From Gemmatimonadaceae bacterium (GTDB taxonomy: Bacteria > Gemmatimonadota > Gemmatimonadetes > Gemmatimonadales > Gemmatimonadaceae), in the NCBI GenBank assembly GCA_040882285.1, contig JBBEBQ010000008.1, positions 74,816 to 134,662 on the forward strand: a stretch of 59,847 nucleotides of DNA, given 5' to 3'. The stretch's first letter is position 1; each line of letters opens with the position of its first letter. Position numbers and translations under genes: made by a program. A model generated the notes under the pieces. It made no database searches. It was given only the letters and a program-made list of their open reading frames with translations, and was not told where the DNA came from. Shown piece by piece: positions 1-59,847 of the stretch.

Positions 1-135
1 GCTTCCTGGCGGCCGGCTTCCTGGCGGCCGGCTTCCTGGCGGCCGGCTTCCTGGCGGCCGGCTTCCTGGCTGCGGGCTTCCTGGACGCGGGCTTCCTGGC
101 GGCGGGCTTCCTGGCGGCGGGCTTCCTGGCCGCGG
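1..135. repeat. 15-bp tandem repeat encoding PAARK
   Basis: Nine 15-bp units based on GCTTCCTGGCGGCCG run from base 1 to 135. The first four are identical and later units carry single substitutions. The period is five codons, so copy-number change would lengthen or shorten the basic tail of the minus-strand protein without a frameshift. The array continues beyond the left edge. Confidence 0.95.
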
Positions 136-559
136 GCTTCGACTTGCCGGCCGGCTTGTGCGCGGCGGATCTCGCGGATGCCGAAAGGCGCGCCGCGCCG
201 GCTGCTTTCCGCTTGCCGTGATGCTCCTCGACGTCGCGGATGAGCTTGTCGGCCTCTTCCTGCGTCATCTGGCCGCGGCGGACCATGTACTGCACGAGGT
301 CGCGCGCGCTCTCGGCGACGAAGCCGGTGAGTCCGGCGGCGGCGCCGATCACGTCCTTCATGGCTGCGGCCATCTTGCTGCCTGCCTCGAGGCTGATCTC
401 CTGCGCCTTCGCGGTCATCTCGGCGACGGTGTCGCGCACGTCCTGGCCGCGGTGCCCGGGACTGCGGCGGGGCGGGACCGGAGGCGCGCCCGGAGTTCCG
501 GGTATGGCCGGAGTTGCGGGGGCTGTTGGAGTTGTGGGTCCGGAGGCTTTTTCAGCCAT
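1..559 (-). CDS. Phasin-like protein with histone-H1-like PAARK-repeat tail (partial, runs off the left edge)
   Basis: The ATG is at 559-557 and the frame stays open to base 1, so the C-terminus is missing. Residues 1-38 are a Pro/Ala/Thr-rich leader. Residues 40-113 are a predicted helical region (VRDTVAEMTAKAQEISLEA, then ARDLVQYMVRRGQMTQEEAD) resembling the phasin/PhaI-PhaF granule-associated family. From about residue 115 the chain becomes Lys/Arg/Ala/Pro-rich and then a tandem PAARK repeat, like the nucleoid-binding tail of PhaF. A role in binding polyhydroxyalkanoate granules or DNA is inferred from family resemblance only. Nothing nearby supports PHA metabolism. A generic H1-like nucleoid protein is the alternative. 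Confidence 0.6.
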   Translation of the reverse strand, partial: MAEKASGPTTPTAPATPAIPGTPGAPPVPPRRSPGHRGQDVRDTVAEMTAKAQEISLEAGSKMAAAMKDVIGAAAGLTGFVAESARDLVQYMVRRGQMTQEEADKLIRDVEEHHGKRKAAGAARLSASARSAAHKPAGKSKPAARKPAARKPAARKPASRKPAARKPAARKPAARKPAARKPAARK

Positions 560-593
560 TTCTTCTATGGAAGGGGAGGTGGGTTGGCAGGGC

Positions 594-628
594 GGTGACT
601 AGTTGACTGGTGACTAGTGACTAGTAAC
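594..628. repeat. Heptanucleotide array, GTGACTA family
   Basis: Five consecutive 7-mers: GGTGACT, AGTTGAC, TGGTGAC, TAGTGAC, TAGTAAC. They are degenerate but keep a strict 7-bp period. The same word family recurs at 51111, 51206, 59363 and 59744. The flank just before it (GGCAGGGCGGTGACTAG) nearly matches the flank of the 51111 array. Confidence 0.85.
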
Positions 629-874
629 TGCAAACCGGGTGTGGCTAGGCGGGCGTAAGTTTATGTCGCTACGGGAGCTACGCAAGTGACTGCACATTCA
701 TGGTGGATGTAGGGAAAAACCGGTGGAATTGGCTATCTACCAACGCATTATTAGGTCATTAAAGGGACAGTATAAGGTCAGTAACCGCTCTTTTCCGGAG
801 TTTGTGCTGGTTTGGCGGAATGTAGGATCCAACGCAGGAATGACCATGAGTCTCTCGGAACGTCCGCATCCTCC

Positions 875-916
875 CAGCTGACTGCTCAAGGCTGTCTGCT
901 CGCTGCTCACAGCTTT
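875..916. repeat. Heptanucleotide array, CTGCTCA family
   Basis: Six 7-mers in register: CAGCTGA, CTGCTCA, AGGCTGT, CTGCTCG, CTGCTCA, CAGCTTT. The words are related to the arrays at 5386 and 49571. Confidence 0.7.
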
Positions 917-1042
917 CGTTCGCTTTTGGGCTCGCGTGGTACGGCCGGTCGCGTTGCCCTCGCATGCCGCCTGTCGTCTATCAAGGTGAGACCCGCCCCT
1001 TCGCAGCCCGCTTCGAGTCTTTCAGCTATTCCAACCCAGCGT

Positions 1043-1048
1043 TACACT
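1043..1048 (+). promoter_or_regulatory. -10 hexamer (TACACT) of a probable leaderless promoter
   Basis: TACACT ends 7 nt before the GTG at 1056 and no Shine-Dalgarno sequence precedes that GTG. Transcription would begin at or next to the start codon. No good -35 is visible. Confidence 0.45.
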
Positions 1049-1055
1049 AAGCGCT

Positions 1056-1625
1056 GTGGACCAGACAGCACTCGCCGCGCAGCAGCCCCAGTACGAGGAT
1101 CCCGACGCGGCGATAATCGCCCGCGTGCTCGCTGGGTCGAAGGATTCCTTCGCCATCCTCATCGCGCGCTACAGCGATCCGCTCTACCGGCACGCGCTCG
1201 GCATGACGGGCAGCCCGGACGTCGCCGAAGACATTCTGCAGACGTCATTCATCAAGGCGTTCCAGCACCTGGGCGAAGTGCGCGGCCGGTTCGACGCGTG
1301 GTTGTTCCGCATCGTCGCGAACGCGTGCAAGGACTGGCTCAAGAACATTCGCCGCTCGCATCTCAGTTACGATGAGGACGACCAACCGTCTTCCCTTACG
1401 ACACCCGATGAGGAGATGGATCGCAGCGAGCTGCGCGGGGATCTCGAGGGCGCGCTCGCCACGCTGGCGCCGTCGCTGCGGGAAGCGTTCGTGATGAAGC
1501 ACGTGGAAGGCAAATCGTACGAGGAGATGGCGCTGCTGCTGGAGACGACCGTCGGCGCGCTGAAGATGCGGGTGCATCGGGCGCGCGAGGCGCTGCAGGC
1601 GCTGCTCGAAGGCAAATACGCATGA
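1056..1625 (+). CDS. ECF-type RNA polymerase sigma factor (sigma-70 family, RpoE-like)
   Basis: A 189-residue protein of typical ECF length. Region 2 is at about residues 25-95 (DSFAILIARYSDPLYRHAL, then AEDILQTSFIKAFQHL). Region 4 with its helix-turn-helix is at about 135-185 (LREAFVMKHVEGKSYEEMA, then GALKMRVHRAREAL). The GTG start is favoured because a -10-like TACACT lies 7 nt upstream. The stop codon overlaps the ATG of the next small gene (ATGA), so the two are probably translationally coupled. No membrane-spanning anti-sigma factor is adjacent, so the inducing signal cannot be inferred. Confidence 0.93.
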   Translation: MDQTALAAQQPQYEDPDAAIIARVLAGSKDSFAILIARYSDPLYRHALGMTGSPDVAEDILQTSFIKAFQHLGEVRGRFDAWLFRIVANACKDWLKNIRRSHLSYDEDDQPSSLTTPDEEMDRSELRGDLEGALATLAPSLREAFVMKHVEGKSYEEMALLLETTVGALKMRVHRAREALQALLEGKYA

Positions 1626-1837
1626 CAGGCGAGGGGACCGGATCAATGGACGACAAAAAAAACGAGAAGACGCCTGCGGAGCAGGACAAGGCCGCCGTGT
1701 GGGACAAGATCAACGACGAAGCCGAGATACTGCGGCGGCGGACGACGCCGGTGTACATGAAGCAGCGGATCATGGACGCGCTGCCGGAGGCGCCCGAGCC
1801 GGCAAAACCATGGTACAAGAGGGTGCTCGACAAGTAG
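1622..1837 (+). CDS. Small charged protein coupled to the ECF sigma factor
   Basis: 71 residues if started at the ATGA overlap with the sigma gene. An internal ATG at 1646, preceded by GAGGGG, is an equally good start and gives 63 residues. The chain is Lys/Glu/Asp-rich, has no cysteine and no membrane segment, and ends in a Trp-Tyr-Lys cluster. I do not recognise the family. Position and coupling suggest a modulator of the sigma factor, but it has no zinc-binding anti-sigma motif. Confidence 0.6.
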   Translation: MTGEGTGSMDDKKNEKTPAEQDKAAVWDKINDEAEILRRRTTPVYMKQRIMDALPEAPEPAKPWYKRVLDK

Positions 1838-1865
1838 CTCGGGGGCCTCGAGCCGAGCGAGTCCG

Positions 1866-2975
1866 TTAGCGGTCGAGCAACTCCAACTGTAGCAAGTCTT
1901 TCCCGCCAAAACGAGGCAGCTCGGAATCGTCCTCGTCCTCGTCGTCCATCCGCGACGACCCGCGCACGCCGTACTTCGCGCAGGTCCTTTCGAAAAACTT
2001 CGCCAGCCCCTCGCGGTAGCGCTCGCCCGCCTGGTGCCCGCGGCCGTACGTCGCGCGGTAGCTGGGCGCGAGGTGCGGAAACTCGGTCTCAATGAACGGC
2101 AGGTAGCGCTGCTTCGCCGAGCTGCGCAGCCGGAGCGCGCACGCGGCGACGTAGGTCGCGCCAGCTTCGGCGACGCGCTTCACCAGCGCGTCGAGATCCG
2201 CGGGCTTGTCGGTGATCCCCGGCAGCACGGGCATGCAGTTGATCCCGGTCTCGATTCCGGCGGCGCGCAGCCGCGACAGCGCACGCACGCGCGAGTCGGG
2301 TGTGGGCGAGCGCGGCTCGAGCTTGCGCGCTAGCTCGCGGTCGAGCGTGATGAGCGAGATGTGCACCGACAGCTCGGAGTGCCGCGAGATGCGCGTGAGC
2401 AGGTCGATGTCGCGCGTGATCAGCGGGCTCTTGGTGATGATCGCGATCTTGAGACCCGGGTGCATCGCCAGCACCTCGAGCACCCCGCGCGTCACCCTGA
2501 ACCTCCGCTCCGCGGGCTGATACGGATCCGTCGCGCTCCCGATCAGCAGCGCCATTCCGTTCACGAGCTGCTGGTGCTTGTCGCTGCCGTGGCGGAGCGC
2601 GCGCGCGAGCAGCTGCGGCGCGTTGGTCTTGACGAAGATGTTGCGCTCGAACGCGAGCCAGGGCGGCATCTGCTCGTACTTCGCGGCGAGCGGATCTTCC
2701 ATGCGCCGCGCGTCGGACGCCCGCTCCATCACGTACCGGTGGGCGTAGCGCGCGTAGCAGTAGGTGCAGCCGAAGGCGCAGCCGGTGTAGGGGTTGAGCG
2801 ACCAGAAGTCCATGCCGGTCGTCTCGGGGCCGTTCAGGACGTTTTTTGCGGGCGCGGCGTAGTAGCTGATGTCCTTTTGTTCGTCTAATAGCGGGAGGAG
2901 ACGGGACTTTCGCTCGTAGTCCGCGCCGAAGAGCCCGTCCTGGACGGGGGTCGGTTTCCGCTTGGTCTTTGGCAC
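1866..2975 (-). CDS. SPL-type radical SAM protein (PA0069 family)
   Basis: 369 residues. The radical SAM Cys motif CAFGCTYCYARYAHR (CxxxCxxC) binds the 4Fe-4S cluster, preceded by the family's NPYTGC. Later blocks (GSATDPYQPAERR, ITKSPLITRDIDLL, GINCMPVLPGITD) are typical of the spore photoproduct lyase-like PA0069/Rv2578c group, whose substrate is not established. I chose the GTG at 2975 because a near-consensus promoter with 17-bp spacing ends 6 nt before it. A longer frame upstream would cross that promoter. The C-terminal tail is acidic (MDDEDEDDSE). Confidence 0.88.
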   Translation of the reverse strand: MPKTKRKPTPVQDGLFGADYERKSRLLPLLDEQKDISYYAAPAKNVLNGPETTGMDFWSLNPYTGCAFGCTYCYARYAHRYVMERASDARRMEDPLAAKYEQMPPWLAFERNIFVKTNAPQLLARALRHGSDKHQQLVNGMALLIGSATDPYQPAERRFRVTRGVLEVLAMHPGLKIAIITKSPLITRDIDLLTRISRHSELSVHISLITLDRELARKLEPRSPTPDSRVRALSRLRAAGIETGINCMPVLPGITDKPADLDALVKRVAEAGATYVAACALRLRSSAKQRYLPFIETEFPHLAPSYRATYGRGHQAGERYREGLAKFFERTCAKYGVRGSSRMDDEDEDDSELPRFGGKDLLQLELLDR

Positions 2976-2981
2976 GACTTC

Positions 2982-3010
2982 AGGATACCGAAAAAAGACC
3001 GAAGATACAA
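2982..3010 (-). promoter_or_regulatory. Leaderless promoter of the radical SAM gene
   Basis: On the minus strand TTGTAT (3010-3005) is followed by exactly 17 bp and TATCCT (2987-2982), then 6 nt to the GTG start at 2975. It is one of the clearest leaderless-type promoters in the window. Confidence 0.65.
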
Positions 3011-3127
3011 GTGAAATTGCCGTGAGCATTCGCTGATAGCCGCAGGATTCTCATGACGGGAATGTGCCGACCGGCCGCCACCATTCGGCGTGACTACTTG
3101 CCTGCTCGGCGCCGAGGTCGCCAGTGT

Positions 3128-3724
3128 ATGGGGATGCCCGCTCGAGAGAAGCAGAGGTGGACCGCGCGCGAGGTGCGGGAGCTCATCGCCGCCGCGCCGC
3201 TGGCCACTCCGCGCTACGAGGTGGTGGATGGGGAGCTGTTGGTGACGCCGTCGCCAGCACCGCCCCATCAGTGGGCCGTCACGCGCCTCCTATTTGAGCT
3301 TGCGCTGTATCTCCGCGAGCAACCGGTGGCTGACGTGCTGACGTCGCCTTCCGACATCGAGGTCGAGGCGGAACAGGTCACGCAGCCAGACATTTTCATT
3401 TTGGGAAACACCGAGGCGGATCGGATCACGCGGGACGGTTTCCCTGCACACGATCTGCTCGTCGCGATTGAAGTGGTGTCACCGTCCTCCGCGCGGTACG
3501 ACCGCGTCACGAAGCGCGCGCTGTACCACCGTCGCATTCCGGAATACTGGATCGTGGACGTCGACGCGCGCGTCATCGAGCGATGGCGGCGGGGGCACGA
3601 CCGGCCGGACATTCTCGCCGCGACGCTCGAATGGACTCCCGAGGGCGCGACGCGGCCGTTCACGCTCGATCTGCCTTCGCTGTTCGCCAGCGCCTGGCGG
3701 GAGCGCCAGCCTCCGCACGGCTAG
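3128..3724 (+). CDS. Uma2 family (DUF820) putative endonuclease
   Basis: 198 residues from the ATG at 3128 (ATG 3134 also possible). The PD-(D/E)XK-like core is visible: TQPDIFILG supplies the Asp, LLVAIEVVSPSSARYDRVTK supplies the E-x-V...K segment, and YRVTK...YHRRIPEYWIVD is the usual Uma2 C-terminal block. Family members are widespread, often in multicopy, and of uncertain role. It stands alone, with no partner antitoxin or transposase seen. Confidence 0.85.
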   Translation: MGMPAREKQRWTAREVRELIAAAPLATPRYEVVDGELLVTPSPAPPHQWAVTRLLFELALYLREQPVADVLTSPSDIEVEAEQVTQPDIFILGNTEADRITRDGFPAHDLLVAIEVVSPSSARYDRVTKRALYHRRIPEYWIVDVDARVIERWRRGHDRPDILAATLEWTPEGATRPFTLDLPSLFASAWRERQPPHG

Positions 3725-3772
3725 TCGCGGGTCGGCAGTCGTCTGTATCTTAGGACAACTCCTGAGGCTGAC

Positions 3773-4060
3773 ATGCGAGAACTCCTGTCCGACATAGCGA
3801 TCCATCGCGGGCTCGCCGGCCTTTCCGGCTGGTCGCGGAAGGGCGACGCGATCACCAAGACCTACCAGTTCAAAACCTTCCCGGCCGCGATCTCATTCGT
3901 CGGCCGCGTGGCCGAGGCCGCGGAGACCGCCGACCACCACCCGGACATCGATATCCGGTACACGAAGGTCACGTGCACGCTGAGCACGCACGACGCGGGC
4001 GGGATAACGCAGAACGATCTGGACCTGGCGGCGGAGATCGAGTTTGCCGTGGAAGCGTGA
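3773..4060 (+). CDS. phhB: Pterin-4a-carbinolamine dehydratase
   Basis: 95 residues, normal length for the PCD/DCoH family. The signature ETADHHPDIDIRYTKV contains the catalytic His pair, with the downstream His in LSTHDAGGIT. The enzyme dehydrates 4a-hydroxytetrahydropterin, recycling the cofactor of aromatic amino acid hydroxylases; no hydroxylase gene is nearby. A TATCTT hexamer at 3746-3751 could be the -10, and GAGG at 3764-3767 serves as ribosome binding site. Confidence 0.95.
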   Translation: MRELLSDIAIHRGLAGLSGWSRKGDAITKTYQFKTFPAAISFVGRVAEAAETADHHPDIDIRYTKVTCTLSTHDAGGITQNDLDLAAEIEFAVEA

Positions 4061-4072
4061 GGCGCAACGCCC

Positions 4073-4687
4073 TTAACGGCGGTTGCTGAGGGCGCCGCGA
4101 GCGAGCGCATGAAATGCGGCGTCCATCTGCGCCGGCGTTGCCACCGACTGACGATCCTGCCACCACCTGATTGTCTCGAGGAGGGCTCCCGCGAGCATGC
4201 GGGCGGCTAGCATGCTTGGGAGAGGCAATATCGCACCGGACCAGTTGGCGATCCGGCGTTCGATCATGCGTGTGGCATAGCCGGAGAACATCGCCGAGAC
4301 GTCCTCCAGCCGGCCAGCGCGACTGAGAGCATCCACGAGGCGCCGTTCCGCCGCGATGTGCTCGAGAAACTCGGTGACCGGAAAAAGGCGTGGTCCAATG
4401 GATGACGGCCGCGCGAGCATCGAGTCCAGCGCATCGAAAAAATGCTCGTAACTCGAGTGCAGGGCATCTTCCTTGTTCCGGTAATGCGCGTAGAACGTGG
4501 CTCGACCGACTCCTGCGCGGTCGAGGATATGCTGCACCGTGATTTCGCTGAAGTCGCGCTCCTGTATCAAAGCGATCAGGGCGCCGCCGAGCGCGCGAGT
4601 GGTTCTCGTGATGCGGGCATCGATTTCATCCGGATTCCGAACATCCGGGGCGGCGTTGTTCGACTTTGCTGGCGGGCTGGTGGGCAC
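4073..4687 (-). CDS. TetR/AcrR family transcriptional regulator
   Basis: 204 residues from the GTG at 4687; a GTG at 4729 would add 14 residues. The N-terminal HTH is at about 25-70 (FSEITVQHILDRAGVGRATF, then YAHYRNKEDAL), followed by a helical ligand-binding domain of TetR_C type. It is divergent from the membrane protein gene at 4739 with about 50 bp between starts, the usual layout of a TetR repressor and its target. I see no clear palindrome in that gap. Confidence 0.9.
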   Translation of the reverse strand: MPTSPPAKSNNAAPDVRNPDEIDARITRTTRALGGALIALIQERDFSEITVQHILDRAGVGRATFYAHYRNKEDALHSSYEHFFDALDSMLARPSSIGPRLFPVTEFLEHIAAERRLVDALSRAGRLEDVSAMFSGYATRMIERRIANWSGAILPLPSMLAARMLAGALLETIRWWQDRQSVATPAQMDAAFHALARGALSNRR

Positions 4688-4738
4688 GGCGTAAAGTTGA
4701 CCTCTGTTCCGCAGGTAACAAGCGCTCACTCACTCCCG

Positions 4739-5380
4739 ATGAATACGAACCGCGCCGCCGCACTAGCGATCGCCGTCGGATCTCTTGCAGGGCTGCTGAC
4801 AATGACGCTGCATCCCACCGGCGGCGACGTAATCCGGGATGCGTCGAGTGGGATGACCAACGTCCTCTCGACCAGCGTTCACTGGCTGGCACTCGTGGCT
4901 CAGCCGCTGATACTGGCGGGGGCGCTTGCATTGACGCTTCGACTGCGCGCGCGCCGCGACTTGGCTGTCAGTGCGTACGTCTTCTTCACACTCGCCAGCG
5001 TTGCGGCCGTCATGTCGGCCGTCGCGAGCGGCTTTTTGGCTCCGGGCGTACTGCGGGGGATGCACGAGGCTGATGCGGCGACGCGGGCGGTGATGATGAG
5101 CGATCTGCGTTACACACGGCTGTTGAACCAGGCGTTCGCGACCCTCTACGCAGTGTTCGGTGGCATCGCGATCCTTCTTTGGTCGGCGGCCATCCTGGTG
5201 GGCCGAGAGCTGACACGTGCGCTCGCCGTGTACGGCTTGCTTCTCAGCACAGCGTTGATTCTCGGGGTCACGAGTGGGCACCTGTCTCTCGGAATTCACG
5301 GCTTCGGCTTGGTTGTTCTCGGCATAGGGGCGTGGATGATCTGGGCGGCCGCCCAACTCTGGCGCCTAGCGGACAGCTGA
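4739..5380 (+). CDS. Integral membrane protein of unknown function
   Basis: 213 residues with about six hydrophobic segments (near 7-25, 43-65, 75-100, 130-155, 160-178 and 183-205). No catalytic motif is recognised. The ATG at 4739 is chosen because anything further upstream would overlap the TetR gene. The divergent arrangement suggests TetR control. The stop codon is followed at once by a heptamer array. Confidence 0.75.
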   Translation: MNTNRAAALAIAVGSLAGLLTMTLHPTGGDVIRDASSGMTNVLSTSVHWLALVAQPLILAGALALTLRLRARRDLAVSAYVFFTLASVAAVMSAVASGFLAPGVLRGMHEADAATRAVMMSDLRYTRLLNQAFATLYAVFGGIAILLWSAAILVGRELTRALAVYGLLLSTALILGVTSGHLSLGIHGFGLVVLGIGAWMIWAAAQLWRLADS

Positions 5381-5385
5381 AACCT

Positions 5386-5430
5386 CAGCAGCCAGCCAGC
5401 TGCAGGCTGCCAGCTGCTGGCTGCCAGCTC
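5386..5430. repeat. Heptanucleotide array, CTGCCAG family
   Basis: 7-mers in register: CAGCAGC, CAGCCAG, CTGCAGG, CTGCCAG, CTGCTGG, CTGCCAG, then CTC. It fills almost the whole gap between the membrane protein stop and the deoC promoter. Several words are near-palindromic, so a hairpin is possible. Confidence 0.85.
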
Positions 5431-5442
5431 GTCCGCCGGGCC

Positions 5443-5448
5443 TATATT
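5443..5448 (+). promoter_or_regulatory. -10 hexamer (TATATT) of the deoC operon, leaderless type
   Basis: TATATT ends 6 nt before the deoC ATG at 5455 with no Shine-Dalgarno sequence between. A weak -35, CTGCCA (5421-5426), lies 16 bp upstream inside the heptamer array, so the array may contribute to the promoter. Confidence 0.55.
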
Positions 5449-5454
5449 TCAAGC

Positions 5455-6396
5455 ATGAGGACCGTCGCTTCGCGCCGTGCCGCGCTCCGCCACCTGATCG
5501 ACGAAGTGGGCCCCGTCGACCAAGTCGGCATCGACGAGCGCGCCGCCAAGTTCACCACGCGGAGCATCAAGAAAGGGTCGAAGCTGTGGGGGCTCAAGAC
5601 CGCGGTGTCGATGGTCGATCTCACCACCCTCGAAGGAAAGGACACCCCCGGCAAGATTGCGTCGCTCTGCCAGAAGGCGCGTGCGCCGAGCTCCGATCCG
5701 GAAGTGCCGTCGGTCGCGGCGGTGTGCATCTATCCCTTCCTGGTGAAGCACGCGCGCAAGGCGCTCGCGGACACTTCGATCAAGGTCGCGTCGGTCGCGA
5801 CGTCGTTTCCGTCGGGACAGAGCTCGCTCAAGCTGCGCTTGCAGGAAGTGCGGCAGGCCGTGGCCGACGGCGCCGACGAAGTGGACATGGTGATCAACCG
5901 CGGACTCTTCCTCTCCGGCGAACTCGACGCGGTGCAGGACGAGATCGCGGCGGTCGTGGAAGCGTGCGGCGAATCCACACTCAAGGTGATTCTGGAAGTG
6001 AGCGAGCTGGAGACGTACGACAACATCCGCGCGGCGTCCATGCTGGCGATGCGCGTGCTGCGCGCCGACGACTTCATCAAGACGAGCACGGGCAAGGCGT
6101 CCGGCAGCGCGACGCTCGCGAACACGCAGGTGATGCTCGAGGCGATCCGTGATTTCTACCTCGCGACCGGCACGCCGATCGGAATGAAGCCCGCGGGCGG
6201 GATCCGCACGGCCAAGCAGGCGCTGCATTACCTCGTGGCGGTCAAGGAGACCTTGGGAGACGCGTGGCTCAACAACACGCGCTACCGGTTCGGCGCGAGC
6301 GCGCTGCTGAACGACCTTCTGCGGCAGATCGAGAAACAGAAGACCGGCGCGTACCAGGCGCCGTACTACTTCTCCGAAGCGAGCGGGAGCTACTGA
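5455..6396 (+). CDS. deoC: Deoxyribose-phosphate aldolase
   Basis: 313 residues, longer than the roughly 220-260 of most DeoC proteins because of an N-terminal extension seen in the DERA-II group. It cleaves 2-deoxyribose-5-phosphate to acetaldehyde and glyceraldehyde-3-phosphate. Schiff-base Lys209 lies in DDFIKTSTGK, the second active-site Lys245 in GMKPAGGIRT, and Asp144 in EVDMVIN. The start is fixed by the TATATT hexamer 6 nt upstream. The next two genes are aldehyde dehydrogenase types overlapping by single bases, so the operon probably oxidises the aldehyde released from deoxynucleosides. Confidence 0.95.
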   Translation: MRTVASRRAALRHLIDEVGPVDQVGIDERAAKFTTRSIKKGSKLWGLKTAVSMVDLTTLEGKDTPGKIASLCQKARAPSSDPEVPSVAAVCIYPFLVKHARKALADTSIKVASVATSFPSGQSSLKLRLQEVRQAVADGADEVDMVINRGLFLSGELDAVQDEIAAVVEACGESTLKVILEVSELETYDNIRAASMLAMRVLRADDFIKTSTGKASGSATLANTQVMLEAIRDFYLATGTPIGMKPAGGIRTAKQALHYLVAVKETLGDAWLNNTRYRFGASALLNDLLRQIEKQKTGAYQAPYYFSEASGSY

Positions 6397-7913
6397 TGAG
6401 TCTGACCAGGACCGCGCCGAAAGCGCGCAAGAAGACGCAGGCGGTGGTCGCCGCGCGCGTCCCCGAGCTCATCTTCGGCGACCTGTGGGAGTTCGATCCC
6501 GCGCCGGAGAGCGCGGACCCGAAGATCAAGCCGCAGTACGAGCTGTTCATCGGCGGCGAGTTCGTCGCGCCGGAGAGCGGGAAGTACTTCGACTCGATCA
6601 ACCCCGCGACGGAGAAGAAGCTCGCGCGCATCGCCGTGGCCGGCACGCACGACGTGGATCGCGCGTACAAGGCGGCGCAGAGCGCGTTCGACTCGACCTG
6701 GCGGAAGATGCCGGGGAAGGAGCGCGGCAAGTACGTGTATCGCATCGCTCGTCTCATTCAGGATCGCGCGCGCGAGTTCGCGGTGGCCGAGACGATGGAC
6801 GGCGGCAAGCCGATCAAGGAATCGCGCGACTTCGACGTGCCGATGACTGCCGCGCACTTCTTCTACCACGCCGGCTGGGCCGACAAGATCCAGTACGCGA
6901 TCCCCGGCCGTCCGACCGAGCCGCTCGGCGTCGTCGGCCAGGTGATTCCGTGGAACTTCCCGCTGCTGATGCTGGCGTGGAAGATCGCGCCGGCAATCTC
7001 CACCGGAAACTGCGTGGTGCTCAAGCCGGCGGAGACCACGTCGGTGACGGCGATGAAGTTCGCCGAGCTGCTGCAGGAAGCCGATCTCCCGCCGGGCGTG
7101 GTGAACTTCGTGACGGGCGCGGGGGAGACGGGCGCGGCGGTGATGTCCCATCCGATCGCGGCGAAGGTGGCGTTCACCGGCTCGACCGAGGTCGGCAAGC
7201 TGATCATGCGCTCGCTCGCCGGCAGCGACAAGAAGATGACGATGGAGCTGGGCGGAAAAGCCGCGAACATCGTGTTCGACGACGCGCCGCTGGATCAGGC
7301 GGTGGAAGGGATCGTCAACGGAATCTTCTTCAACCAGGGGCACGTGTGCTGCGCGGGCAGCCGGCTGCTGGTGCAGGAGTCGGTCGCGGACGAGGTCGTC
7401 GAGAAGCTGAAGCGCCGCATCTCGGTGCTGCGCGTGGGCGATCCGCTGGACAAGAACACCGACATCGGCGCGATCAACTCCCGCGCGCAACTGGAGAAGA
7501 TCGAGGAGTTGGTGCAGTCGGGAGTGGAGCAGGGCGCGAAGCTGTTCCAGCCGTCGTGCCGGCTGCCGGGCGCGGGCTTCTTTTATCGCCCGACGATCTT
7601 CACGGGCGTGACGCAGAGCCACCGCATCGCGACCGAGGAGATCTTCGGTCCGGTGCTGAGCGTGCTGACTTTCAGAACGCTCGAGGAAGCAGTCGAGAAG
7701 GCGAACAACACCGCGTACGGCCTGTCGGCCGGCGTGTGGACCGACAAGGGCTCGCGCATTCTGAAGATGAGCACCGAGCTGAAGGCCGGCGTCGTGTGGG
7801 CGAACACGTTCAACAAGTTCGATCCATCGTCTCCGTTCGGCGGTTACAAGGAGAGCGGATTTGGCCGTGAAGGCGGCCGCCAAGGACTGCTCGACTACGT
7901 GAGGGTAATCTGA
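6396..7913 (+). CDS. Aldehyde dehydrogenase (NAD-dependent, catalytic)
   Basis: 505 residues. Family residues are present: WNFP (oxyanion Asn), KPAE cofactor loop, GSTEVGK Rossmann loop, general-base Glu in MELGGKA, and nucleophilic Cys in GHVCCAG; the C-terminal SPFGGYKESGFGREGG block is complete. The ATG at 6396 shares a base with the deoC TGA. Placement after deoC suggests acetaldehyde or a related aldehyde as substrate. An N-terminal basic segment (residues 1-20) precedes the fold. Confidence 0.95.
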   Translation: MSLTRTAPKARKKTQAVVAARVPELIFGDLWEFDPAPESADPKIKPQYELFIGGEFVAPESGKYFDSINPATEKKLARIAVAGTHDVDRAYKAAQSAFDSTWRKMPGKERGKYVYRIARLIQDRAREFAVAETMDGGKPIKESRDFDVPMTAAHFFYHAGWADKIQYAIPGRPTEPLGVVGQVIPWNFPLLMLAWKIAPAISTGNCVVLKPAETTSVTAMKFAELLQEADLPPGVVNFVTGAGETGAAVMSHPIAAKVAFTGSTEVGKLIMRSLAGSDKKMTMELGGKAANIVFDDAPLDQAVEGIVNGIFFNQGHVCCAGSRLLVQESVADEVVEKLKRRISVLRVGDPLDKNTDIGAINSRAQLEKIEELVQSGVEQGAKLFQPSCRLPGAGFFYRPTIFTGVTQSHRIATEEIFGPVLSVLTFRTLEEAVEKANNTAYGLSAGVWTDKGSRILKMSTELKAGVVWANTFNKFDPSSPFGGYKESGFGREGGRQGLLDYVRVI

Positions 7914-8860
7914 TGCCGGGCGACAATCGGAAGTCCGGAAATGGCTCGTCCTCTCCAGGGCGCAGGCTGCAGCACGCAGCACGCAGCGCCGGTCCGCGTG
8001 TTCCAGTAGCCAAGACGCCCAAGGTTTACGTCGGCGGCGAGTTCATCAGATCCGAGTCCGGCCGCACCTATCCGCTCAAGGGTGCCGACGACTCGTTCTT
8101 CGCCAACATCCCGCTCTGCACGCGCAAGGATCTCCGCAACGCGGTCGAAGCCGCCGCGAAGGCCGGCGCGTCGTGGGCGAAGCGCACGCCGTACAACCGC
8201 GCGCAGATCGTGTACCGCCTGGCCGAGATGCTGGAGTCGCGCTCCGACGAGATGGCCGCGGCGATATCGGGGCCGAGCGGCGTCTCGCCCGCCGTCGCGC
8301 GCCGGGAAGTCGCCGCCGCGGTGGACCGGCTGATCTACTACGCCGGCTGGGCCGACAAATTCGAGCAGGTGCTCGGCAACACGAATCCCGTGTCGGGGCC
8401 GTTCTTCAACTTCACCGTCGTCGAGCCCGTCGGGATCGTCGGCGTGATCGTGGACGACGGCTCGCCGCTGCTCGCGCTGATCTCGCAGGTCGCGCCCGTG
8501 ATCGTGAGCGGGAACGCGGTCGTCGTGCTCGCGTCGGAGCAGCATCCGTATCCGGCTATCGTGCTGGGCGAGATGCTCGCTACGTCGGATCTGCCCGGCG
8601 GCGTCGTCAACATCCTCACCGGCCAGCGCAAGGAGCTGGTGCCGACGTTCGCGACGCACACGCACATCCGCGGGCTGGACGCGGTCGTGGGCGCCGCCGA
8701 GAAGAAGGAGCTCGCGCTCGGCGCCGCCGACAGCGTGAAGCGGCTGCGCGCGCGCTCGGCGGAGCAGGTGATCGACTGGTTCTCGGAGTCCGCGCAGAGC
8801 GTGTACGAGATCAGGAATTTCATCGAGTTCAAGACGACCTGGCATCCGATCGGGGCGTAG
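7913..8860 (+). CDS. Half-length aldehyde dehydrogenase-like protein, predicted non-catalytic
   Basis: 315 residues that align with only the N-terminal, cofactor-binding half of ALDH (VYVGGEFIRSESGRTYPLKG, then GWADKFEQVL and GIVGVIVDDGSPLLALISQV). The WNFP of the neighbour is DDGSP here, so the oxyanion Asn is lost; KPAE is ASEQ, and the catalytic Glu and Cys segments are absent. Start and previous stop share a base, giving close coupling to the active ALDH. Likely a structural partner of that enzyme, comparable to the pseudo-ALDH half of ALDH16-type proteins. Residues 15-30 are encoded by a heptamer repeat and look inserted. Confidence 0.85.
   Translation: MPGDNRKSGNGSSSPGRRLQHAARSAGPRVPVAKTPKVYVGGEFIRSESGRTYPLKGADDSFFANIPLCTRKDLRNAVEAAAKAGASWAKRTPYNRAQIVYRLAEMLESRSDEMAAAISGPSGVSPAVARREVAAAVDRLIYYAGWADKFEQVLGNTNPVSGPFFNFTVVEPVGIVGVIVDDGSPLLALISQVAPVIVSGNAVVVLASEQHPYPAIVLGEMLATSDLPGGVVNILTGQRKELVPTFATHTHIRGLDAVVGAAEKKELALGAADSVKRLRARSAEQVIDWFSESAQSVYEIRNFIEFKTTWHPIGA
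7962..7989. repeat. Heptanucleotide array inside the ALDH-like gene
   Basis: GCAGGCT, GCAGCAC, GCAGCAC, GCAGCGC in register, coding for part of the disordered N-terminus of the ALDH-like protein. It resembles the intergenic heptamer arrays and lies just before the conserved fold begins. Confidence 0.6.
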
Positions 8861-9355
8861 ACCCCGGCCGGCACGCCGTCGCGGGGCCGTCGCGTGCCGT
8901 TGCCAAGAGCCGCAGTGCCGGCCCTGCGCATGCACCTCGGCCGCGTGAAGGCGCAGTTTCATCGCGACCTTGCCGGCGGCGCGCGCGGCGCTCCACTTCC
9001 TGGCGCACTAGGCCGTAAGCTTCCGAACGCCGATCGCGAGTGAGCGTGGCAGTACGTATTCCCCGCTACCCGGTTGTATCGCGAGCGCACCACGAACGTC
9101 CGTCGCAGGCACCATTTGCATGAGACGGTCATTCAGCGTGCGTTCACTGTGGCCGTTCGCGCGAGCGGGATCGCAAAGCGAGCGACCTGTCACACGCTTC
9201 GCCACTCGTTCGCGACGCACCTGTTGGAATCCGGCTCGGATATCCGCACAATCCAGGAGCTGCTGGGCCATAGCGACGTGCGCACGACGATGGTGTACAC
9301 GCATGTCTTGAACCGAGGCGGCCTCGGCGTTCGCAGCCCGGCCGACCGCCTCTAA
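8861..9355 (+). pseudogene. intI: Integron integrase IntI, 5'-truncated and interrupted by TGA
   Basis: From just after the ALDH-like stop, one frame reads as the C-terminal half of an integron tyrosine recombinase: VPLPRAAVPALRMHLGRVK, then GALGRKLPNADRE, a TGA at 9041-9043, then [10 protein letters not shown] and [46 protein letters not shown]. The IntI-specific insertion (GALGRKLPNA) is present, which sets it apart from XerC/D. The TGA takes the place of a Trp usual in IntI. The C-terminal catalytic His, Arg, His and Tyr are still readable; the N-terminal domain and first catalytic Arg are gone. It is not functional as it stands. Confidence 0.88.
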
Positions 9356-9609
9356 TCCTGCAAAAGCGGATGCGCGCGAGCGAATTATCGAGGACCTCGA
9401 CGCCCTCTATTCTCCGGAGATGGTGACGCGGAGCAACGCAGCCGCCTACTTGCAGCCTAATTCGCATGGTCGGGCGGCGTGCGGAATTCTAAACCGCTGC
9501 GACGTATGGTCTTCCATCGGTGGAAGAAGTTTGATCGGCGGTGAAACCCGGCGTGCGGTTGCGGGAATTCGTGCGGAGTCGCAGTCTATCCTGACCGTAT
9601 AATTGAATA
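9356..9609. other. Possible attI region of the integron
   Basis: About 250 bp between the intI remnant and the first cassette boundary. No protein is recognised, only a short open frame without a family. If the array is complete on this side the recombination site attI must lie here. The first cassette begins at the G/TTGGGC boundary at 9610/9611. Confidence 0.45.
9598..9603 (+). promoter_or_regulatory. Consensus -10 (TATAAT), candidate cassette promoter Pc
   Basis: A perfect TATAAT lies 33 nt upstream of the SDR start and 7 nt before the cassette boundary, the position expected of an integron cassette promoter. No convincing -35 is found 16-18 bp upstream (GGAGTC at 17). Confidence 0.4.
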
Positions 9610-9636
9610 GTTGGGCGGACCAACACTGGACGTTTC

Positions 9637-12724
<3,088 letters not shown>

Positions 12725-12748
12725 TCCAAACATGACGGTGAGACAGCT

Positions 12749-12805
12749 ACCCAACCGGTGTCAGCGGACGGCGCTCCGCGCCGCCGCTGAACCGGAACAT
12801 TAGCT
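12749..12805 (+). other. attC recombination site of the katG cassette
   Basis: 57 bp. R'' is ACCCAAC (12749-12755) and the right core is ATTAGCT (12799-12805), one base off the GTTRRRY consensus. Arms CCGGTGTCAGCGG and CCGCTGAACCGG pair with one unpaired base; an inner GGCGC/GCGCC stem encloses a short loop. It follows the katG stop by 25 bp. It appears to be the last attC of the array. Confidence 0.82.
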
Positions 12806-12818
12806 CCGAACAGACCAT

Positions 12819-13295
12819 ATGAATCGTCTGGTGTCGTTTGTACTGACCGGAGGGCTTGCGTTGGCCGTGGCGTCGCGCTCGGGTCATGCGCAGGCGACAG
12901 CGGCGGAAGCGCCCGCCTCGCTGGCCGGATGTTACGAGCTGTCCCTCGGCAGTTGGTCACGACCGCTGGGTGTTAACGCCGCCTATCACAAGCTCCCCTC
13001 GAGCGTGCGGCTGGATACCGTTGGCGCGGCGCGCGGCGGATGGGTTCTGCGCCCCGATATCGCGTACCCATCTGGCAACCGCTTCCCGGGAACCCCGCGG
13101 TGGACGGCAACCGCCGACAGCGTCGTGCTGACATGGTCGAACGGTTTCCAATCAACGTTGGTGCGCGTCGCGCGTCGCCCCAATGGTGACCTGGCAGGCG
13201 AGGCCGTCGTTGGAAGTGACGCGAATGAGTTCGGGAATGATCTCCCGCGCGCCGCGGTGATTGCCCGCCGCACAACGTGCACGGAAAGCGAGTAA
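12819..13295 (+). CDS. Exported protein of unknown function
   Basis: 158 residues with a signal peptide (about 1-26, ending SGHAQA) and a single compact beta-rich domain beginning AGCYELSLGSWSRPLG. I do not recognise a named family. It starts 14 bp after the attC at 12749-12805, but no attC follows it and its 3' end overlaps the next frame, so it is probably the chromosomal flank of the integron rather than a cassette. Confidence 0.7.
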   Translation: MNRLVSFVLTGGLALAVASRSGHAQATAAEAPASLAGCYELSLGSWSRPLGVNAAYHKLPSSVRLDTVGAARGGWVLRPDIAYPSGNRFPGTPRWTATADSVVLTWSNGFQSTLVRVARRPNGDLAGEAVVGSDANEFGNDLPRAAVIARRTTCTESE

Positions 13296-15526
13296 ACGCG
13301 GTGCGGAGATTCGGCGATCGCATCCCGCACATCCTGCTCACCGTTTACGTATTGCTCTTCATCTGGGGAGCGATCGGTCCGTATGACCGTGCGGTATGGT
13401 GGGCGGAGAACATCCCCATCGTCCTGGTCGTGCTGGCGCTCGTCGTTCTGTACCTGCGCGGCGTGAGGCTCTCCCCCCTTGCCTACATTCTGATGTCGAT
13501 CCTCCCGTACGTGCATACTATCGGAGGGCACTACACGTTCGAGCGGGTACCGTTCGATTGGTTCAACCGCGCCTTCGGGTTCGAGCGGAACATGTACGAC
13601 CGGATCGGCCACTTCAGCGTGGGCTTCTACGCGTTCGGCATTGCCGAATACCTGATCGTCAGGAAGCGGCTGAGCGTGGCGATGGCAAGTCTTTTCGCCA
13701 TCTTCGCGATCAGCTTCGTCGCGATGTCGTACGAGCTGATCGAGTGGGTGTACGCCGCGTATGGCGGCAACGCCGAAGCGGGAGCGGACTTTCTGGGCAG
13801 TCAGGGTGACATCTGGGACGCTCAGAAGGACATGCTGATGGACACGCTGGGCGCGGTCGCGGCGATCCTGCTCTATCTCGTGCTTCGCGCGGCGCATCAT
13901 CGCTCCGCGCATGCTTTGATGCTCATTGCCGCCGCGTTCTTCGCGAGCGGATGCGTGCTCTCCGTCAACCCGGTCGTCGCGGAATCGGACGCGACGTTCG
14001 AGCCCGGTCTGCTCGGCATCTGGGAGGAGGTTGGCGGCTCTGACCGAGCGGTGGTCTCACGCGGTGCCGGCAACACATACGGGATCGAGTATACGACCGA
14101 CGGAAAGGCGACCAAGCTGGAGGGACGGCTCGGCCGACTTGGCAGCAGGGTGATACTCGACGTGTGGCCGGCTGCACCGGGCAGCAGCGCACAAGATCTC
14201 TACTCGGGGTTCACCATACCCGGGCATGCCTTGGTGGCTCTGGATGTCGCGTCGAACGAGGTCCGCATTTCGCTGCTGGAGCCCGACTCGCTGCTCGTGC
14301 GCCTCCAGTCGGGCGACGTTCAGCTGGAGCACGCGCGCATGGAAGATCGACCAATTCTCCAGGGCACCACGGAGCGGCTTCGCGCGGTGCTCGCACCATA
14401 TCTGAGTCGGCCAGGCAGTCTGTCAGAGCCCGCCGCATGGCGACGCGTGGGCTCACCCGACTCGAAGCCGGCCCCAAGCCGCGTAGACGTGCCGTGTTTC
14501 GAGGCGTCAGCGTGGCGCGCAGCCGACAAGCTCTTTCGTGTGGATCCGCATTGGGTGGGCGCGGACGTCGCATCGACCGTCGATCTTGGTGGCGGCCGCA
14601 TTCTATGGCTGTTCGGCGACAGTTGGATCGATCCGTCAGGCACCGCCAAGCGCCGCGGCGCACGGATGGTAAGCAACAGCGTAGCGATTCAAACGGGCAC
14701 TGACCCGAGCACCGCGGCGATCAAGTTTTACTGGGGCAGGGCGTCCGACGGAAAACCGGCGCCGCTGTTTCCGGACAGCGGCGGGGAATCGTTGTGGTTC
14801 GGTAACGGCATTCGCGTGCGGGAACGACTGGTGTTGTTCTTCGCGCGCACAGTACGCGGCGCAACGGAGGCCGCCGGCGGGCTCGGCTTCGAGCACGTCG
14901 GGTGGCATGCGGTGATGATAGAAAATCCCGACGACGAGCCGTCCGCCTGGCGAGTGCGATCACTCGAGACACCCGCAAACCCATTGGGCGTTCTCCTGGG
15001 GTATGCCGACGTGATACAACTCGGCGAGCACGTGTATGCGTTGGGGTCACAGAACCCGGTGAAATCGCACCCGATATACGCCGCGCGCTGGCGCGCTGAT
15101 GAGGTTAGGCGGGGGAATCTGCTCAATCCGGAATGGTGGGCGGGGGAACGGGTCGGATGGGTTCCGGACTCATCGAGCGTGCAGCGCTATCCGATCTTCG
15201 AGAACGGGCGGTCAGAGCTCTCGGTGCATCTGGACCCTGCGACGCAGCGCTTCATCGGCGTGCAATCTCTTACCTTCGGTCCGTCAGATGTCATGTTGCG
15301 CGCAGCGTCCGCCCTCACCGGGCCTTGGACCGCACCGCGCATGGTGTACCGCCCGCCGGAATACTACCGGCCGAATGTCGCGATCTATGCGGGCAAAGGC
15401 CACCCGGAGCTGACCGGTGCGGATCTCGTGTTGACGTATGTCAACAGCTCGTTTCACTTCCCCGATCTCTTCACGGACGCCGACACGTACTATCCCCGCT
15501 TCGTACGCCTCACGCGCTGTCGCTGA
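13277..15526 (+). CDS. YjdF-like (DUF2238) membrane domain fused to an exported DUF4185-like domain
   Basis: 749 residues in one open frame. Residues 1-209 match the DUF2238/YjdF inner-membrane family (HTIGGHYTFERVPFDWFNR, RIGHFSVGFYAFGIAEYL, YELIEWVYAAYGG, AQKDMLMDTLGAV). At 215-226 there is a lipoprotein-like signal MLIAAAFFASGC with Cys226. A beta-rich segment follows, then from about 400 a DUF4185-type propeller (DLGGGRILWLFGDSWID, AIYAGKGHPELTGADLVLTY). It may be a true fusion or two genes whose stop was lost. GTG at 13301, 6 bp after the previous stop, is an alternative start. Confidence 0.75.
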   Translation: MHGKRVNAVRRFGDRIPHILLTVYVLLFIWGAIGPYDRAVWWAENIPIVLVVLALVVLYLRGVRLSPLAYILMSILPYVHTIGGHYTFERVPFDWFNRAFGFERNMYDRIGHFSVGFYAFGIAEYLIVRKRLSVAMASLFAIFAISFVAMSYELIEWVYAAYGGNAEAGADFLGSQGDIWDAQKDMLMDTLGAVAAILLYLVLRAAHHRSAHALMLIAAAFFASGCVLSVNPVVAESDATFEPGLLGIWEEVGGSDRAVVSRGAGNTYGIEYTTDGKATKLEGRLGRLGSRVILDVWPAAPGSSAQDLYSGFTIPGHALVALDVASNEVRISLLEPDSLLVRLQSGDVQLEHARMEDRPILQGTTERLRAVLAPYLSRPGSLSEPAAWRRVGSPDSKPAPSRVDVPCFEASAWRAADKLFRVDPHWVGADVASTVDLGGGRILWLFGDSWIDPSGTAKRRGARMVSNSVAIQTGTDPSTAAIKFYWGRASDGKPAPLFPDSGGESLWFGNGIRVRERLVLFFARTVRGATEAAGGLGFEHVGWHAVMIENPDDEPSAWRVRSLETPANPLGVLLGYADVIQLGEHVYALGSQNPVKSHPIYAARWRADEVRRGNLLNPEWWAGERVGWVPDSSSVQRYPIFENGRSELSVHLDPATQRFIGVQSLTFGPSDVMLRAASALTGPWTAPRMVYRPPEYYRPNVAIYAGKGHPELTGADLVLTYVNSSFHFPDLFTDADTYYPRFVRLTRCR

Positions 15527-15623
15527 GCTGTAAGTGGTGGCGAAGAGGCGAACGGGCACCTGTGCTTCGGAAACTTCGACCAAAGGCGGCGCGTAAGGGT
15601 GTATCCACCGACCCGGCGGCAGC

Positions 15624-15944
15624 ATGACTCGACGCTCCAAACTCTGGCTGGCAGCTCTTTCGCTCTTCAACCTGGTGAACGCCGCGGGCGCGGGGTACGC
15701 CGGCGCTCTGGCTCAAGGCGAACATGCCGCCGTGCATGTCGTCTTGCTCATCGTGGGGGTCTACGCGTCGTGGCGGATAGTCACGCGAACGGGAGCGCAG
15801 CCGCCGACCTTGCTCGAGGACGCCGAGCGCCTGGAGCAGCTGCAGCAGTCGGTGGACGCCATCGCTGTCGAGGTCGAGCGCATCGGCGAGTCACAGCGCT
15901 TCATCGCGAAGCTAGAGGGGGAGCACGCGGTTACTCCCCGCTGA
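15624..15944 (+). CDS. Small membrane protein with a C-terminal coiled coil
   Basis: 106 residues: two hydrophobic segments at about 7-30 and 36-53, then a heptad-rich acidic helix (LLEDAERLEQLQQSVDAIAV) likely to be cytoplasmic. No family recognised. It stands alone between the YjdF fusion gene and the MOSC gene. Confidence 0.65.
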   Translation: MTRRSKLWLAALSLFNLVNAAGAGYAGALAQGEHAAVHVVLLIVGVYASWRIVTRTGAQPPTLLEDAERLEQLQQSVDAIAVEVERIGESQRFIAKLEGEHAVTPR

Positions 15945-15987
15945 TCGCCGCCGAGCCGACGCATGAGCGCAAAGTGCGGCGGCAACG

Positions 15988-16731
15988 ATGAATGAGCTCG
16001 GGCACGTCCGCGAACTCGTGCGGTATCCGGTCAAGTCCATGGCCGGCACGGCGATGGAGTCGGCATTCCTCGGCTGGCACGGGCTCGCGGGCGATCGGCG
16101 CTTCGCCTTCCGCCGCATCGGAAACGACACCGGCTTTCCGTGGCTGAACGCCAGCAAGGTCGCCGAGCTTTTGCTGTACCAGCCGTTCGGACTCGACGAG
16201 ACCACCGGCCAGCCGCTGCCAACCCACGTGCGCACTCCCGCGGGGCGGGAGCTGGAACTTCGGAGTGATGAGCTGCAAAGCGAAATCGCCGAGCGTTTCG
16301 GGAGCGGCGTAGAGCTGATGCAGAACAGACACGGAATGTTCGACGATGCCTCGATATCGGTGATCAGCACGGCGACCATTGCCGGAATCGGTGACGAGGC
16401 GGGTTTGGACCTGGACCGCAGGCGTTTCCGCGCCAACATCGTGCTGGAGACCCGGGATCGCGAACCGTTTCTCGAGGACGCGTGGGTGGGCGGAACGTTG
16501 CTGTTCGGTAACAGCGATCCACAGCCGGCCGTGAGGGTGACGGTGCGCGACATGCGATGCATGATGATCAACCTGGATCCGGACACCGCTACGCAGGATG
16601 CGCGGGTGCTGAAGACAGTCGTCCGGCTGAACGGGAACAACGCGGGCGTGTACGGCACGGTGCTGCAACCGGGCACGATCCGCGTCGGCGAGCCGGTGAG
16701 CTTCGTGCCGGACGGGCGGCGCGGTGATTGA
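15988..16731 (+). CDS. MOSC domain protein
   Basis: 247 residues. The N-terminal MOSC_N beta-barrel starts VRELVRYPVKSMAGTAME, followed by GLAGDRRFAF. The C-terminal MOSC domain carries the conserved Cys in DMRCMMINLDPDT, the residue that binds the molybdenum cofactor or its sulfur in this superfamily, and RLNGNNAGVYG. Members act in molybdenum-cofactor sulfuration or N-hydroxylated base reduction; which applies here is open. The next gene starts 30 bp downstream in the same direction. Confidence 0.9.
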   Translation: MNELGHVRELVRYPVKSMAGTAMESAFLGWHGLAGDRRFAFRRIGNDTGFPWLNASKVAELLLYQPFGLDETTGQPLPTHVRTPAGRELELRSDELQSEIAERFGSGVELMQNRHGMFDDASISVISTATIAGIGDEAGLDLDRRRFRANIVLETRDREPFLEDAWVGGTLLFGNSDPQPAVRVTVRDMRCMMINLDPDTATQDARVLKTVVRLNGNNAGVYGTVLQPGTIRVGEPVSFVPDGRRGD

Positions 16732-16761
16732 GCGGTGCGCGGTCCGCCTGAGGATTCGCGG

Positions 16762-17502
16762 ATGAACGGACGCGCGAAGACAGCCTTCCTGTTCCTCGGC
16801 GTGGTTGCGTCGGGATGTCAGGGGAACCCAGCGCAGGAATCCCTTCCGACTCGCACCGCCGCGATGGATGCGCGCGCGGAGGAGCGCAGCCTGATGGTTG
16901 AACATCAGCTGCGCGCCCGGGGAATTCGTAATCCGACCGTGCTTGCCGCGATGGCACGCGTCCCGCGCCACCGATTCGTCGCTGAGCAGTATCGCGACCT
17001 CGCGTACGCGGACCAGCCGCTGCCGATCGGGCTGGAGCAGACGATTTCGCAACCGTACATCGTGGCCTACATGACCGAGGCAGCAGCGATATCGTCCGGA
17101 GATCGCGTGCTCGAGATCGGGACGGGCTCAGGCTACCAGGCAGCAGTTCTCGCTGAGCTGGCGCGCGATGTTTATACCATCGAGATACTGCCTGAGCTGG
17201 CCACGCGCGCTCGCGCCGTGCTCGAAGAGCTCGGCTATCGTAACGTGCACCTGCGTACCGGCGACGGATACGTCGGGTGGCCGGACCACGCGCCGTTCGA
17301 CGCGATCCTCGTCACCGCCGCGCCGGATCATGTACCGCCCGCGCTCGTGCAGCAGCTCGCCATCGGTGCACGAATGGTGATTCCGGTCGGCACCGGGGAG
17401 CAGGAGATGCGGATCATCACGAAGACGGCGAATGGAGTCATCGAGGAGAAGACGCTGCCCGTGCGGTTCGTGCCGCTCGTGCGCCCGCACCAAACGCGGT
17501 AA
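16762..17502 (+). CDS. pcm: Protein-L-isoaspartate O-methyltransferase, lipoprotein form
   Basis: 246 residues. The PCMT core is complete: VPRHRFV, ADQPLPIGLEQTISQPYIV, SAM motif VLEIGTGSGYQAAVL and the Asp-Ala-Ile-Leu-Val-Thr-Ala-Ala block. It repairs isoaspartyl residues. Unusually the N-terminus is a lipoprotein signal, FLFLGVVASGC with Cys19, so the enzyme should be exported and anchored. Exported Pcm homologues exist, but they would need SAM outside the cytoplasm. The start ATG 16762 is chosen because it gives a complete signal peptide. It converges with the next gene, stops being adjacent. Confidence 0.92.
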   Translation: MNGRAKTAFLFLGVVASGCQGNPAQESLPTRTAAMDARAEERSLMVEHQLRARGIRNPTVLAAMARVPRHRFVAEQYRDLAYADQPLPIGLEQTISQPYIVAYMTEAAAISSGDRVLEIGTGSGYQAAVLAELARDVYTIEILPELATRARAVLEELGYRNVHLRTGDGYVGWPDHAPFDAILVTAAPDHVPPALVQQLAIGARMVIPVGTGEQEMRIITKTANGVIEEKTLPVRFVPLVRPHQTR

Positions 17503-18693
17503 TCAGTCACTCGTCATGATGAGCAGCGGCGCGCCGTCGAACTCGTAGATGGGCCGCAGGCGCTCGGTGTGGTAGTACTTCTTCACGTCGACGACTTTCT
17601 TCTCCGACGTCACGCTCGAGATCGACACGCTGTCGTAGAAGCCGCGGTGCACACTCACCAGCCGGCCGAACTGCTTCTTCAGAATGAGGTCGAGCGCGAG
17701 ATTGCCGAACGCCATCGGCACGATGGAGTCGAGCGCGTCCGGATCGCCCGAGCGCACGAGGTAGCCGAGCCGCTGGCTGACGACGTCGATCCGGCGGCCG
17801 TTGTTGTACCTGGGCGAGTACTCCTTCAGCGCGGACGCGACCTTGTCGCCGATGCCGCCGAGCTTGCGGTGACCGAACATGTCGGTCTCCTCGCTCTCGA
17901 AGCTCATGCCTTCCTGCGAGGTCAGCCGCGCGCCCTCCGACACCAGCACCACTGAGTACCTGCTCGGGTTCCTGTTGTGATCCAGCGTCAGCAGCTCGGT
18001 GAGGTGCTCGACGTCCACCGGGTGCTCCGGGATGACGCAGCGGTCGGCCGCGCCGGCCATCGTCGGCAGGAGCGACGTGAACCCGGCGTACCTGCCGAAC
18101 ACCTCGATGACGAGAAAGCGCTCGTGCGATCCCGCCGACGTGCGCAGCCGGTGGGTGAGCTCGATCGTGCGCGTGACGCAGGTGCTGAAGCCGATGCAGT
18201 AGTCGGTGCCGAACACGTCGTTGTCCATCGTTTTCGGGATGGCGACGATGTGCACGCCCTCATCGTGCAGCCGCTTCGCGTAGCTGAGCGTGTCGTCCCC
18301 TCCGATCGGAATGAGCACGTCCACGCCGATGTGCTCGAGGTTCCGGAGCACGTCCTTCGTAATGTCGTTGATCGGCTGGTCGTAGCCGGTGAGGTGCGGC
18401 GGGATGCGCTCGCGCGGGAGATGGCTCGGCCGCATGCGCGACGTGTGGAGGAAGGTACCGCCGGTCCGGCCGGCGCGATTCACGATGGCTTCCGACAGCT
18501 CCCGCACGTTGGCGGAGTTGTCGGCGCCGGCCTCCCGACTGTAATCGACGAGTCCCGCCCAGCCGCGCCGGACGCCGATGACGCGGTGTCCTTCGCGCAG
18601 CGCGCGGATCGTGATCGCTCGGATCGCCGGGTTGAGTCCGGGGACGTCGCCGCCGCCGGTTAGAATCGCGATGGTTCGTACGTCGGTCGCCAT
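17503..18693 (-). CDS. pfp: 6-phosphofructokinase, PPi-dependent type by sequence
   Basis: 396 residues. The loop ILTGGGDVPGLNPAIR, catalytic TMDND, and the fructose-6-phosphate site (GRYAG, then VSEGA) identify phosphofructokinase. The phosphoryl-donor determinants are IPIGGDDT and IPKTMDND: Asp replaces the second Gly of ATP-type GGDG and Lys replaces the Gly of PGTIDND, as in PPi-dependent enzymes. It would phosphorylate fructose-6-phosphate reversibly using pyrophosphate. I start at ATG 18693; TAGCTT ends 7 nt upstream, matching the leaderless pattern. Confidence 0.9.
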   Translation of the reverse strand: MATDVRTIAILTGGGDVPGLNPAIRAITIRALREGHRVIGVRRGWAGLVDYSREAGADNSANVRELSEAIVNRAGRTGGTFLHTSRMRPSHLPRERIPPHLTGYDQPINDITKDVLRNLEHIGVDVLIPIGGDDTLSYAKRLHDEGVHIVAIPKTMDNDVFGTDYCIGFSTCVTRTIELTHRLRTSAGSHERFLVIEVFGRYAGFTSLLPTMAGAADRCVIPEHPVDVEHLTELLTLDHNRNPSRYSVVLVSEGARLTSQEGMSFESEETDMFGHRKLGGIGDKVASALKEYSPRYNNGRRIDVVSQRLGYLVRSGDPDALDSIVPMAFGNLALDLILKKQFGRLVSVHRGFYDSVSISSVTSEKKVVDVKKYYHTERLRPIYEFDGAPLLIMTSD

Positions 18694-18730
18694 GGACACT
18701 AAGCTAGCGGCAGAGTGGTCCCGCGGTGCT

Positions 18731-20050
18731 TTATCGCTGCGCCGCCGGCTCCGTGATGCGCCGCACCAGGTCGCTCGCCGGATACGGGCCGCGACGCACG
18801 TCGATCTCCGCGAACGCGCCCAGCCGCAGCATCGGGCCAGCGGGCGTAATGCTCATCGCATCCGGCGCGGGGTAGAGATACAGCCCGCCCGCCTCGATCG
18901 TGTCGATGGCCACGACATCGGCGAGGTCGCCGACTTCGCGCAGGCGGCCGCCCGTCCGCGCGACGGCGTCGTCGTAGTTGATCGCGAGGTCCGCCTGCAT
19001 CGGCGGCTTGCCCGGCAACACGAGGTGGCCGCCGCGAACGAGCAGGTCGAACGCACCGCCTTCGTTGAATGGCAGCCGCTCGTACGCGCCGGCGTCCGCC
19101 GTCTCGTAGCCGCGCGTCGCGATCGCGTCCAGCGCCAACAGGATGCCGGCGAAGTTCAGCGCGCGCAGCCGCTGCTTCTGCGGATCGCCCGGCAGCGCGC
19201 CGCTCTCGATGAGCACGGTGCTCGTGCCCCATTGCTGCATCAGGTCGCCGAACGCGCGCGCGTTGTAATCGTCGTCGTACTTGGCGACACGTCCGGGAAT
19301 CTCGTACGCGAACGCCGTCGCGAGAGTGGCCGCGACCAGCCGGGCACGCCGCCGGACTTCGTTATAGCTCTTGCCTTCATCGTATGCCGGGGGCAGCAGC
19401 GCGATGCCGGACGCGACGCCATCCGCGCCGGCGCGCGTCCGCGCGTTCTGATCATGCAGGTTGAACCCGAATTGCGGCTGCACGGCGTCCCGCAGCGCCT
19501 TGAGCGCGCGGGCTTCCGGCGTCGCCAGACGGCGCGCGTCACGATTGACGTCGATACCCGCCGCGTTCTGCCGCTGAAAGAGCTCGGCGCCGTCCGGGTT
19601 GAGCATCGGCACGAAAACGATCGTCAGGTCGCGCAACAGCCGCTGGCGCAGCGGTGACGCGTCCGCCTCGGACAGGAAACGAAAGATGTCCGCGAGCGCC
19701 ATCGTCGCCGTGGACTCGTCGCCGTGCATCTGCGACCAGAGCAGCACGCGCGTGGGGCCGTTGCCAAACGTCACGGCACGGATGTCGCGGCCGAGCACGG
19801 ATTGCCCGATGGTCTCGACGCCGGCGCCCGGAGACCTGATGGACCCGTCGACCGCGGTCCAGAACTCCCGATGCGTGAACCGCCGCGTCGAGATCCCCGG
19901 ATTGCGATAGCGGCCGGCGTCCGCGAGCGCGGCGCGAAACGCGTCGCGCGTGCAGCAGGGGGGAGCGTCGGTCGTCCCGGGCGCGCGCCGGATCGTCGCG
20001 CAGCCGGCGATTATCAGGATGGAACCGGCAATGAAGAGACGCCTTGTCAT
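18731..20050 (-). CDS. M14 family zinc carboxypeptidase, lipoprotein
   Basis: 439 residues. Lipoprotein signal LFIAGSILIIAGC at the N-terminus. Zinc ligands are the His and Glu of SQMHGDEST and the later His in GFNLHDQN; the catalytic Glu is probably in STVLIESGALPGD. The arrangement fits an M14 peptidase domain at about 70-300, followed by a C-terminal beta domain. It likely trims peptides or peptidoglycan stems in the periplasm. ATG 20050 is chosen since it places the signal peptide at the terminus. Confidence 0.88.
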   Translation of the reverse strand: MTRRLFIAGSILIIAGCATIRRAPGTTDAPPCCTRDAFRAALADAGRYRNPGISTRRFTHREFWTAVDGSIRSPGAGVETIGQSVLGRDIRAVTFGNGPTRVLLWSQMHGDESTATMALADIFRFLSEADASPLRQRLLRDLTIVFVPMLNPDGAELFQRQNAAGIDVNRDARRLATPEARALKALRDAVQPQFGFNLHDQNARTRAGADGVASGIALLPPAYDEGKSYNEVRRRARLVAATLATAFAYEIPGRVAKYDDDYNARAFGDLMQQWGTSTVLIESGALPGDPQKQRLRALNFAGILLALDAIATRGYETADAGAYERLPFNEGGAFDLLVRGGHLVLPGKPPMQADLAINYDDAVARTGGRLREVGDLADVVAIDTIEAGGLYLYPAPDAMSITPAGPMLRLGAFAEIDVRRGPYPASDLVRRITEPAAQR

Positions 20051-20195
20051 GGCCGGAATCTGATCTGCCGTCGAACCGCACGCCATGTACGCATTGCCGG
20101 CCAACTGAACGAAGGGGAGAGCGGGAGCGTAGCCGGCCTAACAGAGTGGACCGAAAACGCGTGCGCGCCGACCCGGCATGCGGCATTATGAGGTG

Positions 20196-20276
20196 ATGCC
20201 GGTTACCGTACTGCTGGTCCTCACGGTCGCCTTGCTCGGTTCCTGCATAAATGATGGGAGGGAACGGCCGCAATAA
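20196..20276 (+). CDS. Possible 26-residue lipoprotein (entericidin-like)
   Basis: A very short frame, MPVTVLLVLTVALLGSCIND and six further residues, consists of a hydrophobic signal with lipobox LGSC and a ten-residue mature peptide. Length and layout resemble small entericidin-type lipoproteins, but no homology can be claimed. It stops 18 bp before the VOC gene start and GAGGTG lies just ahead of its ATG. Confidence 0.35.
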   Translation: MPVTVLLVLTVALLGSCINDGRERPQ

Positions 20277-20294
20277 CCTACGGAGGAACAGAAA

Positions 20295-20657
20295 TTGGCT
20301 GACAACGATCATATCCATCACGAAATCAATTACATCGAATTCGAAATCACCGATATGGTCCAAGCGAAACGCTTTTACGAATCGGCGTTTGACTGGAAGT
20401 TCAACGACTACGGGCCGGACTACGCCGGGATTCAGAGAGGACGGGGTGGCGAGGCCGGCGGGCTGCGATTGAAATCGGAGACAGCGACGGCCGGTCCGCT
20501 GGTCATCCTGTACTCCAACGATCTTGCAACGACCGTTGCCAGGGTTCGTGAAGCGGGTGGGCAGATTACACAGGAGCCGTTCGACTTTCCCGGCGGCCGC
20601 CGGTTCCACTTCAAGGACCCGAGCGGCAACGAGCTCGCGGTCTGGTCTGACAAGTGA
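20295..20657 (+). CDS. VOC/glyoxalase superfamily protein
   Basis: 120 residues starting at TTG with GGAGG 8 nt upstream (20282-20286). Two beta-alpha-beta-beta-beta modules: INYIEFEITDMVQAKRFYES at the N-terminus and VILYSNDLATTVARVREAGG in the second, ending FHFKDPSGNELAVW, the usual VOC closure with a metal-type Glu. Substrate unknown; the family includes bleomycin-resistance-like and YdcJ-type proteins. Confidence 0.88.
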   Translation: MADNDHIHHEINYIEFEITDMVQAKRFYESAFDWKFNDYGPDYAGIQRGRGGEAGGLRLKSETATAGPLVILYSNDLATTVARVREAGGQITQEPFDFPGGRRFHFKDPSGNELAVWSDK

Positions 20658-20672
20658 CCGCCGGGCGCGGGG

Positions 20673-21428
20673 CTATAACGCCGGCGAAGGCAGCACTCCC
20701 CGCACGAGAAATTGCGTGCGCGGAAACGCGTGCGTGTCGCGCTTGAAGTAGCCGCCCGGCACGACCTCGACCCGCTCGCGCGACGCGAAGCAATACCAGG
20801 TCTCGAACGACTTCGGCTTCGCTGAGCCGAACGCCGACGGCGCGAACACACCAACGTTGATGCCGCCCGCCAGGTCACGGGCCGACGGATACTTGAAGAC
20901 CTCGACGCCCGCGCTTCGCATGGCGGCGCCAAGCGCCTGCGACGACGCGTAGCTCGTCGGCGAGGCGATCGCGCGGCGGTGCGCGTCGAACGGCGGAGCG
21001 GCGAGATCGATGCCGCGCGCGGTGCGCACTAGCGCGATGAATGCGGTGAGCGCGGTCTCGACTGTACCGAGCTCCGCTCCGGTTCCCTCGAGAAACAAGA
21101 GCCGGTAGTACGCAACTTCGGCGAACGCGCCGCGCTGCTCGATAGAGCCGTACCAGATCCCGCGCTCGCGCCGGCCGCCGAAGCGCGACCCGTGCGGCAG
21201 CGGCGGATAGCGGAACGGCGTGAACAGCAGATAATGCAGCCGCCCGCCGGTGCGATCGGGCGGCTTCACCCCGTCGATCAGCTCCTCCAGCAGCGCCTGC
21301 TCCTCGGCGGAGTCCACGAGCTTGCGAGTGGACACTTGATGCTGCGCTTCCACCACTCGCCAGGGCGAGAGGCGGAGCGGGCGTAGCTCAGAGTCGCCCG
21401 CGCATCGCGTCCAGATATTGGATGACAT
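20673..21428 (-). CDS. RES domain toxin (NAD+-consuming)
   Basis: 251 residues. The RES-domain hallmarks are visible: PWRVVEAQ at the N-terminus, GGRRERGIWYGSIEQRGAFA with Arg-Tyr-Glu active-site residues, and PTSYASSQALG carrying the Ser. Family members (MbcT, ParT, Res) inactivate NAD+ or modify proteins with ADP-ribose. The gene overlaps the antitoxin by 41 bp, which is typical of the pair. An unusually long N-terminus may mean a later start, but no good codon is seen. Confidence 0.88.
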   Translation of the reverse strand: MSSNIWTRCAGDSELRPLRLSPWRVVEAQHQVSTRKLVDSAEEQALLEELIDGVKPPDRTGGRLHYLLFTPFRYPPLPHGSRFGGRRERGIWYGSIEQRGAFAEVAYYRLLFLEGTGAELGTVETALTAFIALVRTARGIDLAAPPFDAHRRAIASPTSYASSQALGAAMRSAGVEVFKYPSARDLAGGINVGVFAPSAFGSAKPKSFETWYCFASRERVEVVPGGYFKRDTHAFPRTQFLVRGVLPSPAL

Positions 21429-21771
21429 CTACGAGTCCCTCGACGGTGCGGATGCGATCGGCGGGGACGCCGCCGAGGTGGTCGTTGTCGGCGTGCAGCC
21501 ACGCTCTCGCTTTGTCGTCGTCGCCGCCGACGAGCGCGTCGAGCGAGCGGTACAGGCGCAGGAAGAGCAGGGCGAGCTCGCCTTCCTTTCCGTCCGGGTC
21601 GAGTTCCCGCCCGCTTCGCAGCCGCGATACGGACGCTTCGCTCGTGCCGATGATCTTCGCGAGCTGCCTGTTCCGGACGCCGAGCCGCGCTGCAGCAGAG
21701 ATCGTCGCCTTGGCCACGACCGAGGCAGGGTCGGCTTGGGAGGCCGGGTGGAAGAGAATGGAGTCTGTCAT
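21388..21771 (-). CDS. Xre/MbcA/ParS-type antitoxin of the RES toxin
   Basis: 127 residues. HTH at about 25-60 (LGVRNRQLAKIIGTSEASVS), then the DUF2384 toxin-binding domain (LALLFLRLYRSLDALVGGDD, then KARAWLHADNDHLGGVPADR), the defining fold of Xre-RES antitoxins. ATG 21771 is chosen as it directly follows the palindromic promoter region. It is expected to bind the toxin and to repress its own operon at the palindromes just upstream. Confidence 0.9.
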   Translation of the reverse strand: MTDSILFHPASQADPASVVAKATISAAARLGVRNRQLAKIIGTSEASVSRLRSGRELDPDGKEGELALLFLRLYRSLDALVGGDDDKARAWLHADNDHLGGVPADRIRTVEGLVDVIQYLDAMRGRL

Positions 21772-21777
21772 GCGATT

Positions 21778-21810
21778 GCAAGAATATCGCATTATTCTTG
21801 CATATGCAAG
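21778..21810 (-). promoter_or_regulatory. Promoter and double palindromic operator of the RES/Xre operon
   Basis: The minus strand has TTGCAT (21809-21804), 17 bp, TATTCT (21786-21781), then 9 nt to the ATG. The same DNA holds two overlapping palindromes: CTTGCATATGCAAG (21797-21810), perfect over 14 bp, and GCAAGAAT/ATTCTTGC arms (21778-21785, 21794-21801) with an 8-bp spacer. They cover -35 and -10, as expected for autorepression. Confidence 0.75.
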
Positions 21811-21830
21811 TTCGGCTCCCGGCTGGCCGC

Positions 21831-21883
21831 TTGACAGCCGCCGCAGGCGGATTAGGCTTAGAGCCAATAGACCGAATGGTCTA
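21831..21883 (+). promoter_or_regulatory. Promoter plus NemR-type operator
   Basis: TTGACA (21831-21836), 16 bp, TAGGCT (21853-21858), then the palindrome TAGACC-gaat-GGTCTA (21868-21883) overlapping the expected transcription start. TAGACC-N4-GGTCTA is the box bound by Escherichia coli NemR. It lies 14 bp before the TetR-family gene at 21898, so it is probably autoregulatory. Confidence 0.8.
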
Positions 21884-21897
21884 GTAATCGGGGTTAC

Positions 21898-22476
21898 ATG
21901 ACTAACGCCACCAAAATCCGCCTGCTCGATGCCGGTCTCAAAATGCTGCTCGAGCGCGGCTACAACGACATGGGAATCCAGGCGCTGCTCGACGCGACCG
22001 GAGCTCCCAAAGGATCGTTTTATCACCACTTCGCCGACAAGGAAGACTTCGCGCTCCAGGTCATCGACCGCTACATGCAGGCAGTCCACGCCGGCCTGGA
22101 TCAGTGTCTCGGCGACGAATCGCGGCCCCCGCTGGAGCGCGTGCGCGATTTCTTCGAGCGCTCGAGCGAGAAGTATGTGAAGGACGGCTCCATGGGATGT
22201 CTTCTGGGCGGCGTGGGCCAGGAACTGTCCGGGACCAGCGACGTGTTCCGGCGGAAGATCGAAGAGTGCTTCGAGGCGATCGCCGCAAAGATCGCCACCT
22301 GCCTCAGTGAGGCCTGCGAGCAGGGCGACCTTCCGGCCGGAACCGACTGCGAGCGGATGGCGGATCTGCTGATCGACTGTTGGGAAGGCGCCGCGCTCCG
22401 CATGCGGCTGCGGCGCGATCCTGCGCCACTAGAAGCGATGCTCGACTTCTATTTCCGGGCGGCGACGCCCGTGTGA
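21898..22476 (+). CDS. TetR-family regulator, NemR/AcuR-like
   Basis: 192 residues. HTH at about 20-48 (YNDMGIQALLDATGAPKGSF, then YHHFADKEDF). Cys101 in MGCLLGGVGQEL occupies the position of the conserved GCLLGN-type Cys of the NemR/AcuR group, which in NemR senses electrophiles and hypochlorite. A perfect NemR-type box lies upstream. Together they suggest control by reactive electrophiles or HOCl. No N-ethylmaleimide reductase or glyoxalase is adjacent; the cupin and methyltransferase downstream are the closest candidate targets. Confidence 0.88.
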   Translation: MTNATKIRLLDAGLKMLLERGYNDMGIQALLDATGAPKGSFYHHFADKEDFALQVIDRYMQAVHAGLDQCLGDESRPPLERVRDFFERSSEKYVKDGSMGCLLGGVGQELSGTSDVFRRKIEECFEAIAAKIATCLSEACEQGDLPAGTDCERMADLLIDCWEGAALRMRLRRDPAPLEAMLDFYFRAATPV

Positions 22477-22545
22477 TTTCCCGGTCCACCGCTTTTAGCG
22501 GCGCGGCTGCGTTGCACGATTTCCTCAACCGAAGGAGAAGTCGTC

Positions 22546-23037
22546 ATGCGTCATCGCACTCTGCCCGGCCGCCTGTTGCAGGCGGCGCTGTTTTCCCTGG
22601 TCGTTGTAAGCGTCGCGGGCTCGCTTGTAAGTGCGCAGGCTCCCGCGCAGGAGGCGGCGCTGGTGCTGACCGCCGGGGACTCGCAGCTCCAGTGGGGACC
22701 GTGCCCTCCGTTCCTGCCAGCTGGATGCGCCATCGCCGTGGTGCACGGCGACCCCTCGAAGGACAACGTCGACGTGTTCTTCAAGGTGCCGGCCAAGTCG
22801 ATCCTGCCGCTGCACTGGCACACTTCGGCGGAGCGGATGGTGCTGCTCGCCGGCGAGCTACACGTGACCTACGATGGCCAAGCGCCAATCCTACTCCGGC
22901 CGGGTAGCTATGCGTACGGTCCGGCGAAGCTGCCGCACAGCGGCGTGTGCGCGAGCGCCGTCCCGTGCGTTCTCTTCATCGCCTTTGAATCACCGCTGGA
23001 TGCGGTGGCGGTCGAGACCGCGGTGAGGCAGCCGTAA
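22546..23037 (+). CDS. Exported cupin-domain protein
   Basis: 163 residues. Signal peptide at 1-30 (LVVVSVAGSLVSAQAPAQ). A single cupin barrel with metal-ligand His residues in ILPLHWHTSAERMVLLAGEL and the second motif GSYAYGPAKLPHSGVC. Such ChrR-like cupins bind a divalent metal; activity unknown. GAAGGAG precedes the ATG. Two Cys near 50-58 and two near 140-147 could form disulfides. Confidence 0.82.
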   Translation: MRHRTLPGRLLQAALFSLVVVSVAGSLVSAQAPAQEAALVLTAGDSQLQWGPCPPFLPAGCAIAVVHGDPSKDNVDVFFKVPAKSILPLHWHTSAERMVLLAGELHVTYDGQAPILLRPGSYAYGPAKLPHSGVCASAVPCVLFIAFESPLDAVAVETAVRQP

Positions 23038-23136
23038 CGATCGCGAACCATTGCGCGGTGGTTGTGACGTGAGTCGATGAGAATCGTAAAGTGAAAGAGA
23101 CAAGCCAACCGCGCAGGCATCTTGCAGGAGGACGAC

Positions 23137-23919
23137 ATGACTGAAGCTGTCGAAGCGCAGGCTTCGCTCGAGGCCGAGCTGAAGGACGAGATCCTTCGCA
23201 TGTATCAGGAGGTCGCGGACAATCCGCGCAGCGAGTTTCACTTCTATCACGGTCGAGAGGCCGCCGAGCTGTTCGATTACCCGGCGGACTGGCTGGATCG
23301 CGCGCCCGCCGAAGCGGTCGCGTCCTTCGCGGGCGTCGGCAATCCGCATCTCCGGAGCGACCTGAAGCCGGGCGAGACGGTGCTCGACCTCGGCAGCGGC
23401 GCCGGGCTCGATTCGATCGTGGCCGGCTGGCAAGTCGGTCCGACGGGAAGCGTGATCGGCGTCGACCTGAATCCGGCGATGTGCCGCAAAGCGCAAACCA
23501 ACGCCGCCGCCGCGGGCACTTCGATGGATTGCCGGTCCGGCAGCATGGAGGATATTCCGCTCCCCGACGCGTCGGTGGACGTGGCGCTGTCGAACGGCGT
23601 CATCAACCTCTCGTTCCGCAAGCGGCGCGTGATCGAGGAACTGTTCCGCGTCCTGCGACCGGGGGGCCGGCTGTCGATCACCGACATCGTCAGCGCCAAG
23701 CAGCTCTCGCAATCCATCGTGAACGACCCCAAGCTCTGGGCCAGCTGAATTGGCGGTGCTCTCCCGGAGGGAGAGATGTTCAGGCTGCTCGAGGAATCGG
23801 GCTTCAAGAAGGTCCGCTCCGCGGTCGTGCCGCGGTTCCGGTTCCGCAAGGAGTCGACTCAGTCGTCCGCCGAGGCGTTCGGCGTCAAAGCAGTGATGCT
23901 GACGGCCGTGAAGCCCTGA
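23137..23919 (+). CDS. SAM-dependent methyltransferase (ArsM-like), predicted selenoprotein with in-frame TGA
   Basis: 260 residues if the TGA at 23746-23748 is read as selenocysteine. SAM motif VLDLGSGAGLDSIVAGWQVG, then VIGVDLNPAMCRKA, LPDASVDVALSNGVINL and LRPGGRLSITDIV. After LWAS the TGA is followed in the same frame by IGGALPEGEMFRLLEESGF, up to VMLTAVKP and a TGA at 23917. Homologous ArsM-type enzymes have a Cys here (W-x-x-C-I-x-G-A), so Sec would replace the catalytic-type Cys. A stem-loop fitting a bacterial SECIS follows the TGA. The ATG at 23137 has AGGAGG upstream. If Sec is not inserted, the product is a 203-residue truncation. Confidence 0.78.
23749..23776 (+). promoter_or_regulatory. 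SECIS-like hairpin downstream of the in-frame TGA
   Basis: A perfect 7-bp stem CTCTCCC/GGGAGAG (23759-23765 with 23769-23775) closes on the loop GGA (23766-23768). The loop begins 17 nt after the TGA and opens with G. These fit the general rules for bacterial SECIS elements: a short stem, a small apical loop with G in its first two positions, and 16-37 nt from the UGA. Confidence 0.7.
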
Positions 23920-24001
23920 GCGCGTCGGGGCGAAAAGGCGGACAACCCCGACGCGCGCGCGGCCGTAGAATCAAGTCATCCCCCAGCAATAGAGGATTGC
24001 C

Positions 24002-24550
24002 ATGAAGCGCCCGCTGTTTCGAATCCCGCTCGCCACGCTCGTGCTCATGCTCGCGGCGCAGTCGTCCGCGCTCGCCCAAGCGCCGAAGGAGCAGTACATC
24101 GCCGACTTCGAGCGCATGCGTACGAGCGTGCTCGCCATGGTCGACTCGATGCCGGCCGCCGGCCTGCGCACCGCGCCCACGCCGGGCGTGCGCGACTTCG
24201 CCGAGCAGATCGAGCACATCGTGGTCGGCAACGTGAACCTGATCGCGTCGGGGATCGACGCCGACCGGACGCCGCTCGGCATCGAGAAAGAGGTCTACCT
24301 CAACGACAAGGCGGAGCTCAAGCGATTCGTCAACATTGGCTTCGATCGCGTGCGCGACATGCTCAATGCGCTGTCGCAGGAGGATCTTGCCACTGAGGGC
24401 CGCCTGTTCGGAAGAATCCCGCTACCGAAATGGCAGATCATCAAGGTGGCGGTCGAGCACGGCATCTGGACACTCGGCGCGACGGTGCCATACGTCCGCC
24501 TGCAGGGCGGCACTCCGCACTCGTTCAATCTCGTACCGGCGGCCAATTAG
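24002..24550 (+). CDS. Exported DinB-family protein
   Basis: 182 residues. Signal peptide 1-26 (TLVLMLAAQSSALAQ). The remainder is a four-helix DinB-like fold (QYIADFERMRTSVLAMVDSM, EQIEHIVVGNVNLIASG) with a His in HIVVGN and another in VEHGIWTLG as candidate metal ligands. Gemmatimonadota carry many such exported DinB proteins; function unknown. AGAGGA precedes the ATG, and TAGAAT at 23973 is a possible -10. Confidence 0.85.
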   Translation: MKRPLFRIPLATLVLMLAAQSSALAQAPKEQYIADFERMRTSVLAMVDSMPAAGLRTAPTPGVRDFAEQIEHIVVGNVNLIASGIDADRTPLGIEKEVYLNDKAELKRFVNIGFDRVRDMLNALSQEDLATEGRLFGRIPLPKWQIIKVAVEHGIWTLGATVPYVRLQGGTPHSFNLVPAAN

Positions 24551-24568
24551 CCTGGTCATCGCTCAGCT

Positions 24569-24922
24569 GTGGCTCTGCTGGTAGGAATAGCGATCCTATT
24601 CGCCTCAGGCGCGCTGTGGCTCATGGGCCTTCGGCTCTTTCTGCGGTCCGATCTGTCTCGCAGGAAGAAAGTTGCGTGGACCGTGTTTCTATTGCTCGCC
24701 GGATTCGGTATCGGATTGCTGCTGCCTCTCGCCGAGCTGTGGAGCAAGTTCCTCGTACTTGTCGTCATTCTGCCGGCGCTCGGTCTCGCGGACGTATGGC
24801 TGCTCCGGTCCGGGCGCAGCCTTTCGTTCTGGATTCGGGCGTGCGGCTTCGAGGTATGTACCGTGTTCGGCACGGCTGCCGCAACGCGCCTGCTACTCGA
24901 CTTGGCGGCGGCGGCGGCATGA
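24569..24922 (+). CDS. Small membrane protein
   Basis: 117 residues from a GTG 18 bp after the DinB stop. Three to four hydrophobic segments (about 3-24, 35-55, 60-80, 95-115). No recognised family. Reads in the same direction as the DinB gene and may be co-transcribed. Confidence 0.6.
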   Translation: MALLVGIAILFASGALWLMGLRLFLRSDLSRRKKVAWTVFLLLAGFGIGLLLPLAELWSKFLVLVVILPALGLADVWLLRSGRSLSFWIRACGFEVCTVFGTAAATRLLLDLAAAAA

Positions 24923-24967
24923 CGATCCGGCCACGATGGATCGTGCGCTAATCGGGCGAGATTCGTC

Positions 24968-25261
24968 TCAGCTCGACAACAGCACGATGCTCGCGGCGAT
25001 CACGACCGCGAGCACGACTCCAGCCCAGGTGAGTATCGCCCAGCGCCAGGACAGGACGCGGTGCGTGCCCTGGTACAGCGTCGCGACCGCGCCGCCGGCG
25101 ATCACGAGCGCCAGCAGATCCCACGAGGATTCGTTTCTCACGAACGAGCGATAGGCGACGCTCGCGAGCAGGCCGTAGGAGAGAAGGTGATATGCCCAGC
25201 GATAGCTGGTGTTCTCGACGAAGTCGGTGCGCTCGTCGCGCAGGATCGGAGATTCGGGCAT
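24968..25261 (-). CDS. Small membrane protein paired with an XRE regulator
   Basis: 97 residues from the ATG at 25261. A soluble start (MPESPILRDERTDFVENTSY) is followed by three hydrophobic segments, the layout of DUF2178-like membrane proteins that accompany YozG/XRE-type regulators. It starts 4 bp after the regulator stop, so the two form an operon. Confidence 0.75.
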   Translation of the reverse strand: MPESPILRDERTDFVENTSYRWAYHLLSYGLLASVAYRSFVRNESSWDLLALVIAGGAVATLYQGTHRVLSWRWAILTWAGVVLAVVIAASIVLLSS

Positions 25262-25265
25262 CACA

Positions 25266-25478
25266 TCATTCCTCTGACAGGGTGAACAGCTCGTCGACAC
25301 GTTTTCCGAGACAGTCGGCGAGCACGAACGCGAGCAGCGCCGAGGGGAGGTACTGGCCCGTCTCGATCGAGCTGATGGTCTGGCGCGTGACGCCGGCGAT
25401 CCGCGCGAGCTCTCCCTGCGAGAGACCGTGCTCCGCGCGCGCTACCTTTAACCGGTTCTCCAGTCGGGCTTTCTTCAT
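25266..25478 (-). CDS. XRE-family helix-turn-helix regulator (YozG-like)
   Basis: 70 residues, nearly all HTH_3: VARAEHGLSQGELARIAGVT and RQTISSIETGQYLPSALLA, ending in the common KRVDELFTLSEE. Such small regulators are usually autoregulatory and paired with a membrane protein, as here. A strong promoter and inverted repeats lie just upstream. Confidence 0.92.
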   Translation of the reverse strand: MKKARLENRLKVARAEHGLSQGELARIAGVTRQTISSIETGQYLPSALLAFVLADCLGKRVDELFTLSEE

Positions 25479-25502
25479 GGCGATCCTGATCGGGTGCCGA
25501 GA

Positions 25503-25556
25503 ATATATAGTCTACTTGGCAAAATGACAATGGCACTGGGCATAATGCCAAGTATA
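25503..25556 (-). promoter_or_regulatory. Promoter and inverted repeats of the XRE operon
   Basis: Minus strand: TTGTCA (25531-25526), 17 bp, TATATT (25508-25503), near consensus. The 8-bp arms ACTTGGCA and TGCCAAGT (plus-strand positions about 25514-25521 and 25547-25554) flank the -35, and GGCATAATGCC adds an inner palindrome. Probable XRE operator. Confidence 0.7.
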
Positions 25557-25565
25557 GCGGTCTAA

Positions 25566-25712
25566 ATGGCCACGCTAATTCGTCTGGCGGAGCCCGGGGA
25601 CGGGCCGGCCCTCGCCGAGATCTACCGTCCGGCTGTCACCGACAACGCGACGTCGTTCGAGCTGGACCCGCCCGGCGGCGCCGAGACCGGATTGGAGCCG
25701 CCGGCGCGGTGA
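25566..25712 (+). pseudogene. N-terminal fragment of a GNAT acetyltransferase
   Basis: 48 codons, starting MATLIRLAEPGDGPALAEIY and continuing PAVTDNATSFELDPPGG, match the first 40 residues of phosphinothricin-acetyltransferase-like GNAT proteins. The frame then ends in a GTGA that is also the start of the next gene; the acetyl-CoA-binding part is missing. Likely a deletion remnant, although as a leader peptide it may still couple translation of the next gene. Confidence 0.6.
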
Positions 25713-26620
25713 CGCTCGTACTTCTGACCGGCGCGACCGGATACGTCGGCGGACGACTGCTCTCCGTGCTCGAAGAGCGCGGACACCGCGTCCGCTGCGT
25801 CGCGCGGAAGCCGGAGAAGCTGACGCCCAAAGTGGGGCGTACGACGGAGGTCGTCGCCGGCGACGTTCTCGACCGCGCAAGCCTCGACGCCGCGCTGCGC
25901 GATGTGGACGCGGCGTACTACCTGGTCCACTCGATGGGCTCCGCGGGATCCTTCGAGAGCGAAGACCGCGCTGCCGCGCGCAACTTCGGCGAGGCCGCCG
26001 CCGCCGCGGGCGTGCAGCGCATCATTTATCTAGGCGCGCTCGGGAGCGGAGACGAGGAGCTGTCGCCGCATCTGCAGAGCCGGCACGAGGTGGGCGACAT
26101 CCTGCGGGAATCGGGAGTGCCGGTGATCGAGCTGCGCGCGTCCATCATCATCGGCGCGGGGAGTCTCTCGTTCGAGATGATCCGGTCGCTGGTGGAGCGC
26201 CTTCCCGTCATGATCACTCCGCGGTGGGTGAAGGTGCCGGCGCAGCCGATCGCGATAGACGACGTGCTCGAATACCTCGTGGCCGCGCTGACGGTTCCGA
26301 CGACGCGGAGCGCGACTTATGAGATCGGCGGAGCCGACGAGATGTCGTACGCCGACATCATGCGCGAGTACGCGCGGCAGCGCGGGAAGCCGTTGCGCAT
26401 CATCTCCGTGCCGGTGCTGACTCCGTTTCTCTCGAGCCTGTGGCTCAGTCTCGTCACGCCGGTGTACGCGCGAGTCGGTCGCAAGCTGATCGAGAGCATC
26501 ACCCACCCCACCGTCGTCCGTGACCCGGCCGCGCTGAGCGCGTTCGCCGTGCGGCCGGTGGGCCTCGAGGAAGCGATCCGCCGGGCGCTCGGCGGCTATA
26601 GATTCGACAACCACCCCTGA
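25709..26620 (+). CDS. NAD(P)H-binding protein, NmrA/NDUFA9-like atypical SDR
   Basis: 303 residues. Dinucleotide motif LLTGATGYVGGRLL at the N-terminus, VVAGDVLDRASLDAAL, HSMGSAGSFESEDR, and ELRASIIIGAGSLSFEMIR. No Tyr-x-x-x-Lys at the active-site position, as in atypical SDRs of the NDUFA9/DUF2867 group. The GTG start overlaps the GNAT-remnant stop. It opens an overlapping three-gene operon ending in a copper ATPase. Confidence 0.87.
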   Translation: MTLVLLTGATGYVGGRLLSVLEERGHRVRCVARKPEKLTPKVGRTTEVVAGDVLDRASLDAALRDVDAAYYLVHSMGSAGSFESEDRAAARNFGEAAAAAGVQRIIYLGALGSGDEELSPHLQSRHEVGDILRESGVPVIELRASIIIGAGSLSFEMIRSLVERLPVMITPRWVKVPAQPIAIDDVLEYLVAALTVPTTRSATYEIGGADEMSYADIMREYARQRGKPLRIISVPVLTPFLSSLWLSLVTPVYARVGRKLIESITHPTVVRDPAALSAFAVRPVGLEEAIRRALGGYRFDNHP

Positions 26621-27129
26621 TGCCCAACTCGCGCGCGATTCACTCGATTGCCGCCGCATGGATTCTTTCGGTCGCGTTCGACCTGTTCCTGCACGGCGGA
26701 TTGCTCGCGCGACTGTACATGGCGCCGAACCCGTTTCTCCTGCCGTTGGAGGAGGCGTTCCGCCGGATTCCGTTCGGCTACGCCGCCTTTCTCGGTCTCA
26801 CGATTGCGCTGTACTGGCTGCTCGCGCGGCTTGGCGTGCGTGGCTGGCGCGCGGGGTTGCGCTACGGAGTGATCGTCGGGGCGGTCGTGTGGGGCGCGTT
26901 GCTGCTGGGGATTTACTCGATCAGCCCGGCGCCTCCAACGCTGTTGATGGGTTGGTGGGTCGGTCAGACAGCGGAGCTGGGGCTCGCCGGCGCGGTGCTC
27001 GGCGCGGCGGCCGCGGGGACGCCCCTCAAACGCATCTGGACGGTCGTGTCTGTGGCGGCCGTGGCCTTCGTCATCGCGACGATCGCGCTGCAGTCGCTGG
27101 GGCTGGCGCCGGCGATGAAGGTGGGGTGA
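26620..27129 (+). CDS. Membrane protein of unknown function
   Basis: 169 residues with four to five membrane segments (about 8-25, 55-72, 82-105, 108-135, 143-162). The ATG shares a base with the previous stop and its own TGA shares a base with the ATPase ATG, so it is tightly coupled in the operon. No family recognised. Confidence 0.75.
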   Translation: MPNSRAIHSIAAAWILSVAFDLFLHGGLLARLYMAPNPFLLPLEEAFRRIPFGYAAFLGLTIALYWLLARLGVRGWRAGLRYGVIVGAVVWGALLLGIYSISPAPPTLLMGWWVGQTAELGLAGAVLGAAAAGTPLKRIWTVVSVAAVAFVIATIALQSLGLAPAMKVG

Positions 27130-29207
27130 TGGCGCCGCACGACCACCAGCAGCACGAGCACGGGCACGGGGCCGAAGCGGAGACCCGGCGGAAGGCACCC
27201 GCGGCCGCGGCCGCTACCCACGGCGCGCACGACAAGCACGACAAGCACGCGGGCCACAGTCCGGGAATGTTCCGCGACCGGTTCTGGCTGTCGCTGCTGC
27301 TCACGCTGCCGGTGATCTACTGGTCCGAGCACGTGGAGATGATCCTCGGATACCGCGCGGTGAGCTTCGCCGGCTCCGACTGGATCGCGCCGGTGCTGGC
27401 GACGGTTGTCTTCCTTTACGGCGGCCTCGTCTTCCTCCAGGGCGCGTGGCGCGAGCTGAAGGCGCGGCTGCCCGGGATGATGACGCTGATTTCCCTCGCG
27501 ATCGTCGTCGCGTTCGTCTTCTCCTGGGTCGTGCAGCTCGGACTCGTGGACGCGGAGCCGATCTGGTGGGAGCTGGCGACGCTCGTGACGATCATGCTGC
27601 TCGGCCACTGGATCGAGATGCGCTCGATCACGCAGGCGCAGGGGGCGCTGCAGGAGCTGGCCAAGCTGTTGCCGGACACGGCCACGCGCGTGACGGACGC
27701 GGGCGAGGAGCGAGTGCCGGTCAGCGAGCTGCGCACCGGCGACGTCGTGCTCGTCCGCCCGGGCGAGAGCGTGCCCGCGGACGGCGTCGTCCGGAAGGGG
27801 AGCAGCGATCTCAACGAGTCGATGATCACGGGCGAGTCGCGTCCGGTGAAGAAGCAGGAGGGCGACGAGGTGATCGCCGCGACGATCAACGGCGAAGGCG
27901 CGCTGCAAATCGAAGTCACGGGCACCGGTGACGACACGAAGCTTTCCGGCATCATGCGGCTCGTGGCCGACGCGCAGACCTCCAAGTCGCGAGCGCAGCA
28001 TCTCGCCGATCGCGCGGCGCAGATTCTCACCGGCGTGGCCATCGTTGCCGGCGTGGTCACGCTGGTGGTGTGGCAGCTGCTCGGCGCGTCCATCGATTTC
28101 TCGGTCGTACGTGTGGTCACGGTTCTGGTGATCTCCTGTCCGCACGCGCTCGGCCTGGCCGTGCCGCTGGTCGTCGCGATCTCCACCACGCTCGGCGCGC
28201 GCAACGGGCTGCTGGTGCGCGACCGGCGCGGACTCGAGGAAGCGCGCAACGTCGGCACGGTGATCTTCGACAAGACCGGCACGCTCACGCTCGGCGAATT
28301 CCGGGTGGTGCACATGGCGGTGGCGGAGGGCACGTCGGAAGACGACGCGCTCAGAATCGCGGCGGGGATCGAGTCGCAGTCGGAGCATCCGATCGCGCGC
28401 GGCATCGTGAAGACCGCCGAAGACCGCAAGCTCGCGCTGCCGGCGGCCGACGGATTCAGGGCGATCACCGGCAAGGGCGTGGCCGCTTCCATAGAAGGGG
28501 TGGAGTATCACATCGGCGGACCCGCGCTGCTCCAGGCGGAGGACGTACAGGTCCCCGACGCTCTCCGGGCCGCGGCCGATGCCGCCGCAGGCCGCGGACA
28601 GGCGGCCATCTATCTGGTGCGGGACCGCAAAGCCATCGCGATTTTCGCCGTGGCGGACGCGATCCGCGAGGAAAGCCGCGAAGCTATCCGCGCGCTGCAC
28701 GAGCGCGGGATCAAGGTGGCGATGCTCACGGGCGACGCGCAGGCGGTCGCCGACGCGGTGGCGAAGGAGCTGGGGATCGACACCGTGTTCGCGCAGGTGT
28801 TGCCCGAAGACAAGGCGTCCAAGGTGCGCGAGCTGCAGGCGGACGGAAGCAAGGTCGCGATGGTGGGCGACGGAGTGAACGACGCGCCCGCGCTCGCCAC
28901 GGCCGACGTCGGGATCGCGATCGGCGCGGGAACCGACGTCGCGGTGGAGGCGGGCGATATCGTCCTCGTGCGCTCAGATCCCCGCGACATCCCCAGGATC
29001 GTCACGCTGTCGCGCGCGACCTACCGGAAGATGCTGCAGAACCTGTGGTGGGCGGCGGGCTACAACATCGTCGCCATTCCGCTCGCGGCGGGTGTGCTCT
29101 ACTCGTGGGGAATTCTGCTGACACCCGCGGTCGGCGCAGTGTTCATGTCGGCGAGCACGGTGATCGTTGCGATCAACGCGCAGCTACTGAAAAGAGTGCA
29201 GTTGTAA
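27129..29207 (+). CDS. copB: Copper-translocating P-type ATPase, CopB type
   Basis: 692 residues. A His-rich N-terminus (DHQQHEHGHG, HDKHDKHAGH) replaces CxxC metal-binding domains. The ion-binding motif is CPH (VISCPHALGLAVPLV), the mark of P1B-3/CopB ATPases, rather than CPC. Phosphorylation site FDKTGTLT, ATP-domain SEHPIA, hinge GDGVNDAPAL. TGES actuator loop is ITGESRPV. It exports copper, probably Cu(II) or Cu(I) by family precedent. No Cu-responsive regulator is adjacent. Confidence 0.95.
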   Translation: MAPHDHQQHEHGHGAEAETRRKAPAAAAATHGAHDKHDKHAGHSPGMFRDRFWLSLLLTLPVIYWSEHVEMILGYRAVSFAGSDWIAPVLATVVFLYGGLVFLQGAWRELKARLPGMMTLISLAIVVAFVFSWVVQLGLVDAEPIWWELATLVTIMLLGHWIEMRSITQAQGALQELAKLLPDTATRVTDAGEERVPVSELRTGDVVLVRPGESVPADGVVRKGSSDLNESMITGESRPVKKQEGDEVIAATINGEGALQIEVTGTGDDTKLSGIMRLVADAQTSKSRAQHLADRAAQILTGVAIVAGVVTLVVWQLLGASIDFSVVRVVTVLVISCPHALGLAVPLVVAISTTLGARNGLLVRDRRGLEEARNVGTVIFDKTGTLTLGEFRVVHMAVAEGTSEDDALRIAAGIESQSEHPIARGIVKTAEDRKLALPAADGFRAITGKGVAASIEGVEYHIGGPALLQAEDVQVPDALRAAADAAAGRGQAAIYLVRDRKAIAIFAVADAIREESREAIRALHERGIKVAMLTGDAQAVADAVAKELGIDTVFAQVLPEDKASKVRELQADGSKVAMVGDGVNDAPALATADVGIAIGAGTDVAVEAGDIVLVRSDPRDIPRIVTLSRATYRKMLQNLWWAAGYNIVAIPLAAGVLYSWGILLTPAVGAVFMSASTVIVAINAQLLKRVQL

Positions 29208-29230
29208 CGGCGCGGCGACTGGTCGCGACG

Positions 29231-31033
29231 CTACATGGCGCGCGGCAGACTGACGACGAACGTCGCGCCGTCGCCCGGCACGCTCTCCACCGCGATGTCG
29301 CCGCCGCTCGCGCGCGCGAGCGTGCGGCTGATGGCGAGGCCGAGCCCGACGCCGTCGCTGCCGGCGGGTCGGCCCTCGAGCTGACTGAACGGCTCGAAGA
29401 TCCGGCCCTGCATCTCGCTCGGAATGCCCGGGCCCGAGTCGCGGACACGGAGGCACGCGGCGTCCGCGGTGGGCGCATCCGCCGAGAGCGTCACGCGCCC
29501 GCCCGCCGGAGTGAACTTCACCGCGTTGGCGAGGATGTTCAGCAGGATCTGCTGAATCCGGTCCGGATCGCCTTCCACCGCCAGGCCATCCACCGGCGCG
29601 ATCGTCAGCTCGATTTGCTTTGCGGCCGCCTACGGGGCGACCGAATCGAGCGCGGTCCGGAGCGCGTCGACCACGGGGACGCGCTTGATCTCGCGCGGCT
29701 GCGGCGAGGCGGTCTCCCTGGAGAAGCGCAGCAGCTCCTCCACCAGGTGCAGCAGGTGCCGCTGGTTGCCCGCGATCCGGTCGAGGTCGTGGGCCTGGCC
29801 CTCGGTCAGCTCGCCGCGGACACCCATCTGCAGGAGCTGGACGTAGCCGCCGATCGCGTTCAGCGGCGTGCGGAGGTCGTGGCTGACGGACGCCAGCAGC
29901 TCGGCCTTCTCGCGGTCGGACGATTCCAGCGCCTGCCGCGCCAGCTGCTCCGCCTCGAGCAGACGCGCGCGCTCGAGCGCCTGGGCGCAATGCTGCGCGA
30001 TGATGCTGGCGGCGTTGTGGTCGTCACGGGTGAACCGCCGCGGGTGCCCGAACGCTACGCCCATCGAGCCGATGGTGCGCGACTCGATCACCAGCGGCAC
30101 GGCGATCAGCGAGTGCTGCCCGGACTCCTCCAGCAACCCGGCGAACCGCGGGTAGCGGGCGGACCATTCCTCTGGCGATTCGATGACGACGGTATCGCCG
30201 GTGCGTACGACCTCGGCGAGCGGGACGTCGGAGTCGACCGGAAAGACCGCCCACTCGCGCTTGATGTGATCGGGAACCGCGCGGGCCCCGAGTATCTCGA
30301 GCGACTGGCCGTTGCGCATACGGCGGGTGATGATGGTGCCGACGGCGCCGAACATCGCGGTGGTGTGCTCGATCACCGCGGCCGCCACTTCGGTCGGCGT
30401 CGCGGAGCTGGACAGCGCGGCGGTCAGCGCCTGGAGGCGGTCGCTGCGCTGGCGGAGCAGCCGCTGGTGGCGGATCAGCCGGCGGCGGTCGAGCGCGAAC
30501 GCGAGCGGCGCCGCGATCGTGCGGAGCAGCGCGATCTCCTCGCGGAGGAAGCGCGTGCGGCTGCGCGTCCCCACCGAGAAGGTGCCGACCAGCCGATCGC
30601 CCGCCATCAACGGCTCGCAGATGTAGGCGGTAATGCCCATCGACCGGATGAGATCGACCATCGGATCGCGCGCGGCCTGCACGTCCTCGCGCACGATCTC
30701 GGCGCGCCGCACCGCGACCACGCCGCACACTGCCTGGCCGAAGTCCAGCCACTCGAGCGAGCTCTCCTGCTCCCCGGTCACGCCGGCGGCGAAGTTCAGC
30801 CGCAGCTTGGTCGCGTCGTCCTCGACGAGATAGTTGAAGCAGCAGTCGAGCCGCAGCTCTGCGCGCAGCAGGGCATACACGCCGGCGAGAATGTCGCGCG
30901 GCTCGTCCCGCATCAACATCGCCGTCGACGCCTTCGACATGAAAGTCAGGCGGCGAACGCTGTCGACGAGCGCCGCGTAGCTCGACATCCCGTCAGGGCG
31001 TTCCAGGTCGGAAGCGGTGCTTTGAACGGCCAC
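29231..31033 (-). pseudogene. Double-GAF sensor histidine kinase split by an in-frame amber codon
   Basis: Reading one frame from the GTG at 31033: GAF domains at about 30-180 and 205-365, HisKA with SVSHDLRTPLNAIGGY, then LDSVAP and a TAG at 29632-29630. The same frame continues AAAKQIELTIAPVDGLAVEG and a complete HATPase domain: ILLNILANAVKF (N box), RVRDSGPGIP (G1), GVGLGLAISR (G2). A single base change (probably CAG to TAG) breaks the protein between dimerisation and ATPase domains. The downstream GTG at 29593 could allow separate HATPase translation. Sequencing error is possible. Confidence 0.75.
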
Positions 31034-31157
31034 TAGCGGGATGCGTCCATGCGGTGGGTTTCCACCGTCGTCAATGAGCGAAGTTCGGGGGGCACTGTAG
31101 TCTGGCGACGGGTGTTCAGGCGGGCAATGTCCGGATTTCTACAGATAGGGGAAAGCC

Positions 31158-31730
31158 CTATTCCGGTCTCGGGAGCACCGTGTAGACGCGGGTAATGAAG
31201 CCGTGGAACTCGGTCATGTAATCGCGCAGAAACTTCGCGGTGTCTTCCTTCGTGACCTCTCCGTCATCCGTGATCATCCCCTTTTCGAACTGGATGTATG
31301 CTTCGGGAGAATTCATCTGCGGTGAGTTGCTGTAGCCGAGTATGCTCCGGAGGTGTTGCTGGGCGACGGCGGTTCCGATCTTTCCGGGGGAGGCGCCGAT
31401 GACGGCGGAGGGCTTCCTGGCGAACGAGTTCTGGCCGTACGGGCGGCTGGCCCAGTCGATGGCGTTCTTGAGCGCGCCCGGGATGGAGCGGTTGTATTCC
31501 GGGGTGACGAAGAGGACCGCGTCCACCTTGGCGATCTGCTCCTTGAACGCGGTCGCCGCGGGCGGGAAGTCGTTGTCGAGGTCGTAGTTGTACAGCGGGA
31601 GATCGGCGATGGGGATCTCGGTGAAAGCCAGCTCCTTCGGCGCGAGCCGGATGAGCGCGTGGGCGAGCCTCCGGTTGATGGACTTCTTCGAGAGGCTGCC
31701 GATCAGGTACCCCACTGAGAAGGTCGTCAT
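31158..31730 (-). CDS. NADPH-dependent FMN reductase (azoreductase/ChrR-like)
   Basis: 190 residues. Flavodoxin-like FMN_red fold: GYLIGSLSKKSINRRLAHAL for the phosphate loop, FVTPEYNRSIPGALKNAIDW (the family signature PEYN.S.PG.LKN.IDW) and GASPGKIGT. Reduces quinones, azo compounds or chromate with NADPH. Divergent from the wHTH gene at 31965, which may regulate it. Confidence 0.93.
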   Translation of the reverse strand: MTTFSVGYLIGSLSKKSINRRLAHALIRLAPKELAFTEIPIADLPLYNYDLDNDFPPAATAFKEQIAKVDAVLFVTPEYNRSIPGALKNAIDWASRPYGQNSFARKPSAVIGASPGKIGTAVAQQHLRSILGYSNSPQMNSPEAYIQFEKGMITDDGEVTKEDTAKFLRDYMTEFHGFITRVYTVLPRPE

Positions 31731-31891
31731 GGGTGATCAGGAGGCAGGGATGGTGCCAGCCCTCTCTAGGGTTGTCCAGTTGGGCGACCTTGACCGCGGA
31801 TTGCAGATGGAGGACCCTTGCGGTCTCAGGACTGACAGCCATCGACGATTACGGGTTAAGTGAGGATTGAGGAGCGTAACTTCATACAGAA

Positions 31892-31932
31892 TTGACGTAT
31901 GCGGGGTCGTACTCTACTATACAGAGTACTCT
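31892..31932 (+). promoter_or_regulatory. Promoter and palindromic operator before the wHTH gene
   Basis: TTGACG (31892-31897), 17 bp, TACTAT (31915-31920). GTACTCT (31909-31915) and AGAGTAC (31923-31929) form a 7-bp inverted repeat over the -10, with a third GTACTCT at 31926-31932. Likely site of autoregulation and perhaps control of the divergent FMN reductase. Confidence 0.72.
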
Positions 31933-31964
31933 AAATAAGCCGCTTACAGGAGATTGCCGTAAAA

Positions 31965-32285
31965 TTGAGAATCGCATCCGGGTTTCCCGAGCGCCTCGCG
32001 GCGCTCGACTCGGTCCTCGACCACCGCGTGCGGCTGGCGGTCTGCGTGCTGCTGTCGCGCTACGACCGGCTGTCCTTCTCCCGGCTCAAGGAGCTGACCG
32101 CCGAAACAGACGGCTCGCTCGGAGCGCACCTGCGCAAGCTCGAGAACGCGGGCTATGCCAAGGTCAGGAAGGAGTTCGTGGGTCGGAAGCCGACGAGCTG
32201 GTATTCGCTTTCGCCGAAAGGGATGAGCGCGCTGGCGGTGCACCTCCACGCGCTTACCGAGCTGCTTTCCGGGGAGGGCGCCTAA
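31965..32285 (+). CDS. Winged-helix transcriptional regulator (HTH_27/MarR-like)
   Basis: 106 residues starting at TTG. RLAVCVLLSRYDRLSFSRLK, then LTAETDGSLGAHLRKLENAG with wing YAKVRKEFVGRKPTSWY, the layout of small ArsR/MarR-like DNA-binding proteins (DUF2250/HTH_27 group). GGAG lies about 14 nt upstream. The promoter overlaps a palindrome it probably binds. Confidence 0.85.
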   Translation: MRIASGFPERLAALDSVLDHRVRLAVCVLLSRYDRLSFSRLKELTAETDGSLGAHLRKLENAGYAKVRKEFVGRKPTSWYSLSPKGMSALAVHLHALTELLSGEGA

Positions 32286-32335
32286 GCCGGGGGCACACCC
32301 TCGCGGCGGCACGCATCTTCCCTACGATTTGGAAC

Positions 32336-33463
32336 ATGCGTCTCTCCCAATTCATCATCGCGAATCGCGAGCCGATAATGGCGGAATGGGAGGCATTCGC
32401 GCGCACCTGCGCGCCGGCTAGCGGCTCGATGGACATCGCGGCGCTGCGCGACCACGCGAGCGAGATGCTGACGGTGATCGCCAAGGACCTCGCCACGCCG
32501 CAGGGCGATCGGGCGCAGGCCGAGAAGTCCAAGGGCAACGCGCCCGAGGAGGTGACGAGAACCGCGGCGACGAGGCACGGGGCGGACCGCGCGGAGAGCG
32601 GCTTCACCACCGACCAGATGGTGTCCGAGTACCGTGCGCTGCGCGCGAGCGTGATCCGGCTGTGGGCGAAGTCGCAGGGCAAGGCGACGCCGGACGACCT
32701 CGAGGACCTGACGCGCTTCAACGAAGCGATCGACCAGGCGCTCGCAGAGTCGATCATGCGGTACACGCAGGACCTGGACAACTCCAAGGAGATGTTCCTC
32801 GCCATCCTCGGTCACGATCTGCGCACGCCGCTCGGCGCGGTGCTGATGTCGTCGGAGTTCATGCTGGAGACGGGCGAGCTGGTCGAGCCGCACCTGGAGC
32901 TGGCGAAGAGGATCTCGCGCAGCGCTATCCGCATGAACCAGATGGTGGGAGCGCTGCTCGATTTCACGCGGAGCCGGCTGGGAGGCGGGATTCCCATCGA
33001 CCGCGGCAGCATGAACATGGGCAAAGCCGTGCACGACGTGGTCGCGGAGCTCTGCGCCATTTATCCGTCGCGGAGCATAGACGTGGACGCCCGCGGCTCG
33101 CTGGATGGGGAGTGGGATTGCGAGCGGATCACGCAGGTGCTCACGAACCTGATCGGAAACGCTCTGGAGCACGGCGCGGCCGACACGGGCGTGACCGTGG
33201 CAGTGCACGGCGACAGCGACGAAGTCACCGTCGAGATTCACAACCGCGGCGCGGCGATCCCGCCGGAGCAGCTCAAGGGTCTGTTCAACCCGATGAAGAA
33301 GTCGGAGTCGGGCGCCGTCGGTGGGAATAGTCCCACGGGCAACCTCGGCCTCGGCTTGTACATCGCCGAGCGGATCGTGCACGCGCACAAGGGCCAAATC
33401 GTGGTCGAGTCCTCAGAGGAGGACGGGACGAGGTTCACGGTGCACCTGCCGCGGCACGGGTAG
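32336..33463 (+). CDS. Sensor histidine kinase with RsbRD-type N-terminal domain
   Basis: 375 residues. N-terminal FIIANREPIMAEWEAFAR to about 140 resembles the RsbRD_N/co-antagonist sensory domain (SEYRALRASVIRLWAKSQG). HisKA: MFLAILGHDLRTPLGAV with the phospho-His. HATPase: NLIGNALEHG, GNLGLGLYIAERIV. No transmembrane segment, so cytosolic. ATG 32336 is preceded by TACGAT ending 7 nt upstream, the leaderless pattern. No response regulator is adjacent. Confidence 0.9.
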   Translation: MRLSQFIIANREPIMAEWEAFARTCAPASGSMDIAALRDHASEMLTVIAKDLATPQGDRAQAEKSKGNAPEEVTRTAATRHGADRAESGFTTDQMVSEYRALRASVIRLWAKSQGKATPDDLEDLTRFNEAIDQALAESIMRYTQDLDNSKEMFLAILGHDLRTPLGAVLMSSEFMLETGELVEPHLELAKRISRSAIRMNQMVGALLDFTRSRLGGGIPIDRGSMNMGKAVHDVVAELCAIYPSRSIDVDARGSLDGEWDCERITQVLTNLIGNALEHGAADTGVTVAVHGDSDEVTVEIHNRGAAIPPEQLKGLFNPMKKSESGAVGGNSPTGNLGLGLYIAERIVHAHKGQIVVESSEEDGTRFTVHLPRHG

Positions 33464-33508
33464 GCCCGCGCGTCGCTTGAGGGCGCCCCCCCGCCTTGAC
33501 CTGAGCCT

Positions 33509-33916
33509 TCAGGCCGGAAGCGGGTAAAGCCGGATCGGCAGAAGGCTGGAATAACGCGGGAAATCGCGATCCACCGTGAGAATGGGAAGATCGCGGCGGG
33601 CCGCTACGGCGCAGATCAGAAAATCAACCGCAGATCCCTGTATTCCCCGGCTGCGGCATCGGTTGTAGAACAGCGCCGCCTCTTCGTGGTCGTCGGCCTG
33701 AACCATGACGTCCGGAAACGCTCGGAGGTACTCCCTGAGCACATCGAAGCTGCGCGCATCGGGCATCCCCGAGAGCAGCTCCTGGCGGACGAGCCCGAGT
33801 AGCAGCGCATCGCCCTTCTCGATGAGGGCCGCGAGCGCCGTCCCGGCCGGGTGCTCGACTTTGCGTGTCCGCCGCAAGGCCAGCGACCAGGCGGACGTAT
33901 CGACGAGGGCTCTCAC
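33509..33916 (-). CDS. vapC: VapC-type PIN-domain toxin
   Basis: 135 residues. Acidic residues for metal: Asp6 (LVDTSAW), Glu (RQELLSGM), Asp in SAVDFLICAVA and Asp in TVDRDFPRY. It would cleave RNA, often tRNA, in the family. The GTG start overlaps the VapB stop as GTGA. Confidence 0.92.
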   Translation of the reverse strand: MRALVDTSAWSLALRRTRKVEHPAGTALAALIEKGDALLLGLVRQELLSGMPDARSFDVLREYLRAFPDVMVQADDHEEAALFYNRCRSRGIQGSAVDFLICAVAARRDLPILTVDRDFPRYSSLLPIRLYPLPA

Positions 33917-34119
33917 CGCCGGTGGCGGGCCCGCTTGTATTCGCGGTCGAAATCTGGATGAAAGTCGATCGTCCCGAACAACTCCAGAATCCCGAGCTGC
34001 TGCCGTCGCTGGATGTACTCCTTGAGTGCCTCGGTGACTGTCGCCTTTTTTGTGCGGTGGCCTCCGAGTCGCAATGCCTTATTCACCAGGCGGTCGTCTA
34101 ACGCCAAATTGGTAGCCAT
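33913..34119 (-). CDS. vapB: VapB-type antitoxin
   Basis: 68 residues from the ATG at 34119. MATNLALDDRLVNKALRLGG and HRTKKATVTEALKEYIQRRQ match the ribbon-helix-helix VapB family (type II, DUF2191-like). The C-terminus (FGTIDFHPDFDREYKRARH) should bind the toxin. The operator palindrome touches the start codon. Confidence 0.9.
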   Translation of the reverse strand: MATNLALDDRLVNKALRLGGHRTKKATVTEALKEYIQRRQQLGILELFGTIDFHPDFDREYKRARHRR

Positions 34120-34136
34120 GTGTAGAAAGCTACACA
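34119..34136 (-). promoter_or_regulatory. VapBC operator palindrome and leaderless -10
   Basis: TGTGTAG-AAAG-CTACACA, 7-bp perfect arms with a 4-bp spacer, one arm ending in the T of the start codon. On the minus strand it contains TAGCTT (34132-34127), ending 7 nt before the ATG, so promoter and autorepressor site coincide. Confidence 0.7.
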
Positions 34137-34293
34137 TTCGCGCCGCGCGCGCAACGCTGGACCCTCTCCGTATCCGTTTTCGGGATTTCGCGCGCATGCC
34201 GCGGAGAGTAAGGGATGACCCGACAGTCGCCGCATCGAAATCGCGCGGGTAGTTAAATTGTCGGGCGATGATTCCGCGCTCCGGCAGTCCCGC

Positions 34294-35430
34294 ATGAAGA
34301 TCGGCGTTCCGAAAGAGACATTTCGCGGCGAGCGGCGTGTCGCGCTCGTGCCCGGAGTCATCGCTTCACTGAAAGCGAAGGGAGCCGAGGTGCTGGTCGA
34401 GAGCGGCGCGGGCACCGCGGCCGGATTCACCGACGCGGCGTACACCGACAAGGGCGCGCAGATAGTCCCGCGCGCGCAGCTTTTCTCCGACTCCGACGTC
34501 ATCGCGCAGGTTCGCGCGGGAGAAGATCTCGCGGGGCTTCGCTCCGGCCAGGCAGTCATCGCGTTTCTCGACCCGCTCGGCGCGCCGCAGACGATGCGCA
34601 AGCTCGCGGGTACTGGCGCTACCGCGTTCTCCATCGAGCTGATGCCGCGCATCACCCGCGCGCAGAGCATGGACGCGCTGTCGTCGCAAGCCACGGTCGC
34701 CGGGTACAAGGCGGTGCTGCTCGCCGCGACGCATCTCCCGCGCATGTTCCCGATGCTCATGACCGCCGCGGGCACGATCACCCCCGCGCGCGTGTTCGTG
34801 CTGGGCGCGGGCGTCGCGGGGCTGCAGGCGATCGCGACGGCCAAGCGACTCGGCGCGGTGATCGAAGCGTACGACGTGCGCGCCGCGGTGAAGGAGCAGG
34901 TGCAGAGCGTCGGCGCCAAGTTCGTGGAGCTGCCGCTGGACACGACCGCCGCCGAGGGAAGCGGCGGGTACGCCGCCGCGCAGGACGAGTCGTTCTATAG
35001 AAGGCAGCGCGAGGTGCTCGGCAAGGTCGTGGCCGGCACGGACGTAGTGATCACGACCGCGGCGATCCCGGGGCAGAAGTCGCCGGTGCTGATCACGCGG
35101 GAGATGGTGACCCACATGGCGCCCGGCTCCGTGATCGTGGATCTGGCCGCCGAGCGCGGCGGGAACTGCGAGGTGACGAAGGCGGACGAGGTCGTGGAGC
35201 TGAACGGCGTGACCGTGCTCGGTCCGACGAATCTCCCCGCGACGGTGCCGTACCACGCCAGCCAGATGTACGCCAAGAACGTGTCCACCTTCCTGTTGCA
35301 CCTGCTCAAGGACGGCGCGTTGAACGTGGACCGAGAGGACGAGATCACGCGCGAGACGCTGGTGACGCAGGGCGGGCAAGTCGTGCACGAGCGGGTGAAG
35401 AAGCTGCTCGCCGATTCGGGGAACGGATAA
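34294..35430 (+). CDS. pntAA: NAD(P) transhydrogenase subunit alpha, part 1
   Basis: 378 residues. Starts MKIGVPKETFRGERRVALVPG, has the RQD-loop-type region and Rossmann motif VLGAGVAGLQAIATAKRLGA, with AYDVRAAVKEQVQSVGAKF. This is the NAD(H)-binding domain I of the membrane transhydrogenase. The TTG at 34258 would add 12 residues; the ATG matches the family start. It overlaps pntAB by one base. Confidence 0.95.
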   Translation: MKIGVPKETFRGERRVALVPGVIASLKAKGAEVLVESGAGTAAGFTDAAYTDKGAQIVPRAQLFSDSDVIAQVRAGEDLAGLRSGQAVIAFLDPLGAPQTMRKLAGTGATAFSIELMPRITRAQSMDALSSQATVAGYKAVLLAATHLPRMFPMLMTAAGTITPARVFVLGAGVAGLQAIATAKRLGAVIEAYDVRAAVKEQVQSVGAKFVELPLDTTAAEGSGGYAAAQDESFYRRQREVLGKVVAGTDVVITTAAIPGQKSPVLITREMVTHMAPGSVIVDLAAERGGNCEVTKADEVVELNGVTVLGPTNLPATVPYHASQMYAKNVSTFLLHLLKDGALNVDREDEITRETLVTQGGQVVHERVKKLLADSGNG

Positions 35431-35708
35431 TGGAAACGTTCATCAGCGCCCTCACGATCTTCGTGCTCGCGGTATTCGTCGGCGTGTTCGTGATCAAGCG
35501 CGTGCCGCCGCTGCTGCACACTCCGCTGATGTCGGGGTCGAACGCGATCTCGGGGATCACGATCGTCGGCGCGATGATCTCGATCGCGACGCCGAGCCCG
35601 CTGAGCACGATCTTCGGCTTCATCGCGGTGGTGTTCGCGACGATCAACGTGGTGGGCGGGTTCCTGGTGACGAACCGGATGCTCGGCATGTTCAGGAAGA
35701 AGGAGTAG
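35430..35708 (+). CDS. pntAB: NAD(P) transhydrogenase subunit alpha, part 2
   Basis: 92 residues, the small membrane subunit of the three-gene transhydrogenase. Four hydrophobic helices; conserved RVPPLLHTPLMSGSNAISGI is the family signature near the proton channel. The ATG overlaps the pntAA TAA. Confidence 0.95.
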   Translation: METFISALTIFVLAVFVGVFVIKRVPPLLHTPLMSGSNAISGITIVGAMISIATPSPLSTIFGFIAVVFATINVVGGFLVTNRMLGMFRKKE

Positions 35709-35711
35709 GGG

Positions 35712-37106
35712 ATGTTCTCGCTGATCAACATCCTCTATCTCGCGGCCGCGGTGCTGTTCATCCTCGGCCTGATGGGGCTGTCGCACCCGAAGACGGCGGT
35801 CGCGGGGAACCGGAAGGCGGCGGTTGGCATGCTGCTGGCGATCGTGGCGACGCTGCTCGACCGGAACGTGATCGAGTCGGGGACGCGCGGGCTGATGCTG
35901 ATCGCGGCCGGCGTCGCGCTCGGCGCGATCATCGGCGCGGTGTTCGCGCTCAAGATCAAGATGACGGCGATGCCGCAGATGGTGGCGTTGCTGAACGGCT
36001 TCGGCGGCGGCGCGTCGGTGTTGATCGCCGGCGCGGCGCTGCACGACGCGGTGAATCCCAACCTGCAGCTGCTGATCGCGACGGCGGTGTCGGGGATCAT
36101 CGGCGCGGTGACGTTCTGGGGGAGCTTGGTGGCGTTCGACAAGCTCCAGGAGTTCCTGCTCCCCGGAAAGCCGATCCATTTCCCGATGCAGCAGCCGCTG
36201 AACGCGCTGCTCGCGATCGTCGCGCTGGCGCTGGCGGTGTGGATCGTGCTGGATCCGACGTCGGACATGACGTTCTGGGCGCTGGTGCTGGTCGCGTCGG
36301 TGCTGGGCGTGCTGCTGACGATCCCGATCGGCGGGGCGGACATGCCGGTCGCGGTGGCGCTGCTCAACTCCTACTCGGGTCTCGCGGCCGCGGCCGCCGG
36401 GTTCGTGCTGAACAACAACGCGCTGATCATCACCGGCTCGCTGGTGGGGGCGTCGGGGATCATCCTGAGCCAGATCATGTGCAAGGCGATGAACCGGTCG
36501 CTGCCGAACGTGCTGCTCGGCAAGCTCGGCTCGGGCGAGAGCACGGGCGCGAGCGCGGACGAGACGTACGCGGGCAAGATCAAGTCGACTTCACCGGAAG
36601 AGATCGCGATGCTGCTCGAGACCGCGCGGCGGGTGGTGATCGTGCCGGGTTACGGGCTGGCGGTATCGCAGGCGCAGCACGCGGTGCGCGAGCTGGCGAC
36701 GCTGCTGGAGTCGAAGGGGACGACGGTGGAGTTCGGGATTCATCCTGTGGCGGGCCGGATGCCCGGGCACATGAACGTCCTGCTGGCGGAAGCCGACGTG
36801 CCGTACGACAAGCTGAAGGAGATGGACGAGATCAACCCGCAGTTCGGCCAGGTGGACGTAGTGCTGGTGATCGGCGCGAACGACGTGGTGAATCCGCTGG
36901 CGATTACGGATCCGTCGAGCCCGATCGCGGGGATGCCGATTCTCGAGGTCGGCAAGGCGGGGAGCGTGATCGTGATGAAGCGTAGCCTGAGTCCCGGGTT
37001 TGCCGGGATCCCGAATCCGCTGTTCGCCGCCGATAACACGCTGATGTATTTCGGGGATGGCAAGGCGGCGATTCAGGCGTTGGTTGCCGCAGTGAAGGAA
37101 GGGTAG
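35712..37106 (+). CDS. pntB: NAD(P) transhydrogenase subunit beta
   Basis: 464 residues. About nine membrane helices, then NADP(H)-binding domain III with VIVPGYGLAVSQAQHAVREL, HPVAGRMPGHMNVLLAEADV and VLVIGANDVVNPLAITDPSS. With the two alpha subunits it couples proton import to NADP+ reduction by NADH. The last 203 bp lie opposite the tail of the helicase ORF on the other strand. Confidence 0.96.
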   Translation: MFSLINILYLAAAVLFILGLMGLSHPKTAVAGNRKAAVGMLLAIVATLLDRNVIESGTRGLMLIAAGVALGAIIGAVFALKIKMTAMPQMVALLNGFGGGASVLIAGAALHDAVNPNLQLLIATAVSGIIGAVTFWGSLVAFDKLQEFLLPGKPIHFPMQQPLNALLAIVALALAVWIVLDPTSDMTFWALVLVASVLGVLLTIPIGGADMPVAVALLNSYSGLAAAAAGFVLNNNALIITGSLVGASGIILSQIMCKAMNRSLPNVLLGKLGSGESTGASADETYAGKIKSTSPEEIAMLLETARRVVIVPGYGLAVSQAQHAVRELATLLESKGTTVEFGIHPVAGRMPGHMNVLLAEADVPYDKLKEMDEINPQFGQVDVVLVIGANDVVNPLAITDPSSPIAGMPILEVGKAGSVIVMKRSLSPGFAGIPNPLFAADNTLMYFGDGKAAIQALVAAVKEG

Positions 37107-39345
37107 AAAACGAGCCCCGAGTAGTTGCCGTTGGATTCCCTGTCTTCCCGCTCGGGGCGGAACTGCTTCTAAGGATTAGCACCGCGCGCACACGGCTTTT
37201 TTCCTCGTCTAGCTGTTCCTGCTCCGCCGTGCCGATGATTCCCTCCAAAGCGGCGGCCCAGTCACCTGCCTCGCCCGACTCCAGCATCGTCTCGATCTCG
37301 CTTTCGATTCCCAGCGTGAGCGGCCGTTGAAGACGCTCGTGCAAGGCCGCGACGCGCACGGATAATCCTGTCCGCTCGTGCCGGGGGCAGAGCGAGAGCT
37401 GCCGCGCGAGCCGCGCCGCGATGCGGCGGGAAAGAACCGTACGCGCGACGAGCGCGCCCCCGGCATCTTGTGACGCAAGTTCGCCACGGAGCCACCGGCG
37501 CGGGCGGGCGAGCACGGCCGCGACGTCGCTGGATGGGACGGACGCGGAATCGCCGTTCGCCGCGTCGACGACCTCGCGGATCACGCGACAGCTGGTCGAC
37601 ACCGCCGTGGCATCGCCCGCAAGCAGCGTCGTCTTCCCGCGCACCGTCAGCAGCGCGAGCAGCGCGTCGAGCTCCGCCGTGACAGCCGCCCACACGGGTC
37701 GGCCTTCGTCCCGGAGTGACCCGCGCCTTGTCCATTCCGCCAACGTGCGTCGAATCGCCTCCGCATCCTCGACCTCGCTCCGCGACACTCGACCCGCGCG
37801 AGGGAACAGCGGAGGAATGCGAGACGCGCCGACGTGCGTGTCGGCGAGCATCGCCTTCCGGCGGATGATCGACTCGGCCCCGAGAAGTTGCTCGCTCGCC
37901 GCCGGCGGGGCGATCGAATACACGAATACCTCGCTGCATCGCGAGCTCAAACGCGCGACGCGACCGACCCGCTGCTCGAGGGTCGCGGCAGTCCACGGCA
38001 GATCGAGGTGAACTACGACGGACGCATCCTGGAGGTTGACGCCCTCACTCAGCAGGTCGGTCGCGATCAGCAGGGAGATCTCCTGCGTCGGTCCCGGCGG
38101 CGGTGCGTTGAGCGCGCCCGGCGCGAACCGCTCCAGCGCCTCGCGCCGGGTGATCGCCCCGCTGGCGATGCGGGCGCCGCGAGAAGTCAGCATCGCTGTC
38201 CCGCCCGAGCTTGTAAGAGCGTGGTAGTACATCCCGACCGTCGTGGAGAACTGCGAGAAGGCGACGATCTTCGCGTCCCCGTGCTGGCGACGCAGCGCGC
38301 GAAGGTGCTCGATGCGGGCGAAGTCGGCGGCCGAATCGCGCGGCAACTTCGCGAGCAGCTCGCTCAGCGCGTGCTCGTGCTTCAGGACCGCCTCGAGCAA
38401 CCCGGCCGACTGCGGCGGATTCTCGGAGGCAAGCAGCCCGGCGAAGCTCAGCTGCACGGATCCTTCGGCGTACGTCCATGCCGCGAGCTCGCTGCGGGTC
38501 GGATAACGGCCCGCCTCCAACGCCTGCCGGAGCCCGATCGCTTTCGCCAGCCGCCGGCGCAACCCCTCCAGAAGTGCCGCGTCGCTCGACGCCCAGAGGC
38601 GAACGAGCGTGTGCGTGACCATGGCGGCCGCGATGCCGCCATCCTTGGGGGGAATCGGAGGGGGAAGCGCCAGCAGCCTTCGGAGCAGTCGCGCATTGCG
38701 CGGGAGCTCGAGACGCACGGGCTGGCGCACGCGTGGAAACGAGCCCACCGCTTCGTGCTGGCCGCGGCGCACGATGAAGCGCGCGATCTCCCCATCCGGC
38801 AGACCCCGCGCCGCCGAGCCGAGGAAGAGCGCGAAGAGCGCTCCCATGTCCGCGGCTTTGTTGTGGAGCGGAGTGGCGGAGACCAGGAGGACACGCGAGC
38901 GCGCGGCGAGCTTGGTGAGCGATCGGTAGCGCGCGCTGGAAGGCGTTCGGAAATGGTGCGCCTCGTCCACGATGACCAGATCGTTTTCCCGCCCGGCTGG
39001 AACCGAGCGACTCAACGATTCCATTGAAACGAACCGGATCGCGACGCCGGCTCTGCGCGCTGAGTCGAGCCACATCGGCCGGAGCGAAGCCGGAGCCACG
39101 ACGAGCGGGCGCGCATGCAAACGAGCGACGGCCAGCGCCACGTAAGTCTTGCCGAGCCCGACTTCGTCGCACAGCAACGCTCCGCCGTGTCTCTCGATGA
39201 TCGCGCGAAGGCGCCGCGTGGCGTCCACCTGATGGCCGCGCAGCGTCACAGCTCCCAGGACAGGGGAAACGTCGTCCGCGCGCAGCCATTCGCCGGCGAT
39301 GATCCGGCGAACGACGTCGGGATGCGCGGGCGCTAACCCGTCCAC
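36904..39345 (-). CDS. SNF2-type DNA helicase of a methylase/helicase pair
   Basis: 813 residues. Walker A LLCDEVGLGKTYVALAVARL, DEAH box LVIVDEAHHFRTP, motif III LLVSATPLHNKAADMGALFA, and helicase C with SLLIATDLLSEGVNLQDASV, VHLDLPWTAATLEQRVGRVA. The SNF2/DISARM DrmD-like order is clear. It overlaps the methylase gene by 13 bp. The natural product probably ends near 37170 (RVRAVLILR); the remaining ~85 codons are antisense to the intergenic hairpin and pntB and have no family-like features, so the original stop may have been lost. Confidence 0.85.
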   Translation of the reverse strand: MDGLAPAHPDVVRRIIAGEWLRADDVSPVLGAVTLRGHQVDATRRLRAIIERHGGALLCDEVGLGKTYVALAVARLHARPLVVAPASLRPMWLDSARRAGVAIRFVSMESLSRSVPAGRENDLVIVDEAHHFRTPSSARYRSLTKLAARSRVLLVSATPLHNKAADMGALFALFLGSAARGLPDGEIARFIVRRGQHEAVGSFPRVRQPVRLELPRNARLLRRLLALPPPIPPKDGGIAAAMVTHTLVRLWASSDAALLEGLRRRLAKAIGLRQALEAGRYPTRSELAAWTYAEGSVQLSFAGLLASENPPQSAGLLEAVLKHEHALSELLAKLPRDSAADFARIEHLRALRRQHGDAKIVAFSQFSTTVGMYYHALTSSGGTAMLTSRGARIASGAITRREALERFAPGALNAPPPGPTQEISLLIATDLLSEGVNLQDASVVVHLDLPWTAATLEQRVGRVARLSSRCSEVFVYSIAPPAASEQLLGAESIIRRKAMLADTHVGASRIPPLFPRAGRVSRSEVEDAEAIRRTLAEWTRRGSLRDEGRPVWAAVTAELDALLALLTVRGKTTLLAGDATAVSTSCRVIREVVDAANGDSASVPSSDVAAVLARPRRWLRGELASQDAGGALVARTVLSRRIAARLARQLSLCPRHERTGLSVRVAALHERLQRPLTLGIESEIETMLESGEAGDWAAALEGIIGTAEQEQLDEEKSRVRAVLILRSSSAPSGKTGNPTATTRGSFSTLPSLRQPTPESPPCHPRNTSACYRRRTADSGSRQTRDSGYASSRSRSPPCRPRESASPRSGSTDP
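37114..37158. terminator. Hairpin after pntB, candidate terminator
   Basis: GCCCCGAG (37114-37121) and CTCGGGGC (37151-37158) pair over 8 bp with a 29-nt loop, beginning 8 bp after the pntB stop. No U-tract, so weak. It lies inside the open frame of the opposite-strand helicase, upstream of that frame's stop. Confidence 0.35.
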
Positions 39346-42300
39346 GCTAGCAGCGGCTCGACGTCGGCGAAGCGGACGCAGTACGCTCCGAGCACGACCT
39401 CGAGCAGCTCGCGGGAATCACCGCCGCCGTCCATCATGGACCGGGCGACGGCGGGGAGCGTCGCGCACGCCGCGCTCCAGTCCCTGGGAAGCGGCAGCAG
39501 CGCCATGGTCCAGCCGAGGTAGCGGTGGTATCCGCCGCGCGCGGGCTCGGCGACCAGGTTGAGCCAGGCCGCGGCCAGGTCGCTGTTCAGAATTGCGGCG
39601 AAGGTGAGCGCTTCACGCTCGTCCCTGCATCTGACCACGTAACACGTATTCAGCGGGACTGCTTCGTCGCCTTGCGCGAGCACGGCGGCGCGCGGGCGCT
39701 TTCCGACATCGGCCCAGACGACGCGCGGCAGATCGCAGGCGGCGCCGTCCGTGCGGAACAGCGACCACCAGCGCTCGCTGGAGCGACCGTCGGTGCGTGC
39801 CTCGAGCCGCGCGCGGTAATGATCCAGCCACTGTCTCGCGTGTTGCGGGAGAGAGCGCAGCGCACGGCCGTCGCAGCCGTGTGTCCAGATCAGCTGGGTG
39901 CCGGGGCGCGCGCAGCGCCAGGGCGCGATGTGCTCGCCCTTGATCGCGGGGCGCAGGAGAGCTGTTTCCATCGCACCCGTACGGTCACCGCTTCGGATCA
40001 GCGTGGTTGCGCGGTCGTGCCCGCCATCCGTCGTGACTACGAAGGCTTCGTTGCAGCCCGACTTCACGCCGAGCAGCGGACGCGCCAGACGAGTCTCCGC
40101 GAGCGGAACGCCGGCGGCACGCAGCCTGTCGAACGCGCCTCGAACGTCGGGCGGAGTGAGGATCCACGGGCTGCCCGTCGTGCCGTCGAGCGGAATTCGC
40201 GCGGTCTGCGCGTGCCACGCGAACTTCGTGGCGCGCCGGTGCACGGCGCAGCGGGTGAGACTTCCGCTCTCGGGAGTGGACGTGCGCGCTACGAGCAGCG
40301 ACGGATAGACCGCCGCGTCGAATGCGACGGGCGCGCCGCTCAGGTCTTCCAGCGTGAGGATCGCGGTCTCGTTTCGCAGCAGTGCGCGGACGCCGCCGCC
40401 GGCGAGCGAGGACCAGAGCTTGGCGGGGAGCAGAAGCGCCGCGATTCCGCCCGGACGGAGCAGAGTCAGTGATCGCTCGACGAAGAGAGCCGCCATGTCG
40501 ACCTGCGAGCCGAAGCCGGCGCCCGCGCGCGCGGCTTCGGCGCCGGCCGTCCAGGCCGATCCCCTGAACACGCGGAACTCCTCGCGCAGGCGGGCGCGCA
40601 TTGGCGCGGGAATGCGGTGCAGGCGGATCCACGGCGGGTTACCGGCGACGAGATCGAAGCCGCCGGCGTCGGCGACCTCGGAAAAGTGAGCCGCGAACGA
40701 AAAGGGCAACGCGGCGCCGGCGAGCAGATTCCGGTTCCGTTGTCTCAGCTCGCGCAGTGCGCAACGAATGTCCAGGAGCGCCCGGCGGGTGTCCGCGCCG
40801 GGCGGTTGACGGCCGCCGAAAAGGTCGCGCGCGCGCGCGGACAGCAGCAGCTCGCGCCGCGCGCTCTCCAGCGCTTTCATCTCGCCGGCAAGCGCGGCGA
40901 TCGCCAGCGCTCGCTCGGTCCGATCCAGCAGTCGCGCAAGCGTCTTTCTGCGGGGGCCGCGGGACCGCGTGTAGCGAAGCCGCAGACGTGAGACCGCGCG
41001 GGACGGGACGCGGTCTGCCGCGCCGAACGTGCCGCCCGTGAGCGTGTCGCCGACACGGATCTGCCGGTCGAGGTTGGGCAGCGGCGTGATCGAGCGAATC
41101 CCCTCGTCCCGCTGCTCCATCACCATGGCGAGCCAGAGGCGCAACTCGCACAGCCAGACCGCCATCGGGTTGGAATCCACGCCGAAGATGGAAGTCGTCA
41201 GAGTCGAGCGGGTGACGTCGCCCGCGGTTCGTCCATCTCCGCACGCGGCGGCGAGCCAGCTCAGCTCTCCGAGGGCGTAGACGAGAAACGCTCCCGAGCC
41301 GCACGCCGGGTCGAGCAGGCGAAAGCAGCGCAATCGTTCCAGCAGGGTGGCGCGGGCGGCGCACGGGACCTCGCGTCTCGCCAGCAACGATTCGATCTCC
41401 TCGCTGGACACGGCTTTGTCCGCGAGCGCATGCGCCAGAGCTTCGCGCATCACCCGCTCGACGAGCGCTTGCGGGGTGTAGAACGCGCCGGAAGACTTGC
41501 GTTCCGGAGGCGCCATCAACGACTCGAAAGCCTTGCCGAGCATCTCGGGATCGACGGCCGCCTCGGACCATTCGCTCGAATCCTCGCGCGGGGTGAAGCG
41601 ATGGCGGCAGAGCAGCTCGCCGTAGAGAACGCCGATCGCTTCGTCGGGGAATTCGACCGCCCGCGCTCGGCGCTCGAGGGCGCTCCGGGAGAACAGTCCG
41701 CCGTTGAGAAAGGGAACGTCGCCGAACCCGCGCGCGCGGGCGCTTCTGGCGCGCGGCGGAGTGTTGAGCGTTCCGAAGAAGAGCGGCAGCAGGACGCGGC
41801 GGTGATATCGGCCACCGTCAGCCATGCAATCGGCAAAGCCGTTGGCGAGAAAGCCGTGATTGCCGTTGAGCCAGCCCTGCGTCTCGAGAAAGGAGAGGAA
41901 CAGGAGCCGCGACACGTACAGCAGCGAAAGCTCGCGGGAATCCGCCGATCCCAGCGAGCTAGTCGTTGACTGCGCGAGCGATTCGACAACCCGCTCCAGT
42001 GTGAGATAGAAGCGGCGCGTGAGAGCCTCGCGGCCCAGTACCTCCGTCCACCGGCAGTGCATCAGCACGTCGATCTGCGCGCGTGCCGACGAGAGCGCGC
42101 AGAGGGTCTCGGCGTCGCTGTCCAGCACGTTCGCGCGCTCGCAGAGCAGCGCGCGGGTGCGGGGCGGATGTCGCTCGTGCGAAAACGCGGCAACGGCGAC
42201 GTGCGCTCGGTCCGCGTCGATCGCGAGCAGCAGCCAGAGCAGCTGCGGCGCGTGCGAGGAGAGGCGCGACGCGGTTCGCGTGAGCGCGTCCTTCAGCGGG

Positions 42301-42518
42301 ACGGATTGTGTCACGTCGAGAATCAGCGCGCGCGTGGAGCCTGGCCCGCGGCTGATCCGAACCTCGGCGACAGCGGAAGGAATCCCGATGGCCTCGCGTG
42401 TGGCTCTGTCCAGACGGCGGGCGGGTCCCGGGAAGCCCAGCTCGCGGGCGATGGACGCGAGCTGGTCGAGCGACGATGCCGCGGAGAGCAGGGCGCGGGC
42501 GCGGCTGAGCGAGAGCAC
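39333..42518 (-). CDS. Eco57I-type DNA adenine methyltransferase, large
   Basis: 1061 residues from a GTG. The first 340 residues have no motif I recognise. Then SSGAFYTPQALVERVMREAL (motif X region), LLDPACGSGAFLVYALGEL (SAM motif I), GVDSNPMAVWLCELRLWLAM, and FDLVAGNPPWIRLHRIP with the catalytic NPPW. A C-terminal target-recognition region (LLGVKSGCNEAFVV) follows. The organisation is like type IIG/BREX PglX/DrmMI proteins. With the overlapping SNF2 helicase it forms a two-gene presumed restriction or defence module. No separate nuclease is seen. Confidence 0.88.
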   Translation of the reverse strand: MLSLSRARALLSAASSLDQLASIARELGFPGPARRLDRATREAIGIPSAVAEVRISRGPGSTRALILDVTQSVPLKDALTRTASRLSSHAPQLLWLLLAIDADRAHVAVAAFSHERHPPRTRALLCERANVLDSDAETLCALSSARAQIDVLMHCRWTEVLGREALTRRFYLTLERVVESLAQSTTSSLGSADSRELSLLYVSRLLFLSFLETQGWLNGNHGFLANGFADCMADGGRYHRRVLLPLFFGTLNTPPRARSARARGFGDVPFLNGGLFSRSALERRARAVEFPDEAIGVLYGELLCRHRFTPREDSSEWSEAAVDPEMLGKAFESLMAPPERKSSGAFYTPQALVERVMREALAHALADKAVSSEEIESLLARREVPCAARATLLERLRCFRLLDPACGSGAFLVYALGELSWLAAACGDGRTAGDVTRSTLTTSIFGVDSNPMAVWLCELRLWLAMVMEQRDEGIRSITPLPNLDRQIRVGDTLTGGTFGAADRVPSRAVSRLRLRYTRSRGPRRKTLARLLDRTERALAIAALAGEMKALESARRELLLSARARDLFGGRQPPGADTRRALLDIRCALRELRQRNRNLLAGAALPFSFAAHFSEVADAGGFDLVAGNPPWIRLHRIPAPMRARLREEFRVFRGSAWTAGAEAARAGAGFGSQVDMAALFVERSLTLLRPGGIAALLLPAKLWSSLAGGGVRALLRNETAILTLEDLSGAPVAFDAAVYPSLLVARTSTPESGSLTRCAVHRRATKFAWHAQTARIPLDGTTGSPWILTPPDVRGAFDRLRAAGVPLAETRLARPLLGVKSGCNEAFVVTTDGGHDRATTLIRSGDRTGAMETALLRPAIKGEHIAPWRCARPGTQLIWTHGCDGRALRSLPQHARQWLDHYRARLEARTDGRSSERWWSLFRTDGAACDLPRVVWADVGKRPRAAVLAQGDEAVPLNTCYVVRCRDEREALTFAAILNSDLAAAWLNLVAEPARGGYHRYLGWTMALLPLPRDWSAACATLPAVARSMMDGGGDSRELLEVVLGAYCVRFADVEPLLAWTG

Positions 42519-42580
42519 GGTGCACTATCGGCAACACGCGCTCAGCCCCAGTCATCGTTTTGTTACCCGCATTGTCCGAT

Positions 42581-43723
42581 CTAGCTGGCTACGTAGTCCC
42601 TTTCCTTCCAGCTCACATTGCGCCCGCGCGCTATCGCGCGTACGTAGATGAACAGCGCCATCGCGGCGCCAAGCGGATACAACAGGGCAAGAAACACCGA
42701 TTCCCCCGCGTCCCTATAGAATTTCATCCACAGCAACACGGTCGCTGCCGTGGCGACAGCCGCCCAGACGAGAACCGGGTAAGACGCGAACCCGAGCGCC
42801 GCGAGCCCGAGCGTGACCGGCGGCAGCAGGTTGAACAGCGGAGGAAAGACAAGTCCGAGCGGGAAGATCCAGCGCGGAACACGCGGCGGCATGGCGTGCA
42901 TTCCTCCGGCGTACACGTTCTTCCCCCAGCCGGCGATCATCTCGCGCAGCGACGAGTACATGCGGGTCGAGAGCTGCTCGCGCCCCTCGATGAACACGAC
43001 TTTCCTGCCGAGGCGATGGAACCGCTGCGCCAGCAGCAGGTCCTCGGCCACGGTGTGCTTCACGGCTTCGTGCCCGCCCGTCTCGCCGTACACCGCGCGC
43101 GGGATCACCAGGTACTGGCCGTTGGCGATCTTGCGCCACGCGTGCTTCGAGCGGTTGATCTCCTCGGTGCCGCCGTACCAGGCGTTGAGCATCCCGAATA
43201 CCTGCGCCTGCACCAGCTTCTCCCACAGCGTCACCATCTCCTGCCTGCCGGAGACGGTGAACAGGTCGGCCTCGAGCGCGCGCATCGCGTTGATCGTGCG
43301 CGGGATGAGATCGGGCGCGTGCTCGGTGTCGGCGTCGGTGAAGCAGAGGATTTGCCCGCGCGCGCGCGACTTGCCGGTCCAGCACGCCCACTGCTTGCCG
43401 AACCAGTCGGCCGGGAGCGGCGGAGTTTCGATCACAGTGGCCCCGAGCCCGGCCGCGATCGCGCCGGTGCCGTCGGTGGACTGATCGTCCACGACTATCA
43501 GCTCGACGTTGGGATAATCAGTGGAGAGGATCGAGCGCACGCAGCGCCCGATGTTGCGCGCCTCGTTCCGCGCCGGGACGATCACCGAGACCAGCGGCGC
43601 GTCGCGCGGCGGCTCGGCCGTAAACTCGTCGAGCGTGCGCGAGCGCCGCATCCGCAGCACCATCCCGATGGGCAGCAGCACCCACGGCAAAGCCGCGAGC
43701 AGTGCGATCCGAATTGAGGTCAC
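42581..43723 (-). CDS. Family 2 glycosyltransferase, membrane-anchored (HpnB/CrtQ-like)
   Basis: 380 residues. N-terminal helix, GT-A core with SVIVPARNEARNIGRCVRSI, VDDQSTDGTG and ILCFTDADTEHAPDLI (DXD-type), GRQEMVTLWEKLVQAQ, then Q/RxxRW-like EMIAGWGKNV and three C-terminal membrane helices. Hopanoid or carotenoid glycosyltransferases have this layout; the acceptor is unknown and no lipid pathway gene is adjacent. Confidence 0.87.
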   Translation of the reverse strand: MTSIRIALLAALPWVLLPIGMVLRMRRSRTLDEFTAEPPRDAPLVSVIVPARNEARNIGRCVRSILSTDYPNVELIVVDDQSTDGTGAIAAGLGATVIETPPLPADWFGKQWACWTGKSRARGQILCFTDADTEHAPDLIPRTINAMRALEADLFTVSGRQEMVTLWEKLVQAQVFGMLNAWYGGTEEINRSKHAWRKIANGQYLVIPRAVYGETGGHEAVKHTVAEDLLLAQRFHRLGRKVVFIEGREQLSTRMYSSLREMIAGWGKNVYAGGMHAMPPRVPRWIFPLGLVFPPLFNLLPPVTLGLAALGFASYPVLVWAAVATAATVLLWMKFYRDAGESVFLALLYPLGAAMALFIYVRAIARGRNVSWKERDYVAS

Positions 43724-43728
43724 TGGAA

Positions 43729-43768
43729 AAAACTAGCGGGGCGTCGCAGTGGCGACGCCCCGCTAGAT
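43729..43768 (-). terminator. Strong intrinsic terminator of the disordered protein gene
   Basis: CTAGCGGGGCGTCGC (43735-43749) and GCGACGCCCCGCTAG (43754-43768) form a perfect 15-bp stem around AGTG. On the minus strand the stem is followed by six T (43734-43729). It ends transcription of the 43788-44069 gene and insulates the glycosyltransferase gene downstream. Confidence 0.93.
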
Positions 43769-43787
43769 CCGCCGAACCCGCGCCAGG

Positions 43788-44069
43788 TTACCGCCGGCTC
43801 CCTCTGTCGGGATCCTCGCGTCCGTCGCGTGTCGACGTGCCTTCCACTCCGCCGGGGGGCGAAGTCGCATCTTCCGACGTCTCGCCGCCCAGCCCGGTCG
43901 GGCCGGTGGTGCCGCTCGATCCGCTCATCCCGCCCTGGCGCGTATTGTCGGTCTCGAACGCATCGCCCTGGTTCTCGCTTCCGCTCGGCGAGCCGCGCTT
44001 ACCGCCGCTCTTCTCGCGGCTGGACGACGTGCGGGCCGAATCCTTTTTGTTCCAGTTGGAGTTCGCCAT
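43788..44069 (-). CDS. Small intrinsically disordered hydrophilic protein
   Basis: 93 residues, almost wholly Gly, Ser, Thr, Glu, Asp, Arg and Lys (MANSNWNKKDSARTSSSREK, GGMSGSSGTTGPTGLGGETS), with no hydrophobic core. Layout and composition resemble stress-related hydrophilin-like proteins, but no family is assigned. It has the best Shine-Dalgarno in the window (AGGAGG, 8 nt before the ATG) and a perfect terminator, suggesting high, independent expression. Confidence 0.72.
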   Translation of the reverse strand: MANSNWNKKDSARTSSSREKSGGKRGSPSGSENQGDAFETDNTRQGGMSGSSGTTGPTGLGGETSEDATSPPGGVEGTSTRDGREDPDRGSRR

Positions 44070-44183
44070 TTCTCTTCCTCCTGCTAAAGTCATTACCACG
44101 TTCCTGCGCTGTAAAAAGGCAAGCGATATGCCATTCCGCATCCGGAGCACCGAATGCATCGTCCTTCCCGGAAATAACAATTC

Positions 44184-45113
44184 ATGCCACTCGCCCCGAT
44201 CCGGCCCGTTCCTCCGATAAAGCGCGGCGCGCGCGTCGCGCTCGTGGCGCCCGCGGGCACGCTGACCGGCCCGGAAGACGTCGAGCGCGGCGAGGCCAAC
44301 GCCCGCTCGCTCGGCTGGGAGCCGCGCACCGGCGCGCACGTACTGAACAAGCACCGGTATTTCGCGGGGACGGACGACGAGCGGCTGCGCGATCTCAACG
44401 ACGCGATCCGCGACGACGACATCGACGCGATCTGGTGCCTGCGGGGCGGCTACGGCGCGATGCGGCTCCTGCCCGACGTGGACTTCGACGCGCTCTCGCA
44501 GCGGCCGAAAGCGATCATCGGCTTCTCCGATCTCACCTCGCTGCTGTCGGCGGTGAGCGGAAGATCCCGGATCGTGTGCTTTCACGGTCCGACCGCGCGA
44601 GTGCGGCTGACCGACTTCAGCCGCGCGTCGCTGCTCGCGGCGGTGAGCGGCGGAACCGATCCGTGCGGCGCGGCGCCCAACGCGCGCGTGCTGCGCGGCG
44701 GCAGCTGCGTGGGACGGCTCGTCGGCGGCAACCTCGCGCTCGTCGCCGCCATGATCGGGACGCGGTTCGCGCCCGACCTCGAGGATTCCATTCTGTTTCT
44801 GGAAGACGTCGGCGAGCGCACATACCGCGTGGACCGCATGCTCCGGCAGATATATCTGAGCGGCGCACTGGAGAGCTGCCGCGGAATCGTGTTCGGCGAG
44901 TGCACGGACTGCCCCGCGAGCTCGGCGAGCGGCACTCGCGAGCTGGACGAGATACTCACGGAGATGGCCGAGCTGGTGGATGTGCCGTGCATCGCCGGCG
45001 CGCCGATCGGCCACATAGACGACCAGTGGACGCTGCCGGTCGGCGCGCGCGCGCGGCTCGACGCGGACGCGCGCACTCTCAACGTCTTGCCAATCACCGG
45101 AGAGCGATCATGA
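44184..45113 (+). CDS. ldcA: LD-carboxypeptidase, S66 peptidase (MccF/LdcA type)
   Basis: 309 residues. N-terminal VALVAPAGTLTGPEDVERGE; nucleophile elbow AIIGFSDLTSLL with Ser; Glu in ILFLEDVGERTYRVDRML and His in IGHIDDQWTLPVGA complete the Ser-Glu-His triad of S66. The enzyme removes terminal D-Ala from murein tetrapeptides during recycling. Its stop overlaps the next start (ATGA). Confidence 0.94.
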   Translation: MPLAPIRPVPPIKRGARVALVAPAGTLTGPEDVERGEANARSLGWEPRTGAHVLNKHRYFAGTDDERLRDLNDAIRDDDIDAIWCLRGGYGAMRLLPDVDFDALSQRPKAIIGFSDLTSLLSAVSGRSRIVCFHGPTARVRLTDFSRASLLAAVSGGTDPCGAAPNARVLRGGSCVGRLVGGNLALVAAMIGTRFAPDLEDSILFLEDVGERTYRVDRMLRQIYLSGALESCRGIVFGECTDCPASSASGTRELDEILTEMAELVDVPCIAGAPIGHIDDQWTLPVGARARLDADARTLNVLPITGERS

Positions 45114-45472
45114 GCTACAAGACGGGAGCGGATCTGATCGAGGAGGCGCGCGGCCGGATCAGGGAGGTCACGCCGGCCGAAGTGGCCGCGCTGCGGGAGC
45201 GCGGCGAGCCGGCGGTCTATCTCGACGTGCGCGAGCCCAACGAGTGGAACCTCGGCAGGATTCCGGGCGCGGTGTTTCTGCCGCGCGGCCATCTGGAGTC
45301 GAAGGTCGAGGACGCCGCCCCGCGCGACGCGCGCGTGATTGTCTACTGCGCGCGGGGGAATCGCTCGGCATTGGCGGCCGACACGATGCAGCAGATGGGG
45401 TACGAGAACGTCGCGTCCATGTCCGGCGGCTTTCTGCAGTGGGCGATGGAAGGGAGGGAGGTGGAATCTTGA
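45110..45472 (+). CDS. Rhodanese-like sulfurtransferase
   Basis: 120 residues, single rhodanese domain. LDVREPNEWNLGRIPGAVFL and the active-site loop VIVYCARGNRSALAADTM with nucleophilic Cys. It transfers sulfane sulfur to thiophilic acceptors. Overlaps both neighbours by short reads, so it is the middle gene of a four-gene coupled operon. Confidence 0.93.
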   Translation: MSYKTGADLIEEARGRIREVTPAEVAALRERGEPAVYLDVREPNEWNLGRIPGAVFLPRGHLESKVEDAAPRDARVIVYCARGNRSALAADTMQQMGYENVASMSGGFLQWAMEGREVES

Positions 45473-46284
45473 GGCAGGAGCTCGAGATCGCGGCTCCCGG
45501 CGGCCGCACGGTGCGGGGCGACCTGTACGCCGCCGAGGGAGCGAAGACCGGCGTCGTGCTTTGTCACGGATTCAAGGGGTTCGCGCGGTGGGGCCCGTGG
45601 CCGACGCTCGCCGAGGCGGTGAACGAGCGCGGGCTCAACGCCATCGCGTTCGACTTCTCCGGCAGCGGCGTCGGGAAGGACCGCGAGAACTTCACCGAGA
45701 TCGAGGCTTTCGCGGGGAACACGTACGCGCGCGAGCTGGAGGACCTCGGCGCGGTGGTCGACCACGCGACGGAGCATGGATGGATCGCGCGCGAGTTCGG
45801 CCTGTTCGGACATTCGCGCGGCGGCGCGACCGCGATCTTCTTCGCGGCCGACTCGGACCGCGTGGCTTCGCTCGTGACGTGGGCGTCGATCGCGACGATC
45901 GAGCGGTGGTCGGAAGAGCAGCTGCGCGACTGGCGCGAGCGCGGCTACACCGAGGTCGTGAACAGCCGCACGGGCCAGGTGCTGCGGATCGACAAGTCCG
46001 CGTGGGAGGAGTGCGAGCGCGAATCCCGCGCGAGGCTGAACGTGGAGCGCGCCGCCGCGCGGGTGCGCGCGCGGTGGCTGATCGTGCACGGCTCCGCTGA
46101 CGACGTGGTTCCGGTGAGCGACGCGCACAGGCTGGGTCGGGCCAACGCGCGCGCGGAAGTGCGCGTTATCGAAGGCGCGAACCACGGGCTGGGCGCCGCC
46201 CACCCGCTCGTGACGATTCCCGAGGAGCTGCGCATGGCGATGGCCGGGACCGCCGACTTCTACCCGGCGACTCTGCCCGGTTGA
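45469..46284 (+). CDS. Alpha/beta hydrolase
   Basis: 271 residues from a TTG overlapping the rhodanese TGA; GGGAGGGAGG upstream supports it. VVLCHGFKGFARWGPWPTLA (oxyanion region), nucleophile elbow FGLFGHSRGGATAIFFA, Asp in HGSADDVVPV and His in EGANHGLGAAHPL. Substrate unknown; the sequence resembles dienelactone-hydrolase/S9-type small hydrolases. Confidence 0.88.
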   Translation: MRQELEIAAPGGRTVRGDLYAAEGAKTGVVLCHGFKGFARWGPWPTLAEAVNERGLNAIAFDFSGSGVGKDRENFTEIEAFAGNTYARELEDLGAVVDHATEHGWIAREFGLFGHSRGGATAIFFAADSDRVASLVTWASIATIERWSEEQLRDWRERGYTEVVNSRTGQVLRIDKSAWEECERESRARLNVERAAARVRARWLIVHGSADDVVPVSDAHRLGRANARAEVRVIEGANHGLGAAHPLVTIPEELRMAMAGTADFYPATLPG

Positions 46285-46285
46285 A

Positions 46286-46894
46286 ATGAGCCTGGACCGG
46301 ACGCTGGCCGACCCCGAGGTCGTCAGGATCGCGCAGTCACTCGCGGCCCGACCCGGGGTGGGCGCGCCCGATCCGGACGCGCGCTCGGCGGCCGTCGCGC
46401 TGGTGTTGCGGGCGGTGGAGATGCGCGGGCTCGAGCTGCTGTTCATCCGGCGCGCGGAGTACGCCGAGGATCCGTGGAGCGGGCAGGTGGCGTTTCCGGG
46501 CGGGCGGCACGAGCCGGGCGATGAATCGCTGGATCGCACGGCGATCCGCGAGACGTGGGAGGAGACGGGGATCGACCTCGCGGCGAGCGGGGCGATCCTC
46601 GGCGCGCTCGACGACGTCCGGCCGAATACGATATTGCTGCCGAGGATAGTTGTCCGTCCTTTCGTGACCGCGGTCTCCGCTGAGGCCGCGATTCAGGCGA
46701 GCGGCGAAGTCGCGGAGGCGTTCTGGGTGCCGTTGGATGCGCTGCGGGTTGAGTCGGGGTGGGGTGAGACGGAGGTTACCGCGCAGGGGATGGCGATGCG
46801 GGTGCGGGCGTTCCAGCACGGGGATCACACCGTCTGGGGGATGACGGAACGTATTGTGGGGCAGCTACTTAGCCGCTTGTCAGCTCCTGGTTAG
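46286..46894 (+). CDS. Nudix hydrolase, CoA pyrophosphatase type
   Basis: 202 residues. Nudix box GGRHEPGDESLDRTAIRETW followed by EETGI. The upstream VAFPGG and FIRRAEYAEDPWSGQ match the CoA-diphosphatase (NudL) subgroup. It hydrolyses CoA or related pyrophosphates with Mg2+. The ATG lies 1 bp after the hydrolase stop, so it ends the ldcA operon. Confidence 0.92.
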   Translation: MSLDRTLADPEVVRIAQSLAARPGVGAPDPDARSAAVALVLRAVEMRGLELLFIRRAEYAEDPWSGQVAFPGGRHEPGDESLDRTAIRETWEETGIDLAASGAILGALDDVRPNTILLPRIVVRPFVTAVSAEAAIQASGEVAEAFWVPLDALRVESGWGETEVTAQGMAMRVRAFQHGDHTVWGMTERIVGQLLSRLSAPG

Positions 46895-46957
46895 GGAAAG
46901 GGAATCCAAGCAATGAGAAGTCAGAGGCCAGACCGCCAGATGGCCAGAAAGAGCCGC

Positions 46958-46986
46958 TTACGAGAGAGTTTAGGCACGCCTAACTT
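46958..46986 (+). promoter_or_regulatory. MntR/DtxR-type operator inside the mntH promoter
   Basis: TTACGA (46958-46963), exactly 17 bp, TAACTT (46981-46986). The palindrome TTAGGC-AC-GCCTAA (46970-46975 and 46978-46983) fills the spacer. It resembles DtxR/MntR boxes (TTAGG...CCTAA). Its placement 28 bp before mntH, with the regulator gene at the end of the same operon, predicts Mn- or Fe-dependent repression. Confidence 0.72.
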
Positions 46987-47013
46987 CTCGGACGCCTTCC
47001 ACACGAGAGTCAT

Positions 47014-48390
47014 TTGGCCGGGCCGGTAAAGCCACCGCACGACATCGAGATGCACGTGAATCCGCCGGTTGAGCCCGGATGGAGGCACGCGCGGCTGGCG
47101 CCGTCGCTGGCGGAGGTGTACCGGACGATACCGATCACCGGCGCGAGCTGGTGGCGGAAGATGCTGGCGTTCGCCGGCCCGGGATACCTGGTCGCGGTCG
47201 GCTACATGGACCCGGGCAACTGGGCGACCGATCTCGCGGGCGGTGCGCAGTTCGGGTACGCGCTGCTCAGCGTCATTCTGCTGGCGAACATCATGGCGGT
47301 CCTGCTCCAGGGGCTCGCCTCCAAGCTCGGCATCGTGACGGGCCGCGACCTCGCCCAGGCCTGCCGCGATCACTACTCGCGGCCCGTCTCCTTCATGCTC
47401 TGGATCATCTGCGAGCTGGCGATCGCGGCGTGCGACCTGGCCGAAGTCATCGGTACGGCGATCGCGCTCAACCTGCTGTTCGGAATCCCGCTGACGTGGG
47501 GCATCGCCATCACGGCGCTCGACGTCCTGCTGGTGCTGTACCTCCAGAACAAGGGATTCCGGCTGCTCGAGGCGCTGGTGATCGTGCTGCTCGGCACCGT
47601 CGGCGTGTGCTTCGCGGCGCTGATCTGGATGTCCAAGCCGCCGGTTGCGGGGATCGTGTTCGGGTTCGCGCCACCGCCGGAGCTGCTGCACAATCCAGCG
47701 ATGCTGTACATCGCCATGGGCATACTCGGCGCGACGGTGATGCCGCACAACCTCTATCTGCACTCGTCCATCGTGCAGACCAGAAAGTACGAGCAGACGG
47801 CCACCGGAAAAAAGGAAGCGGTGAAGTTCGCGTTCATCGATTCGACGATCGCGCTGTCGTTCGCGCTGTTCATCAACGCGGCGATACTGATCGTCGCGGC
47901 CGCGACCTTCCACGGCACGCCGAACCAGAACGTCGCGGAGATACAGGACGCCTACAAGCTGCTGACACCGCTGCTCGGCGCCGGCGCCAGCACGGTGTTC
48001 GCGCTCGCCCTGCTCGCGTCGGGCCAGATCTCGACGCTCACCGGCACGCTCGCGGGGCAGATCGTGATGGAAGGCTTCCTGAACATCCGCCTGCGCCCGT
48101 GGCTCCGGCGGCTGATCACGCGGGGAATAGCTATCATCCCCGCCGCCATCGTCGCCATACTGTACGGGGAGAGCGGGACGGCGAAGCTGTTGGTGCTCAG
48201 CCAGGTGATCCTGAGCATGCAGCTTTCCTTCGCGGTCTTTCCGCTGGTGCGGTTCACGTCGGACAAGGTCAAGATGGGCGGGTTCGCCAATCCGGGCTGG
48301 CTGAAAGTCGGGGCTTACGTCGTCGCGGTCATCATCGCGACGCTGAACGGGTGGCTGCTCGTGCAGATCTTCAGGGCCGGAGGGATCTGA
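47014..48390 (+). CDS. mntH: Nramp-family divalent metal transporter (MntH)
   Basis: 458 residues from a TTG; an ATG at 47050 (446 residues) is also possible. Eleven membrane helices. The metal-binding motif is [13 protein letters not shown] (DPGN) in TM1 and [13 protein letters not shown] (MPH) in TM6. It imports Mn2+ or Fe2+ with protons. It leads an operon with a universal stress protein and a DtxR-type regulator, the cognate control pair. Confidence 0.96.
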
Positions 48391-48836
48391 TGTACCAGCG
48401 CATTCTCGTGCCCGTCGAAAACTCGCAGTACGACGCGACGATCCTCGCGCACATCACGCGGCTCGCGAAGCTGTGCGGCTCCAGCGTCGTGATCATCCAC
48501 GTGGCCGACGGCTGGGTGGCACGAAATATCCGTCAGCTCGATCTCCGTGAGTCGGAAGAGATGAAGGAAGATCTGGCGTACATCGAGCGGCTGGCGGCCT
48601 CGCTGCAGGAGCAGGGGATCGCCGCGGAAGCGGTGCTGGCGAGCGGCGACCCCGGCGCGGAGATCACCGCGGCCGCGGACCGCGAGCAGTGCGACCTGAT
48701 CGCGATGACCACGCACGGGCACAAGCTCCTCAACGACCTGCTGCGCGGGAGCGTGGCGAACGCGGTGCGGCACAGCTCGATGGTGCCGGTGCTGCTCGTG
48801 CGCGGGATGCCGCGCGAAGCGAGCGCGGCGCAATGA
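48390..48836 (+). CDS. Universal stress protein (UspA family)
   Basis: 148 residues, one Usp domain. ILVPVENSQYDATILAHITR, then CDLIAMTTHGHKLLNDLLRG and SVANAVRHSSMVPVLLVRG, the ATP-binding type signature (G-2x-G-9x-G-S/T) in Usp. ATG shares a base with the mntH stop. Coupling of Nramp and Usp is common in bacteria. Confidence 0.93.
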   Translation: MYQRILVPVENSQYDATILAHITRLAKLCGSSVVIIHVADGWVARNIRQLDLRESEEMKEDLAYIERLAASLQEQGIAAEAVLASGDPGAEITAAADREQCDLIAMTTHGHKLLNDLLRGSVANAVRHSSMVPVLLVRGMPREASAAQ

Positions 48837-49567
48837 GCAGGAGCCCGGCCGATTCCACCAAGCGCGAAGCGATGAAGGACAAGGACTCGGTCATCACGGG
48901 CCCCGCCGAGGACTATCTCAAGGCGATCTACGAGCTGGAGCTGGCCGGCGGCGCGGCGTCCACGAACGACATCGCCCAGCGGCTGTCGTTCGCGCCGGCG
49001 TCGGTGACGGGGATGATCCGCCGGCTCGCCGACCACGGCCTGCTCGCGTACGAGCGGTACCGGGGCGTGACGCTCACGAAGGCCGGGAGGCGCGCGGCGC
49101 TGCGCACGCTACGGCGGCACCGCATCATCGAGTCGTATCTGGTGGAGACGCTCGGCTACCGCTGGGACAACGTGCACGAGGAGGCCGAGCGGCTCGAGCA
49201 CGCCGCGTCGGAGGAGCTGATCGACAAGATGGCCGCCGCGATCGGCGAGCCGGCGGTGGATCCGCACGGCGCGCCGATCCCGACGCGCGAGGGGAAGGTG
49301 GACGAGACGCAGTACTGCTCGCTCGCGGATCTGGGTCCGGGTCACCGCGTGGCCGTCGTGCGCGTGAGCGACGACGACCCCGAGGTGCTGCGCTACCTGG
49401 CCTCACTGGGGATCATGCCGGGGGTGACTGTGGCGGTGCTCGCGTGCGAGCCGTTCGACGGCCCGATCACGCTGTCGGTCGGAGACGAGCGGCTGTCGAT
49501 CGGCGCGCCGCTGGCGGCGCAGGTGATGGTGGACATGATCGGCGACACACAGGCACCGTCACACTGA
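48833..49567 (+). CDS. mntR: DtxR/MntR family metalloregulator
   Basis: 244 residues with three domains: HTH at about 20-70 (GPAEDYLKAIYELELAGGAA, NDIAQRLSFAPASVTGMIRR), metal/dimer domain (RTLRRHRIIESYLVETLGYR, HEEAERLEHAASEELIDKM) and a C-terminal FeoA/SH3-like domain (GIMPGVTVAVLACEPFDGPI). The third domain is typical of IdeR/DtxR and longer MntR forms. Start overlaps the usp stop (ATGA). Likely represses mntH through the palindrome at 46970. Confidence 0.93.
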   Translation: MSRSPADSTKREAMKDKDSVITGPAEDYLKAIYELELAGGAASTNDIAQRLSFAPASVTGMIRRLADHGLLAYERYRGVTLTKAGRRAALRTLRRHRIIESYLVETLGYRWDNVHEEAERLEHAASEELIDKMAAAIGEPAVDPHGAPIPTREGKVDETQYCSLADLGPGHRVAVVRVSDDDPEVLRYLASLGIMPGVTVAVLACEPFDGPITLSVGDERLSIGAPLAAQVMVDMIGDTQAPSH

Positions 49568-49570
49568 GAA

Positions 49571-49591
49571 CTGCAGCCAGCTGCTAGCTGT
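49571..49591. repeat. Heptanucleotide array, CTGCAGC family
   Basis: CTGCAGC, CAGCTGC, TAGCTGT. Three 7-mers similar in wording to the arrays at 875 and 5386, starting 4 bp after the mntR stop and running into the -10 of the next gene. Confidence 0.6.
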
Positions 49592-49596
49592 ATCTT
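49591..49596 (+). promoter_or_regulatory. -10 hexamer (TATCTT), leaderless promoter of the DUF72 gene
   Basis: TATCTT ends 6 nt before the ATG at 49603; no Shine-Dalgarno sequence. The heptamer array abuts it on the upstream side. Confidence 0.5.
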
Positions 49597-49602
49597 GTTG
49601 TC

Positions 49603-50412
49603 ATGCTCGGAAACGTCCGCGTGGGCACCCAGGGCTGGAACTACGAGGCGTGGGAGGGCCCCTTCTATCCCACGGGGACACGCCCGTCGGATTATCTCTC
49701 CGTGTACGCGCGCGCCTTCGACACCGTGGAAGTCGACTCGACCTTCTACGCGATTCCGGCGCTGACGACGTTTCAGAGCTGGGCCGAGCGCACGCCGCCG
49801 GGGTTCGCGTTCGCGTTGAAGCTGCCGCAGGAGATCACGCACGAGCAGCGGCTGCGCGACACCACCGGGGCCACCGAGCTGTTCTTCGAGCGCGCGCGGG
49901 CGCTCGGCTCGAAGCTCGGTCCCACGCTCGTTCAGTTGGGGCCCGACCTGGCGCCGCCGGAGCTTCCGGCGCTCGTCGCGTTCCTCCAGCGGCTGCCCCG
50001 CGACCTCCAGGTCGCGATCGAGTTTCGCCACCGCGGCTGGATGAACGACGGGATCTACGCGCTGCTGCGCGAGCACAACGTCGCGCTCGCGCTGGTCGAG
50101 GGACGGTGGATTCCGCGGAAGACGATGCTCGCGCTCGCGCAGAAGCCGACCGCCGATTTCGCCTACATCCGGTTCATGGGGCCGAACCGCGACATCGTGG
50201 ACTACTCGCGCGTGCAGGCCGACCGGACGCGCGAGATCGAGCTCTGGCGCAACGCGCTGATCTCGCTCGCCGCCAGCGTCACGATGGTGTACGCGTACGT
50301 CAACAACCACTTCGCCGGCCACGGCCCCGCGAGCGCGCGCGAGATTCAGCGGGCCGTGGGGCAGACCCCGGTGGCGCCGGAGACGATCGGCGAGCAGCTG
50401 CTGTTGTTTTGA
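49603..50412 (+). CDS. DUF72 family protein (YecE-like)
   Basis: 269 residues. RVGTQGWNYEAWEGPFYPTG, VEVDSTFYAIP, FRHRGWMND and YAYVNNHFAGHGPAS are the conserved blocks of DUF72, a TIM-barrel-like family of unknown function. ATG supported by TATCTT 6 nt upstream. The TGA overlaps the next TTG. Confidence 0.93.
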   Translation: MLGNVRVGTQGWNYEAWEGPFYPTGTRPSDYLSVYARAFDTVEVDSTFYAIPALTTFQSWAERTPPGFAFALKLPQEITHEQRLRDTTGATELFFERARALGSKLGPTLVQLGPDLAPPELPALVAFLQRLPRDLQVAIEFRHRGWMNDGIYALLREHNVALALVEGRWIPRKTMLALAQKPTADFAYIRFMGPNRDIVDYSRVQADRTREIELWRNALISLAASVTMVYAYVNNHFAGHGPASAREIQRAVGQTPVAPETIGEQLLLF

Positions 50413-51119
50413 CGACGCGCGAGAAGGTCTTCATCGGAGTCGCGCTGCTGGTCGTGGCGCTGTTCGTGCGGCTCGGGTTCTGGCAGCTGTCGCGGCTGCG
50501 CGAGCGGCAGGCGTACAACGCGCCGATCGAGCTGCGGCTCGGGCAGCAGCCGGTGCAGTTGCGGAACGTACCGCGCGACCTCGAGCAGGCGAGACATCGC
50601 CGCGTCTTCGTGACCGGCGAGTACGACTTCGAGCGCGAGCTGGTACTGACGCTGCGGTCGCGGCAGGGATCGCCGGGCGTGAACCTGCTGACGCCGCTGC
50701 GGGTCGCGGGGAGCGACACGGCGATCCTCGTCAACCGCGGCTGGATCTACGCCCCGGACGGCGTCGCCGCGGACACGAGGCCGTGGCGCGAGGACGATCC
50801 CGTCGACGCCGTGGGCTACGTGCGCTTGCTCGAGACGGGAAGCAGAGCGGGTGCGCGAACCACGGGACGGCTCGATGCGGTTCGGCGCCCTCATCTGCCG
50901 ACGATCGACTCGATTCTGCCTTATCCGGTGGCGCCCTACTACGTCGTGCTGACTTCTCCCGGCGCAGACCCGGAGCGCACCCCACCGCGGGCGCCTCCAC
51001 CGGCGTTGGATGAGGGTAGTCACCGGAGCTATGCGATGCAGTGGTTCGTGTTCGCGCTCATAGCCATCTGCGGGACTGCGATTCTGGTGCTGCGGAGGCG
51101 GCGGCAAGGCGGTGACTAG
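50409..51119 (+). CDS. SURF1-family protein
   Basis: 236 residues from a TTG overlapping the DUF72 stop. N-terminal membrane helix (VFIGVALLVVALFVRLGFWQ), GFWQLSRLRERQAYN, RRVFVTGEYDFERE, VLVNRGWIYAP-type segment and a C-terminal helix, the two-TM layout of SURF1 (Shy1), a cytochrome c oxidase assembly factor. No oxidase genes are close. The last codons and TAG (GGTGAC-TAG) are the start of a heptamer array. Confidence 0.88.
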   Translation: MTTREKVFIGVALLVVALFVRLGFWQLSRLRERQAYNAPIELRLGQQPVQLRNVPRDLEQARHRRVFVTGEYDFERELVLTLRSRQGSPGVNLLTPLRVAGSDTAILVNRGWIYAPDGVAADTRPWREDDPVDAVGYVRLLETGSRAGARTTGRLDAVRRPHLPTIDSILPYPVAPYYVVLTSPGADPERTPPRAPPPALDEGSHRSYAMQWFVFALIAICGTAILVLRRRRQGGD

Positions 51120-51140
51120 TGACTAGTGACTAGTGACTAG
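51111..51140. repeat. Heptanucleotide array, GTGACTA family
   Basis: Four perfect GTGACTA units (51112-51139). The first unit supplies the final Asp and TAG stop of the SURF1 gene. It lies in inverted orientation to the array at 51206, so the two could form a hairpin around a 65-bp loop. Confidence 0.9.
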
Positions 51141-51205
51141 AAACAACCCTGATAGAAAAACTCCGGTCAGTGTAGTAACTACCACGCAGCACTATTCTGC
51201 CCTTT
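51141..51205. other. Spacer between inverted heptamer arrays
   Basis: 65 bp with no gene. It separates GTGACTA and ACTAGTC arrays of the same family in opposite orientation, so it would be the loop of a cruciform. Confidence 0.6.
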
Positions 51206-51247
51206 ACTAGTCACTAGTCACCAGTCACTAGTCACTAGTCACTAGTC
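51206..51247. repeat. Heptanucleotide array, ACTAGTC family
   Basis: Six ACTAGTC units, one with a T-to-C change (ACCAGTC), ending 10 bp before the acyl-CoA dehydrogenase ATG. Complementary to the array at 51111. Confidence 0.92.
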
Positions 51248-51257
51248 ACCTATCAGC

Positions 51258-53111
51258 ATGCAGACAACAGCCTCCGAACAAGACGCCCGCGACGTCGCCG
51301 AAGAAGCCCGCGAAACCGAATGGGCGCACCCGAGCTTCGTGCGCGAGATGTTTCTCGGCCGGTTCCGGCTCGACCTCATCCATCCACACCCGGCCGACGA
51401 TCCCGCTGAAACGGCGCGCGCGGCGCCCTTTCTCGCGAGGCTCAAGGCCTTCATGGAGCGGGTTGATTCCGACGAGATAGACCGAACGGGCAACATCCCC
51501 GAGCCGATGGTGCAGGAGCTGCGCGACATGGGCGCGTTCGGGATCAAGATCCCGACGGAATACGGCGGGCTCGGCCTGTCGCAGCTCACGTACACGCGCG
51601 CGATGCAGCTGGTGACGTCGAAGGACGGCTCGCTCGTCGCGCTGCTCTCCGCGAGTCAGTCGATCGGCTTGCCGCAACCGCTCAAGCTGTTCGGAACGGA
51701 CGCGCAGAAGCGGAAATATTTCCCCCGGCTCGCGCGCGGCGCGATCTCGGCGTTCGCCCTGACCGAGGTAGACGCGGGATCCGATCCGGCCAACATGACG
51801 ACGACCGCGACGCCGTCGGAGGACGGGAGCCACTTCATCCTCAACGGCGAGAAGCTTTGGTGCACCAACGGGACGCGCGCGGAGCTGCTGGTGGTGATGG
51901 CGCGCACTCCCGACGTCGTCGTGCACGGAAAGCCGCGGAAGCAGATCACCGCGTTCATAGTGGAGACCTCGATGCCCGGCGTATCGGTCGCGCAGCGGCT
52001 GCACTTCATGGGGCTCAAGGCGATCGAGAACGGCCTGATGCGCTTCGAGAACGTGCGGGTACCGCGCGAGAACATACTCGGCGAGGAGGGACGGGGGCTC
52101 AAGCTCGCGCTGGTCACGCTGAACACCGGGCGGCTGACGCTGCCCGCGGGCGCGGCCGGCGCGGGGAAGCAGATGATCAACGTCGCGCGGACGTGGGCGA
52201 ACGAGCGCGTGCAGTGGGGGCAGGCGATCGGCAAGCACGAGGCGGTGGCGCAGAAGATCGCGCGCATGACGGCCACGACGTTCGCGATGGAGGCCGTGGC
52301 GGAGCTGTCGACGATGCTGTACGAGCGCGGGAATTACGACATCCGCCTCGAGGCCGCGATCGCGAAGCTGTACAACACCGAAGCCGGCTGGCGGATCGTG
52401 GACGACACGCTGCAGATCCGCGGCGGCCGCGGGTACGAGACGGCGGCGTCGCTGATGAGCCGCGGCGAGCCCGGGATTCCGGTCGAGCGCGCGATGCGCG
52501 ACTTCCGGATCAACCTGATCTTCGAGGGATCGTCGGAGATCATGCGGCTGTTCATCGCGCGCGAGGCGGTGGACCACCACTTCGCGCTCGCGTTCGACAT
52601 CGTGAATCCCAAGCTCGGCACGAGGCAGAAGCTGCGCGCGCTGGCGCGCGCGATGCCGTTCTACGTCACCTGGTATCCGATGCGCTGGTCCCCGGCGAAG
52701 CAGGTGAAGAGCTACTCGGAGTTCGGCAGGCTCGCGCGGCACGTGCGGTACGTCGAGCGCACCACGCGGCGGCTGGGACGCGCGCTGTTTCACGTGATGG
52801 TGCGGCTCGGACCCAAGCTCGAGAAGCGGCAGATGGTGTTGTTTCGCGCGGTGGACATAGGGGCGGAGCTGTACGCGATGTCGGCGGCGTGCGTCCGGGC
52901 GCACATGCTGAAGGAGAACGGGAATGCGCGCGGGATCGAGCTGGCGGACATGTTCTGCCGCGAGGCGCGGGGACGGATCGAGGCCAAGTTCGACGAGCTG
53001 TACGGGAAGCACGATGCGGCACTGTACCGGCTTGCCATGCAGGTGTTGAAGGGAGAGCATGCATGGCTGGAGAAGGGGATGGTCTCCGCCAGACAAGAAG
53101 CTCCGAGGTAG
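51258..53111 (+). CDS. Acyl-CoA dehydrogenase, long-chain type
   Basis: 617 residues, longer than the usual 380-400 because of a C-terminal extension like ACAD9/VLCAD. FAD-binding and catalytic blocks: FALTEVDAGSDPANMTTTAT, GLKAIENGLMRFENVRVP, RITLPAGAAG-type loop, DDTLQIRGGRGYET and the catalytic-Glu region RDFRINLIFEGSSEIMRLFI. It oxidises acyl-CoA to enoyl-CoA. No electron-transfer flavoprotein gene is adjacent. Confidence 0.93.
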   Translation: MQTTASEQDARDVAEEARETEWAHPSFVREMFLGRFRLDLIHPHPADDPAETARAAPFLARLKAFMERVDSDEIDRTGNIPEPMVQELRDMGAFGIKIPTEYGGLGLSQLTYTRAMQLVTSKDGSLVALLSASQSIGLPQPLKLFGTDAQKRKYFPRLARGAISAFALTEVDAGSDPANMTTTATPSEDGSHFILNGEKLWCTNGTRAELLVVMARTPDVVVHGKPRKQITAFIVETSMPGVSVAQRLHFMGLKAIENGLMRFENVRVPRENILGEEGRGLKLALVTLNTGRLTLPAGAAGAGKQMINVARTWANERVQWGQAIGKHEAVAQKIARMTATTFAMEAVAELSTMLYERGNYDIRLEAAIAKLYNTEAGWRIVDDTLQIRGGRGYETAASLMSRGEPGIPVERAMRDFRINLIFEGSSEIMRLFIAREAVDHHFALAFDIVNPKLGTRQKLRALARAMPFYVTWYPMRWSPAKQVKSYSEFGRLARHVRYVERTTRRLGRALFHVMVRLGPKLEKRQMVLFRAVDIGAELYAMSAACVRAHMLKENGNARGIELADMFCREARGRIEAKFDELYGKHDAALYRLAMQVLKGEHAWLEKGMVSARQEAPR

Positions 53112-53144
53112 CTGAAGGGGATTCCATTGCAACCCACTCGGACC

Positions 53145-53190
53145 CGCTCGCAAAAAAACGGCGCCCGTGAGGGCGCCGTTTCTGCGAGCG
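53145..53190. terminator. Bidirectional terminator between convergent genes
   Basis: AAACGGCGCCC (53156-53166), loop GTGA, GGGCGCCGTTT (53171-53181): 11 perfect pairs flanked by an A7 run (53152-53158) and T's. An outer pair CGCTCGCA (53145-53152) and TGCGAGCG (53183-53190) extends it. It serves the acyl-CoA dehydrogenase gene on one side and the DUF4383 gene on the other. Confidence 0.9.
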
Positions 53191-53200
53191 GTGATTCGTT

Positions 53201-53608
53201 CTAGATGGTCGACCCCGTAGGGGCGACTGTCGCCGGCTTCGCCGTGAATCCGACACCGGCCAGGATCGCGCCGAGCACGAGGTGCAGCCATATGTCGTTG
53301 CCGCCGAGCGGAACGAGGCCGAACCCGCTGGGCGCGAGGTAGCCGAGGACCGCGAGCACGAGATAGATCACGCCGGCGATCTGCGCGTACTGCTTGGCGC
53401 CGGTGTACGAGCGCGACGCGGCGAGACCCCAGATACCGAACAGCAGGTGGACGAGGTTGTGGAGCAGGTTGACCGGGAACATCCCGAATATCGCCGGCGC
53501 CGTCGCGGGATCCGCATCCATGTTCATCCCGCCGGTATAGAAGCCGGCGAGTGCCACGAGGATGAACACCACTCCGAAGATCTGTGCAACCCGTTGGACC
53601 GTCGTCAT
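53201..53608 (-). CDS. DUF4383 membrane protein
   Basis: 135 residues, four helices (about 8-25, 40-65, 74-92, 105-122). FPVNLLHNLVHLLFGIWGLA and NDIWLHLVLGAILAGVGF are the DUF4383 blocks with conserved His. AGGAG precedes the ATG. Unknown function, common in Actinobacteria and Gemmatimonadota. Confidence 0.88.
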   Translation of the reverse strand: MTTVQRVAQIFGVVFILVALAGFYTGGMNMDADPATAPAIFGMFPVNLLHNLVHLLFGIWGLAASRSYTGAKQYAQIAGVIYLVLAVLGYLAPSGFGLVPLGGNDIWLHLVLGAILAGVGFTAKPATVAPTGSTI

Positions 53609-53708
53609 CTGCTGTCTCCTGTCGGTTTGCTTGCAGGGAAAGAGGCGAACTTGGTCGGGGGTCAGCCCGATTTGCCCTCCTAATAGTAGGGCGAACCGGG
53701 TGTTTCCG

Positions 53709-55115
53709 CTACAGTAGAATGCCGCTCAGCAGGAAGAGCGCGACGCTGAAGTAGATCGTGAGGCCCGTCACGTCCACGAGCGTGGCGACGAGCGGCGCGG
53801 AAGCGCTGGCGGGGTCGAGCCCTGCGCGGCTCAGCAGAAACGGCAGCATCGAGCCCGCGAGCGAGCCGAATGCGACGACGCCGATCAGGGTCGTTCCGAC
53901 GGTGAGCGCGACCAGCAGGTAGTGGTCGCCGTAATCCCACAAGCCGAGCTGCTGCCACAGCACGATCCGGAGCACGCCGAGCACGCCGAGCACCGCGCCG
54001 AGCGCGAGCCCGAGCGGCAGCTCGCGCCGCGCGATTCGCCACCAGTCGGCGAGCGTGACTTCGCCGAGCGCCATGGCGCGGATGATGAGCGAAGTCGCCT
54101 GCGAGCCGGAGTTGCCGCCGGAGCTGATGATGAGCGGGATGAACAGCGTCAGCATGAGGGCCTGCGTGAGCTGGCTCTGGAACTGCTGCATCGCCGACGT
54201 CGTGAGCATCTGTCCGACGAACAGCGCGACGAGCCAGACGACGCGCTTGCGGATCATCGCCGAGAAGCCGATCTGGAGGTACGGCTCGTCCAGCGCTTCC
54301 ATTCCGCCGAACTTCTGCACGTCCTCGGTGTGCTCCTCGACCATCGCGTCCATGACGTCGTCGACCGTGACGACGCCGATGATGCGCTCGTTCTCGTCCA
54401 CGACCGGAAGCGCGACGAGATCGTAGTTGGACGTGAGGCTGACGACTTCCTCGCGGTCCGCGGCCGCCGGCACGCTCACGACTTCCTCCCACGCGATGTC
54501 CCTGATCCTCGCGCCCTCGGCGGCCGCGAGGAGCTCGCGCAGCGACAGAACGCCCTTGAGGGCGCCGTGCTGGTCGGTGGCGTAGATGGCGTGCATCGCC
54601 TCGCGCCTGCCGGCGCGCGCGATGTGCCGGACTCCGGCGAGCGCGGCTTCGACGGTCGAATCCTCGGGGACCGACACGAACTCCGTCGTCATCAGCCCGC
54701 CCGCGGTCTCCGGGTCGTACGCGAGCAGCCGCTCCGTCTCCTCGCGCGCGGCTTTCGGAATCTCGGAGAGGATATCCTCGTAGGTCTCCTCTTCCAGCTC
54801 CTCGAGCGCGTCGGCGCGGTCGTCCGGCGTCATCTCCGCGACGAGCCGCGCGGCCTGCGGCGTGGACATCTCCTCCAGGACTTCCGTGCGGAGATCGTCG
54901 CTCAGGTACTCGAGCACGTCGGCCGCGCGCTCCGCCGGCAGCGCGCTCAGGAGAGCGAGCACGTTCTCGCGCGGCAGCGCCTCGACGATGTCCGCGAGGT
55001 CGGCCGCGTGGATCTCCTCGGTCTCGGCGGCGACGCTGTGCGGCGCGGACTTGAGCAGCTCCTGGATGTCGGGCGCCAGGAGGGTCGCGAGCGCGCGGTG
55101 CTCCGAGGTGTTCAT
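53709..55115 (-). CDS. mgtE: Magnesium transporter MgtE
   Basis: 468 residues. MgtE_N helical domain (ADLADIVEALPRENVLALLS), two CBS domains (TTEFVSVPEDSTVEAALAG; EEVVSVPAADREEVVSLTS), then about five membrane helices with GGNSGSQATSLIIRAMALGE, the ion-path signature. It imports Mg2+ and is gated by cytosolic Mg2+. The ATG shares a base with the HMA gene stop, so the pair is co-transcribed. Confidence 0.95.
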   Translation of the reverse strand: MNTSEHRALATLLAPDIQELLKSAPHSVAAETEEIHAADLADIVEALPRENVLALLSALPAERAADVLEYLSDDLRTEVLEEMSTPQAARLVAEMTPDDRADALEELEEETYEDILSEIPKAAREETERLLAYDPETAGGLMTTEFVSVPEDSTVEAALAGVRHIARAGRREAMHAIYATDQHGALKGVLSLRELLAAAEGARIRDIAWEEVVSVPAAADREEVVSLTSNYDLVALPVVDENERIIGVVTVDDVMDAMVEEHTEDVQKFGGMEALDEPYLQIGFSAMIRKRVVWLVALFVGQMLTTSAMQQFQSQLTQALMLTLFIPLIISSGGNSGSQATSLIIRAMALGEVTLADWWRIARRELPLGLALGAVLGVLGVLRIVLWQQLGLWDYGDHYLLVALTVGTTLIGVVAFGSLAGSMLPFLLSRAGLDPASASAPLVATLVDVTGLTIYFSVALFLLSGILL

Positions 55116-55345
55116 CAGAGTTGGGGCAGGGCCCTGCGGTTCTCGTCGGCGTCGATCACCGAGTAGCCCGCGGTCTCGACGGCCTGCTTCAGCGCGTCGA
55201 GGGTGACCGTTCCGTCGTGCTCGACCTCGGCGGTGCCCACTCTCACGTCAGCGCGCGCGATCCCCGAGACGCCGGAGAGCGCGGTGAACACGGCGCGTGT
55301 GCAGTGCGCGCAGGTCATTCCGGAGATCTTCAGCGTGGTGACCAT
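55115..55345 (-). CDS. Heavy-metal-associated (HMA) domain protein
   Basis: 76 residues, a single HMA fold with the metal motif GMTCAHC. Usually a copper chaperone. Leaderless TATATT lies 7 nt before the ATG. It leads an operon with mgtE, an unusual partner for a copper-binding domain. A role in copper sensing or delivery is plausible but not shown. Confidence 0.9.
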   Translation of the reverse strand: MVTTLKISGMTCAHCTRAVFTALSGVSGIARADVRVGTAEVEHDGTVTLDALKQAVETAGYSVIDADENRRALPQL

Positions 55346-55352
55346 GGCGCCG

Positions 55353-55358
55353 AATATA
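55353..55358 (-). promoter_or_regulatory. -10 hexamer (TATATT), leaderless promoter of the HMA-mgtE operon
   Basis: Minus strand TATATT (55358-55353) ends 7 nt before the ATG at 55345. No good -35 is visible; the DinB stop lies immediately upstream. Confidence 0.5.
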
Positions 55359-55373
55359 AGGAATTCTTCCGGG

Positions 55374-55877
55374 TCACTGCTCGTCCGCCGTCGGCCCGTA
55401 AATGGCGGGGACCGGCACGTCGAGCAGACGGAGATACACGGAGAGCTGGGCGCGGTGATGGATCATGTGATTCATGCCGAAGCCGCGGAAGACGCTCCAG
55501 CGCGGCGCGCTGAAGATCGTGTGCGATCCAGCCTTCAACGTCCACGGGGTGTCGAGGCCGGCTTCCGTCGCGGCCGCGATCGCCTTCCGGGCGGTCAGCA
55601 CGCTACCGTCGAACAGCGCGAGCAGCTCCTCGCGGCTCTTGCAGTCGGCCGCGGCGAAGGCGGGACCGTCGGGCGGGCGGAAGTCGAACTGGTCCACGGC
55701 GAAGATGTTCGAGACCCAGCTGGGGAGCTGGGCGACGTGCGACGCGAGCTGGCCCAGCGACATGGACTTGGCGTGCGGCTTCCAGTCGAGCTTGTCTTCG
55801 GGGACGCGCTCGAGGACGCGGCGGGTGGTGGCCATTTCCTGGTCGAATTCGGGGAGGTAGTAGCGCGTGGCGGCCAT
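55374..55877 (-). CDS. DinB-family protein
   Basis: 167 residues from the ATG at 55877. DinB/YfiT-like four-helix fold: DQEMATTRRVLERVPEDKLD, LGQLASHVAQLPSWV with a His, and MNHMIHHRAQLSVYLRLLDV with the other two His, giving the three-His metal site. Possible thiol-transferase or hydrolase; substrate unknown. Confidence 0.92.
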   Translation of the reverse strand: MAATRYYLPEFDQEMATTRRVLERVPEDKLDWKPHAKSMSLGQLASHVAQLPSWVSNIFAVDQFDFRPPDGPAFAAADCKSREELLALFDGSVLTARKAIAAATEAGLDTPWTLKAGSHTIFSAPRWSVFRGFGMNHMIHHRAQLSVYLRLLDVPVPAIYGPTADEQ

Positions 55878-55893
55878 TTTGAATCCCGGGGTT

Positions 55894-56078
55894 GCTGGGG
55901 CTGACGACAAACAGGGTTGGGTAGCAGGTCTTAAGTTTTGGTTTTGGTCAAGTACTGGTTACAGGTTGACGGTTGGGCGGTGACGGCGGAAGACCAGCGA
56001 CCTGTCACCGGCGACCGGTAGTTAACCAGAACCAAAACCTAAGACCTGTCACCCAACCCTGTTGTCGGTTACCCAGCA
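55894..56078. repeat. Long imperfect inverted repeat with 7-bp internal period
   Basis: The left arm (about 55894-55950) and right arm (about 56022-56078) share a common wording on opposite strands, including CAGGGTTGGGT and GGTCTTAAGTTTTGGTT against its reverse-complement form with a few changes. The roughly 70-bp centre is itself a degenerate heptamer array (GGTTACA, GGTTGAC, GGTTGGG, CGGTGAC, then GACCTGT, CACCGGC, GACCGGT). It is in the gap between divergent genes. Confidence 0.8.
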
Positions 56079-56104
56079 CCCTCTACTGCCTTAAAGGGAA
56101 GAAC

Positions 56105-56995
56105 ATGAGAGTCGCCTTTCTCGGCCTCGGCGCGATCGGCTACCCGATGGCGCGCCGGATTGCCGAAGCTGGATTCGAGCTGGCCGTGTGGAATCGATCG
56201 GCGGCAAAGTCGGCCGAGCTTGCGCGCGCTACGTCGGCGCGCGTCGCGTCCACTCCCGCCGATGCGGCGCGCGGTGCGGTGGTGATAGTCACCTGCCTTC
56301 CGACGTCGGAGGAAGTGGAGTCCGTGACGTTCGGCGGCGAAGGGCTGGCTTCGGCGATGGCGAGCGGCGCGATTCTCGTGGATTGCACCTCGGGCGATCC
56401 GCACGCCAGCCGCTCCATCGCGGCCCGGCTGGCGAAACAGGGCGTGGACTTTCTCGACGCTCCGGTGAGCGGCGGAGTCGTCGGCGCGGAAGCAGGAAAA
56501 CTGACGGTGATGTGCGGCGGCGCCGCCGCCGTGCTGGAGCGCGCGCGGCCAGTGCTGCAGGCGTTCGGCGCGAAGATCATTCTGTGCGGTCCGACGGGCG
56601 CCGGCCACGCGATCAAGGCGCTGAGCAACGCGCTGCTCGCGATCCACCTCTGGTCCACCGGCGAAGCGCTCGTCGCCGCCGCGAAGGCGGGAGTCGCGCC
56701 CTCCATCGCGCTCGACGTGATCAACGGCTCAGCCGGGCGGTCGAACTCCTCGGAGAATCTGATCCCGCAGCGGGTGCTCACGCGCGAATTTCCCAGCACG
56801 TTCCGGCTGGCGCTGCTCGACAAGGACGTGCGGATCGCGGAGGCAGTGGCGCATGAGGCTGGGACGCCGGCGGGGTTCATCGAGCTGGCGCATCTGATTT
56901 TCCAGCGGGCCCACGCCGAGCTTGGTAGCGAGGTCGATCACACGGCAGCGCTGCAGGTTCTGGAGCGAGAGGCCGGCGTCGTCATCGGCGGTTAA
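56105..56995 (+). CDS. NAD(P)-dependent beta-hydroxyacid dehydrogenase (HIBADH family)
   Basis: 296 residues. GLGAIGYPMARRIAEAG (nucleotide site), LDAPVSGGVVGAEAGKLTVM (substrate-binding motif), and GHAIKALSNALLAIH with catalytic Lys. It resembles 3-hydroxyisobutyrate/tartronate-semialdehyde/glyoxylate-succinic-semialdehyde reductases; the exact substrate is not shown. ATG 56105 has AGGGAAG upstream. Confidence 0.92.
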   Translation: MRVAFLGLGAIGYPMARRIAEAGFELAVWNRSAAKSAELARATSARVASTPADAARGAVVIVTCLPTSEEVESVTFGGEGLASAMASGAILVDCTSGDPHASRSIAARLAKQGVDFLDAPVSGGVVGAEAGKLTVMCGGAAAVLERARPVLQAFGAKIILCGPTGAGHAIKALSNALLAIHLWSTGEALVAAAKAGVAPSIALDVINGSAGRSNSSENLIPQRVLTREFPSTFRLALLDKDVRIAEAVAHEAGTPAGFIELAHLIFQRAHAELGSEVDHTAALQVLEREAGVVIGG

Positions 56996-58317
56996 AGTTC
57001 TGGCGGCGTCGAAGATACCACGGGCGGCGTAACCGGCGCGGGCGGCCGCGGCGCGGGAATCGGCGCCCGGTTCACCGGCACCGGCGGCACCTTCTTCCGC
57101 GACACCAGCGTCTTCTCCAGCGCGGGCACGAAGATGTCGTAGTTCGAGCCCGGGTGCCACAGCACCCAGCCGTCGAAGCCCGAGTCGTACACCGCCTGCT
57201 TCTGCGCCCGGATGTGCTCCGGGCCGTACTTCGGCTGGCCGAGGGAGAAGGCCTGCAGCCACGGCCGCACGTGCTCGCCCGTGATGCCGAGCGCCGCGTT
57301 GCGCTCGCGCGCGCGGGAGATCGCCCAATGGATGATCCTGTAGGGTTCCGCGTTCGGCCGCGCGATACCGAACGCGCCGCGCGGATAGTGCGACGGGTAC
57401 ACCATCGGGAGCACGACGTCGGTCACCTTCGCGATCGGCTCCCACTGCTGCCCGATCTCGAGCGCGCCGTGGACGGTGGTCACGAGCCCAAAGATGTCCG
57501 CGGTCGTGCGAATGCCTGATCTCGCGTACCGCGCGCGCGCGGCGCCGAGAAACTCGGCGAGGACCTGCGGCTTGGTGCGGTTGTTGGAGCCGGGGAATAC
57601 CTGCTGTGGGAGCGACTTGTACGGCTCGGGGAACCGGATGTAATCGAACTGGATCTCCCCGAAGCCCATCTTTATCGCCTCGTCGCCGACGCGGAAGTTG
57701 TACTCCCAGATCTCGTTCGAGTATGGATTGACCCACGTCAGCCCCTCGCGATCCCGCCAGGGCGAGCCATCCGTCTTCCGGATGGTGTGCGTCGGGTTCA
57801 TCCGCGAAGCGACGGAATCCTTGAACACGACGATCCGCGCGATGGGCAGGATCCCGTGCGCGCGCATCGAATCGACCCACGCCTTCAGGTTCACCGCCTT
57901 CGTCATCGTCCCCGCGTTCTTCCGCAGCATCGGATCGCTGGACACGAAGTTGAGCCCGAACTCGTCCTTGATGTCGATCACGAACGCGTTGATCTCTGTG
58001 GAATCGGCCAGAGCAATCAGCTTCCTGAGCTTGGTCGAGCTCTGCACCGAGAAGCGGTTGAGGTACAGTCCGCGAATCGGCGCGTTCGCGTCGCGCTGGA
58101 GCCGCAGCACCTCGGCGGAGCCGGTCACGGGCCCGGCCGGCGCGGCCTGGCTGTCGACTGTGGAGACGGCGCGGGAAACCGGGCCCACCTGCGAAGCGGC
58201 GACCGAATCCGCGGCCGATCCGAGGGCGGCGGCGTCGCGGCCAACGGTGCAGCCGGACCACAGCGTCAGCGAGGCGAAGGCGAAGATCAGCGAAGTCGTA
58301 CGGCCGTATGAATGCAC
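56992..58317 (-). CDS. DUF4015 glycoside-hydrolase-like lipoprotein
   Basis: 441 residues from a GTG. Lipoprotein signal LIFAFASLTLWSGC, Cys23. DUF4015 (GH-like TIM barrel) blocks: LYLNRFSVQSSTKLRKLIAL, INAFVIDIKDEFGLNFVSS, GEIQFDYIRFPEPY, DVVLPMVYPSHYPRGAFG and GFDGWVLWHPGSNYD. C-terminal Pro-rich tail. It is likely to act on extracellular polysaccharide. Stop codons of the two convergent genes overlap by 4 bp. Confidence 0.88.
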   Translation of the reverse strand: MHSYGRTTSLIFAFASLTLWSGCTVGRDAAALGSAADSVAASQVGPVSRAVSTVDSQAAPAGPVTGSAEVLRLQRDANAPIRGLYLNRFSVQSSTKLRKLIALADSTEINAFVIDIKDEFGLNFVSSDPMLRKNAGTMTKAVNLKAWVDSMRAHGILPIARIVVFKDSVASRMNPTHTIRKTDGSPWRDREGLTWVNPYSNEIWEYNFRVGDEAIKMGFGEIQFDYIRFPEPYKSLPQQVFPGSNNRTKPQVLAEFLGAARARYARSGIRTTADIFGLVTTVHGALEIGQQWEPIAKVTDVVLPMVYPSHYPRGAFGIARPNAEPYRIIHWAISRARERNAALGITGEHVRPWLQAFSLGQPKYGPEHIRAQKQAVYDSGFDGWVLWHPGSNYDIFVPALEKTLVSRKKVPPVPVNRAPIPAPRPPAPVTPPVVSSTPPEL

Positions 58318-58385
58318 GTGTCGGTGTTGTTCTGCGGTGAGTTGGAGCCGCCGGACGGTCGTCCGGGCGGGCGAAAGCTATGCAG

Positions 58386-58391
58386 TATATT
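58386..58391 (+). promoter_or_regulatory. Possible -10 (TATATT) before the thioesterase gene
   Basis: TATATT lies 61 nt before the TTG at 58453, so it would give a short leader. No -35 consensus is found 17 bp upstream. Weak. Confidence 0.3.
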
Positions 58392-58452
58392 TGCCAGCGT
58401 CGTCCCTTCCTTATTACCCCGGCCCGAACGCCGGTTTCCGCGAGACCGAACA

Positions 58453-58959
58453 TTGACGGAATTGTCTGGCACTGACAGGACGAGCACCGTGGCCGCGACG
58501 CATCATGAGGCGGCGATGCTCATGATGCCGCACCAGGAGAACGTGCTCGGGCACGTGTTCGGAGGAGTCATTCTCGCCATGATGGACACGACCGCGGCCG
58601 TCTCGGCGATGCGGCACGCGCGGACCCCGTGCGTCACGGTCTCCGTGGACAGGGTGGACTTCCGCGAGCCCATCCACATAGGCGAGCTGGTGACGATGAA
58701 GTCGAGCGTGAACTTCGTGGGGACGACGTCGATGGAAGTGGGCGTCCGGGTGGAGACCGAGAATCTTCTCACCGGGGAGCGGCGGCACACGAACTCGTGC
58801 TACCTCACCTACGTCGCGATCGACGCCAACGGCCGTCCGGTGAAGGTCGCGCCGATCGAGCCGGAGAGCGTCGAGGAAAAGCGGCGGTACGCGGCAGCGC
58901 GGGAGCGGCGGCGCAGGCGCCTCGAGGAACGGAACGCGGAAGGGAAGCGGGAGGGCTGA
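58453..58959 (+). CDS. Acyl-CoA thioesterase, hot-dog fold (YciA/ACOT type)
   Basis: 168 residues from a TTG; a GTG at 58498 is an alternative. NVLGHVFGGVILAMMDTTAA (hot-dog helix with HxxGG), VSVDRVDFREPIHIGELVTM and HTNSCYLTYVAIDANGRPVK are the hexameric YciA/BACH blocks. It hydrolyses acyl-CoA. The basic C-terminal tail (AAARERRRRRLEERN) is unusual. Confidence 0.9.
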   Translation: MTELSGTDRTSTVAATHHEAAMLMMPHQENVLGHVFGGVILAMMDTTAAVSAMRHARTPCVTVSVDRVDFREPIHIGELVTMKSSVNFVGTTSMEVGVRVETENLLTGERRHTNSCYLTYVAIDANGRPVKVAPIEPESVEEKRRYAAARERRRRRLEERNAEGKREG

Positions 58960-58962
58960 CGC

Positions 58963-59379
58963 ATGAGCTCGGCGATCGAGCCGGCACGGCTATTCACGCT
59001 CGAGCAGGCCAACCGGATGCTGCCGCTGGTGCGCCGGATCGTGGAGGACATCGTCCAGGATTATGCCCGCTGGCGGGAGCAGGTCGGGGTTCTCGAGGTG
59101 GTCGCGGCCGGCCGGCGCGGCGACGCGCCTCCGGACGAAGTCGAGAAGGTGGAGGAGGACGCTCAGCGTCTGGCGGCGGACATCGAGCGATACGTCACGG
59201 AGCTGAGAGAGCTGGGCGTCGACTTCAAGGGGTTCGACCAGGGACTGGTGGACTTTCCGGCCGAGATCGACGGACGCCGCGTGTACCTGTGCTGGAAGCT
59301 GGGGGAGGATTCAGTCGAATACTGGCACGAGGTTGACGCAGGATTCGCGGGGAGGCAAAAGCTAGTGACTAGTGACTAG
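58963..59379 (+). CDS. DUF2203 family protein
   Basis: 138 residues. FTLEQANRMLPLVRRIVEDI starts the family domain; GVDFKGFDQGLVDFPAEIDG and RRVYLCWKLGEDSVEYWHEV are its conserved C-terminal part. Function unknown. The last five codons and the TAG lie in a heptamer array (LVTSD read from TAGTGAC units). It begins 3 bp after the thioesterase stop. Confidence 0.92.
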   Translation: MSSAIEPARLFTLEQANRMLPLVRRIVEDIVQDYARWREQVGVLEVVAAGRRGDAPPDEVEKVEEDAQRLAADIERYVTELRELGVDFKGFDQGLVDFPAEIDGRRVYLCWKLGEDSVEYWHEVDAGFAGRQKLVTSD

Positions 59380-59383
59380 GAAC
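59363..59383. repeat. Heptanucleotide array, TAGTGAC family
   Basis: Two perfect TAGTGAC units and one TAGGAAC, overlapping the 3' end of the DUF2203 gene and supplying its stop codon; another TAGTGAC occurs at 59402. Confidence 0.85.
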
Positions 59384-59412
59384 TACGTCCAGGGTCCGCA
59401 TTAGTGACTGAA

Positions 59413-59447
59413 AACAGCTAACAGCCAATAGCCAACAGCCAATAGCT
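59413..59447. repeat. Heptanucleotide array, AACAGCC/AATAGCC family
   Basis: AACAGCT, AACAGCC, AATAGCC, AACAGCC, AATAGCT: five 7-mers alternating in one base. The last word overlaps the -10 of the next gene. Confidence 0.9.
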
Positions 59448-59448
59448 T
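59443..59448 (+). promoter_or_regulatory. -10 hexamer (TAGCTT), leaderless promoter
   Basis: TAGCTT ends 6 nt before the ATG at 59455 and overlaps the final AATAGCT heptamer. Confidence 0.45.
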
Positions 59449-59454
59449 TCCGTC

Positions 59455-59748
59455 ATGAAAATGAAACCGTTCCAGGGACCCGACGGCACGAGTTGGGGAG
59501 TCGAGGTGAAGCTGCCGGGCGCCAGCAATGCGATGGTCGTGTTCCATCATCCGGCGGGAAAGACCGCGCAGAACGACAGGTACGCGTGGATCAACTGGAG
59601 CGGCCCCGAGTCGCGCAGCGTGACATCGCGGGTCTCGACTGAGAGAGTCCTCGAAAAGCTGAACGACGAAAACCTGGGCGAGCTGTTTCAGCGGTCGTTC
59701 CCGATCTCGCGGCCCGCGGTCGCGCCGCCGGCGCTGGTTGGTGACTAG
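59455..59748 (+). CDS. Small protein of unknown function flanked by heptamer arrays
   Basis: 97 residues, no recognised domain. MKMKPFQGPDGTSWGVEVKL and AMVVFHHPAGKTAQNDRYAW suggest a compact beta fold. The stop TAG comes from the first unit of the array at 59744. Arrays of the same word family lie on both sides in opposite orientation. Confidence 0.7.
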   Translation: MKMKPFQGPDGTSWGVEVKLPGASNAMVVFHHPAGKTAQNDRYAWINWSGPESRSVTSRVSTERVLEKLNDENLGELFQRSFPISRPAVAPPALVGD

Positions 59749-59799
59749 TCACTAGTCACTAGTCACTAGTCACTAGTCACTAGTCACTAGTCACTAGTG
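59744..59799. repeat. Heptanucleotide array, ACTAGTC family, longest in the window
   Basis: Seven perfect ACTAGTC units (59744-59792) and a final ACTAGTG (59793-59799), after which the sequence diverges. The perfect identity suggests recent expansion. Confidence 0.95.
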
Positions 59800-59824
59800 G
59801 GCTGTAACTGAAATAACAGGAGCA

Positions 59825-59847
59825 TTGATCTTGCAGTACTGGGCGGC
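59825..59847 (+). CDS. Possible start of a protein running off the right edge
   Basis: AGGAG 4 bp before a TTG, then codons for MILQYWA. Only seven codons are visible, so function cannot be given and the start itself is uncertain. Confidence 0.2.

Follow-up and report, generated by a model that had tools for sequence, protein, structure and literature searches.

Architecture of the methyltransferase gene and its surroundings

The window, meaning the whole stretch of 59,847 nucleotides that was analyzed, belongs to a 2.89-Mb genome of a soil-type Gemmatimonadaceae bacterium (27 contigs, 97% complete). On its forward strand, it carries a gene for a SAM-dependent methyltransferase of 260 residues at positions 23137 to 23919, with a selenocysteine (Sec) predicted at residue 204. 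This assignment follows from the translation, from Pfam, and from the best PDB matches, which are ArsM structures. A ribosome-binding site, AGGAGG (23126–23131, forward strand), lies 5 nt 5' of the ATG at 23137, and the SAM-binding motif DLGSGAG (residues 84–90, 23386–23406, forward strand) was located by translation and PDB alignment. The frame runs into a TGA at 23746–23748, stays open for 56 codons, and ends at a second TGA at 23917–23919, as the translation confirms for each of these points of the preliminary description. The mechanical list of open reading frames ends the methyltransferase at the first TGA, with 208 codons counted from an upstream TTG. Hence, the gene is truncated by automatic calling as had been expected, and the same holds for the genes of its wider clade.

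The neighboring genes encode a cupin, a TetR regulator, and a DinB-like protein. An RES-domain toxin (20673–21428) overlaps an Xre/ParS-type antitoxin (21388–22089), both on the reverse strand, forming an RES/Xre pair (20673–22089) that adjoins the methyltransferase gene. At a greater distance, positions 26658–29207 of the forward strand encode a heavy-metal P-type ATPase whose N terminus is rich in His; because the listed start creates an overlap with an open reading frame at 26620–27129, the true start probably lies further downstream.

The stretch behind the first TGA behaves as part of a protein. Mismatch rates at the three codon positions are 0.24/0.13/0.45 after the UGA and hairpin and 0.73/0.75/0.74 beyond the second stop, a pattern indicating that the tail is translated; protein-type constraint is found on both sides of the UGA, up to the second stop. 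Pfam assigns the product to the class I SAM methyltransferases (Methyltransf_31/11/25). Its predicted structure (pLDDT 91) shows the ArsM type of this fold and matches best to CmArsM with As(III) (6cx6; Z 26.1 over 221 residues, 2.2 Å). The best solved relatives are ArsM proteins, and human AS3MT is also among the closest structures. Strands 224–230 and 251–258 of the model, the last two of the fold, come after the UGA.

The UGA codon and its hairpin across relatives

In the alignment with ArsM proteins of the PDB, the frame continues across the TGA, and a Cys falls onto it. Residue 204 hereby corresponds to the catalytic Cys224 of CmArsM and Cys206 of human AS3MT, bearing out the earlier placement of the codon (23746–23748, forward strand) at a conserved Cys of the family. 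An independent scan of public genome contigs gave 80 loci, mainly from Gemmatimonadota and Chloroflexota, with some members from several other phyla; the clade comprises Gemmatimonadota, Chloroflexota, Thermomicrobiota, Nitrospirota, Pseudomonadota, and Actinomycetota. The position is covered by 79 of these loci and reads TGA in 75, TGT in two, and TGC in two (the Cys-codon forms being L168, L187, L190, and L203). The preliminary description had named relatives with a sense codon other than Cys or Sec as evidence against Sec; the 79 covering loci contain none. Two relatives on haloarchaeal plasmids (L210 and L213) also carry a Cys codon, TGT, at this position.

Closer to the source, six orthologues were found among 179 genomes of the same family, five at 75 to 98% identity and one at 41%, each with one internal TGA; the next relatives are canonical ArsM proteins without it. 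A search of 395 genomes of the phylum with the pattern TGG-N6-TGA-RTN-GSN-GGN-GC, combined with the loci from the same-family genomes, yielded 51 distinct frames that read on through the TGA with methyltransferase sequence on both sides. A few further frames ran off the end of a contig or escaped the filter, and the many chance matches to the pattern, which had no methyltransferase frame, were discarded. Within the clade, no chalcogen other than Sec is conserved, and in bacteria that decode Sec, a Cys hardly ever takes its place. As a side observation, one genome (G180) contains two TGA-containing methyltransferase copies, L055 and L084.

Downstream of the UGA, a hairpin CTCTCCC-GGA-GGGAGAG occupies positions 23759–23775 of the forward strand, with a 7-bp stem and the loop GGA at 23766–23768. 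Both the stem and the loop had been described correctly, whereas the 17 nt, given as the distance to the start of the stem, in fact separate the UGA from the apical loop, and the stem already begins after 10 nt. The apical loop is also the point to which the bSECIS model measures (PMC13188914). This model demands a loop of 3 to 9 nt with a G in the first two places, a stem of 4 to 16 bp, a spacing of 16 to 37 nt, and a folding energy of at most −7.5 kcal/mol (PMC13188914), and the hairpin conforms in its loop, stem, and spacing as well as in its energy of −10.2 kcal/mol. By itself, it is weak evidence and not significant: in single-sequence folding, its energy is no better than that of shuffled sequences (z = 0.18), a rule-conforming hairpin follows 11% of all TGAs in the window, and an equally strong one follows 4%. 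Rfam gives no match at the hairpin.

What raises the hairpin above chance is conservation, namely the TGA in 75 of 79 loci together with compensatory change in the stem. The spacing is likewise constant, with the loop 17 nt behind the UGA. Across 97 distinct sequence segments, the inner eight pairs are 90% paired; slid partners reach 43 to 60%, and none of 500 shuffles exceeds 83%. Stem pair 13–29 is C-G in 89 cases and G-C in seven; stem pair 17–25 is C-G in 55, G-C in 35, and T-A in two. The latter joins the third base of a Leu codon to the second base of a downstream codon, and the codon pairs CTC with GGA (55) and CTG with GCA (32) are never crossed, all 87 being matched. Which of the synonymous Leu codons is used goes with the pairing base in the RNA and not with the protein. 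In proteobacterial members, the stem is a different one, with a CGTG(C/T) loop at almost the same place; L141, L164, L200, and L207 have hairpins that the simple rule rates as weak. No comparable hairpin follows the Cys codon in L168, L187, L190, and L203, and canonical Cys ArsM relatives show merely scattered hairpins. The hairpin, with its compensatory changes, is therefore kept in the Sec forms and lacking in the Cys forms. The earlier argument that frame, context, and hairpin are unlikely to coincide by chance holds by virtue of the conserved TGA and the covariation but not for the hairpin taken alone.

Selenocysteine machinery and the reading of the UGA

The genes for Sec insertion, proposed earlier as a check, are all present in the source genome: SelA (566 bits), SelB (336 bits in all, in an open frame of 622 aa), SelD (374 bits), and tRNA-Sec with the anticodon UCA (68.6 bits). 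The SelD gene (L048, G000:C6:124283-125203) is likewise interrupted by an in-frame UGA, which lies at the Cys/Sec site of the protein, ARCAG-U-ASKMGPG, and is followed by a hairpin that places a 3-nt loop 18 nt from the UGA. The genome thus holds a second, well-known type of selenoprotein with the same layout. The SelD gene is located approximately 100 bp upstream of the tRNA-Sec gene. Among 40 tested genomes with the TGA gene, tRNA-Sec was found in 36; in the other four, it was not found above the cut-off, and all four have SelA. As most Gemmatimonadota have tRNA-Sec, and about 30 of 40 genomes without the gene have it too, its co-occurrence with the TGA gene is non-discriminating and weak evidence.

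Taken by the default bacterial code, the open reading frame ends at 23748, and the UGA would be a real stop behind a truncated methyltransferase of 203 residues, or a pseudogene, with the remainder as a decaying remnant. This is highly improbable given a TGA that 75 of 79 loci from several phyla retain, downstream codons that evolve as coding sequence, and a fold that takes its last two strands from the stretch behind the UGA. Still more remote is a UGA read as another amino acid, either in a reassigned code or by read-through with Trp or Cys, for which the open frame speaks and nothing more: the gene's own final stop is TGA, relatives have TGA or Cys codons only and never Trp, the hairpin covaries in TGA forms only, and the genome has the full set of Sec genes. 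On the strength of the TGA in 75 loci and of the gene's own TGA stop, a reassigned code, a pseudogene, and an error of sequencing were all rejected. From comparative sequence evidence, the gene almost certainly encodes a genuine selenoprotein, with UGA 23746–23748 read as Sec. Insertion would be accomplished by SelB, tRNA-Sec(UCA), and the SECIS hairpin that begins 10 nt after the codon; judging from what is known of the family, SelB would pause the ribosome at the hairpin and insert Sec.

Relation to ArsM and to known selenoproteins, and possible function

Compared with ArsM and human AS3MT (CmArsM 4fr0 and 6cx6, CrArsM 5evj, AS3MT 8xt7), the window protein has the fold, the SAM site, and the Cys224 position in common. 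It differs by having no C-terminal extension and, relative to CmArsM, by Val67 in place of Cys72 (codon 23335–23337, forward strand, aligned with 5evj/4fr0), Gly154 in place of Cys174 (23596–23598, forward strand; SNG for SNC), and the predicted Sec204 in place of Cys224. The As(III)-binding residues Cys72 and Cys174 are hence absent. These replacements are features of the clade—the motif F-A-G-V/T-G-N-P occupies the Cys72 region in nearly all members, and in a 28-sequence alignment, Gly154 is invariant, with Sec/Cys204 as the sole invariant chalcogen position. In the tree, a split with 100/100 support sets the SNG clade apart from the canonical SNC-type ArsM found in the same family of bacteria, whose genomes encode such an ArsM separately. 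The best NCBIfam model, arsM NF008823, scores the window protein at 204.8 bits, below its cut-off of 263. Nine other clade members, comprising Sec and Cys forms, likewise score below it, and a partial canonical SNC relative scores 301. For the window protein, the label "arsenite methyltransferase" is therefore doubtful on sequence grounds. The preliminary description as an ArsM-like methyltransferase stands for the fold and the Cys224 site; a functional label of ArsM is softer with two of the three As(III)-binding cysteines missing.

Sec-containing arsenite S-adenosylmethyltransferases were represented by eight sequences in the GOS survey of 2008 (PMC2398784) and were found in 39 organisms by 2016 (PMC5029168); a review from 2026 lists their UxxG motif together with three fused families (PMC13188914). 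The window protein shares with this known group (PRK11873/NF008823; PMC2398784, PMC13188914) the Sec within UxxG at the catalytic Cys. A gene annotated as arsM on the Paraclostridium bifermentans plasmid NZ_CP094934.1 (L214) carries its UGA in frame at the corresponding site. This candidate Sec-ArsM, however, keeps both partner cysteines (GLGCGNP and SNC), whereas these motifs read GVGNP and SNG in the window clade, which stays below the NF008823 cut-off. The families NF041537 (ArsM_AhpD_UU), NF041536 (ArsM_DUF2284_UU), and NF047649 (MTase_UXPK_star) contain the same methyltransferase domain with Sec at UxxG, but their members are double or triple selenoproteins to which another domain is fused. 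The window protein stands alone and has a single Sec; it ends 56 residues after this Sec with no fused second domain, and its scores lie far below the respective cut-offs (198.8/510, 176.8/575, and 179.2/460 bits). Changing Gly154 or Val67 to Cys lowers the score in all three fusion models and raises the arsM score. Judging by these model scores, the fusion families seem to be SNG/V proteins of the Sec-only kind. The window protein is, as its predicted Sec implies, a free-standing member of an already catalogued kind of selenoprotein. Its branch is a new, widespread, and large one as judged from the predicted members, which no NCBIfam model captures at cut-off in those tested.

The neighborhood of the gene varies: no fixed operon is seen across loci, and none is conserved in Gemmatimonadota. 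A scan of the genes flanking the window gene revealed no ars genes. A rhodanese/metallo-β-lactamase protein is encoded near the Sec methyltransferase in eight loci (L151, L152, L154, L133, L144, L188, L199, and L205), being directly downstream in the three related Gemmatimonadota L151, L152, and L154. An MFS carrier is found near the gene in nine loci, including most of these eight, and ArsR-rhodanese proteins are found in three. In the haloarchaeal plasmids L210 and L213, the SNG-clade Cys form lies immediately behind an OsmC-family gene, and a MarR-type regulator is encoded upstream.

Sec204 would be the single active-site chalcogen of a free-standing ArsM-fold methyltransferase, its selenolate replacing the three-cysteine cage of ArsM. 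As the likeliest mechanism, if with less than even likelihood, this selenolate could take the role of Cys224 in ArsM and position a soft metalloid substrate near the methyl group that SAM donates. As the partner cysteines are gone, such a substrate would need a single protein ligand, rather than being free arsenite. A dimethylated or thiol-capped arsenical, for example DMA(III), which binds a single thiol (PMC3877260), or another metalloid or chalcogen compound might fit.

An ordinary arsenite methyltransferase, converting iAs(III) to MMA and DMA with glutathione or small-molecule thiols in place of the lost cysteines, is unlikely, even though ArsM and human AS3MT are the closest solved structures and both NCBIfam and reviews file ArsM-like Sec proteins there. 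CmArsM requires Cys72, Cys174, and Cys224 for arsenite, and its C174A variant is dead for arsenite and MMA alike (PMC3877260). The partner sites in the clade are Val/Thr and Gly, and a separate canonical SNC-type ArsM exists in the same family of genomes. The missing equivalents of Cys72 and Cys174, the 204.8 of 263 bits, and the lack of a nearby ars operon argue against an arsenic role. It is possible, if tentative, that the selenoprotein acts on a non-metalloid substrate—a thiol, a persulfide, or a soft organic nucleophile—and that Sec serves as the nucleophile or as a redox switch. The rhodanese/metallo-β-lactamase proteins, resembling those of persulfide dioxygenases, and the MFS carriers near some loci are consistent with this, as are the ArsR-rhodanese proteins, the OsmC gene just before the haloarchaeal Cys forms, and the NCBI-curated fusions with AhpD-like and DUF2284 domains. 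Such neighbors, however, occur in a minority of loci and form no conserved operon in Gemmatimonadota. A more far-reaching suggestion from sequence, which we regard as rather doubtful, is that the multi-phylum clade performs a new kind of selenium-dependent methyl transfer, one that would work poorly with sulfur and whose substrate would not be arsenite.

Whereas the majority of known selenoproteins are oxidoreductases, selenium would here occupy a methyl-transfer site by itself. A comparison with Sec/Cys ArsM proteins, which keep all three arsenic ligands, would provide a clean test of the contribution of selenium. A copy of the gene is present in a cultured type strain, Actinomycetospora cinnamomea DSM 45771 (L200), which makes the use of selenium in such a site directly testable.
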